Positions 1 through 64,000 of a DNA stretch of 64,000 nt are shown here, in pieces. The stretch comes from Fistulifera solaris (taxonomy: Eukaryota > Bacillariophyta > Bacillariophyceae > Naviculales > Stauroneidaceae). The stretch lies in contig AP026129.1 in NCBI GenBank assembly GCA_030295235.1, forward strand, positions 434,001-498,000, in the 5' to 3' direction. The position numbers were made by a program, and so were the translations under genes. How positions within the stretch are numbered: position 1 is the stretch's first letter; the number at the start of each line of letters is the position of its first letter. Under the pieces are notes generated by a model. It worked only from the letters and a program-made list of their open reading frames with translations, was not told where the DNA came from and ran no database searches.

Positions 1-1260
1 AATTGCGTCGAAGGGTATTGTTCCGTCCAGTCCCCGTGAGCTCCCAGCCCTTGCAGTACGAATAAAAGAGGAGACATGACAGATGCTACAATGAACTGAA
101 ATGTCGCCAGTAACAGATTCAAGTAGTTCATATTGACCGGCTGTTTGAACTGTAGAAATACGTGTTCTTTATAAAGCTGAGTGAAGACGGGGATGAGCAC
201 AGAAATGCAACCATACTATGACACACAACAAACATCGTACATACCGTGACTATAGCAGCTGGAATGCAGCTCGAGACGTATAACAAGGTATTGATAGCGG
301 TCCTTGTTGGAATCGAATCGGCGTACATGAACTCGTTGGGGTCAATCAGCGTAACAAAAGCTGGAAGGAGAGCAAACATAACGGCGAAAAACAAAATGAG
401 TGATCCCCACACATGTTCTTTGGCCAGGCCTCCATAACCCGACACGGCTGTCCTCGGGGGTAAATCCGAATCTGCGGTACACGTCTCGTTGGCAAGACTG
501 TACAAGGCACTGGTCGTTAGACTGCGTTCCGTCGACGAAGTATGACGACCATCGTCCTCATTACTTGCATTGCGGGTTCTACGGGTATCTTGATCAGACT
601 TGCGGGTGAGCGAACACAGTCCATCCGGATGACCAAATTGAGTGAGAAAAAGCCGTCAGGGGCAGTGTAAATTGTACCAAAATGACGGTCAAAGTGGGAG
701 GAACACGGTAACCGGAAACAAAAACTAAGAGTATGCAAAGCGTATCGAGGAGTGCCATGATCGCCACATCAATCAAAGGTATTCCCAACTTGATTTTCGA
801 GCTGGGTGTTTTCAAAAAATATCCTGTCATGACGATAATTCCCAGCAAGAGGGCATGGGCACCTGTGACGGCTTCTACGGTGAGAAGACGAAAGGGAGCG
901 GTTCGGTCGACTAATAGTTTAAAAGTCGATCGTTCCCCCCGCATACGAGAGGGCCAAAATGACGAACCAAAATAGGACAACGAGATGATTGCGTCGCCTT
1001 TGATCGATAGAGAGCTCCATATCGGAATCCCAAAGGTTTTCGACGTTTGCAATGATCCGTAACGAACTTTTCAGACGATTCCAGACCCAATACACGAAGG
1101 AAGATTGATTACTTTGACTTTGATTGTCATGATCCATCTCGGATTCGTCTTGCCATTGATCATCTAAGGTTTCATCGTACGATTGAGTATCATAGCCATC
1201 CGTCTCGGAGGTAGCCCCGTAATTGCGTATTCGGGTGTCCAGTTGAGAATGTTCGTTCAT
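1..1260 (-). CDS. CRT-like (chloroquine-resistance-transporter-like) membrane transporter, partial
   Basis: Polytopic membrane protein of the drug/metabolite superfamily, CRT-like group. These move small peptides, thiols or amino acids across vacuolar or plastid membranes (family knowledge). The start is ATG at 1260; an upstream in-frame TTG is not used. About 75 acidic, disordered residues precede the first membrane segment (LVVLFWFVILALSYAG). The best family match is the stretch VPPTLTVILVQFTLPLTAF followed by TQFGHPDG. A GT-AG intron lies at 150-244; the last exon continues off the left edge (FKQPVNMNYL...). Two single-base breaks interrupt the frame: one G too many at the C-run 935-940 and one T too many at the A-run 647-651. 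Removing one base at each joins the three frames. The gene is divergent from the multicopper oxidase. The family call is fairly secure; the substrate is unknown. Confidence 0.7.
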
Positions 1261-1868
1261 CCTCAACAGAGTTTGTTGCAGTAGCGGTGATTCTCACAGC
1301 CCAGTACTTGTAACTACAGAAAGACTATCGTTTATCTCTTCGAGATTCGTATTACAGTTTGCTGTATTTTAGCATAGTCTTTTGACTTGTAACTAGGCAA
1401 CGACACAAGGAGAATAATATGTTTTCTCCTTTCTTGTCAACACTCGTGCGCTAGCGTTTGCTGGTGTTTTTGTTGTTGTTCTTGTTGCAGTTGACTTGCA
1501 CTGAGAATGAGAACGAGCAACGTGTGTGCGAGACCGCGATTGGATAGAGCACTTTCTAAGAGATACCGTACCATTTACTCTAGGACAGGAAGCAAATGTT
1601 GTAAGCCATTACGACAAATATTGATGTGAGAATTCTGGTTTGACAGAAAGATATTCCTCCACGCATAGCCCGCATTTCTCGTTTTCAAAGATTCACATTC
1701 ATTTGGAGTTCGGAGTCACATCTATTCCTTAGTTTTGATTACACTTTACGCTCTACAACATAGAGTAATTAGGAGGATGAACGCTGCTCTTTGTTGAGGG
1801 AAGAAAAGCAGCAGAAAGAAAAGTTTGGTGACACAGATTACTCGACTAAGAACATCGACGCTTTCGCC
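1261..1868. other. Divergent intergenic region
   Basis: 608 nt between the divergent CRT-like and multicopper-oxidase genes, presumably holding both promoters. AT-rich with short pyrimidine runs near 1430-1490. I recognise no named element or further gene. Confidence 0.5.
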
Positions 1869-3573
1869 ATGGATACAGGTACGTTTTTATTGAGTATTAA
1901 GCCTTTCTTCTCTTTTCACAACGTTCTTACAAGATTTACGTGGCAGAACTGGGCTGGATGCATGCTGTTATTAGTGTCGGATTTCTCTTGCTCGTCGGTG
2001 TGCAACAATTTCATCTCCTAATCCCTCCCGATCAATCGTTACATCCACAATCATACGAACCCTGCGACGAGAAGTGCGGTTCCTTTCTCGGTCTCTTTCC
2101 CAAATACAAACTATGTCAAGAAACTACTTCTCAATCTTTATGTACAGCGTTTCCTCACTGGCATCAAAGAGATCATTTTGTATCCTGTGGTGATTGTCAG
2201 TTCGTCGAGTCATCGCCCGAATCCCATGGGGAACATGATGAAAGAGGCATTCTCGTTGATTTTCACTGGGAAGATGCTTGTTCCGATTCGCCGTATGACT
2301 ATGTGGGAACATTAATCTTTTGCGAGCAAGGAAATGGGACGTTTGGCTATCGATCATTGAATGATACGCTCCCTTGTGGCTCGTCATCACCGCTTTTACG
2401 ATTGCGCCCTGGATTGGCGTATCAGTTGCGTCTCATCAACGAGGCCAGCGAACCAACCAATTTACATCCACACGGACTGTACATTTCGGGAGAGGGAAAT
2501 GCCGATGATATTACTCGCTACGCGGGACCCGGAGAATGTTTACTTTACAATTGGACTCTTTCCGATGAACACCTGGATGGAACCTTTCTGTATCACGCGC
2601 ATCGACACAATATCACCAACCATCAAGTCAGTGGAGGAGCAATCGGAATGCTCTTTGTCGATACGGCTACTCCGCAAACCCGACCTTCGTGGGTCGACCG
2701 CGAAAAGCTTTTATTTATACAATCGTCCAAGGACGAAGATTTTGTCAACGGCATGCCCAAGCTCCATGTACCCCTAATAGCCAATACCTGGTATCGGTTC
2801 CGCATAGCCGTCGGAGATGCTCGGGGAAAACTACGCAGCCTCCGATTCGATCCAGAACAATGCGACGTTCGTCTCGTGGCTACCGATGGAGTTTGGCGCA
2901 GTCGCGGTGCGGCGGCCCCCGCTTTTCACTATGAGGTGACCGGATCGACTCGCATGGATTTGGCCGTTGCTTGTCAAGCGTCCAGTGGTATCTGGTATCG
3001 AGTGAATTCGACGGACGACGAAGAACCAATCGTTGTCATGGCCGTACACGTATCCGAAGATGTTTCGCAACTCAATAAGCTAGAAGACTGGATCCCCCTC
3101 GACCTTCTCATTTACAAAGTAGAGCAAACTTTGACATGGACGATACTTGGAACATCACCATTTCGAAGGAAACTGGAATAAATGGCTATCTATACGATCA
3201 CGAACGACCCATTGAGACTTTTGAATTTGGCCAATACCATCAATGGCGATTATACAACACGGACCGCCATCCGTTTCATCTGCACATCTATCATATGCAA
3301 ATTGTGACCCCGGGTGGATGCGGAAACATTTTTGAAGAGGGTGAATGGTACGACACAATTAGTGCCGACTCCGCTGTTACAGATCACTGTACCGTCCGAT
3401 TTCACATGAACGCCTTTTCGGGACGAACCGTTTTGCACTGTCATCAGTTGAGCCACGAAGACTTGGGTGTGATGGTGTGGACGGACGTGATTGGTGGTCC
3501 CGACAATAGTTTTCTGCAGGTGAGAAGTCAAGAAACGGCGTTCTGCGAAGTCTGTGCGCGGCCTTTACCTTAA
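1869..3573 (+). CDS. Laccase-like multicopper oxidase, secretory
   Basis: Copper oxidase that oxidises a substrate (phenols, Fe(II) or similar) while reducing O2 to water. Exon 1 is only 10 nt (ATG at 1869), with an intron at 1879-1946, and exon 2 begins ELGWMHAV. A hydrophobic stretch (VISVGFLLLVGVQQF) right after the start is a signal peptide or anchor. Copper ligands are visible as HPHG with FLYHAHRH in the N-terminal cupredoxin domain and HPFHLH plus HCHQLSHEDLGVM in the C-terminal one, so type 1, 2 and 3 sites look complete. Many cysteines near the N-terminus fit an extracytosolic protein. One T is missing at 3130-3132; adding it joins the frames and gives 545 residues. Possible roles are cell-wall/phenol oxidation or ferroxidase in iron uptake. 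The family is certain; the substrate is not. Confidence 0.88.
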
Positions 3574-4016
3574 CTTATTCATAAAATTATATTTTTGAAG
3601 CGTATCTTAAGGAAGTGTCGAGTAGACGATAGACGAGCATTACCGTATGCATTGACCAGGCCACAACCTCTACTCCGAATCGGATGGCAGCCCCCTGCTA
3701 ATTGTCACGGCGATGACTTGGTAATCCGTGTGATTTAGGCAACACCTAGGGAGGAATTAATGAATCTTTCATAGGGATAGGACATAAGTACGCTAATCTC
3801 TCAATTTATTTTATTTTATTTAATCCATTCACGTTCACGACTGGTCAGCGCACGACCTTCGCCCGTCCTTTTGCGGCGATGCGATGAAAAGAAAACTTGG
3901 CGCAAATAATAATAAAAAATTAATAAATGCGCAACAACATCGCAATGGAAACTTAGGATAAACATAACTCCTTTCGCAATCAATTGTTCTTTGAAGTCCT
4001 CTTCTTTGTTTTTATT
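3574..4016. other. Intergenic region
   Basis: About 440 nt between two same-strand genes. AT-rich from 3800 to 3960 (ttatttta and aataataaaa runs). No coding signal or structured element recognised. Confidence 0.4.
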
Positions 4017-4421
4017 ATGAATGCGATTTTCCAGCGACTAAATTACACCATTCGACAGCGCGTGACGGATACAATCTGTTGGGTGCAGCAACAACGTCAC
4101 ATGTCCAAGTATTTAAGCAAGGCGGCCAAGAAGCGATTAGTACTGACAACAAAACGTGCCCACAAAGGTTTCTACAAAGGAAACGGAGCTACCAAAGAAG
4201 GAAGATTGACAAGCAAAGGAAAATTTATTGTTGACCCTTTAAGGCGATTGGAGTTAGTAGTTCCGGATTTGACAGGTTTCAAGGTACGTCCCATGGCAAA
4301 CATGATGTTGTGCATCGTCTACACTCTAATTTTCTTCGGCACTTCTCAGCTAAAGCCATACATTGCCCGAAGTGTCCCTAGAGTACCTCCTGAGCAGCAG
4401 CGAAACCCGATCAGCCGCTAG
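4017..4421 (+). CDS. Mitochondrial large-subunit ribosomal protein mL41 (MRPL41/MRP-L27 family)
   Basis: Component of the mitochondrial 54S/39S ribosomal subunit. The family signature VPDLTGFKLKPY is restored when a 66-nt intron (4284-4349, donor GTACGT, acceptor CTCAG) is removed, and it is typical of MRPL41. Upstream, KGFYKGNGATKEGRLTSKG fits the conserved glycine/basic region. The spliced product has 112 residues from ATG 4017. A second in-frame ATG at about 4098 (MSKYLSKAAKK) could also be used, but the longer form gives a basic amphipathic presequence suited to mitochondrial import. The intron length is a multiple of three with no stop, so the unspliced message stays open and would insert 22 residues inside the signature. 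Strong family match. Confidence 0.85.
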   Translation: MNAIFQRLNYTIRQRVTDTICWVQQQRHMSKYLSKAAKKRLVLTTKRAHKGFYKGNGATKEGRLTSKGKFIVDPLRRLELVVPDLTGFKVRPMANMMLCIVYTLIFFGTSQLKPYIARSVPRVPPEQQRNPISR

Positions 4422-5010
4422 TTTGTCTAAAACAGACGCTACTTAGAAACAACCATTCGACGAAGAAATAAGTAATTATTAACCATTATCCTAACGCTCC
4501 AAGCTTCTAACGATTATGTTGTTCTCTAGGTCTATTACTATTTGATTGGACTTGCGGGTCGATAACATCCAGGACTGCAACAAGTTGAGTGGGAAACCGT
4601 TAGGAACCGTCAACCGTCAGTACGGGCTATCGTGGACATTGCGTTCGATTTCAAGGATCGAAGTTGTCGAGATTTCATTCCGACAATCACATCGTCAATG
4701 ACAACAAATCCGTACGCATGACGACCTTATGATGGTTTCTTGATTTATCCATGAAGCGAAATTGGGCAATCAATTATTGTATTGAAAATCAGTATTTTTG
4801 ATTTCCGGGACTGCATAAAGAGTAAGTCGGGTCGGAATCGTCATCATCATCACCACTGTGTACTCCGTAGAAGATAGTGCACACATTTGTCTGGTCGTCG
4901 GTCGTCGCTCATCGTTCCCGGCATTCGGCATCCTCCCGCCGCGCATTATTGCTTTCTTTAAAATAAAGAAAGCGCTTGAGCATCCTTGAATTTAGTGGCT
5001 TACCGACGAC
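4422..5010. other. Intergenic region
   Basis: About 590 nt with no coding signal. One copy of the TACTCCGTA 9-mer lies at 4861-4869, about 140 nt before the next start codon. Confidence 0.4.
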
Positions 5011-5481
5011 ATGATCGCAAAGGATTACACAATGTTAGAGAAACTCAAATTAACTTTGGGAAAGGCCTTGGCTGTAAATTCAAAACCCACGGAGGAGACG
5101 TTTTCTGAGCTACCCGATGTGCTAATCTGGTTTCGTGCTGTCTTGGGTCTCGCGTATGGCTTGTTCATGGGATTGAAGGGGATTCGCAGCGGTCCAGCTT
5201 TGGTACAAGCTGTGAACCTTATTGTTTTTGTTCCCTTCATGTACTCCCGTTTCTATCTTGGTGTTGAGATGGATCATTTTGCGTCGCAAATTTATTTTTC
5301 GGGCACGTTCAATGCCCTTGCGCTGTTCTTACTTGTATGGATCTGTCTGTACACGGCGGAGCATGAAGAGGATGAAATTCGGTTAGCGTCTTTATTAGTA
5401 TCATCGAGCGTGGTCGGAGAATTAACACCGGATGCCGCCATCCCATTGTTGGAGGCAGTTGCCGAAGAGTCTGAGTTTTAA
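5011..5481 (+). CDS. RAB5IF/RCAF1-like (Rab5-interacting protein family) membrane protein
   Basis: Small membrane protein of 156 residues. The conserved part starts at LPDVLIWFRAVLGLAYGLFMG (about residue 34 onward), continues with the segment VNLIVFVPFMYSRFYLGV, and ends in ALALFLLVWICLYTAEHEEDE, which matches the Rab5ip family pattern (P-D-V/L-x-W-x-R ... FALFLxxWIxxYT). Family members in animals act in ER membrane-protein insertion and respiratory-complex assembly. The start is ATG 5011; an internal ATG at 5032 is also possible. The C-terminal acidic tail (from about residue 115) lies beyond the domain. The frame is intact. Confidence 0.72.
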   Translation: MIAKDYTMLEKLKLTLGKALAVNSKPTEETFSELPDVLIWFRAVLGLAYGLFMGLKGIRSGPALVQAVNLIVFVPFMYSRFYLGVEMDHFASQIYFSGTFNALALFLLVWICLYTAEHEEDEIRLASLLVSSSVVGELTPDAAIPLLEAVAEESEF

Positions 5482-6008
5482 AGGCAAGCACCGCGCCACT
5501 GATGAAGAGATTATCACGGTGTTGTGGGTTGGAGAAAACATTGAGTACCTAAAATATGCATATGACATCCTTTAATTTTGATAAACATGGGAGTAGACGT
5601 TTGTTCTCTGAGCATACCACGTCTCTTTGCAATGCTAGTAAATACAGTTACATTACCGTAATCATCATTTCAGGAAATAGGAAGTGGATGGTGAAGCTTG
5701 ACGAGTGTATTCTCTTTAAACTTTGGCGTCCTATTAGCCTAAAGTGGCTGCCCAGCAATCTGGTTTGCGATTGCGAGGATTAACGATTAACAACTCGTCA
5801 AGGGCTCAGGTACAACGGATGACAGACTGACAGAAGATACCGATTGCCATCCAACTTTTTTTCTTTTCTTGTCGTGTTGCTATTTAATGGCAATGATTAA
5901 TCGACATCGATAATATCGCTATCTCTCTTTCTTTATTATCAGAACAATCTAAAGTAGCAGAGTAGAGCCAGACCGGAGTGTACGGTTTATCAAAGGGAAG
6001 TGTTAGAA
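5482..6008. other. Intergenic region
   Basis: About 530 nt. A 75-codon frame at 5556-5783 lacks family resemblance and is judged chance. A CT-rich stretch (tctctctttctttattatcag) precedes the next gene at about 5920-5941. Confidence 0.4.
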
Positions 6009-6817
6009 ATGCCGATCGAAATTAATAAGAGTGCGTTTGCGGCAGTCGACGCTCTCTTCGGCAGAGAAGAACGATCCGAAACAAAGCAACAGCAGCAAAA
6101 GCCAGTCATTGACACTTCACGAAGATTGGGAGTGGGAGCGAAGCCTACAGCAAAAAATCTTGACCCTGTCTCGAGTAAAATTCTTCAGGTCGGTCGCAAA
6201 AGGCAGCGCGAGAACGAAGGTCATGTAGAAGAAAGCTTGTTCGAAAGTGTAGCTCATGACGATAGTGACGAAGAGGATTTAGGTAGGACAGCAATCGATT
6301 CAAACAACAAAGTTGCCGCTACTTCTTCGGCTGTTATTCCTGAGTCGACAACGAAGAAGCGAAAGAATGGAAAAAAGGAGCGAGCTTCGAGCAAGGCGAA
6401 CGGAGAGCACAGATCAAAATCTGACAGTACGCAGCCAGCCAATTTCTCACAAGATACTTGTAATAGTTTGAGCCAGATTGAAGACGCGGAACAAGAACCA
6501 AAGGCCAGTACATCGTCGACAAAAGAAAGCGACGAAAGATTCGCAGTAAGCAAAAGAACATCTACAAAGATCAGCGCGAAAAGAAACCGGAGCATCTTAT
6601 TGTTGGTAGCAAGAACTACAAAGGTAGACCTCTGACAGCCGAGACGCGCGCTAAATTGAACTTGCCAGCGACCAAATCCTCCTCGAATCCAAGCTTCTCC
6701 GGGACGTGGACTGGAGAAGGGGCGCAAGCCAGCGAAGGCAAAACCGAAGAGTCTCATGCTGTCGAAAAGACTGAGCTTCGCCCATCGAAAGATTCTGTGA
6801 AGAAAGAACCGTCCTAA
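6009..6817 (+). CDS. Conserved basic nuclear protein with RSKQKN motif
   Basis: 269 residues from ATG 6009, mostly disordered and charged (KKRKNGKKERASSKANGEH, acidic DDSDEED). The conserved part is C-terminal: KRKRRKIRSKQKNIYKDQR, then KPEHL and GRPLTAETRAKLNLP. I have the impression that this basic motif plus PLTxETxxKL tail recurs in uncharacterised eukaryotic nuclear/nucleolar proteins, but I cannot name the family with certainty. The motif appears only after one A is added to the run 6522-6525; otherwise the frame stops at 6635. The 3' end converges with the CCDC12 gene 54 nt away. Function unknown. Confidence 0.65.
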
Positions 6818-6871
6818 AAGCCCAAATTCAAGAACTTGAAATGAAGAATGGTAGTAAATGGAGATAGCTTT

Positions 6872-7289
6872 TTAGTCAAGCCCTGCATCGGCTTCTCTTT
6901 CGAGCCGCTCTCGCAGTAAAGCCACGATTGCTTTGTGTGTGCGGCGCTCTAGTTTTTGTAGTTTTGGAAGTATTTCTCGTTTCAGATCAGCATTGACTTT
7001 TTTTGGGCGCAGCGGCAACAATGTCCTCATGTCCGCGAATTTCCGGTAGTTCTGCTTTCGCCATTTCTAATGCTTCTTCCAGGACGCTCTTTTCCTGACT
7101 TGTTGCTTTGATCCTCTTGGAGGGAGGTTCTTCCGAAGTAATATCCAAGGTGGGATCGGATGGTGTGTAGTTGCGAAACTGAACAACTTTTGTTTCTTTA
7201 TTGCTGTCATCGCTGTTGGTCACCGATGGTTGTTTGCCTCGTCCAGCTTTTGCTGCCAGAGCAGCCAGTCGCGCTTTACGTTCTTCCAT
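6872..7289 (-). CDS. CCDC12/Cwf18-type pre-mRNA splicing factor
   Basis: 138-residue spliceosome-associated protein (Cwf18 in fission yeast, CCDC12 in human; part of activated spliceosome complexes). It starts at ATG 7289: MEERKARLAALAAKAG, the typical N-terminal helix. FRNYTPSDPTL is equivalent to the family R-N-Y-x-P block. The C-terminal block DLKREILPKLQKLERRTHKA with IVALLRERL is the family hallmark. One extra A in the run 6998-7004 (T7 on the + strand) causes an early stop at 6987; removing it exposes the conserved C-terminus and a stop at 6872. The gene is divergent from the membrane-protein gene at 7608. Confidence 0.85.
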
Positions 7290-7607
7290 GGTAATGGTTG
7301 ACGTAAATATTTTCGTATGATTAACAGCCCAACGGTACTTGTAAAAGAAAGGAAGAAGGAAGGAAATGAATATTACTCGGGAAAGGTTTCGACTTGCGAT
7401 ACGTGTGGTGCTCACGGCGGTGCGGCCGCAATAACGTCGTGTGGTAAACGGGTGTCGTGTAGTTTTCATGAAGACGCACCGGTTCTCATTCGCTTCATTT
7501 TTTCGAGGCTTATCTCTTTTCGCATTATTGGTGGACAGAAAAAGTCATCGGCAAAAACAACAAATGCTTCTTGATCCTGCAGAATCTTATCACCATACAT
7601 CAATCCG
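7290..7607. other. Divergent intergenic region
   Basis: 318 nt between divergent starts (CCDC12 and the membrane protein). Presumed bidirectional promoter region; no recognised motif. Confidence 0.4.
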
Positions 7608-8477
7608 ATGAATTTGTTAACCTGGATAGCTCATGCGGAATCGAATCATCCGAAGCATTTGAGTTGGAGGCATCCTTCTGCCGTCCTCATTGTCCACTAC
7701 GGTGTGGTGTTTTCCGTCAGTATTTCCCTTCATGATTGGCTCGTCAATTCAAACCACGACGTCCTTGTTGAACCTTCAGCCGTCCCATGGAATGTGATAC
7801 TCTTTGTTCTTGGTTATGCGACTTGGCTACTTGTCTGGAGACTACTCTTTTGCGAGCCAATTGTCTTTCGTTCCTCCATACTCTACGAATACTGTTGGCT
7901 CTGCAACTTGACTCTCGTTCTCGGTGCCGCATCACTCGCTTTACGGAGGCCCGCCATAACAACAGCCTGCTGTGTTACTGTAGGTATTGATCAGTTGCTT
8001 TGGTATGTTGACTTGCTGGTGTACCTTTTATCTGGAAAATTCCCGATTGGCGTGGCCGGTTACTTGTTGTGGGAAAATACTTCCTGGTCGACTCGCATTA
8101 CGTGTACGCATCATCTGTGGACTATTCCTCTCTTTTTATGTGCTACTCGAGGACTATCGACCGTTGCTTTGCCTCTGTCTGCTATGATCATGGTGCTAAA
8201 CGTCACGCTGAGTCGCTTCATGACGCCCATCGCTATTGAAGCGATTGATGTGAAATGTAGTGAGAAAAGCAAGCCAAAGTTACTTCGCAAATATTTGAAT
8301 GTAAATCTATCTCATGCTCTCTGGAAGGATATCAAGATATCATGGCTGCAAATTAACTACGACAATCCTCCAGCGTTACTGTATTTGTGGCGACTGTTAT
8401 GGCGATGGGAGGTATTCAACGTACTCGTTTTTGGATTATTGCGTCTACTTTGCTACTTAGTATTTGGCAGATTATGA
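7608..8477 (+). CDS. Polytopic membrane protein of unknown function
   Basis: 289 residues from ATG 7608, with about six or seven hydrophobic segments: SAVLIVHYGVVFSVSISL, VILFVLGYATWLLVWRLLF, LCNLTLVLGAASLAL, LLWYVDLLVYLLSG, LWTIPLFLCATRGLSTVALP and the C-terminal VFNVLVFGLLRLLCYLVFG. Histidines and tryptophans sit between segments (HHLWTIP, SWRHP). No N-terminal signal peptide is obvious and no residue pattern lets me assign a family. The cytosolic or lumenal part around 205-265 is basic (KCSEKSKPKLLRKY). The frame is intact. Function is not assigned. Confidence 0.7.
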   Translation: MNLLTWIAHAESNHPKHLSWRHPSAVLIVHYGVVFSVSISLHDWLVNSNHDVLVEPSAVPWNVILFVLGYATWLLVWRLLFCEPIVFRSSILYEYCWLCNLTLVLGAASLALRRPAITTACCVTVGIDQLLWYVDLLVYLLSGKFPIGVAGYLLWENTSWSTRITCTHHLWTIPLFLCATRGLSTVALPLSAMIMVLNVTLSRFMTPIAIEAIDVKCSEKSKPKLLRKYLNVNLSHALWKDIKISWLQINYDNPPALLYLWRLLWRWEVFNVLVFGLLRLLCYLVFGRL

Positions 8478-8598
8478 CAAAACAATAAACTTTATTTATA
8501 AGCAGGAACAAAATATGCCTTAATCGACCAGCTTTATTGCGATAACATTAAACCGCATCGGACGAAGTTCCAACGATCAGTTAGAATTCGGTATGCAA

Positions 8599-9406
8599 TT
8601 AACAACAATTAGGTGCCTTAGGAAGACCAGCCCCCGTGGATAGGTCAATGCCTTTCTTTTCGTCTTTGTCTGTGCCGCTCGCAACTCTTTGCCGAATCAA
8701 CTCTCCTGCCATGGTCAAGAACGCTTCCTCGACATTCTTTGCCGATTTTGCCGAAGTTTCTATGTATGGAATGCCCAATTCCGCGGCAAATTCCTGAGCC
8801 TGTTCTGTCGTCACTACTCGATCCGCTGTTCGATCGGATTTATTTCCGACCAACAATTTCACTGTACCTTCCGCAGCGTAGCGATTAACTTCTTTCAGCC
8901 AGTCATTCACATGGTCAAAAGATTCGGTACTCGTAACATCGAACACCATAATGATGCCATCTGCTCCGCGATAATAAGCAGAAGTAATGGTGCGGAAGCG
9001 CTCCTGCCCAGCCGTGTCCCAAATCTGAAGTTTTACGGTCTTCTTGTCAAGTTTTACCGTTCGGAACCGGAAGTCAACGCCGATTGTGCTAATATACGAT
9101 TCCGTGAACGCATCGTCCTACAATCAAAAAGCAAATGAGTTAAGAAGATGCACAACAAAAAAGGCTAGCCTAGGCCAGCCCTGATGTAACGATCAAAGAA
9201 CTCTATTTTCTATGCCTCAAGAAATAGCACAGGCCGCCGCGAACGAGGTAACAAACTAAAGGGTCGTCATTGTTCATTGTTGCGTAATGACTACTCACCG
9301 CAAAACGAAGTAACAAGCACGACTTTCCAACACCACTGTCACCGATCAAAACAAGCTTAAAAAGATAGTCATAATCTCGTTGTTTGGAAGTGGAACCAGG
9401 AGCCAT
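8599..9406 (-). CDS. Rab-family small GTPase (Rab1/Rab8 type)
   Basis: Membrane-trafficking GTPase of 208 residues in two exons: 9299-9406 and 8599-9117, with a 181-nt intron (donor GTGAGT, acceptor TTGTAG). The P-loop GDSGVGKS is at residues 22-29, switch I contains TIGVDF, switch [11 protein letters not shown], the guanine motifs are NKSD at 128 and SAK at about 157, and the protein ends in the double-cysteine CC for geranylgeranylation. [18 protein letters not shown] and GVDFRFRTV fit the Rab1/Ypt1-Rab8 group, which acts in ER-Golgi or post-Golgi transport. Start ATG at 9406. All motifs are intact and the frame is unbroken. Confidence 0.95.
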
Positions 9407-9504
9407 GATGAAAGATTTGCTTCGAATAGAGAGACTAATATGTTATTTTCTTTTTGTCGTATTACAATGAAATGACATGAAAGGCTTTGTTGCTTGTTGA
9501 CCCT

Positions 9505-9730
9505 ACCTGGTACCAGGTACCGTACCAGTATCGCGCACCGTTGCGGAAAGTAAAAGTGAAGATGTTTTTTATTTATTAGATAAATTTTCTGTGATCTAGG
9601 GACTATAAAAATTATTGTGCCACTCCGACGTGTCATTGTTCATTGTGAGAAGAGCGTGCCCCGCTAAATCTATGAGCTAGGTATCACCGGTACCGGTACC
9701 GTACCGGTACAAGTACAAGTACCGGGTACG
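9505..9730. repeat. GGTACC/TACCAGGTA clusters
   Basis: Two clusters of overlapping palindromic units built from GGTACC, ACCGGT and TACCAGGTA: one at about 9505-9530, the second at about 9680-9730. The same units recur across intergenic DNA of the window (about 15.6, 15.95, 36.0, 40.1, 46.6-46.8, 48.1-48.3, 51.1 and 55.5 kb). Confidence 0.8.
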
Positions 9731-9934
9731 TACTTGCGATACATTGCCCAAATTCGCCACGACTGACTACCGCTTGAGCTACATTGATTGTTTAATCATG
9801 ACTTCATTAAAATCAACAATTACCTTTAGTTGTTTTTGTAGGACGCATCTCGATTCTTCATGATGTCGAAAAACCTTGGGGATCGCCTTGTTCTCCGTTA
9901 CCAGGTATTGCCCTTTGTGTAGGCGACCTTTTGT

Positions 9935-9956
9935 CACGACTGCATTTCAGTCATGG
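9935..9956. repeat. CATGACTG/CAGTCATG palindrome, copy 1
   Basis: Arms CACGACTG and CAGTCATG separated by CATTT, followed by GG. One of five related palindromes in the window, all intergenic. Confidence 0.7.
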
Positions 9957-10560
9957 GTCATTATACGCTGGGCGTCGAGAGATTATATTGAACGTCAATG
10001 GCACGTTAATAATATAACTTTCCTTCCTCATCCTCATGATTTACCCCTCAACGTTTAAAAATATAGGGTGTCGAGCATGTCGGAATTCGTAAGAAGCTTT
10101 CAGCTATCTAATTGACAAGAGTGCAATTGACGTCGGTAACTAGGATCACAAACTGCCAACTGTTTGCAGGCTGCCCTTGGTAAACTTGTTGAATTCCAGT
10201 TGCTTATCTCTATAAGCTACTCTCGCATTATAATTCTCACTACCAACGTCGAAAACTTAATCACATCCGCTTGAGAACGGTCTGAGATTAGTGACCAAAT
10301 CCAGTTCCCTAATTCTGAAGTCGAATTCGCACTTTTTCGCCTATCACGGTCAATTATGAAGGAAAGTTTGCAGATCGCAGATGCCTTAAAAGCGAAAAGA
10401 TGCAAGGTAGGAGGAAGGTTCTTGGTCAGCTGCAAATTAGAAGCAAGCAAGCGAGGACTGGGAACGTCCAACATATAACTTAGTCCACGATCAAATGGTA
10501 TTAAAAACGGATTGTTAAATTATTAGCTACATTTGACCGTGGTACCAATAAATTTTTCGC

Positions 10561-13503
10561 TCATTTCGGTTGGGGCGGCGTCCATACAAATGTTTCTGGA
10601 GGTACTGTCTCACCTTCGGGCTCGTCAGCTGGACTTCTCAACGTTTCAAGCTCATCATCTTCTTGAGTGGAAGTATCTTTCAGAATAATCACGCCCATCG
10701 GCGTTGCCGTCAAGCGGACCGGCTGGTAGCGTTGTTCAAGATCGTACTGACAAACTAAAGATTGTGAAGCAGTGATGCGTGAAGGATTGCTTACTCGGAA
10801 CTCGGATGGCTGGGTTACCTTGCGCTCGGTTTCCGCTTTGTTTTCGACAACTTCTTTTTTAATATCGTCTTCCTTGATTTCTTCTACTTTGGGAGCGTCG
10901 ACGTCCATTTCTTCGCCATCGATCCCCAATTTAACTCGTTTCCTAGCCAAACGAGCCTTTTCTTTCGCGGTGGTGGACAGAGTAACTGTCTCAACTCGTT
11001 TCTTTTTTCTCCTCTTTCTTCTCTTCCATTTTCTTCGGGTAGGCGAATGCACTGGGTTTGGACTTGCACAAAATGCTAAATTTCTTGGGATATTGAAAGT
11101 TGGCATTCAAACCGATCGTGTAAGTCGGAGTGAGGGCTAAACTCCAAAAGTGCATCATGGGGAACCAGTGCCAGTGCTGCAACCATAAACACAGTCCCAC
11201 CGCACTCGTCATTTTGTTAAAACCCAGGCGAGATCCGAGTTTTAAAGCGCAATTTCGTCCGCCGGTGTCGATAATACCAATCGACATAATCGCACCCATT
11301 TTGGTCATAGTGCTTTGATGCTTTTCTCCAACAATCGAGAACAACTTCTCTCTGAAAGCACGAGTCTTCTTCGAGTCGCTGCACTGCATGTAAATCATCG
11401 CAGTGCCCATCAGCGCTCCTTGACGCACATAGTCTGTCATGTCATCTAACATGGGTTCAAGTAGTGCGATGCTCTCTGGATTTCCAGTACCAGCCATGGC
11501 TATACCAACGGACATACAACTCGCATAACGAACGTGGGGATTGAATGACTCCAAAAGTAGTTTCACAAGCTCTGGTACTCGACCGGGCGTCTTGTATAAA
11601 ACGAAGGCAAGACCTAAGACAGCAGCCATGCGGACATCGTCACTGACGTCGCTGACAGCAGTGTGCAATAGAATTCGGATGGCCTTGTTGCTTCCAGTCC
11701 CGCAATATGCCATCGCCAATGCATACTGAGCACCATATCGCATGATAGGGTCGCGGTCACTACGCATCTCTTCAATACACGCATCAGCATTGTCTTCCTG
11801 ACCGTAGTTAATAAGCGCAAGCCCCATGGCAATTCCACGAATGATTTTTTTCGTGCTGTGTTTCTCGCGCGTAATTCTTGAGTTCCGCAACCAACTCCGA
11901 GAAATCTTCTGAAAGCTTGCCGTTAGGATTTCCAGCCCCAGTACCGACTAGCACGAGTCCCAAACTGATTCCAGCAGCTTCACCGGAAACCGCAGAGTCT
12001 GTGTCGAGCAATTCCTTTAGTTCTTTACAAATAACAAGATCAGCAGAGCCCATTGCCGTTAAACCGACGCCCAACGCAGCTCCATGACTCTGAGCTTCGT
12101 TTGCATGAGAAGTTCTAAGATGCCCCCGAATGTATTGTAAGGACTCGTGGCGCTTGGCGGCAGATGTTCCTGGCTGGGCGTGAATTAGACCAAGTGCATA
12201 CAAACTACCACCTTCAGCGAATCCCCCAGCAGGGCTTACTTCTCCTTGTCCCTCTTCAGGAAGGTAAGGCTGAAGCAAATGTATGGCTTCGGTTATATGA
12301 CCAGAATGCACAACTCCCAGGGACGCAGTTGCCGAAAACTTCGCCCTAGCAAAAGACATGAGCGACCAGAAATTTGATCAACGTCCAAAGAACATACTTT
12401 CGTGAACACTTACCAGTTACTAGCTTTCTTCATCCAGTCGAGATGCTTTCGTAAGAAAGAATCATTGGTCGTTCCTGTATACAGATAACTGTGTGTCATG
12501 ACGGCAGCATGGTGTAGCACCGAACTGCGGCTGCCGCTCGATCTTTCCTCTAAAGCCTTTTTAAGGTTTTCCATGATCAAAGGATCTGCATGACTGTGCT
12601 TATGAAGGAAAGAAAGGGTTATTTCACCAGGGAAACCGTCCAACAGAATTTTACGTGCTTGATCAAACCCCTCATTGGGGATCTCTGCCGCAACGGCTTC
12701 AACAAACGCTTGATCTCCCGTATCCATCAGATCGAAGCACAACTGCAACCCCAGTAGTTTGTCATCTGATCCGAGAAGTTCCACAAGCGTCTGAGCAACA
12801 GATTTCGGTCGGTTCAACAATTGGTATACCACAACGAGATCGTAGGCAGCCTCCGTTCGCGGTTTCTTTTCCAAGCAATCGGCCACAACTTGTAAGGCTT
12901 GTTGACGAAAGGATTTCGCCGCAACATTCTCCACGCACGTTTTCCAAGCATATTCTAGGAACGCGGTATCTTGCGATGCCAAAATTTCCTTCAATTTTTC
13001 AACTTCCTGTGCCTCAAGGGCAATTCCTAGAGCGTGTTGATAATGACCTGCCTGACACGAAGCATCCATCAATCGATAAACCATGCTTTGCAGTTGATCT
13101 TTGGAAACAGAAACACTTTCGTCTTCTTTTACTTTCAAAAAGAATCAAGTGCTGCAGCAACGAGACGCTGGACGTAAGGACTGTGTTGTTCGAGAGGATC
13201 AAAATGTTGAGGACCGGCCTCCAAGGCCAGTCGCAATGCTTGCTGCGGTTCTTGCAAATGGAAAAAGACCCGAGACGCTACAGCAGCAGCGGCTTGTCGA
13301 AGCTCGTTTGGAAGTTCGTTGTTTTCGGCCATACTCTCTAAATCTGGCAAACATTCCGCGATCTGATGCCACAACGTGTTCACATGCGTTAATAATTGCG
13401 AGACGGCGGCGGTCTGTAACGCAAGGTCATCTTCTTGCAGAAGCGCCATCCAGCCAGTCGCCGAGGGAGCTAGGGCGGAAGCATTGCTAGCAACAACCGA
13501 CAT
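10561..13503 (-). CDS. RPN2: 26S proteasome regulatory particle non-ATPase subunit RPN2 (PSMD1)
   Basis: Largest base-lid scaffold subunit of the 19S regulator, which binds ubiquitin receptors. 957 residues after correction, the usual family size. It has an N-terminal helical region from ATG 13503 (MSVVASNASALAPS). The proteasome/cyclosome repeats are clear (SNWAKFSATASLGVVHSGH; IIRGIAMGLALINYG; MRYGAQYALAMAYCGTGS; YVRQGALMGTAMI). The end is acidic/basic, with KPSAFAYP then LSTTAKEKARLARKR and a final PPETFVWTPPQPK. One intron lies at 12346-12413 (68 nt) and splices inside SNWAKF. Three homopolymer breaks: one T missing at 13137-13141, one A extra at 11845-11851 and one A extra at 11003-11008. 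Correcting them gives 2874 coding nt, an exact multiple of three. An essential single-copy gene with three breaks points to sequence error. Confidence 0.95.
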
Positions 13504-13862
13504 TCTGTTAATCAAATGAAAAGGAGACTGGAAAGCAAATCAATGCGAGGCATTTACATTCATTGCCACGTCTTGTGCAAGAGCTTCAGGTCGAAGATCG
13601 GCTCATTTCGTTGACCTTCCTTTTGGCAATGAAGAGCGATGTATAGGCTAAGCAGTATCTCATTACCCGTACGACGTCAAGCATTGCGATCACGACTTGT
13701 CCCGCTTTTCCCTTTATTTGAGACGAAGACCAGAAGACTCACAGCTCGTGACTGGCTATTTGGGTCGCAAAACACTCTATTCGCAACAACAAAAACAAAT
13801 CCAATCTTTCGCATCATTTATGTTTCATGCTGCGTCCCAACTAACTTGATTCACCTTCGACC
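13504..13862. other. Divergent intergenic region
   Basis: 359 nt between the divergent RPN2 and RED-like starts; presumed shared promoter region. Nothing recognised. Confidence 0.4.
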
Positions 13863-14853
13863 ATGGACAGTAAACAAAGGGCCCGAGAAATCGTAGAGAG
13901 AGAATTTCGTCGCAGCAAACGAAAGAACAAAAATGCCGACGACTCATCGGATGATGACGAAAGGGGCAGCCAACGGAGAAAACGTCCTTTGCTAACGCCC
14001 ACGCAAGTCAAAACCAAAGACCAAAAACGCCCCGGTAGCTGACTCTCAATATCGTGATAGGGCACAGGAACGAAGAGAGGGAAAATCGAAAAGAGATGAC
14101 GAAGATGGCATCTTTGATTGGAAGCAAGACAGGAACAAAGAATCGATTTCAGTAGCTCCCATAGAAAAAGAATATCCGGTAGAAAATACAACCGGCCGAT
14201 TTCAAACGAAAGAAGAAGCGCAAGAGTATTTGCAAAGCAATCCTTCGGTATCTACCGTCTTGGGACGAGCTATAGTGCGCTTCTGGCAGTCACGGTGGCA
14301 AAAGTGAATCTCAACGCGCCTCTCAAACTCTCATCGTCGGTGTATACCATGACAACAGAAACTTATCCTTCTCTTCTGATTATGCCATCGGAAAAAACCT
14401 ATCCATCGACGACCAACAATTCTATGCGTCCACTTTTACCAGACGATTTGTTGCAACAAATTCACCGTGCCTGCAGTAAAGAGAAAGATTGCCCACAAAC
14501 GACAAACGGAAAGGAGCCACTGCAGAAAAAAAGCGATAGTCGCGGATGACGATGACGACGAAGAAGACATTTTTGATAATCTAGGAGATGACGATGATAA
14601 AGAGGATTCGGAACAAGACACGGATGCGCCGACGAGGAAAGGTGAAAAGGTCGTATTATTTCAACCCGAAGAACCAGAGGAAGTAGCGCCCGCAATAACA
14701 TTTCCGGTAAGAAGACGGAACCAAGGCTTGGAACGCTTTTCTTCGGCCCCTTCCGAAGTTGACTACCCCGAGGATGAGAGTAGCGAGGATGAAAAGAGCT
14801 CGAAAAGAAAAGGCGTAAAAAAGGGAGGAGCGGATCTGACAGCGAATAGGTAG
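13863..14853 (+). CDS. RED/IK-like splicing-associated protein
   Basis: 329 residues after three one-base corrections (A-runs 14023-14027 minus one, 14300-14303 plus one, 14526-14532 minus one), a multiple of three. It begins MDSKQRAREIVEREFRRSKR. The family-like part is SQYRDRAQERREG (RED N-terminal hallmark YRDRAxERR), then GRAIVRF and a central VYTMTTETYPSLLIMPSEK block similar to the RED segment before its leucine-rich helix (LLPDDLLQQIHRA). It ends with an acidic IFDNLGDDDDKED stretch comparable to the RED IFEDIGDY region. RED/IK joins the precatalytic spliceosome B complex with SMU1. The usual segment between the two blocks is shortened, so the identification is probable only. Without the corrections no frame exceeds about 140 codons. 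Confidence 0.55.
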
Positions 14854-15481
14854 TAGAAAATTGGTTATCTATGATCTTTATGCAGTTGCATCTTTGAGTC
14901 TGCTTCTTGTCAAACAAAAGGCAAAGTGTTTAGCCCATAATTATTTGGCTTTGGACCAATGCTTTGCTCTCCTTTTTGTTAGCGGTACGATAGCGTTGAC
15001 TTTAAAGGACTGGTGAAAGTGAAAGCGTCGCTAATATACTTCTTACATTGTCGGAATTCAGCAGGAAAACTTATACACCATACTTCAAACCGAACTGGTC
15101 ACAACTGAAGAGGCTTGCGATCTGGGTGATATGACATTCCCTAGAAAAGAATTATCGCCTGAGAATTGATTACTAGTGAAGAAGCAGCACCAGGGAGTCG
15201 AAGAGCCTGGATCGCTTAACTTGCATATGTTTCGTTATTCTCTAACGGAATTGTGAAGGGAATTTTTGAGGACCACTCTTCATTCCCAACCAGACCGCAA
15301 GACACTTGTAAAGCGGCGATATGTAACTTCTGGTGCTCAGTTATAACGTATTAGGTATAAAAGGAGAAAAAATGCAGTAATTGAAAAGGAAGTCTTCCCT
15401 GTTGTAAGCCTTGTGTGAGGGCGAACGAATGAGGCCCGGTAAACAGTAATGAGCCAAATTCTTTGCACTTGCCTTGAGCCT

Positions 15482-15562
15482 GGAAACGACGTTAAAATTC
15501 TGCCTCCAGTACACGATTCTACGTAGCGTCAACGACGACGCAGAATTTTAACGCCGTTTCCC
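15482..15562 (-). repeat. ~80-bp hairpin repeat, copy 1 (inverted orientation)
   Basis: Arms ACGTTAAAATTCTGCCTCC and CGCAGAATTTTAACGCCG form a near-perfect stem of about 20-25 bp with a loop of about 30 nt. Read on the minus strand it aligns end to end with the copies at 28.3 and 33.3 kb, including the loop (ACGCTACGTAGAATC). Confidence 0.85.
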
Positions 15563-15589
15563 GGTGCCCGCCCGTTGCCTTTACCTCTC

Positions 15590-16000
15590 TAGTACCGGTA
15601 CCAGGTACTACCTGGTATCGCCTTTCAAATGGTTATGGATTTTACTTGTCGAAGCGACACCGAGTTGCATGGATCATAACATTCTAAAACAATTTACCCA
15701 ATGTGGTCGGTGTGTTGATGGTAATTCGTAAGTGGAAACAACTTTCATTACTCACCTTAGGCCGTTCCTAACTTAAAGTTGGATAACCTTAAAGTTCGAT
15801 TTACCCCAGTGTGAGATTATGGGTTGTCGTCTACACAATTGATTATAGTCGTTAAGTGGTTTTCGATTATTATCTACAATCCATACTTTTTCGTGTCGTT
15901 CAACTAAGTAAAATCCCCCGAATTTCACAAGGCGATTTAGTACCAGGTAGAATTGCAGTACCGTACCTGGTACTGGTACCGGTACCAGGTACGTAGTAAC
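15590..16000. repeat. GGTACC/TACCAGGTA clusters
   Basis: Cluster at about 15590-15625 (AGTACCGGTACCAGGTACT) and a longer one at about 15940-16000 (GTACCAGGTAG, TACCTGGTACTGGTACC). Same units as the 9.5 kb clusters. Confidence 0.75.
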
Positions 16001-16145
16001 TACGTAGTAGTAACATGCACCAAGATCCAAGATGAGCAATAGTTTTTGTCAACTCACAATCATTCGACTTGTTAAGGAAGGCAAACCAAGATAAACCAGG
16101 ACGCTAAACAGCTGATTGCTTGGCGATGCATGCAAAATAGTTGAT

Positions 16146-19100
16146 ATGACTGCTAGTAATGCACCAGCAAGTGCTGCTGGAAGTTCGGCAACCTCTAAGA
16201 TGAATGACGTTGAAGCGCTTCACGAACCTGTCGAGACGCAAGAGTTGTCGGCAATTGAGACGGTTCACAATAAAACTAAATTGTCGGGTCAGGGTCCAGC
16301 AAATTTTCCGGATGAATTGCCCTCTTGCAATTGCGAAGCGCCTTCCTTTTCGTCTGCTTTGCAAATGAAAGACCCCGCCGCGAAGGAAACTACAACGACT
16401 CGTACTTGCCCACCAAAAAAATTTCAGCAAGTCGACGATACACTTGCAGATTCTCTCCCCGAGAATGATGAAATTATCTTAGCCGAAAACAAGCTTAAGA
16501 CGTTACCATCGAATGAGCATGAAAAGAATTCATCAACATATAAAGGACCGCCAATAGTTGATACAGGCAATCCACGCGACGGCACGACAAACAAGGAAGC
16601 GCACAATCACAGGCTCTCGGAAAATCGAGAAACTCCTGATACTCCTGTTTTACAAGAATCGCAGAATGTGTCGGTGGGAAATAGCCGGCCCGACACTGTT
16701 GTTGTCGGTGGCGGCGAAAATGTTACCGGCGATCCTTCGCAACAAAAGAATTTATCTGACCCAACAATGATGATACAGCAAAACACGTGCATATCCCAAC
16801 AAGTACCGGAAACAGGACATCAATTTATACCGGCAATAGATGCTGCATCAATACGTCGTCCCGCGATCGTTGAGGGGACACCCGTTCTTCCAGTTATAGG
16901 TATCCCAGTGGCAGACAACAGCGCTTTGGCTTCTACTGCAACTGAGAACGTCACACAGTCGCAACTGAACCTCATACACACTGTTGTTGCACCAGAGGGG
17001 GCAACTGTCGTGGGTATGGTAGGAACAACACCTATCGTCAGGCTTCCGGATGCTTCAAAAGACTCGTAACGAAAAAGAAAGGCAGATTTAAGGTTTTTCA
17101 ACCGGTCATAGATGTCGTGCCAGTTGATTCTACTTCGAGTTCGCCTAGCACGACCATACAGGCTCCTACGGAAATGGCTCTTGCGGATCCCAACATGCCG
17201 ACCGTAGGAGGACAAGAGACGACAGGCGGTGCCGATCCAGAACCTGCAATGTTAATCAACCAACCTCCACTCCCATCCAACAATCCGGATGAACCCCAAA
17301 CATTCGAAGGGACAGGAGCTCCTGTAGTGAAACGAAAAGGTCGTTTCTTCGTTACAAATCTGAAAGATCCTGCCGTGATTGCTATCAACATTCAGCCCCA
17401 AATGGTCAATGGCGTACCAATATCAAACGCACCAGCAACTCAAACAACGGTTGAATCTTATCAGTTAACCTCAACTTACGTTCAAACCAGTGCACCAAAT
17501 ATTGCTGTTGCACCCGGTGCTGCGGATTTGTATCAATCTGTTGCAACGGCGGCACCCTCAGTCAATAGTCAAACGGTCATGCTATCCACAGTTCCAGTAC
17601 TCCAGCAACATCATCCTCAGCCTCAACCTCCACAACCAGTTCAATACGATCACTCGGTAGTGTCACAGCATCATTCGGGGGTTCATGTTCAAGAAACTTT
17701 TCACTTAGACCGCAATACCCAACGTGCTACCGAGCCGCGACAGTCATCGATACAGCAGCCAAACGTGACATTGCCAGGCGGCGCGGAAGGAACGAATCTT
17801 CAAAGTGATGTTTGGCCAGCCGAATCTCAAGTCGCATCAGAGAAGGTAGATAGTCCAAGTGATCGACCAATAGAGCATTCTGAAGCGTCACAAAACCAGA
17901 AACCACTTGCTCGACGGTATCAGTCAGTGCCAAAAAGTGGGCGGGAAGAACACCTTGCGCCCACAGGCCTTGGAAAGGTTTTTCATTTTCTTGATCAAAT
18001 GCGAACTGAAGTGACGCAAGCGGACAAGCTGATCAAGACGCTACAGACCGAGAACCGTCTATTGGTAAGTTACGGAATTCGCTTATTGTGGATCGGAAAC
18101 CTACTGTAACTGAATTGATACGCCTACAGAAAGAGAGAAACAAGGAGCTGGAGGCAAAAGTTATAGACGGTGACAGGAAGTTTCGAGAGGAAAAGGCGTT
18201 TAGGGAGGCTACTGATGCAAAATTGAAGGCTCTTCGGAAGAAAGTGCGCTCCATGAAAGAAGGTTCCGAGATTCAGAAAGAAGACGATAGTACCTTAACG
18301 ACTGCCCAACAGTCAGAAAACGCAGAAGCTGACCAGAAGAAGGCATTGTCGGGAAGTATTCAACCAGGCTCTGGGCACGCCGCTGCCAACCAAAAAGCAA
18401 ATTTGCCGCTACATGATGGACCCAAGAAAAGTAACCATGCAGCACATTCCCTACCAGCTACTCCAGATACAAAGGTTAAATCAAACGCTACATCACCTGA
18501 ATTAATGATGTTGCAAGTCGCTTCCGATAAAGAGCTTCCCCCGACACCTCCTTTTTCAAGGAGAAAGGGCTCTTCATCGTCAAATGTTCCAGTACCAAAA
18601 CCTAGTCCCAGTCATAGTCGAGTGAAATCCACACCGCATCTCCCAACGCACTCAGGGTTTTTAAACAACGGTCTTCCAAATCAACTGACTCGGAATAGTG
18701 ATACGTCGTCAACATCCCATTACGCTCATGTCCCACAAAGCGCAGGCGTTACACAAAGGGAGCACAGGGCCCCACGACTTGCCTCGACAGAGTTTGATCC
18801 TCTTGCGCCGAAAAAAGCGTCTGCTGCCCAGGTCGACAGCTCACATATCAACTTTGACCCTTTTTCGTCTGTTGCTTCACCGAACCAACACATAAGTGCG
18901 GGATTGCAAAGCAGCAACGGCACTCCGACTCACGTCATTCAGCCGACGTCTCTTTTTACTATGAACCAAACCACTGTACCAATTCCTGTTCATAGTCAAA
19001 CTGGGACATCTTTCGAACTCTTTGATTACACGACAATTCAGAATCAGCCGAAGACACAGCAGGATTTGTTACAGCAAAGCAATTGTCAAGAATCGCATCA

Positions 19101-19383
19101 GCAAATTCTTCTTGTACCGCAGCAAACGCTCGAGGTTTTAACGGACAATCAGATGTATCCAAACGCTTTAACTATGGGAAGTGCGAGCAACGTGCTCATC
19201 GAGCAAAATGTCTTGAACGTTGCGACTTCCGGGATGTGGGGTCCGCAGCCAGAAGAAGTGACAGTGGCACACGTAGAGACACAGCCAAAGTCAGATTTCG
19301 CCCAGGCACTAGCGTCGCAGTCCAGACTCAGCTTGCCATTGGACCCATTTGATGACTTGTTGAGTCGAGTCAATCAATCATAA
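16146..19383 (+). CDS. Large disordered protein with coiled coil, RFxV and DPF motifs
   Basis: 1057 residues: exon 1 16146-18064, a 65-nt intron (18065-18129), exon 2 18130-19383. One A is missing at 17057-17060. About 600 N-terminal residues are low-complexity Pro/Gln/Ser/Thr. Two repeated basic blocks stand out, TKKKGRFKVFQP and VKRKGRFFVTNL, both with an RFxV core. A coiled coil spans roughly 620-700 (FLDQMRTEVTQADKLIKTLQ, KERNKELEAKV, LKALRKKVRSMKEG). The C-terminal third is again disordered, with FDPLAPKK, NFDPFSS and a terminal LPLDPFDDLLSRV. RFxV cores are known docking motifs for SPAK/OSR1-type kinases, and DPF motifs for clathrin-adaptor ear domains; both roles here are inference. 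No enzyme domain is seen. The start is ATG 16146, since the upstream in-frame TTG is unlikely. Confidence 0.75.
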
Positions 19384-19521
19384 CTCGCAATTGGTGGAAG
19401 TCAAGTACATGGTCGTATTTATATTTTGCTTCATTAGAATATGTATTATATCCATATATAAGAACAATTTAAAGAACAAAACTTGCGAGCTTCGCCAACT
19501 GACTTTGATTCCTTCATCGCG

Positions 19522-20690
19522 TCACCTGTACTTGCTGCCTTCGTCTTTCCGTGCTAACAACTCGTCGGCCTCATCCAATGGTTGGCTTTGTAATAACTCG
19601 ACGACTCTACGCAGAACACTAACCAAGAGTATTGGAGCGCGAACCAAACCAACAATGAATGTCTCCAAAATACCCAGCGGTGAGTTTCGATCATTATCCA
19701 TAGGGCGTTTCTCCTCCAAAATTCGTTGAATACTTTTCAGGCGCAATCGTTCCGCATCACTGAGCTGCGCTAACGTTTCATAAGCCTTTTGCTCTGCTTC
19801 CCCCAATGGCCCTTTGTACTTGGCATCTTTTGGTCGAAGGAATACGCCTGGTGCATTCATACGCTTTTCGGCAGCTCTCTTTTGCTCCGCATCGAATAGC
19901 TCTAGTACTTTGGCTTCAAGTTCCCCCAGCGGCCCAGGAACATCCAAAGGACGAACAACTTCACCACCTCTCCGTCTGCTTTGACTCATTCGCAATAACT
20001 CAGCATCTCGAATTTCTTCAAAAATACGGACCGCTCTGTATTCGGCTTCGCCGAGAGGACCGCGCATCGATTCATCCAAATCCTTGGGTCGGATTGTCTT
20101 TGTACGAACACGCTCACTTTCAGACAACTTGATTCGATCGAGAAAGTCGCTCGCGGCACTCTCAAGAAAGCCCAGCGGCCCTAGTTCTGTCCCCGCATCT
20201 TTCGGCCTCACCAACTGCCCTCCTCCATTGACAATACGTTCGGCTCGCCTTCCTTCTTCTTCGACGACTTGCGACAACCATTCTACTGCGGATTTCTCCC
20301 ATCGACCCAAGGGGCCTAACGAACTCTCACTCGCATCCATCGGGCGAACATACATAGGATCCTCACCTCTCATGCGTGCAAGACTCTGTTCGAGCATACG
20401 CTCGGCTTCTTTGCTTTGAAGATGTCAGATCTCCATTTATAGTCTTGAAGACTGAGCTGAGCGAGGTTGCGTGCTAGCGATTGAAAGATTGTTGTCTCTT
20501 GTTGTTCTGTATCAGATGATGGTTCTGGGTTGGAATTACCGCCGTACAGCTCGCCTTTGGGTTCTCGCGGAGAAACTGCGCAGAGAGCAACATGCGCTCG
20601 ACCAGAAATGGTGTTTGTAAACGTAAAGCAATCGACGCCGGCGAGGAACATCAACGCCATCAGGCACAAAGAATGTCGCGCTTCTACCAT
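19522..20690 (-). CDS. Putative plastid protein with six RPxD-GPLG repeats
   Basis: 389 residues from ATG 20690. The N-terminus (LCLMALMFLAGVDC then FTFTNTISGRAH) resembles the diatom bipartite plastid presequence, with Phe after the signal cleavage point. The body is six tandem repeats of about 30-45 residues: R-P-(M/K/L)-D, a short spacer, (G)PLG, then an amphipathic helix (for example VRPKDAGTELGPLGFLES, IRPKDLDESMRGPLGEAEY, LRPKDAKYKGPLGEAEQ). The last unit is degenerate (KRPMDNDRNSPLG) and leads into a hydrophobic helix ETFIVGLVRAPILLVSVLRR that could be membrane-associated. One A is missing at 20410-20412, joining the presequence frame to the repeat frame. I do not recognise the family or function. 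Confidence 0.7.
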
Positions 20691-21443
20691 AGTCTACCCG
20701 AATTATATTGTGACGATAAGTTTTATCAAAAGAAAGCAAATGCTCGCAAGAGTTAAAATAGTAATAATGCAGACCTTTCTTACTGTTCATTCATTGCAAC
20801 GAAACAGCGATTGAGTTGAAACCGGTACAAGTAGTTGTTGGGAAACGCGTTGATGGAGTCACCGCGCACGAATACTTTGTAATCATTGCGTGTGTTTGGC
20901 TGTTGGTGCGACAAGTTCTGGTAACATCGCGTCATACCTCACACACGTCATCGCTCATCGCCGTACTTAACGCCAACCCCAATGCAGAAGCATAGACGGA
21001 GTGTTATGAGAGACGTGGCTTGACGTGGATGACGTACCCCTACTTTATTCCTTTCTGTGTCACAAGAAACATGTGACGTTGATCGATGATGGTTGATGCA
21101 GAGGGTTGATGGTTGATGGTCCGTTTGTGTGTTTGTGTGGTCCACTTTTGTCCGTCTTTCACCTCGTCTTTTCGTCATCGTTGGCGCCAAGGTCGGATAA
21201 AGCGTTCTAATCCGAACGAACTACAACGACATTCATTCCAAACTTCCCTCTAGGTTAGTTACAAAATTGAGTTATCGAGATACTGACACGGAAGGTTTCT
21301 CTTTTAGGACTAAGCTGGAGTAGTTAAGAAATCTGTTCTACGTAATATCATTCTTTCGAAGTCTATAATTTTTGCTAGGATTGTAAACAAAGTTGTTTAA
21401 TATTATGGAAAAAATATAGACAAGTAAACAGCATCAATCATCT
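20691..21443. other. Intergenic region
   Basis: About 750 nt between two minus-strand genes. A GATGGTTGATGCAGAGGGTTGATGG direct-repeat-like stretch lies near 21086-21119. No gene or RNA recognised. Confidence 0.4.
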
Positions 21444-21818
21444 TCACCACCCTTCTTCCATTAAAAACTCATCAAAGCTCAGTCCAGGGCTCTCTTCACG
21501 GAGGAAATCGGCAATGACGTACTTCATGTACTCCACTTTTCCAAAAGACAGTTGTCCCTCTAGCCCGCCCATCACAGGTAATTCAAAGCAACCTAACACT
21601 GGTAATAGTGAATGCTCGGTTTTATGGCTCATCTTTTTGATGGTGTCGATAGAGTGAATGAGGTCGAACTGGAGCTCTTCGGGAACAATGCTCTTGGTTA
21701 CACCGACAACCACTCTCGAGGTATTTGATGGAGTCACCAGAAATGAAGGTTCAGCCTCCAGTAACTGAAAGGATTCCTGTTTCACAGTCTTGGTATCTTG
21801 CTCTCCTTTCTTTGATAT

Positions 21819-21854
<36 letters not shown>

Positions 21855-22364
21855 TGCCGAGATGTATGATAGTGATGACGACGACGGCTCTGGTGATACC
21901 CACGGCATGGCATAAAAATCAGGTTCTTGGTCAGGATTGGACTTGCTGCGAACTCCTGTTCCTTTTATTTGGATACGAGTGATTTCCTTGACCAGGTAAG
22001 GTTTTCCTCGTAGAAAAAGCTCATGATAATAACAGCCTTTGTCTTGTCCTTGAGTCAATCGTAAAAAACCGTACATATTACACTGACGGAGAAAGCTCTT
22101 ATACTTGGTGATCTTAAATCGGCCGGCAAGGATCGCTTGTAGCTCTTTTGGCTTGTGAATGGCAAAGCATCGGCCATGTGGCTGCCAGGAGATAATATGG
22201 TCAATTTGGTCGTGATGGGCTTGTTCAAGAAGCGCAAAGAGGCGCATCGGAAACTTGTTGAAAGATTTGGCTTCGTTGGATGGCATGTCGTTGGCATGAT
22301 CGTGATAGTTGTGCTGCACAACGGTGTTTTCAGGTGGGTCGTTTTTGTTGGTCGGTCGGCACAT
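21444..22364 (-). CDS. HSF-type DNA-binding transcription factor
   Basis: 306 residues, ATG 22364. A heat-shock-factor DNA-binding domain occupies about residues 35-130: FNKFPMRLFALLEQA, IISWQPHGRCFAIHKPKEL, then the recognition-helix region FKITKYKSFLRQCNMYGFLR and HELFLRGKPYLVKEI. HSFs bind nGAAn elements, and diatoms carry an expanded HSF family, many members not obviously tied to heat. A pure run of 12 Asp (GAC codons) at about residues 171-182 separates the domain from a variable acidic tail. There is no clear HR-A/B trimerisation coiled coil, as in many diatom HSFs. The gene is divergent from the gamma-carboxylase-like gene. The frame is intact. Confidence 0.93.
21819..21854. repeat. 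CGT/GAC trinucleotide run in HSF coding sequence
   Basis: Twelve consecutive Asp codons (GAC on the minus strand, CGT repeats on +) inside the HSF gene; a coding microsatellite prone to length change. Confidence 0.85.
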
Positions 22365-23239
22365 TTTTTCACAACACTTTGTCGGAAGAGGTGCGATGAG
22401 TCGATGACAGAAAGATGCGCTCGCGGAAGATAATGAGCAATCCAGTTAACGGAATGAAGTCGTCGAAAGGATTCTGATCAAAAAGAATCTGGTGGTCGCA
22501 GAAAAAAATAAGCAATCCGATCCAATGGATACGATTTTAAGTTCTTGTTTGATATTGTATGTTACTTCTTGCCAAAGGTCGGAAGTTTGGCCGAGCCCAG
22601 GCAAAAAATAATGCAACAGTCACCTCACACACGGTTACATGTCCGTGATGTACTTTATATGATATTGGAAACAATTCTTACCATTACGACAAAAAAGCAC
22701 TAATTAAACGTAAGCCCCTATGTCACAAAGTACACTCCAGTACCGGACACGGCAAAATGATTGGTGCGTCGACGATCGACGACTGACATTACTTTAACAG
22801 GGCTTGACAAAAAAATTTACAGTGACAATTTATTGATAATTTCTACATAAGCAATTAGTACCGCATAGAAGTCAAAAATTCCCGAGACCCGCGAGCACTT
22901 TTACTTTAGAAAGCCCAGTAAAACTGAAATTTCAGTCATGGATGCAACGAAAGTGACATCACCATTTTTCTTCCTCTCGCTTTGAACTTTCGCAACGAGC
23001 GTTTTGCACGTGCACAGAAATTTCGGCGGAAAAACACGGAAAAGATTTTGAGTGGCATGAGAACTCGTGAGTGAACCGATGAGTGAAGTACGGAAGGACG
23101 GATCTTTTGTGTGTGCATTCGATCTTTCTGGAATTTCTTTTCATCGACGACCTTCTACAATCGTGGGGGGTGGTCGGGGGTCGGGGTAGCGTACTTGAAT
23201 TGCTTGCTTCGGTCGTTTCTAGCACATTGAACACCACTC
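22365..23239. other. Divergent intergenic region
   Basis: About 875 nt between the HSF and gamma-carboxylase-like starts. Contains the perfect palindrome ACTGAAATTTCAGT at 22923-22936, followed by CATGG (family of five). A short minus-strand frame at 22959-23237 shows no family resemblance. Confidence 0.45.
22923..22941. repeat. CATGACTG/CAGTCATG palindrome, copy 2
   Basis: ACTGAAATTTCAGT perfect palindrome followed by CATGG; related to the copies at 9.9, 44.1, 51.4 and 54.3 kb. Confidence 0.65.
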
Positions 23240-25359
23240 ATGTCGTCGATGTCCTTGCGGAAGCGTCGCGACGCTTCTTCCGAAATTACCAGTGAAGATT
23301 CTCGAGAGGATGACGATGCATTTGACGACGCAGTTGAGAATGACGACAAGAAATCATCGTTCTATTTTTCATCTGCTGTACGCCACATGGCATGGTGGAG
23401 AATCGCGTTTTTTCTTATCATGTGGATGGAATGGAATTCCGATAGTGTCTTGACACCGTTCGGGTCTCTCGATATCACAACAGATGTCAAAATGCAAAAA
23501 TCAGGACATGATGCCTGGTTTCGATACGAGCACTTGACTTGGGTGCAGACTCTTCATAAACTCTTATCAACAACTTCAATCGGTCCCTATCTGAAGCCAA
23601 CAGGGCACGTGTGCTGCTTCATTGCAGCATTCGGCAAAGACTTGCCGCTCCTTTCGAACACGATATGGAAAGTTGCAACGTTGTCGTTTGTGATTCTGTA
23701 TAGCATTCGGTTCTGGGCAAAGGCCACAAATTTTACCAATCACAACTATTTATTCCCTTTGCTCATGTTCTGGACGCTCCTATCCGGAGGAGGAAACTTA
23801 TCCGGGCAGGTATTATATCAGGGCAAGACCAGCACGCTTCGAGATGATGGTGCATGTCAAATTGCCATCATTGCCCTCCGCTTCCAATTTGCCATTTTGT
23901 ACGGATACGCGAGTTTATGGAAAATAGTACACGAAGATTGGTGGGCGGGACGAATTGTAGAAGGTATCTTTGTGTCATTCGAAGAGAATGGCAGTTCGCG
24001 GGGTATTCCTTGGAAGCGTTTGTCGCATGAGTATCCCCATCTCTTCGTCATGGTTGCGTTCTCTGGCCTATTGCTGGATTTCAGCATGTTCATTGTGTTG
24101 GCCTTTACAAAACCGAGTCGCGCTACGCGAAACTGGTTCTTGGCCTTTACCTTGGCATTCCATCTCTTCACTACTGTTGCCATGTCGAATGTCATCGGAT
24201 ACTCTTTTCCATCGACTTGCATAGCGGGATTGATTCTATTCTTGCCTCTCACTCAGGCGAAAGAAGGCCCTGACTCTTTGGGACATGCCGACGCTGCGTT
24301 GGGGCGATGGTTGATGTTTTATGCTCAAGAGATATTGAGTAAATCGAGCCGTGATCGGTCACGTTCATTGTTGATCTTTTTTCTTTCTGTTTTGCGCCTG
24401 GCAATTCTTCATGCCTTTGCGCATGCTAGTCGTATCGCAAGGGAATTATCCTTACAATCGTTTGGGGTACCGCTACAGTTGGACCATGATGTTGCACAGT
24501 CTAGAGTACGGAATCGTACGGCACGAATTTGGTCAACCATCGACCCTGCTTTTGTTGAGCTATTTTGTACCCACGTGTTTTACACCGAATCGCAGCGACA
24601 TATTTATGCCACGGAGTCTATACTTTGGTCCTGGCTCAGAGCATCCTATGCAGGATTCTCGCAGCGTGCCAATGTATCAAATTCTGAGTAAGCGAGAGTC
24701 GGCAATGCTTGATGTTTTTCCATCACATCTTATCGCTCCAGTTGGAGCTGGTGTTGCTAGAGTTATCGATCAATCCGTCGGTCCGAATGCGTGTGCGGCA
24801 AGTCTTGCAAGTTATAATTTGCCTGCATCACAACTTCGGCTGGGAATGCACGGCACTTTTTCGGAAGACTGAATCAGAATGGCCCATACTGCCGTCTGGT
24901 AGATCCAACAGTGGACCTCGTCTCGGTCATGGAACAGCAAGCGAAATTGTCATACTTTGAAGTCTTGTGGAATGCAGTTTGGGACCGGCGTCCGACAGAA
25001 TACATGCTGGAAGGTATTGGTAGTATGAGAGAAAGGTCATTCTATCATCAAAATAAACTAGAAGAAGATGGCTGGAAGAATGTGCGCATCTTGGCTGATC
25101 GGGCTGCCTGCCTCTCCGCACGACCCATATGGTTTCGACCCATGAAAGAGACTACACGATCAAAGTGCTTGAACTGCCTCAGAATACCGTAGTCGGGTTA
25201 CTCGTCGAAAGGTCCATGAACATTTTGTTAAAGTATGGTGATTCACAACAAATCCGAGATGTGATGGAGTTCGAAATTTTAATGCCAGTGAAAGATCAAG
25301 AACCAGCTTGCTCGCAATCTGTTGCTGAAGATACGCTGATTGCCATAATGTGGAAATAA
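23240..25359 (+). CDS. Vitamin K-dependent gamma-carboxylase-like protein (HTTM domain)
   Basis: Multi-spanning membrane protein with the horizontally transferred transmembrane (HTTM)/GGCX fold, 706 residues after correction. The HTTM part shows RFQFAILYGYASLWKIVHEDWW, a family hallmark of the epoxidase/carboxylase core, then further membrane segments (FLAFTLAFHLFTTVAMSNVI). WQFFMPLRMLV, NYPYNRLGYRYSWTMMLHS and GRLNQNGPYCRLVDPTVDL match the conserved post-membrane blocks of GGCX relatives; the last 200 residues look like the lumenal domain. GGCX carboxylates glutamates using vitamin K hydroquinone; the substrate here is unknown. Three breaks: one T extra at 24377-24382, one T missing at 24857-24861, one C missing at 25124-25126. 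The corrected length is a multiple of three. The N-terminal 40 residues are acidic and cytosolic. Confidence 0.8.
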
Positions 25360-25453
25360 AAGGTAGTTGACGACTTTCGTTATCTATGACCGAGTACGAG
25401 ATTGTAGACTGTGCCAATTTAGACCGATTAATTACCAGGTCAGGAATCTATAC

Positions 25454-25720
25454 GTAAAAGATAGTCCTCTCTGATTATCGCAAGCTGTTGCTCTTGGAAA
25501 ATTTGCTGACTTAATCGAATTCGGATCTCGACGTGTCTCTGATTATCGCAAGCTGGTGCCCTTAGAAAATTTTGCTGACTTCACCATATTCGGATCTCGC
25601 TGTGTCGAAAAAATATGTGTATGTGAAAGATAGTCCTCTCTGATTATCGCAAACTGGTGCTCTTGGAAAATTTTGTTGATTTCACCATATTCGGATCTCG
25701 CCGTGTCGAAAAAGTATGAG
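25454..25720. repeat. Three tandem copies of the phosphatase gene 3' end
   Basis: Units at about 25454-25534, 25535-25622 and 25623-25720 share CTCTGATTATCGCAA, GGAAAATTT and ATTCGGATCTCG. The third unit includes the last codons and stop (25644-25646) of the phosphatase CDS. Read on the minus strand, the middle unit would encode nearly the same C-terminus (RDPNMVKS-KFSK-TSLR-stop). So the gene end was triplicated downstream of the functional stop. Confidence 0.85.
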
Positions 25721-27972
25721 ATGCGCCAAGATTGGAGTCCCCTCCCATTCGTCTCTTAGTTTGGGGTGCATCCATTCTTCCCGACATCCGTGCTGATTCT
25801 GCAGGGCTCGAATTTGACGGACGCTGAATGGTCGAAGCAGAACCCGATGTACCAAGTATAGCTTTAGCTGTGCTTTCTGTCAACCACCATGCATCTAAGG
25901 TAAGCCGGATTCGCCCATTCTCCAAACCGTTCTTGAAGATTGGAGCGTCTACGGTGATTGTCTTGACTGGGTCTTGTTCGTGTAAAGGCTGATTATCTGT
26001 TTTGCGTGAATCTGCTGTGAACTGTTGACTTGACTCGTCGCGACGAAACAGATTCATAATGCTTCCCCGGCGTGATGTTCTTCTCTCAGATGCGTTTGCT
26101 TGATTTTGTCGCAACTCACCAGGTGGTCGGAAATCTTTCAAAAGTACGCCCAGATTGTAAGAAAACGACCCCAACACATTATCAGAAGCACTAGGAACAA
26201 GTTTTGAATTTTTGCAGTCCATGACGGTGAAAAGACCAAAGCTCCGGTCATATCAAGCGGGCGCCCATCATTGTAAAATGTTTTGACTTCGGTATGAAAT
26301 ACTTCTCCTTCCCACAAAGGCTGAGCGGTCTGTTTCTGGACTGGCGAATGGGGCCAACCCTGGGGCGTTCTCTCCACAGGGCCTCCCCACTCGTCACTCA
26401 TGATGGAACTGTAATTGGAGAAGCAAGGAAAAATTTTCCTTTTGAGACGTTCCAGTCGACTCGTCGACGATTTGATAGCTTCTTCTGGTATGGAAACCAT
26501 AGAAATGTAGGGATTCGGTAATGAATTCCCCACTGCACCCATATTCACTGTCACATCCGACACAAATAAATATAGACGCTCCCTATGAATAGAAGAGTGA
26601 GCCAGCGGATTGTGATTCATGTGAAGGAAATCACCGGCCATTTGCATCGCAGATCGACGCCTCGCCATTTTCGGCCGCGCGGTCGCTGCCGCCTCATTCA
26701 GTTTTATAGCGAACGCAGCTCGTATAGGTTTGTGGTCGGAAGACTTGAAATCATCTACCGGCTCATACAATAAAGGTCGGACACTATTTTCCAAAAGGTG
26801 ATTCGATTTCCACAGAATTCGGTCTGTGTATGACGGTCGTCGCTTTTCGATGTAGCTGTATCCCGGTGACCGTTCGACTTTAAAAGTTGGCGGGAAGTTG
26901 CAGAATAGAGTTTTGAATCCAACCAAACAGTCTTTGACCCGCAAAGCTTTTTGCAGCTCATCCGCTTGGTTGAGCGTATTCCAGTCTCTTTCTTCTACTA
27001 AAGCTCGGAGCTTCTGTCGATGCTCGGCTTCATGGTGACCGTGGGCGTAGGCAGGTAGCTCGGTTCGGAAATTCAAGTCGCCCATGACGAAGCAATGGTG
27101 AGAGGTTAAGCTTGCATCGTGAAGCGTAGAACTCGGTTTCGCACCGCCCAATATATCACTGAGGGACGAACATCGCATCTGGTATTTGGCAGCCCCTTCA
27201 TGAGCTTCCAGATGTGCTGTTAGGAAACTGAGACGCGTTCTTTTATTAACGATCAATTCAGCAATGATCCCTCCCTTGTTGGCCAAGCCGGCTCTTCCCG
27301 TGTTTTGCGCTTTTGTGTACATAACGTCCACCTCAATGTCACGCTTCTGATGGTAAACAAAAATCTCCAATCGCATTTGTCCCCGTTGATAGGAAACAAT
27401 CCGTTCATAGGAAGGCAGTCGTTTCGTCATCATTTCATGCAATACGAATGTCCCTAGATCCCAGTTCGAGTCTACTACCGCAGCAATCATGGCGGATTCG
27501 CCCGTTTGTCCCGATTCCTTTCCCTGCACGTCTGCCAGATTCGGTCGGCCTGTTTCTCCCATTCGGTCAACGACACTTCTTCGGACCATGGATGATTTGA
27601 TGTGATCTCGACTTGCCGTGTAGGAAGATAAGTCATTCACTGCTTTCGCGATTCCCTTTTACCTTTGCGGGGTTTTCGTTTGGATTGCGTTCCGCTTTCC
27701 GTCGAAGCAGCGTCTTTGTCGTTGAGATCTTCTTCCGTCGGCGGATCGAATGTTGCTTCTTGCATACCAACGACAATGAGATCGAACTTGTCCTCATCTA
27801 CAAAATCTTCAAACGTGCTGAATTGATCTCGCACGGGATACTTTGCTGGATACTGCAACACTTGGTTGCACTGACCGTCCTCAGGCAACCAGAGAGCCAT
27901 GCTTTCTTCGTCGGGCTGGGCATTTCCGAGGTTCGCTGAGCAGACTAAGATTTGCAATTGCCCGTTCTTCAT
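25644..27972 (-). CDS. Inositol-polyphosphate 5-phosphatase (IPPc domain) with C2-like region
   Basis: Phosphoinositide/inositol phosphate 5-phosphatase of 776 residues after correction. The IPPc domain begins at the start (ILVCSANLGNAQPDEES; VVGMQEA) and includes NKGGI, FLTAHLEAHEG, the catalytic block MGDLNFR, RRPSYTDRILWKS and SSDHKPIRAAF, so the magnesium and catalytic residues are present. After about residue 420 comes RLYLFVSDVTVNMG, C2-like, then a serine-rich tail. The start is ATG 27972, directly before the domain. Two breaks: one A missing at 27657-27660 and one T missing at 26230-26233; adding both gives 2331 nt. Likely acts in membrane trafficking or lipid signalling. The 3' end lies inside a triplicated repeat. 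Confidence 0.9.
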
Positions 27973-28640
27973 CGCTCCGGATGGTTCGCCGATACTTATA
28001 GCTAACGAACGACTATGAACCGGATTTAATTGGCGCTCTTTAGATGTATGATGGGTAAGACAATTGCCAGCTGCCTCGAAAGCAAAATAATGATGATGAG
28101 ACACGACGCTCTGCGTGCCTTTTTCGTCCTCCCTTCAGCGTCCGCGCCTCGGCGGTCCGCGGCGTTGGCATTTTGCTTTGCCGTGACTTGGACGTGGGGC
28201 ATTGTCTGACGTCACCGCTACACTTAACGGAACACAAGTCGTTGCGGGGTCATTTGTGGTCATCAAATGACCAGGAACGTGTCCCCCTCCGAACCAGGGA
28301 ACGGCGTTAAAATTCTGCCTCGTCGTAGACGATACGTAGAATCTTTTACTGGGAGGCAGAATTTTAACGTCCCTCCAAATCATCATTACTGGTATTATTT
28401 GTGTAGGCTTGAGAAGAGCAGGCTGTCGCAACGTGTACTACACACTCGCGGTTTTCGGAGTAGGGGGTAGACCACAATGACGGCAGATGAGGGATGAGGA
28501 TAAAGCATATGGGTATACTACGGATCAGCTTTTCAAGTGATCATCATTATTTGCTGCAAACGACGCGATGCGCGTTAGCGCGTTTTACTTTTCTTCATTT
28601 TCGAATAGGTTGCAACCTTGAAAGCTTTTGCCTTTTAAAG
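27973..28640. other. Divergent intergenic region with hairpin repeat
   Basis: About 670 nt between the phosphatase and the AAA ATPase, presumably both promoters. It holds hairpin repeat copy 2 (28298-28377). Short frames crossing it (28135-28431, 28267-28470) are translations of the repeat. Confidence 0.5.
28298..28377 (+). repeat. ~80-bp hairpin repeat, copy 2
   Basis: Arms GGCGTTAAAATTCTGCCTC and GAGGCAGAATTTTAACGTC pair almost perfectly; loop about 30 nt (GTCGTAGACGATACGTAGAA...). Flanks GGGAAC and CCCTCC extend the stem imperfectly. Confidence 0.88.
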
Positions 28641-30110
28641 ATGATGATGTTTCATTTAAATAAAAGAATATTGCTATTGCTGCTGTACCAAGTGGTCTAT
28701 TCCCATGCCGGTTTTCGGTGGGGGTGGCTCAGGTTTAAACGACAGACTCATTCCGAACCCACACGACCAACGAATCGTGACAGTTCCCCGAATGATGCTT
28801 TGTTTCTTCACCAGCAATCATGTCCTTCTCTACTGGAAGATCCATCACACAATTCAGTAGGACGAAGCTCCTATGATGCGACGGCCGTAGCAAAGACTGC
28901 GGTGCAATGGAGTTTGATTATCTTTTTGGCCCGATCGATCTGGCAAGCTTTCAAAGATGTCGCGGAAGAAATTGCATCCATGGATAATTCCGAAGAAGAT
29001 TCAAAGCTACTAAATTTCCCCCTTAACAGAGTTGCTGGAAGCAAGGAAACATCATTGATTCATCGAATCGCATGGAAGTTGAGCCAATGTGGTATTCCTC
29101 TTCAATCTTCAACCGAACGTTCGGTAGAGTCGATTTTGCAAAAACTGACCAAGAATGAAGCGGCATTGCTAGACCAGTGCTTGTATATCCCATCAGCGCA
29201 CCCCAAAATAGCTGGCTTCAACGAAATACAAGAAGAACTTCAATCCATTCTGAATCAGTATCTTCATCAAGGTAATTCAAACCAGCATCCCTACTCGAGA
29301 CTATTTGAAGATGACAAGAGTCATCACGTCTTATTATACGGCCCGCCAGGCATGGGAAAGTCGCTTCTCATTAAAAGATTGACCACTCAAATACCAACGG
29401 TTTTGCTGACACCCAGTGTCTTGCTACGAAAGTGGGTCGGTGAAACGAATATGCGAGTTCGAACGCTCTTCACAGCATTGCAAAAACTAGCCCCCGTCAT
29501 GCTGTGTCTAGACGAAGTGGACGGCTTGTTCCGGGAACGCCAGATTCAAGAGCACGAGGTATCGAGGGATTTAAAGACGGAGTTTCTGCAGTGGTGGGAC
29601 GGTTTGTTATCGGGTGAGAAAATATGGATTGTAGCAGCGACGAACCGACCATTTGAAGTAGACTCGGCAGTCTTGCGCCGTTTGCCTCGTCAGTTTTATA
29701 TTGATCAACCAAATCTTGCAGCACGAAAAAAAATGTTACGCAACTTGTTAGAGGGATTGCCGCACGACATTGATGTCGAACACGTCGCCTTTCACACCGA
29801 TGGCTTCTCGGCTAGTGACTTACGGCGGCTTTTACAATTAGCTGCAAAAGGATGCAAAGAACTTGATACCTATGTTGAAATGACGACAGGTCATGTATTG
29901 GGGGCGTTAGACTTCGTGCAACCTACTCCTCAGACTCCAGCGTATCGAGCTGCCTTGAAGAAATATCTTTCTCCACAGGGACAGCAAGCTCGATCACCAT
30001 ACATTGAACACTATCAAATTGAACTTGAACTTGAGTCTGACTCTGACGCTGATAAGAACGGAGCAGATGAGGAGTGTCTCAGTGACGATGACGCAGATGA
30101 TGACCCTTGA
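28641..30110 (+). CDS. Msp1/ATAD1-like AAA ATPase with signal sequence
   Basis: 489 residues from ATG 28641. The N-terminus MMMFHLNKRILLLLLYQVVY then SHAGFRWGWLRFKR looks like a signal peptide followed by a basic stretch, suggesting secretory-route or complex-plastid targeting. A second hydrophobic segment (AVQWSLIIFLARSIWQAF) follows near residue 90. The AAA module has Walker A GPPGMGKS at 234-241, the pore-loop region KWVGETN, Walker B CLDEVDGL at about 289, HEVSRDLKTEFLQWWDGL, sensor 1 ATNRPFEVD at about 333 and arginine fingers RRLPRQF. The HEV...KxEFxxxWDG pattern is characteristic of the Msp1/ATAD1 membrane-protein extractases. It ends in an acidic tail. The frame is intact. Compartment is inferred only. 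Confidence 0.85.
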   Translation: MMMFHLNKRILLLLLYQVVYSHAGFRWGWLRFKRQTHSEPTRPTNRDSSPNDALFLHQQSCPSLLEDPSHNSVGRSSYDATAVAKTAVQWSLIIFLARSIWQAFKDVAEEIASMDNSEEDSKLLNFPLNRVAGSKETSLIHRIAWKLSQCGIPLQSSTERSVESILQKLTKNEAALLDQCLYIPSAHPKIAGFNEIQEELQSILNQYLHQGNSNQHPYSRLFEDDKSHHVLLYGPPGMGKSLLIKRLTTQIPTVLLTPSVLLRKWVGETNMRVRTLFTALQKLAPVMLCLDEVDGLFRERQIQEHEVSRDLKTEFLQWWDGLLSGEKIWIVAATNRPFEVDSAVLRRLPRQFYIDQPNLAARKKMLRNLLEGLPHDIDVEHVAFHTDGFSASDLRRLLQLAAKGCKELDTYVEMTTGHVLGALDFVQPTPQTPAYRAALKKYLSPQGQQARSPYIEHYQIELELESDSDADKNGADEECLSDDDADDDP

Positions 30111-30752
30111 GACATACCTAAACTTAGAAAACGTTTTTGGAGGTATTCTTGATAGTCTCAAGCAACGCATTTGCTTGGCTTGACATTTTGGACCATGGTT
30201 TGAAGTTGTTTCGCCACAAGGTCTCTTCTTTTGTGGGTCTACCAGGTACTCTCTACTCCGTAGCTAATTGCTGTCGATCTCTATCCCTAACACTCGTGAA
30301 TGATGGTTCCAAAGAAACGTTCGCGACGACAAATCACACCTCAAGAAACAGTTTGGGAAGACGAAAAGAACATAGAACATAGCACTATCTTTAGTACTCA
30401 TTTCTATTTCTGTTTTTAACCACGTTCATTAAAGAGCTATACAAAATTCTCTTTTGGCTTCCAAAGAAGTCGCCGTGACCCGTGATCGTGACCCGTGACA
30501 ACATTCATAATTTATAGTAAACGAGGAAGGAAGGAGCACAAAGCACTAAAAAAATCAAACGGGACATTTTGAAATTGCGACCTGTTCTGGCTTCTGACCT
30601 CCAGCAGCAAATTCAGACCGCACCAGCTCCGCAGCAAGAACTTGCACAAGCAACACGCCGTGTTCTCAACTGATTGATGATTTCTCGACTTGTTGTTATT
30701 CGTAAAACGATTTCTCCGTGTTATTATTGTTACAATCAATTAATCATTCACA
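30111..30752. other. Intergenic region
   Basis: About 640 nt. Contains TACTCCGTA at 30254-30262 and a direct doublet GTGACCCGTGATCGTGACCCGTGA at about 30475-30498. No gene recognised. Confidence 0.4.
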
Positions 30753-32386
30753 ATGTTTGACAGTCTCGATGACATCAAGCTGATCCTTGAAGAGGACATG
30801 GGCAGTGAAGGAAATCTAAATTTCGACCCCATGGATGATTTGGATTTCCTCAACGATGACTTGTTCACCGACCCTGCACCTAAACTTGCGCCCAGCTCAG
30901 TCTCTACACCCTCTTTTGGGTCTCCGAGTTATACCATGACCAGTAAGAATCCGGAGTCGACGGCGAACGCAACGTTCGATTTCAAATCCACACCTTCAAA
31001 TGCGAATACAACCTTTAGCTTTAATAATGATGCACGATTGCCGAAGAGTGGGCTCGGGGGTTATCTCGACAACGTCAGCTGAACTCGCAATCGTTAGTAC
31101 AGCGGTCGGTGTCTACTTCCTCTATGCGCAATCATCGATCCCTAGCTGGCAATAACTTATCATCATCTTCGAATGCGACGTTTGAAACGAAAAGTAGCAA
31201 CCCGGTTGCGTCGTTTTTGCAGCGGCAGAACCAGCTTAAAGAACAACGGGGGAACGCTTCCATGGCAAAATCCTATTCTATGAATTCTGTACGTAAGAGG
31301 AACTTTGGTACGATTGACGAGCACAAGCCGAATGCCACGTTCGACGACCATGAACCTTTGATGTCGAGAAATTCAATCGCCTCATTTTTGAAGGCTAAGC
31401 AAAGCGCCCCGGCGCTAGGGCGTTCTATTTCTACGTCGCTTATGAAGCCAAATCATCAGGTACTACAGCAATCGGATCATACGTCGCATACTCTCAATGC
31501 AATCCTTTCCACGCATAACTTAAAGAAGGCTAGGATGGGGTCGACGGAAATGAATGGTGGGGGGAACGCTCACTTTGATTTCGACATGGGCTCCCGCTCT
31601 TCGGCAAATCCCTTCATGAAGACCTTAAGTCAAAGCAATAGTCAAGCACTCTCTTCATCAAAGTCAGCTAACCAGTTTATGCAACAGATGGGTCGGCTTC
31701 AGACAAAATCCATGAAAAGCGCTTTCGTTTTCGAGCGCGACAACAAGGAACCTCCGAACCAGAGAGGAGAAGAAATAGAAGGACCCATGGATGAAGCTTT
31801 GCTACACAGTTCGTGTAAACTGTATCATGACAATCTAGCTGTTGTCGAAAGCGCCTTGGGACTGGATCCATCTGCGGTGAGACGCTCAATCCCTACACTT
31901 TGCAGCCGTCAGTCCAATTCACTATGGAAGCGATCAGGAAAGGAAGGTAAATATTGCTATCCTCTTAATATTGCTTTATACTTTCAAGCGCCTCTCGATA
32001 TTATTCGATTGCTGGCTAACGCTGGATCAGATGTGTTGGGATTCAACGACGGTCCTGATGGTGCTGGAAGTTTAGGCATTGCTATATCTTGTCACAATGC
32101 CTCCTGGCCCGTTGTTCAATTACTGTTGAGCGTGAACCCCACGACCGCATCAATTGTTGATAGACTGGGAAATTTCCCTCTGCATCGTATCTTACAATCA
32201 ATGCCAACCGAGCAGACAGTTACTGCGATCTACGAGGCATACCCGGAGGCTTTGACAAAGCGGAACTTCCACGGGAAGACGCCTTTGGATTTAGCTGTCC
32301 ACAACGTTACTTGCCCAGAAGCTGTTGTCAACGCTCTTCAAAGAAGGTCCTATTCGCGGATGGAACGCAATGCTCAACATATGTGA
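30753..32386 (+). CDS. Ankyrin-like (LPLH-type repeat) protein with disordered N-terminus
   Basis: 544 residues after one inserted base near 31078, where the first frame stops at 31082 and the second opens. The N-terminal 300 residues are Ser/Asn/Thr-rich with recurrent short blocks NATFDFKS, NATFETKS, NATFDDHEP and two alike segments (NPVASFLQRQ, NSIASFLKAK). The C-terminal 200 residues carry ankyrin-like units: YPLNIALYFQAPLDIIRLLA, LGIAISCHNASWPVVQLLL, GNFPLHRILQSMPTEQTVTA and GKTPLDLAVHNVTCPEAVV. The layout matches the LPLH repeat proteins frequent in diatoms, also represented at 56.1 kb. Function unknown; likely protein binding. Confidence 0.75.
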
Positions 32387-33781
32387 AAAATTTATGCGAC
32401 GTCAAGGGATTGAATTCAAGAAAGTATTTTTGTCTAAAAATTGGGCTGTATCTGTTCGGGTTTAAAAACACCATTTTGTCAGCGGAATAATGGCATGAGC
32501 TCAAGTGGTAGCTCATGTTCATGGTAGGCTGCTGCGAGATCTTGGAGTGTCGTGCTGGTGGTCGCTGGCCTATCAATCGGTTCATAACTAGGCGATAGCC
32601 TTCTCGTACTCTCGAGCCTGCCTTTACTGAGACGATTCATGCGTAGCCAAGGATCGCATAAGCCGGTAAAATGAGTTGATAAGCTATGAAGTGTTTCCTA
32701 TCTACATGTTCGCTTAGTTCAAGATAGCAGTCCTCTAACAATGCATTTAGTTGGCGGTGAAAACTAGACTAGAGCTAATAGATAACAATTTCACATCTAA
32801 TAACTATGCGTAATGTTTGACTATTAGCCATGGATAATGGATAAATGTCTCAAGACAATACGATTTTGGTCAATTTATGTATTGGCGTTGACAAAACGTA
32901 TGTTCTTATCCCAAGTCCTTTAAGTCATGTTGGTGATGAGAGAGTGGAGCAACTACTGCTGCCAGGTACTGGCCGCGTTTGCCCTGGGTCATGTTGATCG
33001 TCTGTTCCCAAAGTTCCTAATAGCAATACCTCCACCCTCCACATCGAAAGTTCTTCATTGAAAATGGAGCCTAGCTGGGCGCAGTTTTTCATTGACAAGA
33101 ATAGCTAAGAAATGACACGGCTACATAATTCTAGAGAGAATGCGTTGGACGGTTTCCGGGACTGGATATTGATTGAGTCGTGAGTGGTTTGCATACGAAC
33201 TACGGTGGTAGTAATCTCATTGAGTCGCATCGAGTCTCTCAGGTCACAGGCCTGAAAAATCATGGGCCACCTACCAGAGCCTTTGGGAACGGCGTTAAAA
33301 TTCTGCCTCGTCGTAGACGCTACGTAAAATCCTGTACTGGGAGGCAGAATTTTAACGTCCTTCCCGTACCAGTACTTGTGCCGTAGTTTTCTACGGCAAC
33401 AAAATGCAAGGCCATGCACTAAAGGGCCATTTCGACCACGAAGAGGCCGCGAAAGATCTCTTTCAAGGCTATTTTGATGTCTGGTGTTATTTGTTGTGAC
33501 TGTGAGGCAACGAAACGTGCAAAGCCTCTTCTTGGAGCGACGAACAAGAACTCCCTTTACTTGTAGGAAGCCAATCAGCCCTCTTCTGAGGTGAGTTGAC
33601 GAAGCGGAATGAAACCATGTTGCTACGTTTTCGTGAGACTCTTTGCGGTGCGAGCAACTTCATAGACATAACGGATTGGCGACATATTTGGTGTATGAAG
33701 TTATAATGCTCTTCATCAGTGCAGCTAACTCACTTTTTCCACATTTATTCTGCAACAGCAGACAAGAACGTAAGATCAAAG
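32387..33781. other. Intergenic region with hairpin repeat
   Basis: About 1.4 kb, the longest gap in the window. It holds hairpin repeat copy 3 (33285-33365). Frames at 32328-32585, 33105-33419 and 33487-33669 have no family resemblance, and the second crosses the repeat. No RNA gene recognised. Confidence 0.45.
33285..33365 (+). repeat. ~80-bp hairpin repeat, copy 3
   Basis: GGGAACGGCGTTAAAATTCT opens the left arm and AGAATTTTAACGTCCTTCCC closes the right arm; they are inverted complements with 2-3 mismatches. Loop GTCGTAGACGCTACGTAAAA... is nearly identical to copy 2. Confidence 0.88.
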
Positions 33782-35127
33782 ATGTCCGAAACCCCTATTG
33801 CAAAAACTGGTCGTAAAGGCGACCCGAGGATGCATCGTGCGGTTGCGGCGCGCCTTGCCAACCCGAATTTGAGCTTATTCCAAGCTCTGAAAGAAGGAGG
33901 TTTTGATTACGCAGATGACGAAGACGGCTCGTGTCTTGACGGTGATAATGTCAAACTCGGTCAGCGAAAAAATCAGCTCAGTCGCCGCGTCAGATTGGCT
34001 CGGAAACATGATCTGGATTCAAGCGGAAACTCTTTGAATAGAAAGAAAGCCAGAAAAGGCGACGTTGATGAATCTGACTATTTGAACCAGCAGGCGCTGC
34101 TTGAAGAGGAGATGAAGAATATGGATGACATGCAAGACTCAAACTCACGGACTATCCGAGCAAAGTTTCATCCAGATTATCATCCGTTAGTCTTACAGCC
34201 TCATCTACGAGCTAGCGCTGCCACAGCCTCTTTCTTCAATGCAACCCCCAATCGACATTCGCTTCGGCTCCGATGTTTTCTTTTGGTGCGGGTGGAGCCG
34301 CAACTGGAGCCTCAGGTGTTGCTGTAGCCTCATTGACAAGAACTGCTTCGAGCATAGGTATGAGCTTGGAACAGCTGGCCTTAGTATTACAGAATCCCCA
34401 AATTTTGGCTCAACTTGTCCAGTCAGCGACGGATGCAACGGCAGCGACATCTATGCCTAATTCTAGTCCAGCACGAGGTTCCTCAGCTACTCCAGCTTGG
34501 CAACTGACTAGCATTAAGGACATAGCCCTTGCTATTTTCCGGAGCAAGTGCCGACCTCTTTACGAGGCAACCATGTTACAAGCAGGTTTCCCCGTTGAGG
34601 ATACGAAAGAACAATCTCGAATTTATCTACAATTCGCCTGGGAAGCTTGGCAAGATGAAGGAAAGCGTTTGCAGCGGATGATTTTTGACGAAACAAATGC
34701 CAAAGTTGAATTCGAAGGCATTCATCAAAAACAGGAATCTGCTGACCGCGACCATCATGAGCATGATCAGGATCACGAAAAGCGGCATATCCACCGGTTG
34801 GAAGGCAAATGCGGGCATCGAGCCATTCTTCATCAGCCTCCCAATGGAATCCCTCACATTGATTTCGTCGTCGGGGATACGGTCGAATGTTATCAAGGCC
34901 ATAAGCCAAGTCTACCTATTTGGCCTTCCAAGTATAGTTGCCAGGATCTAAGCTGCGAGCTCGATGCTTGTAACTCGGAAACGCAGTCACTAATGACGCC
35001 TATGAATATTCCGGATCCGAAAATCTTCAGAATGGATGAAATCAATATTGACGGAAAGGAGTGGGTATCTGACTTCAACAACGATGAAACGATTGTTGGG
35101 CTAATAAAGCTGGGTGATTCCGTCTGA
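33782..35127 (+). CDS. Uncharacterised protein with basic N-terminal block (possible nuclear family)
   Basis: 448 residues from ATG 33782, with one C missing at 34245-34249. The N-terminus is conserved-looking: KTGRKGDPRMHRAVAARLAN, LSLFQALKEGGFDY, then KLGQRKNQLSRRVRLARKH, which could be a DNA- or RNA-contacting basic region. A Gly/Ala stretch (FSFGAGGAATGASGVAVAS) and a helical segment (GMSLEQLALVLQNPQILAQL) lie in the middle. A His-rich patch (DRDHHEHDQDHEKRHIHR) follows, and a C-terminal part ends NNDETIVGLIKLGDSV. I suspect a stramenopile- or diatom-specific family but cannot name it. No catalytic motif seen. Confidence 0.65.
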
Positions 35128-35167
35128 TTGATGTGTGAGAATTATTCGCGACTGAAAAGAATTTACT

Positions 35168-35749
35168 TTATAAAGGTCTTTGTGATTTATCAAAGGCTTC
35201 ACCGTCGACTAGGTCATCGACGTTGGTTTCCGTAGCTGATGGTCCCTCCACAGTGATATTCTGTTTAAGTATTTCTTCCGCTTGACCATACCATTCGCTT
35301 AATTCTAAGTCATTGTTGTGCCTTTGTAGAAACTGCTCTAAGTCTTGTATAGATTCATCAAGACGTCTCTTGGAATCGGGCACCATCATATAACTCTCGT
35401 CCAGAACTTGCTGGAAGCGCTTGACATCGTATGAATCTTTGCTCGCATCCGCTTTGATTTCACCAAGCTTTTCCTCGTTGTCTTTGACTTCTTTGAGATA
35501 GTACGCATGTTCTTTCATGAGACTTGACATCTGGAAGTGAGTGAAATATTGTCTAGCAAGCAAATCGCTCCTTCTTTTAAAATGCCAGTAAACTTATTTT
35601 CCTAGAAACATTTGCTCACAAAAAAGGCTCGCAGTTTCTGACTGACGATCTACTTTTAACCTGATGAAAGGAATCACTTACCGCTGGCATGTTTTCGTTT
35701 TGATCATTAGCTCTCGATGAGGGTCAGCAGCAGTTGCGTTTCGAGGCAT
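35168..35749 (-). CDS. TBCA: Tubulin-folding cofactor A (TBCA)
   Basis: Chaperone that captures beta-tubulin during tubulin folding. Two exons: 35682-35749 and 35168-35522, with a 159-nt intron, giving 140 residues. The spliced junction reads MIKTKTCQRLMKEHAYYLKE, aligning with the family KIKTGVVKRLVKE motif; the next helix KDNEEKLGEIKADASKDSYD and VLDESYMMVPDSKRRL match the three-helix bundle. The acceptor chosen is the distal AG (35523-35524). A proximal CAG eight bases earlier would break the frame. The family is usually about 110 residues; here a 30-residue C-terminal tail is added. Convergent with the preceding gene, 40 nt apart. Confidence 0.88.
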
Positions 35750-36247
35750 GTTTGCAAGATCAAGCGCGAGTACTAAGCACTCCTTTGAAAGAAATTTGTT
35801 GACAGAGAAGATTTAGATGACACCTCCTTGCTGCCTTTTATCCTTTCCGTCACTTGTTTACAGTTTCGCACTGCCAACAAAGTGTTGAGGTGCGCTCCAT
35901 CGTCGATCACCACCAAATTCCCCCCTGATCCAACATTTCGAATTATACTATAGTCCAAAGTGTCGACTTCTTCACGACTGGATTTTGGGCATGATTCGTG
36001 ACCTGTTACAAAATTTATGTATACCTGGTACCTGGTAGTCGGCTCGGGTGCTCATCGACAAAAAGAAAATCCGAAACAAAGAAAACACTCACACCTGCAC
36101 CACACTCGTCGCTTCGCCTCTGCACCGATTTCGGGCGGGATCTCCGTTGCGACTGTTATAATCTTCATTATTTCGATATTTGAGTGCTCGATTACAACTT
36201 CCAAACATTACTTTGAGACTCTTAGACCTTGAAAAGTTCACATCAAA
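35750..36247. other. Divergent intergenic region
   Basis: About 500 nt between TBCA and the WW-domain gene. TACCTGGTACCTGGTAG at about 36021-36037 belongs to the GGTACC repeat family. A 61-codon minus frame at 35773-35958 starts with TTG and is not supported. Confidence 0.45.
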
Positions 36248-39200
36248 ATGAGACGACGCAAGCCGTTCAAACAAGTCGATGGAAATCGTCGCGATCGACA
36301 GCAAGATTCCCCACCCAATGATGCGCAAGATGATTCAAAGAAAGATGCATACTCACCAACAGCAAGTATTGTTGCGAAAACTCGGCATTTAGTCAACGAT
36401 GAGGCATTCAACTTTCTGTCGTCGTCGTTGGAGCTCAAATTTGCGCGAAAGCACGAGGAACGCCAGAAAAAGGCGAGGGTCGAAATCGCGAAAGCAAGAG
36501 AGCGATCAATCAAAGGAAAAACCATTCAGCTTGATAAGAAGAACAACGCAAATATTTCTCACTTTGGAAGCCAGACAAAAACGCCTAAGATCAGTAATTG
36601 CACAGGGAACGATAGCAACAAAGCAGCGCCGAAAACGACCAAAGTTGAATATGTGGAAAGAATCAATGATGAAGAGCCACGGCGTGTGCATGTCGAAGGC
36701 AGCAACCAAAAATCAAAGTCAGTCCTGCCTTTGAAAACGCCGAAGCTCGCGACGATAGAAGAAGAAGATCCTATGCAGCTTTCAGATACGATCGGCGCTG
36801 ACGAGCAAGCCGCATTGCGCAACGGCCAGTTGGAGAACTCACCGGTCGTCGAAGAGGAACAAAACGCTTGCGGGCCCGACCTTAACGATAAAGAGAAGGA
36901 TCAACATCGTGAAGATTCAAACAGCAAAAATGTGATGGACTACGATCAGACAAATGACGATAATTTTTACATTCAAGGAGCTACGTTGATGACACCGGTC
37001 GCGGAAGTAAAAGCTTCTTCTGTGGAAAAAGTCGATACGGGCATACCTGATCTCTCGTCGCGGCTAGGAAAACATTTAGAAATAAGAGATGAGAGCCTGG
37101 ATGATATGGAGTTAGTCGCAACTGACGATGAATCGCTGAGGAGCTCTTCGGCCTCTTCGCGCGAAGAATCCAACGATAATGTTTCTCACGGTGTCGAACA
37201 TGCACCTACCCCACCACCTAGCGTTCTTAACATTCCCAAAGCTTTTTCGAAGAACGAGCCAAATCATTTCCCGAATGTCACTAAACGCTTCGAAAGTCCG
37301 GTATTATCAGTCGTTGCGTCGCCTGTACAAAGCTTCTACAAGTCTGGTCATTCATCACAAGGCGTGGCGAAATCCGCACTAAGCAAACGGTTCCAAAACT
37401 CTCCCATCACGCCCAACAGCACATCACTTTCTAAAAAACCTGTCGCTTTCCAGAAAATGGATCGCCAGCGATCGTTACGCCGTGGGAGAGTGGAGCGAAA
37501 AATTGGCGATGGCGAAACACAGCGAGTTTCCGAAAGAAATGTGATTGTTGGTGACGGTCCGCGTCTTGAGAAAGGCGTGTCGGAACAAAGAGAGGAAACT
37601 CACGGGCAGAAGTTGATAGTAGGCTCGCCCGATATGACCGTCGATAAAATATTGCGCGAGCTGATTTCGACTCCTCCGGATAACACAGAAGCTGTTCGAG
37701 CTATGCTAGCCAGCTGTAAGGAAGACTGGTCGCTGCCCGCTGATTCTCTTGGTCAAGGATACGTGATCGAATTTGACCGCACTAGGAAAGAAGGTTTGTG
37801 CGATGAAGCCAGTGAGGTTACGTGCGACATTGATCTTATCTACAAACGAAAGAAAAGGGAGGATATGCCGAAAGCAAGAAAGCGAACCAAGACGTTGATT
37901 GTCGATGATCGTATTGATGAACAGTGTGATCCTTCCGACTGTAGTGCGAAGCAAAAGTCTCCAGATTTAATTCAAAAGACGCACGAAACGATTTTACCAA
38001 AAGCTACATCGGAAATAAAGGACTCCACCGCTGAGCATCGTAATGTAAAGCAATTGCGAGACCGGACAACTCCTTCTGCAGCAATGTCTGTCGTTTTGAA
38101 AAGTAACGGAACTTTCCCAATAACACCGCCAACCAACCCCTACTTTGGGTTCCCGACCCCTTTATCATCTGCAGCAACAACCAAAAACTTCCCACCGAAA
38201 CGAAAGCCCAAATAACCTCTCCTTATCTTTGGACTGCTCAGAGAGCAGGACACCTCATTGTTGAGCCAATATTCCAGCTGATCGATGGCAATTTTTATCG
38301 ACATCCTCCCTTGCCTCCTGGGTGGACAATCTCTGTTTCGCAAACTCGCAGTCTACCTTTCTACCATCATCCGGATTTCGGATCTACATGGTATCCACCA
38401 GTGGCGCTGCCTATGGCGGATGGGAACGTTGTCGGTCGACGAATGCTCGTATCAACACACACTGCTGAGCCCATGGTTCCTTGGAGTGCCTTTGTGAGCC
38501 AATTCATGCAACGTAATACGCAGGTAGCATCATCTGAGGAGAAACATTTCTCAGTATCAGATGCCAACGCGCGCGAAGAATTGTCTTCGTGTGTACTTCG
38601 AAGCGTTCTTCATCGAGAGACACCGAAGTTGCCCACGATAAGTCGCAATGTGGCTTTCTCAGACCATAGTGCTTACAAAGGGAAGGCAAACACTCGCTCT
38701 CACGTACAAGATTGTCAAATTTGTGTTCCATCTTTGGGTGACCAAGATCAGGAAAGCTCACGTTCGGAATCGTCCGAGGGTGTCCCCTCAAAGCAGAATC
38801 ATGAGGGAGTCGTACTCGATCCGCATTTAGGCGACGGCATGGAACACATCGAAGTAGTGTCTAAATTTGCTAGTGACCATCCGGCAGGAAAGATAGGGCA
38901 ACTGCGATCTCAAAATCAAAGTCCAGAGATTTCGGCGTCATCGGTGTCTACCAGCCAAAGTCCTGCCTCAATGGCGACAGGTACCTCTGTAAATTTATCC
39001 GAAAGAAAAATCCAGGGAATCCTTGATACCCCTGCGCATTCAAAGGCTGACAGCCGTGTGCCGCGGAACAGTTTCGAAAGCAACCCCACTTCTCTGCAGT
39101 GGAGGCATGACCTCTATAACGATGACTTTAGGGGCGTCGGATATGAAAGTGAAGACCTGCTCCGCGTACAGGAAACTTGCGAGCCTGATAGAGATTATGA

Positions 39201-39939
39201 GGACAGAGGCGACATGAATTTAGGAAGGAAGCACATCTGTTTGTCGGAGGAGAAAAGTCCAGATCGTGCCAAGAATGGTTGCTCAGACATCGAATTGAGC
39301 TGCCCTCAAAAGTCCGACTCACGTGAGACTTGTCTTGCTCAGTCAAGCGATCTCGAATCGCCGAAGTCTCATCAGTCTCATGACAGCGACTTCCCAGCTC
39401 CCGACGACGACCACAATCACGTCTCGGACAGAGAATCTCCTGCAAGGTATTTGAAAGACACTTATTCCGGGAGCGGCGCTGTCGCTGATCTGCATAAAAC
39501 TCAAAACGGGTTGGATAGTAGTGCTGATGACGATGATGAAAACTGGGATTCCCCTGGGCTGCCTCCCACCAACGAACCTGACAGCCCATACGACGGGCTA
39601 GTTGGTCAATTCACGAATGCGCTCAAAGCGAATTCTATATTTGTTCCTCGCGTGAAACGATGTGAGTTAGATGAATCAAACTCGCACATTCGAAGAGGTG
39701 CAGACGATACTAGTGTCGATTCATGGCGATCACGTGCGTCGAGTCTCATGAGTAGCAGCAGCCATCGCGTCCGCTTTCCACCTATGCCTCTTTGCAGTCT
39801 CCAGTCACTCGAAGCCTGCCCTATCATCAAAATCAGTGTGACTCGGGATGATCGTTCTCGAACGACTAAACCTTCAAACAAAGTGAAGAAGAAAATTTCG
39901 AAGAAGCCAAAGAGAATGCGTTCATCGAAAGCATTTTGA
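36248..39939 (+). CDS. Large disordered protein with a central WW domain
   Basis: 1230 residues after one C is added at 38207-38209; otherwise two frames (to 38215 and from about 38311). The N-terminal region has a basic helical block FARKHEERQKKARVEIAKAR followed by about 550 acidic, Ser-rich disordered residues with several SP/TP sites. Across the repaired junction a single WW domain appears: LPPGWTISVSQTRSLPFYHH, then STWYPPV, with both signature Trp residues and the closing Pro. WW domains bind proline-rich ligands. The C-terminal 500 residues are again disordered (ESPKSHQSHDSDFPAPDDD) and end in a basic tail KVKKKISKKPKRMRSSK. No enzyme domain seen; a nuclear scaffold role is only a guess. 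Confidence 0.75.
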
Positions 39940-40022
39940 TCAGAACACTGCACCTTGTTTATGATAAAATTACATAAACTAAGTAGTGATCATCATATCA
40001 TCAGCAAGTAGAGCCACTTGCT

Positions 40023-40577
40023 TCATCCAAGAATTGATTTAATTTGTTCCGGGGTCAGGTCCAGGCGTAGTGGTACAGCTACTAACGGGCTGGTACCAGG
40101 TCGTGGTTTCTTTGGCGTCTCTGATATTTGATACAACACGTAGTCGAGCTGGTCGTAGTCTTTCAATATTTCAACAACAGCTTGTAGATGACACAGGTAA
40201 TCGTACTCGGACGCGTGACGAAAGGGTCGCTTTCCGAGACGGAAGGGGAGGATATTCAGATAGAGTTTCTTAAACCCCATTGATTCTACTCGATTAAAAT
40301 CGACGTCAAAACAAGCGCCCCACTTTTGGTAAATGATATCCCTCAGTGCGTAGCCATCGAAGTCAGCTTGTTCTTGGATCGTGCCTTTAATCTTTTGAAA
40401 GGCCTCGACCGAAAAGTCCTCGTCGGCGTCAGCATCATCTTTCGTGCTTTGACAAGAAATGCGATTGTAAAGTTGGTATCTCGCTCGAAATGCCACGACA
40501 TATTTTGATGAATAAGCATAATATTCACGAGGAAATAGGCTGAAAAACGCAATGAACACAAGAGGAACGATAATCAT
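40023..40577 (-). CDS. DUF3067 family protein, probably plastid-targeted
   Basis: 184 residues from ATG 40577. Begins with a hydrophobic signal (MIIVPLVFIAFFSLF) and a basic/hydroxylated stretch. From about residue 78 the DUF3067 core is visible: LRDIIYQKWGACFDVDFNRV, LYLNILPFRLGKRPF, YLCHLQAVVEILKDYDQLDY. DUF3067 proteins are small proteins of cyanobacteria and plastid-bearing eukaryotes with no established function, so the presequence and family both point to the plastid. A C-terminal extension (PLRLDLTPEQIKSILG) follows. Frame intact. TACTCCGTA lies about 105 nt upstream of the start. Confidence 0.78.
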   Translation of the reverse strand: MIIVPLVFIAFFSLFPREYYAYSSKYVVAFRARYQLYNRISCQSTKDDADADEDFSVEAFQKIKGTIQEQADFDGYALRDIIYQKWGACFDVDFNRVESMGFKKLYLNILPFRLGKRPFRHASEYDYLCHLQAVVEILKDYDQLDYVLYQISETPKKPRPGTSPLVAVPLRLDLTPEQIKSILG

Positions 40578-40729
40578 GGTCGACAGGGAGAAAGTGCTGC
40601 TTTCAACTTGGCGATAAAGTTTTGCATTTTTGTTAGCTTCAAATTGAGGTCATCGTACGCACGACGTACAACAAAGCTAGTACTCCGTAGGAACTACAGA
40701 ATGTCCATCTCTACTTTTAAGTCAAAATT

Positions 40730-43249
40730 TCAATATAGATCCACCCAATCACGAGAATATTCATCGTGATCGGAGATGGGACTATCCTCTGAGTTCTGCT
40801 CGAAGCTATTGCGCCGCATCACCAGATTTAAAATACTGGGCGGAGGATCGCCATCTTCGGTGCGCTCAACTAACATTGGTTTTTCGTCTTTCGACGACAA
40901 ATTGAAGCCTTTTCCTAGAACGGGGTACCTCTTTTCCTTCAAGTAAGGCTATGCATTCGTCGAACGCATCTGCGATGCTGTAATGTAGTTTGATCATAGC
41001 AACGTGTTCGTATGCCGCCACTGCGCCCGCTTGGTAATAACGGTACAGATCATCGAGTGATGGGTCTTCAAACAACTATATTTCGCAATGTGAATGAGAG
41101 GACCATGTCAACCGACCACTCGAAATCAAATTCGAGTGCTTACCTTGAAATAGTCTTGGAAAGACACCTGTGGAACGATAGTAGTAGAACCAACAAACTC
41201 CTGTGTCAGCAAAGTAGACGTGAACCCCACCGCGGCTTCTACATCGTCTAAAAATCTAAGTTTTGCCTTCATATCTGTCTTCAAATACATCTCCAAAGCA
41301 GCAAGTAAGAAACCACCGCGCCAACTAGATTCTTGCGTTCCACTTGACCAACGGCTAGGGCGTCCAACTGTACCCTTTGGCCCGAAAAAGAAGGGGACGA
41401 TATGCGGCTGTATATAGCAGGGTCAAAAGTTAGACGCAGTTTAAACCAATAACAGATCGGTATCTTCACTTACGTTACACTGACACACAACAAAAAACTG
41501 GCAGTTTAACATTTCTGCGAGGCCGTTCACTGGAATGTCTTGCCTGATTGAACCGTCAAAATATGTCTCATCTGTATCGCTAATTTTAGTGGAAATTTTG
41601 CCTTTGATTTTGTGTTGCAGACGTACAGGAGGAATAAAACCGGGTACAGCAGCGCTCGCAACAACGGCAGAGGCTATAGTCACGTTGGGAGCTGTCAAAT
41701 GGTTAAGAAGAACAGGTGGAGCCTTCTTCGTAGTCGACGACAACGTGATGCAAAAAACGCGACCAGTCTTCTGATACGCTTCTTCGAATGTCAAATCGCC
41801 ACAGGTGAACCATCCAATAAGTTTCATCCATTCGTCAAAATCGAACATGTTTCCATTGTTCCAAATGCCCTTCAGTCGTTCTCGCCAAGGTCTGGCAAAA
41901 CAGACCAGCTTTTCTACCACTACGTCGGGTCGTAAAGCATGTCGAAGTTCCGCGTCTGTGCGTGTGCACACGATCGCGCCGATCACACTTCCGGCAGAGG
42001 TGCCGGAGATGATATGGGGCAACATACCTGTTTCCAACAAACCTACAACATGGCCAAAATGGTAGCATCCCATCATGGCTCCACCCGATAAACACAAAGC
42101 AGTGCGCCCATAGGCAGCACGAGCTCTCTTGAAAAACTTCAAAAGATCCTCTTTCGCCAACGAAGTATGCTCTGAAATCTGAGGTGTAGGTTGGTGATTG
42201 CTGCCATCAAGCCAATGCAACGTAATATGAACCAGATTTTTCATCAATTTGTTCTTTTCTTCTCTGACTTGTTCCCTCAACTCATCCGAAGAAGCCACAT
42301 TGTCTTGCTGAAGCATGGTTTGCTCCGTCACCCACCGTATGGTCGTTTCCACCAAATTCACAAATTCTGTAACGATATATTTCGGCTCTCCGGTGTTACT
42401 ATACGAAAAGAGATCCTCACTCATGACTCCACCGACATTCTTTCGCGTACATTGCTGTAACACAGCCAGAGCTTGTACCGCATCACCGCTCTCCATAGCC
42501 GCTTTCATGTCTTGCATTAGCTCAAGAACGAACCCCCAATTGTACCTACGATTATAATCTTGCTGCTTGAGCCACAAATGACGTTTTTGTGACTGATCTA
42601 GAGCCTGTGCCGCTTGATACCACTCCGTATAGCTAGCTGCGTTTTGCATCTTCCGTCTCCACGCTCGATGCTTCGGCCTCGCCACCAACGCTTCCGCCAA
42701 ACGAATCGCTAACCGGATCACCACATAAACGCACAGCTCCGTCCAAATTAACAAATAAACAAGACCCAGAACCGGCCAACGAAGAATCCGAGCCGATAAA
42801 CCATGCGAACGACCCGGAATAATCGAAAGCAACGTCAACAGCACCAAGATACCGCCGCAGGACCGGAAAATAAACACTCCGACTTTAAAATCCATCAGCG
42901 GCCACGATTGTGAGAACCACGCCCACCACGATTGTTCATGACGACGAAGAATTGCCGTCAGATTCAATAAATCGCTGTCGCTCATCCGCGTCTCCAAGTT
43001 CGAAAGCCACGTTTCGAGTGGTGTCACGACATCGTGGGATGAAAATTGCGGCAGCAATTGCTGACCAAGACGTGAAAGTAATTCCCATGTATCTTGTCTC
43101 CATCGAATCAGTAAGTGAGGTAAGGTCGATACGAGTGCGGGTAAGATGTGTTCTTTGTAGTAATGGTAAACGGACTCCGGAGTAATCATCGGATGTGACG
43201 GCTTTTCATCTTTTCGAGACGACGACGACGATGATGATGATGACTTCAT
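40730..43249 (-). CDS. Patatin-like triacylglycerol lipase (SDP1/Tgl3-5 type, DUF3336)
   Basis: Lipid-droplet-type TAG lipase of 794 residues in three exons (41474-43249, 41144-41407, 40730-41075; introns of 66 and 68 nt near the 3' end). N-terminal Ser run, then two hydrophobic segments (VGVFIFRSCGGILVLLTLLS, LGLVYLLIWTELCVYVVIRL). A DUF3336 helical region (about 210-370) precedes the patatin domain: oxyanion loop SGGAMMGCYHFG at about 390, nucleophile GTSAGS at about 415, FEEAYQKTGRVFCITL and the catalytic Asp in FDGS at about 565. Splicing restores QCNPHIVPFFFG, the SDP1-like continuation. One C extra at the G-run 40922-40925. Role: mobilising storage TAG. Strong match. Confidence 0.92.
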
Positions 43250-44269
43250 CGATAAGCGAGTACCGGGCTTTATCCGACTATAGCTGATCTTGATACAGAT
43301 ATCACGGGATATTTTTGTGCTACCTAGCGAGCAGAATGTAAAAGCTTATGGTGTTGAAGTTCGATAGGTGAAAAAGCAAAGAGGAAAAAGAGATTTTTTT
43401 GTCAAAATGGCAGGCGGAACACGAAACGAAAGCGAGGTAAACCTCACGGTACTCGTTCTTCGTAGTTCGGAGAAACGTTGATGTCGCAGGTGTCAAAACT
43501 CTATGTTGTAAAGTGGATCCTGCTGACTCGGTCACGCACATCGAACTCTATACTGACGCATCCAAACGGAAGATCCGGCAGTCATCGTCTTGCCACCCAT
43601 ACGTTAAGCTGCTTGATGCAAAATGCCAAGGTGGACGAAAGAGTTGCGAAGGTCTTAACTCCGCAGTATGACTTATGTTACCAGGTATTCGTCAATTACG
43701 CGTAGACTTTCAAAGCGTTGCATTTTTGCTGTATACAACAGTTTGAGTTCATTTTGATGCCCATTATCGTTTCAGAGTAAGAGCTATGTATGATAATGAA
43801 CGCTAGCATTTAGGACAAACCACCCAACAAAGAGTGGGATCGAAAGTACACAATCTCCGGGTGGCCCCTACAGGTACGGGGTCTAGGTATTTTATATGTA
43901 GACTTTCAAAGTAATACATCTTTGCTCTTTTGACGTTTTAACAGCAATAAGACTATTGTTTGATCTCCTTTTCATTTTTTCGATCGTTGGCATGAGTAGA
44001 ATTCCAATAAACAGTGTCTATTTGCCTAGCGTGGATGATTTTTTCTACGAACCGTCATCACGAGGCCAGTCCTGATTGCATTTCAGTCACGGTTGTAACG
44101 TCGATCTAGTCCGAAACTCCGAAACGAGAAGGATCGCGAGATGAAGCGAACGTCGAACGGCTGCCATTCGACAGGTTTTTCAGTGACACCTTCGTGCATT
44201 TAGTTGATGGATCGGAGCTCGTTCTCCTTGTAATCTATTACTCCTTCTCTTTTGTTTAGAACACATCCA
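43250..44269. other. Divergent intergenic region
   Basis: About 1 kb between lipase and transporter starts. Contains a direct repeat GTAGACTTTCAAAG (43702 and 43898 regions, each followed by a TTTTTGCT/CTTTGCT stretch) and palindrome copy 3 (CTGATTGCATTTCAGTCACGG, about 44071-44091). The frame at 43478-43705 has no family resemblance. Confidence 0.45.
44071..44091. repeat. CATGACTG/CAGTCATG palindrome, copy 3
   Basis: CTGATTGCATTTCAGTCACGG, a degenerate copy with one or two arm mismatches, intergenic upstream of the AAAP transporter. Confidence 0.5.
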
Positions 44270-45720
44270 ATGTTTCGCAAGAAAGTTTTGCTCTATTTAA
44301 TTCTCTCGTCCTTAGCAACCAGCCAAGCCCTCGTCGTTCCTCGTCCATTCGGTGCCGAGGTACGAGGAGGCGGCGGAGGTGCTAACAAAAGCCAAGTAGC
44401 CCGTCCCAACTCGGCCGCCGCCAGTGAGGCGGGCGAAGGCACGGCTACTATTCCCAATGAAGTTTTTAATCTCGTCAAGAGCATTGTAGGAGCTGGTGTC
44501 TTGAGTCTTCCGTATGGTGTGGCTGCGTTCGGAAACGCCCCATCGGCTCTCACTCCAGGCATCGGCCTGATTGCTTTTACTGGACTCATTTCGGCATATA
44601 CTTTTGGCTTGATCGGACGCATCTGTCAAAAGACAAAAACCAGTAGCTATGCAGATGCATGGGACGTTGCTGTGGGGAAATCCACTTCGGCTTTGATCGC
44701 TTTCTCTTGCTTCTTTGATTGTTTCATGGGCAATCTGAGTTACAGCATGATTCTGGCCGACACGGTCGCTAACCTTGCAGCATCCGCCGGATATGCCTTG
44801 ACCCGCACGCAAGCCCTGTTGGGTGTGACTTCGATTGTGCTATTCCCTCTCTGCATGCTAAAGAACCTGAGTAGCTTGGCTCCCTTTTCGCTGGTTCGTA
44901 TTATGTGAGGTGATGCTATGATGGCTCTCAAGCAACAGATGTGCCTCACAGATCCTTTTCTTGTACACATTAGGTCGGTATTGTAGGCATGTTGTACACT
45001 ACTGCAGCCATGGGACTACGATTCTTCGGTGGCGCCTACAAGGAGGGAGGTGCTTATTTTGCGAGTCAACTGGCAAAACCTGTCTTTGGTTCGGCAGGGG
45101 CGGCCGCGGCCCTTTCCCCACGTAGTCTCATTTTAGCCTGCATGTTGTCGAACGCATACATTGCGCATTTCAATGCTCCCAAGTTTTTGACGGAGCTCAA
45201 GAATAATACCATGTCCCGGTTCCATCAAGTCATTGGTTGGTCTTTCGGTATCAGTATCGCTCTTTACGCTGCTGTTACAAGTTTCGGCTTTCTGACATTC
45301 GGAGCTGCATCCAACGGTCTCATTCTCAACAATTACAGCAACGCAGACGCTTTGGCCTCTCTAGCGCGCATTGCTGTCGCCATCAGTGTTACATGCAGTT
45401 ATCCGCTCATCTTTGTCGGCTGCCGCGATGGTATCCTGGACTTGTTCAAGGTCAAGAAACGAAGCAATAACCTCATTGATAAAATCACAGTGGCTACGCT
45501 GGCTATTGTGACCTTGCTAGCGTCGCAATTGCGCGATTTGGGATTGGTCGCTTCTCTCGGCGGTGCTACCTTCGGAACTGCTTTGGTTTTCGTCTACCCA
45601 ACGATCATGTTCTTGAAAACGCAAGAAAAGAAAACAGCAGAAACCATTCCAGCTGCGCTTATTGGTGTGTTGGGACTTGTCATGGGCGCGATCGGAACTG
45701 TGCTATCATTTCAGGGATGA
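44270..45720 (+). CDS. AAAP/SLC38-type amino-acid transporter with N-terminal presequence
   Basis: 456 residues in two exons (44270-44893, 44974-45720; 80-nt intron, unusual donor GTTCGT, spliced at FSL/VGIVGMLY). The family opening is clear: FNLVKSIVGAGVLSLPYGVA. About eleven hydrophobic segments follow (AFTGLISAYTFGLIGRI, FSCFFDCFMGNLSYSMILAD, IGWSFGISIALYAAVTSFGF, VFVYPTIMFL). The first 20 residues form a signal peptide (VLLYLILSSLATSQA) followed by LVVPRPFG and a Gly-rich stretch, unusual for this family and compatible with targeting to an endomembrane or plastid membrane. It would carry neutral amino acids with H+ or Na+. Frame intact; start ATG 44270. Confidence 0.85.
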
Positions 45721-45845
45721 GGCGTTGCGATATGGCTCTCTATCTTATAATTAATTTAAATACAACGTGTCAAATATTCTTATACTTGGACTCTTGTTGG
45801 AGCAGTCTTCAAAATCGACGTTCAAAATGCATAAAAATGTGGCTG

Positions 45846-46502
45846 TTAGTTGAAACGAAGTCGCTTCAAAGCTTGAAATTCGTCACCAGGAATGGATTCA
45901 GGATGTTGAGACAATATTGAACAATGGTTCAACAAAGCTTTCGTGACTAAGCTCAGTAATACATTTTGTTGCTGCATACCGGCCGTGTGGTGATCCAGTG
46001 CCGCTGAAATTCGCTGTAACGTTTCCGACATATGTCTTTGGTCCGGTCGATTTGTCTCAATGTCTTCAACAAATCGCGGTTCGGGCTGCTGGATCTCCTT
46101 GCTCTGTCCCTGTAATACTGCTACCAACATATTCCTGGTGATTTTTGGGCTGGCTAGATCGATAGGGCTCTTTCCAGCATTATTCAGCATGAAGGGGTCG
46201 CCTCCTTTTGAAATTAGGTAACAAGCAATATCCACGAGACCATGTTGAAGAATGTAGTGAAGGGGAGTCCACCCAATCTTATTTCGCACGTTGATTTGAG
46301 CTCCAGCTTCGACTAACATCCGAGTGATCCGTTCATCTCTTGACTCGTGCAATGGAGCAAAACCGTGTTCATTGATTTCATTTACATTGATTCCTGAATC
46401 GATAAGCACCTGAACAATGTCACGTTGGGTGTTCTTTACGGCGAAGAGCAGCCGTTCGGTACTCTCGCTTCGCCTCGCGGCCATTAGAAGATGGTCAGTC
46501 AT
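45846..46502 (-). CDS. Ankyrin-repeat protein
   Basis: 218 residues, ATG 46502. Three to four ankyrin repeats lie in the first 130 residues: RDIVQVLIDSGINVNEINEH, FAPLHESRDERITRMLVEAG, IGWTPLHYILQHGLVDIACY and NNAGKSPIDLASPKITRNML. The C-terminal 90 residues are helical and mostly polar (RHMSETLQRISAALDHHTAG), possibly coiled coil. Protein-interaction role; no catalytic domain. Frame intact. Confidence 0.8.
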   Translation of the reverse strand: MTDHLLMAARRSESTERLLFAVKNTQRDIVQVLIDSGINVNEINEHGFAPLHESRDERITRMLVEAGAQINVRNKIGWTPLHYILQHGLVDIACYLISKGGDPFMLNNAGKSPIDLASPKITRNMLVAVLQGQSKEIQQPEPRFVEDIETNRPDQRHMSETLQRISAALDHHTAGMQQQNVLLSLVTKALLNHCSILSQHPESIPGDEFQALKRLRFN

Positions 46503-47342
46503 TCAGAAGATTATGAGAGCGGTCGTTGTGCTTGTGTCCTTGTTGACAAGAGCAACAAAGGTCAGTGGTTGCAAGTTTTTAACACAACAAGTTGACCTTT
46601 ACCAGGTACATGATGTCAAAAATTGTGGGACGAAACAGAAGTACCTGGTACTGGTATAAAAGCGGACAAAAGAAGTGGTGGATCGACGTGTTATTTTTGG
46701 AAGTGACGTGGCCCCAGCAATGTTTCGCACGGCTGCTTTCTACGTTGAACTCAGAAGCCAAAGAGGGTTTTCAAGTAAGGTACCGGTACCGGCACGTCAT
46801 TATGACGTCTTTCTTCTTCGGCATGATTGGGAAGCAAGTCTAGAGAGTCGTCTTCTCTGTACTCTATTTCTTTTTATAGATAGTCAGTAGCTCAAAGAAG
46901 TCCATTGGGTGTTTTACTATTGTTGATGATGTACAAGAGGCCCTAGTTGCCGAGTTTCACACGACTGACTCGCGACTATAAGTGTGTTATGTTTTTTGAT
47001 TCGAGATTCGAGACACAAGTCGTCCATCTAACGTCTGATGTCATGTGACCGACACTCGAGCCTACTACTCCGTATGCCTTACCAGCTTTGACGGAAAGAT
47101 TAGACCATTGATGGCACACAAGAAGTCATGGTATATTGATGATCAATAGTACTTTGCAAATAGATTGATTGATTGTAGATTGTAGGTCGAAACATCAATA
47201 GTTGATGTCAGAGTGCGAGGCAAGGTAAGGTTCAAGCTGAACACTGCTGGATTCGGGTGAAGGGCGTTGAGTTATCCACTCTTCGTAGAAATGGCTGGAG
47301 CGCTTTTCTGCAAGCTAATTGATGAGATTAAAGATCTCTCTG
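46503..47342. other. Intergenic region with GGTACC-type repeats
   Basis: About 840 nt upstream of the ankyrin gene and downstream of the methyltransferase. Repeats: TACCAGGTAC (about 46603), TACCTGGTACTGGTA (about 46640) and GGTACCGGTACCGG (about 46779). TACTCCGTA at 47066-47074. Frames at 46592-46890 cross the repeats and are not supported. Confidence 0.5.
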
Positions 47343-48110
47343 TTACACCAATTTTCGAAGTTCTTCTCGTTCGTTAAAAGTGAGTTTTTGCAAGCAAACA
47401 TGCGTATGTAGATCATCCGCACAAGCATTGCGAGTTGTATAGAGCTCAGCAATACGCCACTTTCCTTGAATGGTTCCCTTCCAGAGAAACTCGAGGGCAC
47501 TGCTGTTCAGTATTTGCGTGCGCAAGGAAAAGGCGCAGTAACCGTTATCTTCCAGTAAATCCACAAACCAGTCGATCGCGTCCACGGGAATATGACCATG
47601 GTTGATAGATCCCACACACGTGATTCCGGCAAATCGAACACCGGTGCCGAGCGTTTGCTGCAAGGGACCATCTGGTTTGAGCAAATCCTCGGCGGCGCCT
47701 TCAATCAAGCTGTCGTATGCTTTCTTTTCCTCGGCAATTTTCAACATATCCGGACTGAGATCATACGCAAGTATTTTTCGTTTTGGAAGAAGTTCTCGCA
47801 ACGTCACACCCACCAGCCCCGTTCCAGCGCCAACATCCAGAATTGGCCCATTACTTGACGGTGTCGCCAATCCACCAAGCTCTGCATTGCCGCTTTCCAC
47901 ATAACGACACAGCAATCGAGCCACCATTTGTGGAGCTTTCCATTTGTTCTTTTCGACTTCACTGTATTCGTACAGAGGGGCCCATTGTTGATACGCACGC
48001 TTGCAATCATCGTGCGTTTTTGCCTCGTACACGGCTTGGTACATTTTCGACAATTGTTCGTCCATTTCGTGCTGGCCGAGGCCTGCGTGTAGTGCATTCG
48101 TCTTGGTCAT
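47343..48110 (-). CDS. METTL27-like class I SAM-dependent methyltransferase
   Basis: 255 residues, ATG 48110. Rossmann-fold methyltransferase: motif I ILDVGAGTGLVGV at about residues 90-102, motif II LAYDLSPDMLKIAEEK, then FAGITCVGSINHGHIPVDAI and GYCAFSLRTQIL. The N-terminal YQQWAPLYEYSEVEKNKWKA and the GxLxxGHI block are typical of the METTL27 (WBSCR27) group, whose substrate is not established. Frame intact. Confidence 0.82.
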   Translation of the reverse strand: MTKTNALHAGLGQHEMDEQLSKMYQAVYEAKTHDDCKRAYQQWAPLYEYSEVEKNKWKAPQMVARLLCRYVESGNAELGGLATPSSNGPILDVGAGTGLVGVTLRELLPKRKILAYDLSPDMLKIAEEKKAYDSLIEGAAEDLLKPDGPLQQTLGTGVRFAGITCVGSINHGHIPVDAIDWFVDLLEDNGYCAFSLRTQILNSSALEFLWKGTIQGKWRIAELYTTRNACADDLHTHVCLQKLTFNEREELRKLV

Positions 48111-48494
48111 GCGTAGTTTAGTTTAAAAAGCTTTCAATCAGTCTATACCAGGTAATGGATTTATTGATTACATAGAAAGATCAAGGATTGTGTAAGTTGT
48201 ATTACCAGGTATAGTGCGTCAATAACGACGACTCGTGAAAAGTCCAGTCATGAAAAATTATTGAGAAATGCGTCCCTTCAGTACAAAGTATAAGTAATGT
48301 TTGTGGTCACGTTACCAGGTACACTGGATGATCAAATAATGGCAGCCGAAAAATTTGATCACGCTGCGACGTACCATGCCCTAGTACGATCTTCATCGAG
48401 TTTTACTTGGAGCATCTATGCTGTTGTTGTAAAATGATTCATAATAGTCAGATTAACCGCATAATCAATACAACTTTTCAAATAAACTAGTGCT
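48111..48494. other. Divergent intergenic region
   Basis: 384 nt with three TACCAGGTA units at about 48146, 48203 and 48313, each in different flanks. No gene seen. Confidence 0.5.
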
Positions 48495-48860
48495 ATGCTC
48501 GCTCGAATATCTCGGCTGGTGTTTATGGTTCGCGGGTCGGAAGGAATTACATCCGCCGTTGACTTTTATCACAAGGCCGTAGGATTGAATGTTCTCCGTA
48601 TGACAGATGAATGGGCTGAACTTTCCGCAGGAAATGGTGTCATTTTGAGTCTCAAAGCGGTATCCGATGAATCTCAATTGAGTTTTGGCTACTCGCCGTG
48701 GATTACATTCGAAGTCGACAATTTACCTCAGCGTATTGCGGCTTGTGCTCAAGCTGGTGCGCATTTGGATGGCCCGATTCAGTACCCAGCACATGGATCG
48801 GTGGCCGTCATGCGCACTCCCGACAATCATATGATAGGACTTTATCAACCATTGAAATAG
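48495..48860 (+). CDS. VOC-superfamily (glyoxalase/dioxygenase-like) protein
   Basis: 121 residues, ATG 48495. A single vicinal-oxygen-chelate unit with two beta-alpha-beta-beta-beta halves: RLVFMVRGSEGITSAVDFYH, KAVGLNVLRMTDEWAEL; then PWITFEVDNLPQRIAACAQA and a final AVMRTPDNHMIGLYQ, the usual C-terminal strand. Members include glyoxalase I, extradiol dioxygenases and resistance proteins; the metal ligands are not distinct enough to choose. The protein has no signal and is probably cytosolic. Frame intact. Confidence 0.8.
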   Translation: MLARISRLVFMVRGSEGITSAVDFYHKAVGLNVLRMTDEWAELSAGNGVILSLKAVSDESQLSFGYSPWITFEVDNLPQRIAACAQAGAHLDGPIQYPAHGSVAVMRTPDNHMIGLYQPLK

Positions 48861-49076
48861 ATCAGATAAGAAATGTGAGACTCCAGTTCTTTGGATTTAC
48901 TATCATTTACGCGAAAGATTGAAGACCGAAAAGCGAGGTCCGGGTTGCTTTTTCTCCCACGATAAATTGCATCGCTTGCAGCTAGACTGCTGCACATTGA
49001 AAAAACAATGGAATGGAAGTTTGTTATTTTAAATTCAATGAGACAACACGATCCATTTTTGAAGGTTAACAATTAT

Positions 49077-49847
49077 TTAAGCGAAAGAGGTCATGTTCCT
49101 GTTGATCGGTGGACTCACACAAGATTGTGGAGCAGCCTGATGGGTCTTTCGCCGCATAGGATCCACTACATCACAGACCGTCTCCGAGTATGTCCAAAAG
49201 GCTTCCGCAACGGTGTGTCGGATGGGGGTGAGAGATTGGTATCTCGCTAAAGCGGAATAGTCATATCCTCCTCTGGCAATATCTTCGTTCGTCAGGACGA
49301 GGTACGTCTTCTCGGGTAGGATCCTCTCCCAACGACATCCATGATGGAGAATATCAATGTCGGATACTCGCTGGCCGTAAGGTCGACTCAGATCGACATG
49401 AAATTGAATGCCCGCCACGCGTGGATACGCCTCGGGAAGTTCGTGAAAATGGAACCGATCAATTCCATGCTCCAGTGCCTCGGCAAGGTTACTGCCGTTT
49501 AACTGGAGAATCACCAACTGTTGATCGAACGGAAACACGCGGTTGAGTTTGTCTCGCGTCAAAGGTCCTGCTTCCAGGTCGGTGTGGCATAGGCCAGCTT
49601 CGAGAAGAACAACATCCATCATTTCATATTCGCCCAACAGCGCCATAGCCACCATGCTGCACAAATCGGAACTCCAAGAGGATGTTTGCGGTATGAACTT
49701 GGCAATATTAGGAATAAGTTCTGGCACTTGTGGGTTGCGGCATGGTTCTACCCTATTCTGGATTCGTGGATGTTGAATGCATTTTTTGTCGATTCGGGTG
49801 CCCATGGCGTAGCCCAGAAGCGCAAGCAGAAACTGGATTTTCATCAT
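49077..49847 (-). CDS. Solo 5'-nucleotidase C-terminal-domain protein
   Basis: 256 residues, ATG 49847. Residues about 55-225 match the substrate-binding C-terminal domain of UshA/CD73-type 5'-nucleotidases: GPLTRDKLNRVFPFDQQLVI, LQLNGSNLAEALEHGIDRFH, PRVAGIQFHVDLSRPYGQRV, TYLVLTNEDIARGGYDYSAL. The N-terminal metallophosphatase domain that supplies the dinuclear metal site is absent, and the upstream 230 nt to the next gene leave no room for it. Begins with a weak hydrophobic stretch (IQFLLALLGYAMG). It could be a binding protein or a remnant of a larger gene. Frame intact. Confidence 0.75.
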   Translation of the reverse strand: MMKIQFLLALLGYAMGTRIDKKCIQHPRIQNRVEPCRNPQVPELIPNIAKFIPQTSSWSSDLCSMVAMALLGEYEMMDVVLLEAGLCHTDLEAGPLTRDKLNRVFPFDQQLVILQLNGSNLAEALEHGIDRFHFHELPEAYPRVAGIQFHVDLSRPYGQRVSDIDILHHGCRWERILPEKTYLVLTNEDIARGGYDYSALARYQSLTPIRHTVAEAFWTYSETVCDVVDPMRRKTHQAAPQSCVSPPINRNMTSFA

Positions 49848-50081
49848 ATTACTCGTCCGACGAGAAGCTTAGCAGGTCATCAGCATTATGGAAATTTCTC
49901 ATTTGGATGGGGAAGGTGGACATCCAATTTTGTGAGAGTCAACGGTCCAACGGCGCACCTCTAAACAAATTTAGAGCCGCTTGCTTTACGACAAAGATTT
50001 CGGCAACCAATTCAGATTTTGGCGATTCGTACGTAGTGTTGTCACATAGGAAACCATTATCCTAGTATTTTATGTTTGAAT

Positions 50082-50909
50082 TTAATTTTGCGATGCAAGC
50101 TTTTGTTCGAGAGACGCAATTTTAGCTTCGAGTGCTTCCAATCGCGGTAGAAAGGCAGCGACGGCATTCTCGGAGTATTTTCCGAGAACATCGGCTTCGA
50201 TGTTTACCAAACTTCCAACGGGTTTTCCTGGAACAATAATCTTCTTTTGCGTGTATTCAATGAGCATGAACGTGAACCAGTTTTCGTCTCGGTCAACGTC
50301 GACGACCGTCAAACTAGTTCCGTCTATAGCAACGAACCCTTTCGGCACAATATACCGAATGATTTCGGGGGACGTTCTGACTTTAATCCACAGGGAGTCT
50401 TTGTCGGTTCGTTTCTCGATGATCTCGCCTGTCCCATCGACATGGCCTTGAACGTTATGGCCACTATTGCGACCACCGATAACGCTAGCTCTTTCCAAAT
50501 TGACAAGTTCACCTGGTTTCAGTAATTTAAAGTAAGTCTTACTCAAAGTCTCTGGCGCCAATCCGACTTTAAATGTATCGTCCGCGAGTGCCGTCGCTGT
50601 CAAACAAACTCCCGAAACACAAATGCTGCAGCCAAGATAAGCACCTTGTAAAGCAACATCGGCCTTCACCGTCAATTCGGTGCCTTTTCCCAAGGTGCCG
50701 TCCCACAGTGTCATGTCATCTCGTTCTTCCAACGATACAACAGTCCCCATTTCTTCGACAATACCCGTGAACATGTGATGCTTCGTGCAAGTGCGTTGGG
50801 TTAAGGACTGAGAAAGAAAGCCAGTCACCACCGGGAGAGTCAATAAAGCGAAGATCCATGAAGCTGGATGCCTTGTCGATACCTTCGTATTGCTACTTGT
50901 CGATCTCAT
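50082..50909 (-). CDS. Riboflavin synthase alpha chain, plastid-targeted
   Basis: Last step of riboflavin synthesis: dismutation of two 6,7-dimethyl-8-ribityllumazines. 275 residues, ATG 50909. Presequence: basic start, hydrophobic SWIFALLTLPVVTG followed by FLSQSLTQR, a diatom-type plastid presequence with Phe after the cleavage point. The enzyme begins MFTGIVEEMGTV (about residue 46) and has the two lumazine-binding barrels: CSICVSGVCLTAT, RNSGHNVQGHVDGTG in the first half; FVAIDGTSLTVVDVD and MLIEYTQKKII in the second. The C-terminal helix (LEALEAKIASLEQKLAS) mediates trimerisation. All hallmarks are intact, with no frame break. Confidence 0.95.
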   Translation of the reverse strand: MRSTSSNTKVSTRHPASWIFALLTLPVVTGFLSQSLTQRTCTKHHMFTGIVEEMGTVVSLEERDDMTLWDGTLGKGTELTVKADVALQGAYLGCSICVSGVCLTATALADDTFKVGLAPETLSKTYFKLLKPGELVNLERASVIGGRNSGHNVQGHVDGTGEIIEKRTDKDSLWIKVRTSPEIIRYIVPKGFVAIDGTSLTVVDVDRDENWFTFMLIEYTQKKIIVPGKPVGSLVNIEADVLGKYSENAVAAFLPRLEALEAKIASLEQKLASQN

Positions 50910-51125
50910 CGTCTCAAATTGGCGTCTGGTTCTTAATCAATAGTAGAAGAGTGATTTGTGATGGTGAGGTTACAAGTACAGGAACTGCAACGATCACTTT
51001 GAAGTAAATGGTAGCGTCGTCATCGCGATGTGATGGAACTGGAACGTGAGCGGGCGGAGTTTTCGAAACCATTCGCACTCCGCGCGCGAGCTTTTCCGCT
51101 TTGAAAAGTTTCATACCGTATCGGA

Positions 51126-51180
51126 GTGGTACCGGTACTCGGTACCGTACCGCGTACCGCACCGTACTCCGCACCGCACC
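51126..51180. repeat. GTACCG-rich cluster
   Basis: Consecutive GTACCGGTACTC, GGTACCGTACC, GCGTACCGCACCG units; the densest example in the window of the GGTACC family. Confidence 0.75.
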
Positions 51181-51321
51181 ATGCCACCAGAACCAAAACG
51201 AAGGTCTGTCCTGTACCCGCCCTAAGATAACAACAATTGACATAATTAATGGAAATTCGTACGACAGAAGCCCCTCCTCCCCTCGTCTTAAAGAAAAATC
51301 AGCATTTTTCAACTGAATCAT

Positions 51322-51630
51322 CATCTCATAAAACTTTTATCGCGAGGGAGAGCAACTTAACATCGACTCATACACAAAGTGGTGTCCGTTGTCTCATGAT
51401 TGAAATCCAGTCATGGCAGAGTCAAAGCAACATTTCGGCCTGTAGTAAGGTAACAAGTGGGGCATTTCAACAATTGCGACAAGAGACAAAAACCAGCTTT
51501 CTTTAGAACCATCTACCATTACTAATGCTGGTTCATTTCATAAAGCGTTTTGCGAGGGCAAGCCACATACAATCGACTCAAACATAAAAATGTCGTTCTT
51601 TGTCTCAAGTCAACACTTCGGCCAATAGTA
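51322..51630. repeat. Imperfect direct duplication, one copy carrying a palindrome insert
   Basis: Unit A (51322-51448) and unit B (51533-51630) share CAT(C/T)TCATAAA, GCGAGGG, CATCGACTCA/AATCGACTCA, GT(C)CGTT, TTGTCTCA and TTCGGCC. Unit A has about 25 extra bases between GTCTCA and GTCAA, made of the CATGATTGAAATCCAGTCATGG palindrome. See findings. Confidence 0.75.
51395..51416. repeat. CATGACTG/CAGTCATG palindrome, copy 4
   Basis: CATGATTG-AAATC-CAGTCATGG; lies inside unit A of the local duplication and is absent from unit B. Confidence 0.65.
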
Positions 51631-51802
51631 AAAGTAGTACAGTGTTGAGGTTGTGTCCGTCCGGCGATCGCACCTACTTGGTAGTTAAAGGGAACGATTG
51701 CGATGGAGACGATCGAGACGATGAGGACCATTGCAATTGGAGTCCAAAAGGAACCATAAAAATCATTTCTTTATTCTCTTATCGGTGTAATATTGCTTCA
51801 CT

Positions 51803-52213
51803 ATGAAGTTAGTAAAGTTTCTACAAAAGTTAAATCGCGAACAAGTTACGATTGAGCTCAAGAATGGCACCGTAGTACAAGGTACCGTTGTTGGCGTGGA
51901 CGCGACCATGAATTGTCATTTGAAGAAAGCCAAAGTCACTGTGTAAGAATCAAATGAGGTTTATTGTGTCACTGATCCCTTCCGTCCTCACCCTTCTTCC
52001 TTCTTGAAAACAGCCGAGGCAAGAATCCGGTCTCATACACCACTTTGTCAGTACGCGGCTCCACGATGCGAGCTTGGTTACTTCCCGATAGTCTCAATTT
52101 GGATGCTTTGCTCGTCGATGATACTCCCAAACAACAAGCTCCTCGACCAGCTGTAGGGAATCGTCCTATGCGAGGTCGTGGAAGAGGACGGGGCGACGAT
52201 AAAAGCCGCATAA
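51803..52213 (+). CDS. Small nuclear ribonucleoprotein Sm D1
   Basis: Core Sm-ring protein of spliceosomal snRNPs. Exon 1 51803-51942 ([19 protein letters not shown], Sm1 motif with [12 protein letters not shown] and the D-x-x-M-N core), a 71-nt intron (51943-52013), then exon 2 with Sm2 [19 protein letters not shown]. The tail is RG-rich ([13 protein letters not shown]), as in other Sm D1. As printed, the frame runs on for about 63 more residues to 52398 without resemblance to Sm D1. Removing one A from the run 52201-52204 gives the natural end DDKAA-stop at 52213 and 112 residues, close to the family size of about 119. I prefer the shorter form. Confidence 0.92.
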
Positions 52214-52535
52214 CATGCGGTTTTCCAGTAAAACGGTACTCTCCATCGGAAACCGAATCGTGCGCGCACCTTCAGTTGAAATACTTCAGGCGAAAGGACG
52301 GAACAAGAACCGTGGTAGAGAAGAGCAAAGAACGATTGAATCTTCTTGTACGGACACGCTGCGAAAAGAGGGGGTACACATATTTTTGTTCTCATTAAAA
52401 AATAGCAAACGACAATCTAACACAAGAACGAATCTTTTCATTTTGTGTTTTGGCGCTTTTCATGTTCGTATCGGCTTCGTTTGCTTACATCTAAACTACT
52501 TCTTGTGTTGCAGAGTCTTGTGATTGAGGGAAAGC
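52214..52535. other. Intergenic region (3' flank of Sm D1)
   Basis: About 320 nt, open in one frame to 52398 only as a read-through of Sm D1. A polypyrimidine/CAG acceptor-like site (CTTCTTGTGTTGCAG, about 52499-52513) just before the next ATG could end a 5' UTR intron of the following gene. Confidence 0.4.
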
Positions 52536-52946
52536 ATGAGTCGTCGTCAATGGAAGCGCTTCTGGGTAAACTTTGTGAATTCGGGTAGCTTGTGTACAAG
52601 CCATCGAGAGCATGAGGACGGTAAACCAAAGACGTCAAAATTCACTATTTGTAAAGATACTATCCATCAGTTTCAAAGCCACAGCTACTGCAGCGATAAT
52701 GATTTCGAGAGTCTAGTGGGTTTGACGCTCTTGGAGGATGCGTGTTCCGTCGATGATGATGGAAATGATATTTCTTCTACCTGCTCATCGCTTCAATACT
52801 CGGATCTTGGCGAAGATAATATCAAGAATCTTGCATATTTTGGAGACGAGTCGTTTGCGAAAGTGGATAACAAGAAGAATCTCTATTGCCAAAACGCTTC
52901 GATTGCGCAAACGAGCACGGTAGCATCAACGAGAATCACAATTTGA
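52536..52946 (+). CDS. Small uncharacterised protein
   Basis: 136 residues from ATG 52536 (MSRRQWKRFWVNFVNSGSL). Basic, Trp/Phe-rich N-terminus followed by an acidic Ser/Asp-rich tail (SLVGLTLLEDACSVDDDGND, SLQYSDLGEDNI). No family recognised and no signal or membrane segment. A possible splice acceptor 20 nt upstream suggests a 5' UTR intron or a missed upstream exon. Whether it is translated is not certain. Confidence 0.4.
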   Translation: MSRRQWKRFWVNFVNSGSLCTSHREHEDGKPKTSKFTICKDTIHQFQSHSYCSDNDFESLVGLTLLEDACSVDDDGNDISSTCSSLQYSDLGEDNIKNLAYFGDESFAKVDNKKNLYCQNASIAQTSTVASTRITI

Positions 52947-53088
52947 TACTTCCCTTGAAGTTAATTCAACGCTATCATTCCAGGGTTCATTGTTTTGGGA
53001 AACGAAAAGAGGTGTGTTGATAAGAAGAGTTATTATTATCTATCGTAACCCAATTCACAAAATAAGGAACAATGTCATCTTCATTCGT

Positions 53089-53873
53089 TCATGACCAGAA
53101 AGGATCATCCTCAGGTGCAGGTTCCATCTTTGCATCATCTCTTTTCCCTATAACCTGATTTGGTATTAGTAAATAGTCAATATTCATCGCAACCCCTCCT
53201 TTCTCCTTCCACTGTCCCTCGACGTTGTAGTAAAGACGACTCTTTGGAGTCATGATGTGAACCATCACATTGCCATAGTCCAATAATATCCAGCCACTCT
53301 CTGCGCTACCTTCTGGTACTCCATTACCACCCGGTCTCTGTCCTAACTCGTCTTGTACATCTCTGGTGATCGCTGCCGCAATGGCTTGATTTTGGGGTCG
53401 TGAATTTCCCGAGACAATCACCAATACCGAAGTCAAGGTAGAAACGTGATTTACTTGCAACGCTACAATGTCCTCCGCTTTGCGTCCATCTGCCGCTTTC
53501 ACGATACATTCCAGCAAAGGTAATAAGGTTTCGTCGGTGTTAATCGAATACTCATCATCGCCAACTGTGCTGCTCATGGGTTCTTGAATGAATTCAATCA
53601 TTTCTCGCTTGTCGTGTTTTGTTGATGTTGACTGTAATTCGCTATTGCCATCGTCGACTTTTCCGTAACGAGGGTAAATTTGGGAACGTTGACCGTTGCG
53701 AGGAGAAGAAGGTACTCTGGTAAATGATGAGAGACAATCAGCGACGTGGAAAAACGAAAAACCCAGAGCATTTGAGTTTCTTACCTCCCAGTCAGACGAT
53801 CTGCTAAAGACCAAGCCTCTCCGTCATCTGGAGCGTACAGGAAGATTAGTTGAAGCAAAACAGAGTATCTCAT
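53089..53873 (-). CDS. RsfS/Iojap ribosome-silencing-factor family protein, organellar
   Basis: Binds the large ribosomal subunit protein uL14 and blocks subunit joining (bacterial, mitochondrial and plastid members). Two exons: 53785-53873 and 53089-53716, 68-nt intron, 238 residues. Core from about residue 85: LLPLLECIVKAADGRKAEDI, TSVLVIVSGNSRPQNQAIAA, SGWILLDYGNVMVHIMTPKS and RLYYNVEGQWK. The presequence from exon 1 is MRYSVLLQLIFLYAPDDGEA followed by Trp, compatible with a diatom plastid presequence; mitochondrial location is the alternative. Splicing at GGG AG/A GTA is in phase. Frame intact. Confidence 0.88.
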
Positions 53874-54542
53874 ATTTCGTAGACCGTTATTAGAAAATAT
53901 AGACCATGGTGAGGATCGATGATGTGTTCATTTATTGTTGTTGCGATGCGATGGCGACGCGCTGGAATGAAAAAGTCTGCGGGGGGCAAAACGAGTGGAA
54001 CTGACGACCGGCGAACAGCTAGTTTCCGATGACAAGATTAATCCAGTCGTGGAAAAGATCGCTTACACTTGGGAGTATAGTGAATACTGATGGACAACTT
54101 GTTGATCACTTTCTTGGATCAAGAGATACATTGGAAATGTTAATCAGCCCTAGAATCCATTTCAAGTAAATAAAACTTATTTTTGTATCAGCGCGAAGCA
54201 TCATCAAGAAAGCCAATCACGCGAAAAATCGTTTGCCACCTGGCTAATGACTCATGACTGAATTCCAGTCATGGCGTAATTCCGCCTACAGTATGGTATT
54301 ATAATAATTTTCCTATTGCACTATCGGGACGGCTCTTGCCGTCAATTAATACAGCACATCTCTAGCAGCAAATGGCATATGTATTTCAGTAAAATATTCG
54401 TTCAACTGGTGGCGTCGGAAGTAGCTGAATATATTGTGCGTAACGACCCTGGTTGACGGTCGTCGACGATAAAAGGTGGACATTCGAAAAAGTAGAACTG
54501 GATACGCCTTCATCGTATGTGCGCTATGAAAGTTGTATTTCC
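53874..54542. other. Intergenic region
   Basis: About 670 nt upstream of RsfS and downstream of the next minus gene. Contains the best copy of the palindrome (CATGACTGAATTCCAGTCAT then GG, 54253-54274). A 66-codon frame at 54346-54546 is not supported. Confidence 0.45.
54253..54274. repeat. CATGACTG/CAGTCATG palindrome, copy 5
   Basis: Perfect 8-bp arms CATGACTG and CAGTCATG around AATTC, followed by G. Confidence 0.75.
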
Positions 54543-55200
54543 TCAAAAGTAGCTATGCCGTCGTTGTTTGCGATGCCGAATTGAGCTGCAAGTAGTGGCT
54601 TCGTCGTCAAGACAAAAAGATGACGAACGCCGCCTCTCCGCTTGACTCTTTCCGGCATCCTCTTTTGTGCTTTTGGACAACGCTGAACCGACAATCTTTT
54701 CGCTCAGCCTTTTATTTTCTTGATCAGATCCCGGAAACTTTACTGGTAGCCCTGTCTTGTTGTTTCCAGAAATAAACCATTGCTCGGGGGACTTTTTTGC
54801 CAAAAGCTTTGCAATGACTAGAGTGTCTTTACTGCAAATTTTTGTTTCCTCCTTTGGTTGATTCATCTTTTCCTGCTTCAATTGCTGTGTATCAAGACAG
54901 GCTGCGCCAGTGTTGAGCTCCTTCGTATCCAAATTGACTGGCAATGCATCATATGAATGGACGTTCATTCTCGTGCCGCGCTGTAGCCCCTGTTGTTGAT
55001 TACGAGGACGAACAATAACTGGATGAGGAGAAGACAGCTAATGTACAGGTCAGTTGCATGAGCGGGTGTACAGACACAGAAACAGAACGACGTACTCTAC
55101 CAATCTTCTTCCGCGTCGCAGCTATCTTTTCAACACCGATGCTGGTATTCTGATGAGATACTTGTTTTCCACAAATGTGGTTCGAGCGGTGATTTTTCAT
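54543..55200 (-). CDS. Uncharacterised basic protein, two exons
   Basis: Proposed 199 residues: exon 1 55096-55200 (MKNHRSNHICGKQVSHQ...), a 58-nt intron (55038-55095, donor GTACGT, acceptor ATTAG), exon 2 54543-55037 (LSSPHPVIVRPRNQQQGLQR, ... ending in RKQRRHSYF). The phase is consistent across the junction. Exon 2 contains LDTKELNTGAACLDTQQL and a conserved-looking patch LVIAKLLAKKSPEQWFISGN; the tail is Ser/Arg-rich. An in-frame upstream ATG at 55269 would add 23 hydrophobic-ish residues. No family recognised; the intron is shorter than its neighbours in this window. Confidence 0.45.
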
Positions 55201-56096
55201 GAAAATTGATAAGAGTGAATACTGCGTTATGAATGGGAGTGTTTGGAATGCCTCGAGATGGAAGAACATAGTCGTTGCCTTTTTCGAGAATGAAATCTTG
55301 AACAAAACATCACGAAACGAAAAAAAGTGTCACGGAAAGGGAACTCCCCACCGTCGACCGTCAATCTATTCTGAGGGAATGTATCAGCCAGCTCAAAGAT
55401 CACCAATCGAGCCTTCTTTGCTTTATTATTTTTGTGAAGAATCACTTCATAGGCTGCTAGATCGTATGTCATGAATCTAGATTAATCAGTTACTCCGTAT
55501 TAATTAGTTTGGGTTATCATTTCGCTCGTCGACCTGGCTACGGTACGGTACCGGTTCTTGTACCTTGTTCTAGTTCTAGGTGGAAAAGGATGGCAGGTCG
55601 TTTTGTTCGTGTTTCAAGTCATGATATCAATCAGTCACGAAAGACAAACGAGACTCCGACTATACAGTGAATAGTGGGAATAAGTCGTGGGTCCTCCGGC
55701 TTCTGAGTACAACTGGCTCGTATGCTGAACTTGCACTTACACATCCAAGACTCAGCTGGTCCGTTGAGAGGACGAGTGACGAGCGACGCCGCACTTTTTT
55801 CCCGGAAGGGGCGCATTCTGCGCGCAATGCGTCGTTTTCGCTCCAACTATACCAGGTAACACGCCGCCAAAGACTGTGTTGCAAGTGAACTCTGTCATTA
55901 TTATTTTGTGGTTTGCGACGAAACATTCATTCTTACAAATTTTCATCAACAATTCGTTGTAGTCTAATCAGGCGACAGAAATACACGCGCCGCATCAATA
56001 TTTCGAAACGCTAATCCGACCTGAAGCTATTGCATTCGAACGTGGAAACAATCGTGCGAACACCTTGTCGTCTCAGCTGCCGCACACGCAACAACT
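55201..56096. other. Divergent intergenic region
   Basis: About 900 nt. TACTCCGTA at 55491-55499, CGGTACGGTACCGGTTC at about 55540 and TACCAGGTAAC at 55851. Short frames at 55631-55952 have no resemblance to known proteins. Confidence 0.45.
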
Positions 56097-58347
56097 ATGT
56101 CGTACACTCCTCCACAGCGTCCGTTGCACGAGCGTCATGTCTCAACACCGGCTTCACTGTCGGCAATGGGGTTGAGTTCGTTGAGTCTTTCGCCGAAGAA
56201 TAGCCCCGACCGTAATGCGGGTCGAAATCAGCGAAGTACTAGTTTGTCAGCTAACAGCAGGAAGGACCTTCCTCCGATATTTTGGTACATGGAAGCAGGA
56301 GAATGGGAGAAAGCATCAGCTCGTGCGAGGCGGCATCCTCGTGATGCGAAAACATGGGCAACTCTCAAGACAAAGGATTCTCTTGGCAGTCCTCCTTCGA
56401 CGTCTAGTTTCGGAACCAAGCGATTGGCGTTACATCATGCGTGCTTTAAGCTCCGAAGTGCTGGTTCGGTGCCTCCTCCGACCTCCTTACCGCCGCTGCA
56501 AAGATCGTCTCTGTACAATCAGGAAGAAAGTGCGAGAGGCCCGATGACGTTCGAGGAAATAGATCCGTTTATTCAAATCTGCAATTTCATTCTGCTGCTC
56601 ATTCAACTGTATCCTGATTCAGCGGGAGTTCGAGAATCGAGGCATGGTTGTTTGCCTTTACATTTGGCCGCGTTTGCGTCGTGTGCGAGTCGGGTTACAA
56701 GACAACACTCCACAATTATTGAGGACGGTTTGTCGTCACCGGCGGTGCCGGGGCCGGCTCGACCATCCAATATTTCGAAACGTTCCACATCCGATACGAC
56801 AACGGCGACGCTCATGTCGGCCATGCATGCGGAAGAAGGTCTTAATTGTCAACATTTTGCGAGCCGCACCTCCGTTTCAGCTAGTAGCGACAATTTACAC
56901 ATCAATCCTCGTCGTGAAATGATGGCTGTCAAGGTCATCAATGCTCTGTTGGATGCTTATCCTAAAGCAATCCGAGTAGATTCGGAAGGAGGTCGTTTGC
57001 CTTTGCATACTGCGTGTGCTGGTCGTGCGACACCACGGGTTATTTCGACGCTGCTAGCTGCCTATCCTTCGGCGGCTAGGCATCGTAACAAAGATGGATT
57101 CTTGCCTCTGCATTTGTCGGCGCACTGGGGTGTTTCGCATCCGAATGTTGCCATTAACTTGCTGAAGGCATATCCGGATGCAACTGTGGGTCGTAATCGC
57201 TGGGAGAGGACACCGCTCGAGGAAGCCTTGTGTATGGCGGGAGAAAATGGAAGACCGCATCAGGCGGCGCTGGTTCGAGCTTTAAGGAAACACCCTTCTT
57301 TTTGGACACGAAGCGATTGTATGACTGCATTCTTTCCACGGGCCCAAGCTAAAGTCAGCGTGGCAGTTGATGTAGACGAGTCGCTCCCTAGTACGGAAGA
57401 AGATGAAGTACATATGCTGCCTAAGGACAGAGAATTACTGGAAGACTGGTACGTGTGACATAGCAATAGGTGTACCTGTACCCTCCTACTCTCACTTTAA
57501 CACCTTTGCACAGTTATGATGATGAAGAATTCGGTCAAGAGGTGGCGTTTGTGTCCAAAGACAAAGCTTCGAAAGCCGAGGATGTTGACTTGACTTTGCC
57601 ACTAGAAACTCTGATACAGAATCGAAAGTGGGAAGCGGTTTTACAGAAAATTCAGGTTGACCCACTTGAGGCTGAAAAGGAGTTAAAGGTCATGACACGA
57701 GGTGGATTCAAATCGAACACTGGTTTTTTCCCCTTGCATTATGCATGCGAACGAAATCCACCCGCCGCAGTATGTCAGGCTCTAGTTGAAGCTTGTCCCA
57801 TGGCGGTCTTGACACGTTGCATGCCAGGGGGCTGTCTACCGCTGCATATTGCGTGCACATGGTATTGTTCGGCTTCAGTTGTTAAAGTGCTGTTGTCGGC
57901 CGACCAAGGCGGAGCTGTAGTGAAAGATGAGCTCGGCAATATGGCAATACACTCGGCCTGTTTTTCCGGGGCGGATGTGGCTGTCATCGAGGAACTGATA
58001 TTGATGGATCCAAAAAGCGTGCTTGCTCGGAACCATCAGGGAAGTAGACCTATGGATATTTGCAAGAGACTGCGTCACGATAATCGTGAAACTGTTTGTC
58101 AGATTCTTGCTCTCAAACAGGAGGCTCTCGTGCGACACAAGAAATCAATGTCCTCTTCTTCAGGAACGTGGTCTGCGGTCGCCGACGAAGCGCATGAATG
58201 GATTAAAGGGTAAGTCTTTAGCATGAAACATCTTTTAAACGGTTAAAGCCGTCTCACTTGTTATTAAGAGCTGCGAGTGCGGACCGATTTGACGAGCGTG
58301 TGGAAATTTGCAATGAAGATGAGAAAGAAGAACTCCTTTGGATATAA
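56097..58347 (+). CDS. Large ankyrin-like LPLH-repeat protein
   Basis: 708 residues in three exons (56097-57448, 57514-58209, 58269-58347; introns of 65 and 59 nt, both in phase). The Ser-rich N-terminus is followed by repeats built on (C/R/F)LPLHxA: LALHHACFKL, GCLPLHLAAFASCASR, GRLPLHTACAGRATPR, GFLPLHLSAHWGVSHP, then after the first intron GFFPLHYACERNPPAAV, GCLPLHIACTWYCSASV and GNMAIHSACFSGADVAV. A YPDA/YPSA turn separates units (LLKAYPDATVGRNRWERTP). Such proteins are expanded in diatoms and are presumed interaction scaffolds. Related in layout to the gene at 30.75 kb. Frames are intact apart from introns. Ends 67 nt from the ATM gene, convergent. Confidence 0.82.
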
Positions 58348-58414
58348 ATACTGTTAGTTGAGCAGCGAAACGATTCTTATATAGGAGGGGACTTGTCTGC
58401 GTTATAGATAGAAG

Positions 58415-61400
58415 TTAAATCCACGGCTGCCAGCCGGGGTACATTGAGCTGAGATTACCATGATCTCGGGCGGAATTAATTAGTAACTGGACTTGACCTT
58501 CAACGCTTTGTTGCTCTCCGGCGGTACCATCCTCGTAACCTTGCAACTTTTCGTGAACCCTCGAAATTGCACGAGCCGCTGCTTTGTTTTTTCTCTTTAT
58601 GATCAAAATGGTCATCCTGACCATCCTTCTTCTTTCGGCTTTGCATTGTATCTCCTCGATTTTGAACTTTCATCGGGCTTAAACTCCATTTGTACAAAGG
58701 ATCACTTGCCATCGCGGACAAGATCGTCAAAAGGGCGTTTGTGTTGGATTTTAGCAAATACATAGTCGATTCTGAAATCTTAGTAAATAAACCATCAGTA
58801 CCTGTTATACCCATCCCGTCAATAACATTTCTCGTGAGGCGAAAAGGCACCTTTTCAGGTATAGCCAGAAGCTGCGAGAAAATTGTTAGAAGCAGGACCA
58901 CGAGCAGGATAAAATCTCCCTGGCTGACTCACCTTTCCCTGTTCGAAAACATAACCAAAGTCAATGTGAACCACTTCCCCGGACTTCTCATGAACAAGGA
59001 TATTGGAACAGTGACGATCGCCTATACCGAGAACATGGCCCACCATGCTGCTAACAGCGACTGACCTTGTGAATCGCATTTTCGCGTCATACCATTTCTC
59101 TGGAGCGTGACCAAACCTTTCCAGAAAGAAATAGCGAAAGGAAGGCGAATAGTGCGAGCAGATTCTTTCGAAAGCTGCCAGTTGTGCCTCCCTCGTTTAG
59201 CATCTTGCAGCTCACTATAGCAGATTTTGTTGGCCCACTCGTCGGGAAAATATCTCGGATGCAGTCCGATCTTTTTGTCGACAATAAGATCACCGAATGG
59301 AGCAGAATTTTCGACCCATTCGAGAACCTGCGAACAAGGAAATACTTGTGAGTTTTCCGAACACCCCGATTACAGAAACATTTCATAATGAACGTACACC
59401 GCTGGTAGGAGTCAGGGGTACAATACTGTAGGTAACCAATTGATGCAGCGCGTGCTTTCTGGAGCTTTCGCTATTCTGGTTTTGAGCCACGAATTCGTTA
59501 AGTAGCCCAAAAACCTGTTGCATCACTGCATCTTGTCGGATTTCATCTTGTCCTTTCACCAGTTGCCTATATGATCCCCCCTTCGTTCCTTTACAAACAA
59601 CGATTTTGGGTACATGAACTCCACTTTCAGATGTGATAAAGTAAGCATCAAAACCAAGTACCCGTTCCCCTTGCTTAGGATCTTCTCTACCCTCCCCGTA
59701 GTCTCGTCCCGGGCGGATAGGTGGCGGTTTCGTGAGAATACAAGGCATGAATTCCGAACGACCCCTACGTCCCAAGCAAGAATCCAGTCTTTCGCTTGAT
59801 TTTGCACTTATTGAAGCAAAGTTTATTTTTTGTGCCCTTTTTACCTCCGCCATCGCGAGATGAATGTACGCATCAGAAAGGGTGCGGTAGCTTTCGAATA
59901 AGCAGGATACGAACCCAGGGTCTTTTTGCTTTACAGTCTGAACAATCAAATGCGCTGCCTCAATTTTGCTGTCGCTGGTGTTTTTCAGAAAAGTAGCAGC
60001 GCTTCTGCCGTCTACTCCTTTCCCCACATTATTGCCGTTGCAAGCCGCAATCAAGTGCACCAGACAATGGTACGGATGGTCAAGGCAGAGTTTGACTATG
60101 AGGCCTTGTAACCTTTCGTGATGGGAGGCATTGCCCAAAGTATTTTCAAGTCGAGCGAAAAGTTGGTTCGCAAGAGGAACAAAGCGAAAAGATGGAATTC
60201 TTTCGATAGCTTCGTGGATTAAGTTGTCAACGTCGTCATTGTACAAGTTTTCCTCTATTGCAGAAAACCAGACGCCGATTAATCTGTAAGCGAAGGTTGA
60301 TAAGCCTAAACTTCGGTTTGTCCCTACTATCATAAAGGCCTGTGACGTTGCTTCCAAAACAACCTTTAAGTGTGCATTCAATGCCGTAAAGGTTTCAGAC
60401 CTTTCGGATTCCATTTGCCTAATTTCCTTGCTGAGGTTATGTTCAAAGATGGCAAGATCGGAGGGATCTTTGCTTTGCTTTGACGACGTCTGGCTACTTT
60501 TTGAAGCCTTTTGCATTCATCTAGCTCCACTCTTCTTGACGCCAAGCATTTCTCTGAGCGCTGGAATTCCAAACTATTGATGCGCTTCAAACCAGACTCG
60601 AATAGCACATGACCAAGCGAGCTCATCGTCAGGAGGCATTCAGAAGCGCGATTGATGTTGGATTCTAGGTTGGGGTTACTTTTCAGAAGACCAATGGCAA
60701 TATCTTTTCCAGGTGACAGAACATTCGTTAGTACGTGATGAATTGGGTCGGTTTTATACTTCGCCATCCACCTGCTACAGTTAAGCATCAGTTCAGACAA
60801 GAGAGCTTGTGAAGCAACAGAAAGTGAACCCATTTGTTGTGAAAGTCGTTCAATTGTACGTTGCGTGCTCGTAATTGCCGAAGTGAAGTTGCCACTTTTT
60901 TCTAAAAGTAGAGTTTCTTCCATGCGAAGTCTTAATGTCATTGGAAGAAAAGATTCCGACTTAGCCAGCTTCTCTTTCTGGCTATTAAGAACGGTATGAA
61001 TACGACTCAAGGCGCCAGATGCCATTCTTAAGTCGCCACATTTTAGGCTCATTGAACTCGTTTGCCACAGCTGATCAAGTAAAAGGCTGAAATGTTTGCT
61101 TTCTTGGCCAGAATTCTTTTTTGATGTTGTGTCTCAGCACAAGCTCTCGACAATAAAGAGGCAGCTCCCGCTGACTTCTGAATGTTCCACAGTCCTCCAA
61201 AGCCGGAGGGAGACGAACATCATCGGATTCATCACTTCTCACGAATCGCTGCCAATCATTGAGTGACCTTAAATAACTTGCTGCTCGAAAGATACCTTCA
61301 CTTTCAGACCGAGCATCCATATTGAAGGTTGAAAGAAGTAAGTTCCATCGAGCCTCTTCTACGTGCTCGCAGCAAGTGTTGTAATCTGATCTTTCCATGG

Positions 61401-64000
61401 CTCTCGCTGCGTTCACCGCTGACTCAAAAAATCCAGGACGCAAGTCCATTCCTTCTTGTGACAAAGAAAAGAAATAATTGTTCTCTTGGAATACGCTGTC
61501 AGCCCAACACATTCTGGTTAACTGGCATTTGTACCACTTTTCTTTCATTTTCGCCGTATCATTTTCTGAAAGCACTATGGACGGGTTCATTGATGTACCT
61601 GAAATGTAATGCTGCAAAGCGAAATCAAGCCCAAGCTGATCAAGGCCATTTGCAAATCCAATAGTCGCTTGGTATTCGTTGAGAGAATGACAAGATTCAA
61701 AGACGTCATCCTTCCCCCTTAACATCGACAGAAAGTTTTCCGGAGAGTGTACGTCTATGTCAGCCACGAACTGTGTAAGGGCTTTCAGGTTGTCAGTTTC
61801 TTCTAGCTCTTCGTAGCATCTCCTTAGAGTGGACAAAAAATTTCGTGAGATGAAAGCTAACTCCGCGCTCGAAATGCTCGTGTGTCGGTGCGAGATTTTG
61901 CCACTAATATGCCCACTCCCACACTGAGCTGTTACATTCTTGGCCACAATAGCATTTATGCTTTCCCTCGTCCACGATGATCCCCCAAATTGACTGTCTG
62001 CGTACATCTCCGCGTAAAGTATAGCAGCTGTGACTCTCCCCGCTTTCAAGAATGCTCGCATTACCAAGTACCCATCTAGATGCAAGATGACTCCGAAACG
62101 CAACCCACTCCAAGGTATAGCCCGTACACAAGAACAAACACTTGCACGGGAAGAGTTTTCGTTCTTCTCGTTCTTGGAAATCTCGTCTGTTAGTCGGCTC
62201 TTTCTCTGGCTGCGCGATGACATAAATTTTGCTTGAGTTGCGTGCCGTAGAACTTCAAGGGTATTCAGAATAAGATCCAGATACTGTCGCTCTTGGCTGT
62301 CACAAGTATGACGATCTCCCGTGCACTGTTTCAATAATGTCTCAAAACATCCTCCGATTTTGTCAATAAGATCCTCTTCCGCGGGTGCTTGATGTGTGGC
62401 TCCATCCGGTGCACGATGCAGCAGATCAACTATCAGCGCTGGAAAAAGTGCTGCAGCAACACTCGATTCAAGGAATGTTATCTTCTGCAACAACCAAAAG
62501 AATTCCATCTCATTCTTATTGACTTCTCCGGATACACTATAGAGGCAAAGTATAATTGACGGGACAATCGCACAGAGCCATTCCTCAAAAGAAGAGCTCC
62601 GCGCGCTACTCCACGCCTCCGGTGCCCAACACCAAGAGGTAACACTATCTTCATCAACGCCACACTTGGTACGGATCAAGGCAATTTCGTGCCCCTCGAG
62701 GAACAGTTGTTTGTCAATAATAATTGTGCTTCTCTTTGTGTGTGAATAAAATATCTCAAGTAAGGCGCTCACCTCGTTCACGATGAGACCGCGGCACTCC
62801 GCCCCGACACGAGTTGACAAAACGGAAGTAAGCGTGTGGGCTGAAATTGACGAGTTCAAAGGATTCGGAGATTCAAGCACGACTAACAGAGTTTCAATAC
62901 ATCTTGCCTGCAGAGTCCGAAGGAGACGATTGTCTGTCACAGCCGAATACAACCAATATTCGCCGACCAGTGGGTATTCTTTGTCCCACAAAATGGTCGA
63001 CATATTCAGTTCACCGAAGCACCGACTCGCAGCTAAGCGAATCTTTCGCGGAAAGCCAGATGAACATAGCAGGCCGAGAGTTTGAACATGGGATGATTTT
63101 AATGGCTGAAGCATTACCTTTCCACTTCTTGAATCGTGTAAAACTTTTTCAAGCCTTACAAGCTTGTTGATGAGTCTGTTCTTGTAAATAGCTGGATAAT
63201 TAGACAGTCTTGTCTTCCCTCGATTTATATTTTCTCCCTGTCCCGGCACATCGCTGATGAAGGTGGCAACGTCGATTTCGGTTCCACTCACAAAATCAGT
63301 ATTTGTGCGGCCTACAAGCTTTTCAATCGCGCCCCGAACGTCAAGTAGGCTTTTGAAATCTCGTAGGCTATCTCTTGAAATAGAACTAAGCCTACTTGCT
63401 TGATATGCTTCAACAAGCTTCGTTTCGAGACTTTGTGAATTGGAGCACTTTGTCACAAAACTAGAGACAAACGACAGACACGCTTCAACAATAGCTGATC
63501 GTTTCGGACAACGTTTGAAAGGCGTACTCATATCGAATGTGACGCTTTCGCACCACCTCCATGTATCTCCAAGCAAATGCCTACTGATGTTATGTCCACC
63601 AATTAAACCAAGACTTCGGGTCAACTTGGCGTGACGTGCTGATCTAGACAGCTCAGTCTGATCGATGAGGAAGCTAATGCTTTCGTCAAGGACCTGGAAT
63701 ACCACAAGTAGTAAATCTCCAAAAATATCAGAAAAGAGTGATTCGCCGCCGACGTTCAACAGCTTATTCGAGAGGAGCGTCAGTAAAGGTAAACAGAAAA
63801 TATGTATCTTCTGAAAGGTCCCATCACCAAGCACACATGACACTAGCTTGATAGCAATTTGGCAAAAGAAATACACCGGGGATCATTTTCGGCTAATGTC
63901 TCCCCTAGTGCAATCACGTTCTCGAAAGGAATCCAAATGACTCTTGGTGATGAGAATTTCAGTCTGACACACATCAAATACCTTGCATAAAAGAAGAGTA
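58415..64000 (-). CDS. ATM/Tel1-type PI3K-related protein kinase, 5' part cut by window edge
   Basis: DNA-damage checkpoint kinase. The visible 1,800-odd residues cover the C-terminal helical FAT region (from the right edge to about 60.3 kb), kinase and FATC domains. Kinase: RQLVKGQDEIRQDAVMQQVF, FLERFGHAPEKWYDAKMRFT, catalytic loop GIGDRHCSNILVH, metal loop VVHIDFGYVFEQGK, and VPFRLTRNVIDGMGITG. The FATC end is VQLLINSARDHG, LSSMYPGWQPWI. LVKGxDExRQDAVM and the EQGK..IPEKVPFRLTR block identify the ATM group rather than ATR or mTOR. Introns at 59328-59397 (70 nt) and 58872-58932 (61 nt). Five breaks: near 63864-63867, 61116-61121, 60509-60512, 59190-59192 and 58587-58592; exon lengths become in-phase after correction. 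Confidence 0.93.

Follow-up and report, generated by a model that had tools for sequence, protein, structure and literature searches.

Hairpin copies in the window and at the homoeologous locus

The window analysed here is a 64,000-nucleotide stretch of the Fistulifera solaris genome (C10:434001-498000 of an assembly of 51.7 Mb in 61 contigs). It contains three copies of a hairpin repeat, whose coordinates are collected in Table 1 and whose ends were placed by reference to 97-124 copies of the family described below. The initial annotation had located three such copies, the first inverted and none containing a gene. Arm matches and folding confirmed the copies at those places, the orientation was borne out by alignment, and all three were found to lie in gaps between open reading frames (ORFs) of at least 150 amino acids. 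Copy 2 occupies a gap of about 390 bp between two divergently transcribed ORFs, one ending at 28104 on the minus strand and the other starting at 28494 on the plus strand; the flanking ORFs are of the endonuclease/phosphatase family (PF22669) and the AAA ATPase family (PF00004). A comparison with Rfam gave no match in the window.

Table 1. Coordinates of the hairpin copies, their terminal inverted repeats and their flanks in the window. Subtypes are explained in the text.
Feature	Position	Strand	Basis or remark
Copy 1, variant of subtype B, 78 bp	15483-15560	-	Inverted relative to copies 2 and 3
Copy 1 left flank CTG, imperfect target-site duplication with CCG at 15561-15563	15480-15482		Sequence and inferred boundary
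Copy 2, subtype B, 79 bp	28298-28376	+	Absent at the homoeologous site on C9
Copy 2 left flank CAG, right flank AAA, duplication lost	28295-28297		Sequence and inferred boundary
Left terminal inverted repeat of copy 2	28298-28321	+	Arm matches and inferred boundary
Right terminal inverted repeat of copy 2	28353-28376	-	Arm matches and inferred boundary
Copy 3, subtype B, 79 bp, upstream of the ORF at 33719 (+)	33286-33364	+	Absent at the homoeologous site on C9
Copy 3 left flank TTG, right flank CGT, duplication lost	33283-33285		Sequence and inferred boundary

The arm TTAAAATTCTGCCTC was found exactly at 15492, 28307 and 33295 on the plus strand and at 28353 and 33341 on the minus strand, and the sixth arm, at 15537 on the minus strand, differs from it by one mismatch. 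When the arm alone was searched in the window with up to three mismatches, seven matches were obtained against 2.74 expected. Since 3 of 100 shuffles also reached seven, such loose single matches are weak, and the case rests on the five exact arms and their pairing. In addition, folding of the three copies as single-stranded DNA gave z scores of -6.2, -6.4 and -7.3, and folding as RNA gave -6.4, -7.4 and -7.2, with each copy beating 200 of 200 shuffles in both assays. Copies 2 and 3 share 94% identity.

The homoeologous locus was identified on contig C9, which is 85% identical to the window across the interval separating copies 2 and 3, neither of which is present on C9. For copy 1, no arm with up to four mismatches in 15 was present in the C9 stretch bracketing the homoeologous site (L149); the nearest ~1 kb of the window (15013-16053) gave no alignment with C9, and the empty site of this copy was thus not read base by base. 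All three window copies are therefore unshared with C9. Conversely, C9 has a copy of its own that is missing from the window, where the corresponding place lies about 190 bp downstream from copy 2. Divergence at the homoeologous sites prevents a clean reading of the original target.

A dispersed family with a CNG target-site duplication

The initial annotation had proposed a genome-wide search with the arms, on the view that a lack of further copies would speak against a repeat family. The exact 15-nt arm matched 602 times in the genome (292 + 310) and the exact two-arm pattern 210 times per strand, whereas the reversed controls matched nowhere, and copy 2 as a DNA query returned at least 81 matches when the best 40 of 415 candidates were scored. 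The family thus comprises hundreds of further copies and is not confined to the window; once paired arms are subtracted, the number of sites that have one or more exact arms is estimated at about 400. The elements are non-coding, measure 78-80 bp and end in terminal inverted repeats of about 24 nt. Because the copies were gathered by exact arms or by similarity to the window copies, the conservation of their arms is unreadable as selection. An 18-nt arm pattern had no exact match among viral contigs, in a collection that may omit records of this genome.

Flanking sequences were compared for 124 pooled copies from 116 loci, the window counting as one locus; near-duplicates in this set are L007/L107, on the overlapping contigs C43 and C44, and L137/L138. 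Near-identical stretches on different contigs were observed for C43/C44 (100% over 161 bases), for C40/C49 and for L137/L138 (on C52 and C24), and may be due to a redundant assembly or to duplication of contig ends. In both L137 and L138, moreover, a long G run is followed by a tandem arm.

A scan of offsets and lengths over 97 copies placed the best 3-bp flank repeat directly outside the 8-nt ends (38 copies vs. 12.1 expected), with 2-bp windows inside the same triplet giving a slightly larger excess, as expected. In the pooled set, identical triplets flanked 42 of 124 copies, against 13.1 expected (sd 3.1), a count that none of 20,000 shuffles reached. The excess was seen for both loop subtypes: 9 of 45 subtype A copies (3.2 expected; 19 of 20,000 shuffles reached nine) and 33 of 79 subtype B copies (10.5 expected; no shuffle of 20,000). 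The initial annotation had suggested looking for target-site duplications of 2-10 bp; the one seen here measures 3 bp and has the form CNG, mostly CAG or CTG. Over 97 copies, the left triplet had C in 76% and G in 85%, and the right triplet C in 87% and G in 66%, with any base between. Among the 48 copies with CNG on both flanks, the middle base agreed in 40 (14.6 expected), being A in 15, T in 15, C in 6 and G in 4. With 30 of these 40 duplications reading CWG and 10 reading CSG, the target extends beyond the CWG that has been published.

A perfect 3-bp duplication was found at none of the three window copies, and the flanking triplets differ in 82 of the 124 copies, the window copies included, which suggests that much of the family is not young; the flank tests require ungapped ends and score a duplication beside a 1-base deletion as a miss (for example at L150, L161 and L162). 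The initial annotation had described the copies as diverged rather than recent. This holds for the three window copies, which have no intact duplication, but in part fails for the family as a whole, in which 42 of 124 copies keep perfect duplications and 8 of 44 loops are identical to their subtype consensus.

Two loop subtypes and the parental subgenomes

For a comparison of loops, 52 copies were selected solely by their exact arms, and the eight whose loops deviated from 35 nt were set aside. The remaining 44 fell into two subtypes, A (20 copies) and B (24 copies), whose consensus sequences differ at 5 of 35 positions. The mean pairwise distance was 2.4 within A, 2.7 within B and 6.8 between them, and the mean distance to the own consensus was 1.35 (A) and 1.42 (B). 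Loops identical to the consensus were found in 2 of 20 A copies and 6 of 24 B copies.

Exact 16-nt subtype patterns were then counted genome-wide, giving 96 matches for A and 81 for B; these are exact pattern matches rather than whole elements, so that mutated copies are missed and neighbouring matches can share one locus. A single subtype was present on 44 of the 45 subtype-bearing contigs, the only mixed contig being C6 (two A and two B matches), and the remaining 16 contigs had neither. Minority matches numbered 2 of 177, as compared with at least 40 in 5,000 label shuffles. Homoeology was established for eight pairs, mostly via one short coding probe each: C9/C10, C1/C2, C3/C4, C15/C16, C19/C20, C21/C22, C30/C31 and C42/C43+C44. 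Probe identity between the partners was 84-94% (77% for one partial probe), and in each of the eight pairs the exact A matches were located on the partner named first and those to B on the other. This partition of the subgenomes by subtype is unusually clean and merits follow-up.

Copies of the "wrong" subtype are few. Two A matches lie on C6 (C6:1353387, L150; C6:1814497, L151), and a B-like copy lies on the A-bearing C1 (C1:1016172, L014); at L150 the CAG duplication is intact once a 1-base deletion is allowed for. These three copies may reflect transposition or exchange after hybridisation.

F. solaris is described as an allopolyploid with 42 homoeologous chromosome pairs (PMC5935921), and the 61 contigs of the assembly are fewer than the 84 chromosomes that these pairs imply. 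One published F. solaris guide-RNA site (PMC13276009) has a single exact match of 23 bases in the assembly, on C39, which together with the homoeologous contig pairs indicates this species. Transposon relics diagnostic of subgenomes are known from Xenopus laevis (cited in PMC5935921), where parent-private repeat subfamilies likewise mark the origin of chromosomes; the markers described here differ in being sister subtypes of one family, five of 35 loop positions apart. According to the same source, long reads and a robust assembly are a precondition of the relic strategy; its own assignment was based on GC ratio and codon usage (PMC5935921). The practical value of the subtypes is that they label parental origin in this oil-producing diatom without alignment, and do so independently of the method based on GC ratio and codon usage (PMC5935921). 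With this label it becomes testable where homoeologous exchange occurred and whether transposons crossed between the subgenomes after hybridisation.

Nature of the element and its likely transposase

High copy number, fixed ends, the CNG duplication and absence from homoeologous sites lead us to conclude, with high confidence, that the hairpins form one MITE family, that is, short non-coding DNA transposons with terminal inverted repeats of about 24 nt. Foldback/MITE elements were one of three readings offered by the initial annotation, and this one stands; the other two, hairpin RNA and a structural role, are required by nothing that was seen, and each may at most be a secondary role. It could be argued that the hairpins are transcribed or processed, as small-RNA or siRNA loci or as regulatory hairpins in untranslated regions, and that the repeats are kept by this function. 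The very stable RNA fold (z from -6.4 to -7.4) and the location of the copies between long ORFs, with copy 2 between two divergent ones, are in line with this proposal. However, two inverted ends by themselves produce a stable fold, which weakens the proposal, and the copies occupy different positions on homoeologous chromosomes, many lie beside CNG duplications, and Rfam had no match in the window; we consider a function of this kind very unlikely as the explanation. A structural or chromatin element kept by selection, such as a site of replication or recombination that spread by gene conversion, would agree with the palindromic structure and with the conserved look of the arms, although the latter is biased by a search that found copies by their arms. 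The lack of the window copies at homoeologous positions and the duplicated targets beside many copies argue against it, and it appears extremely improbable.

For the MITE family, a cut-and-paste transposase supplied in trans would recognise the ends and insert the element at CNG, with a preference for CWG, and 3 bp would be duplicated. The hairpin would then be a by-product of two closely spaced inverted repeats. The family may have been present in the common ancestor, have been amplified separately in the two parents before hybridisation, and have been nearly silent since.

The diatom MITE is nearly all inverted repeat and is, to our knowledge, unusually short. It has the 3-bp duplication and the high copy number in common with Tourist-like MITEs. 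Tourist-like MITEs such as mPing, which derive from PIF/Harbinger, are likewise short and non-coding, with ends recognised in trans (PMC12595863); in contrast to the CNG of the diatom family, the usual PIF/Harbinger duplication is TWA (PMC4482050). A closer likeness is offered by NuwaI of the PHIS superfamily, which duplicates CWG, has terminal inverted repeats of 12-61 bp usually starting with GGG, and includes autonomous candidates of about 4.5 kb with a DDE transposase and a Myb/SANT ORF (PMC4482050). The diatom family resembles it in part, with a 3-bp duplication centred on CWG, a G-rich start of the terminal inverted repeat, and a repeat length of about 24 nt that falls within 12-61 bp. 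It differs in its diatom host, in the presence here of only ~80-bp copies without a partner found, and in CNG rather than strict CWG (PMC4482050). The commonest ends are GGAACGGC in subtype B and GAAACGAC in subtype A, as compared with the usual GGG of NuwaI, and subtype A starts with GA rather than GG.

From these comparisons, the transposase is probably of PIF/Harbinger (PHIS) type and nearest in target to the NuwaI branch. The family likely works like a PHIS MITE, while membership in NuwaI is unproven. Taken simply as a repeat, the family is an ordinary MITE of a known kind, though with an uncommon target. NuwaI was reported in 16 animal genomes only (PMC4482050), and this transposon branch, which one broad survey found only in animals, would be extended by the occurrence of a CWG-type target in a diatom. 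In titles and abstract openings, mostly of open-access papers, on diatom MITEs, on CWG-duplicating Harbingers and on F. solaris transposons and subgenomes, the family is not described, and this absence is no proof that it is undescribed.

The search for an autonomous partner bears on this assignment. No longer element with the MITE ends was found by exact-pattern searches, in which arms were judged among the first 100 of the 602 matches. The genome has 24 matches to the DDE_Tnp_4 transposase, and the MITE ends were absent from the six of these loci that were examined (L133-L136, L147 and L148), over 3.4-5.2 kb each, beyond which a larger element could reach; the best arm-like word there had three mismatches in 15. 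End patterns that exclude the MITE interior gave 73 matches against one in the control. Ten loci examined at length were mostly tandem, shortened, truncated or degenerate MITE copies, and most of the other 63 matches, judged from 22 bases each, read like MITE loops. One of the ten (L140) showed no visible element, another (L141, described below) is a relative with a different interior, and L145 has a left end with no right end within 581 bases. A second pattern of this type (25 matches vs. 14 in the control) included no inward-facing pair 1-10 kb apart. A candidate at C2:978-983 kb was rejected: its two arms are separated by 5.1 kb, but each is part of a short MITE of its own, and the ORFs between them are not transposase-like by eye and have no DDE_Tnp_4 match.

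A MITE of another superfamily with 3-bp duplications, such as CACTA/CMC, or of an undescribed transposase family would compete only with the assignment to PHIS. This alternative gains from the outcome of the above searches, six of 24 DDE_Tnp_4 loci and the pattern searches having disclosed no PHIS transposase with matching ends, and from the fact that duplication length alone does not define a superfamily. However, CACTA/CMC ends begin with CACTA or CACTG, whereas the commonest ends here begin with GGAAC and GAAAC. CWG-type duplications with G-rich ends are, moreover, described for NuwaI (PMC4482050), and we regard another superfamily as rather unlikely. Taking the PHIS assignment together with the subtypes, we tentatively propose that a CNG-targeting, PHIS/NuwaI-like lineage was present in both parents of the allodiploid and gave rise to sister MITEs in each, which now act as a near-perfect parental label; the few copies of the wrong subtype would then represent transposition or exchange after hybridisation. 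This combined account is plausible, though its chances fall somewhat short of even.

Several unusual loci were observed in the course of these searches. At L134 (about C31:273576-276186), a candidate Harbinger-type element of 2.6 kb has perfect 14-nt ends, GGCCCGTTCCTAAC, unlike those of the MITE. It is flanked by a TCA repeat, and an ORF of 426 aa in it overlaps a DDE_Tnp_4 match. L147 (C10:11700-15506) and L148 (C6:1902120-1905896) share a 3.8-kb segment at 99% identity, which contains a functionally uncharacterised 480-aa ORF besides a DDE_Tnp_4 match and is either a recent duplication or a larger transposon. L141 (C11:843498) is a relative that shares the first ~20 nt of the ends with a different interior and lies within a field of CCAGAATTTCTGG-like palindromic repeats. 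Finally, the copy at L081 (C3:592210-592420), together with about 15 bp of flanking sequence, is a near-perfect palindrome. Each of its ends is of the type otherwise seen on the right, GAAAGGAC, which looks as though one half was overwritten by a copy of the other, perhaps in hairpin-templated repair.
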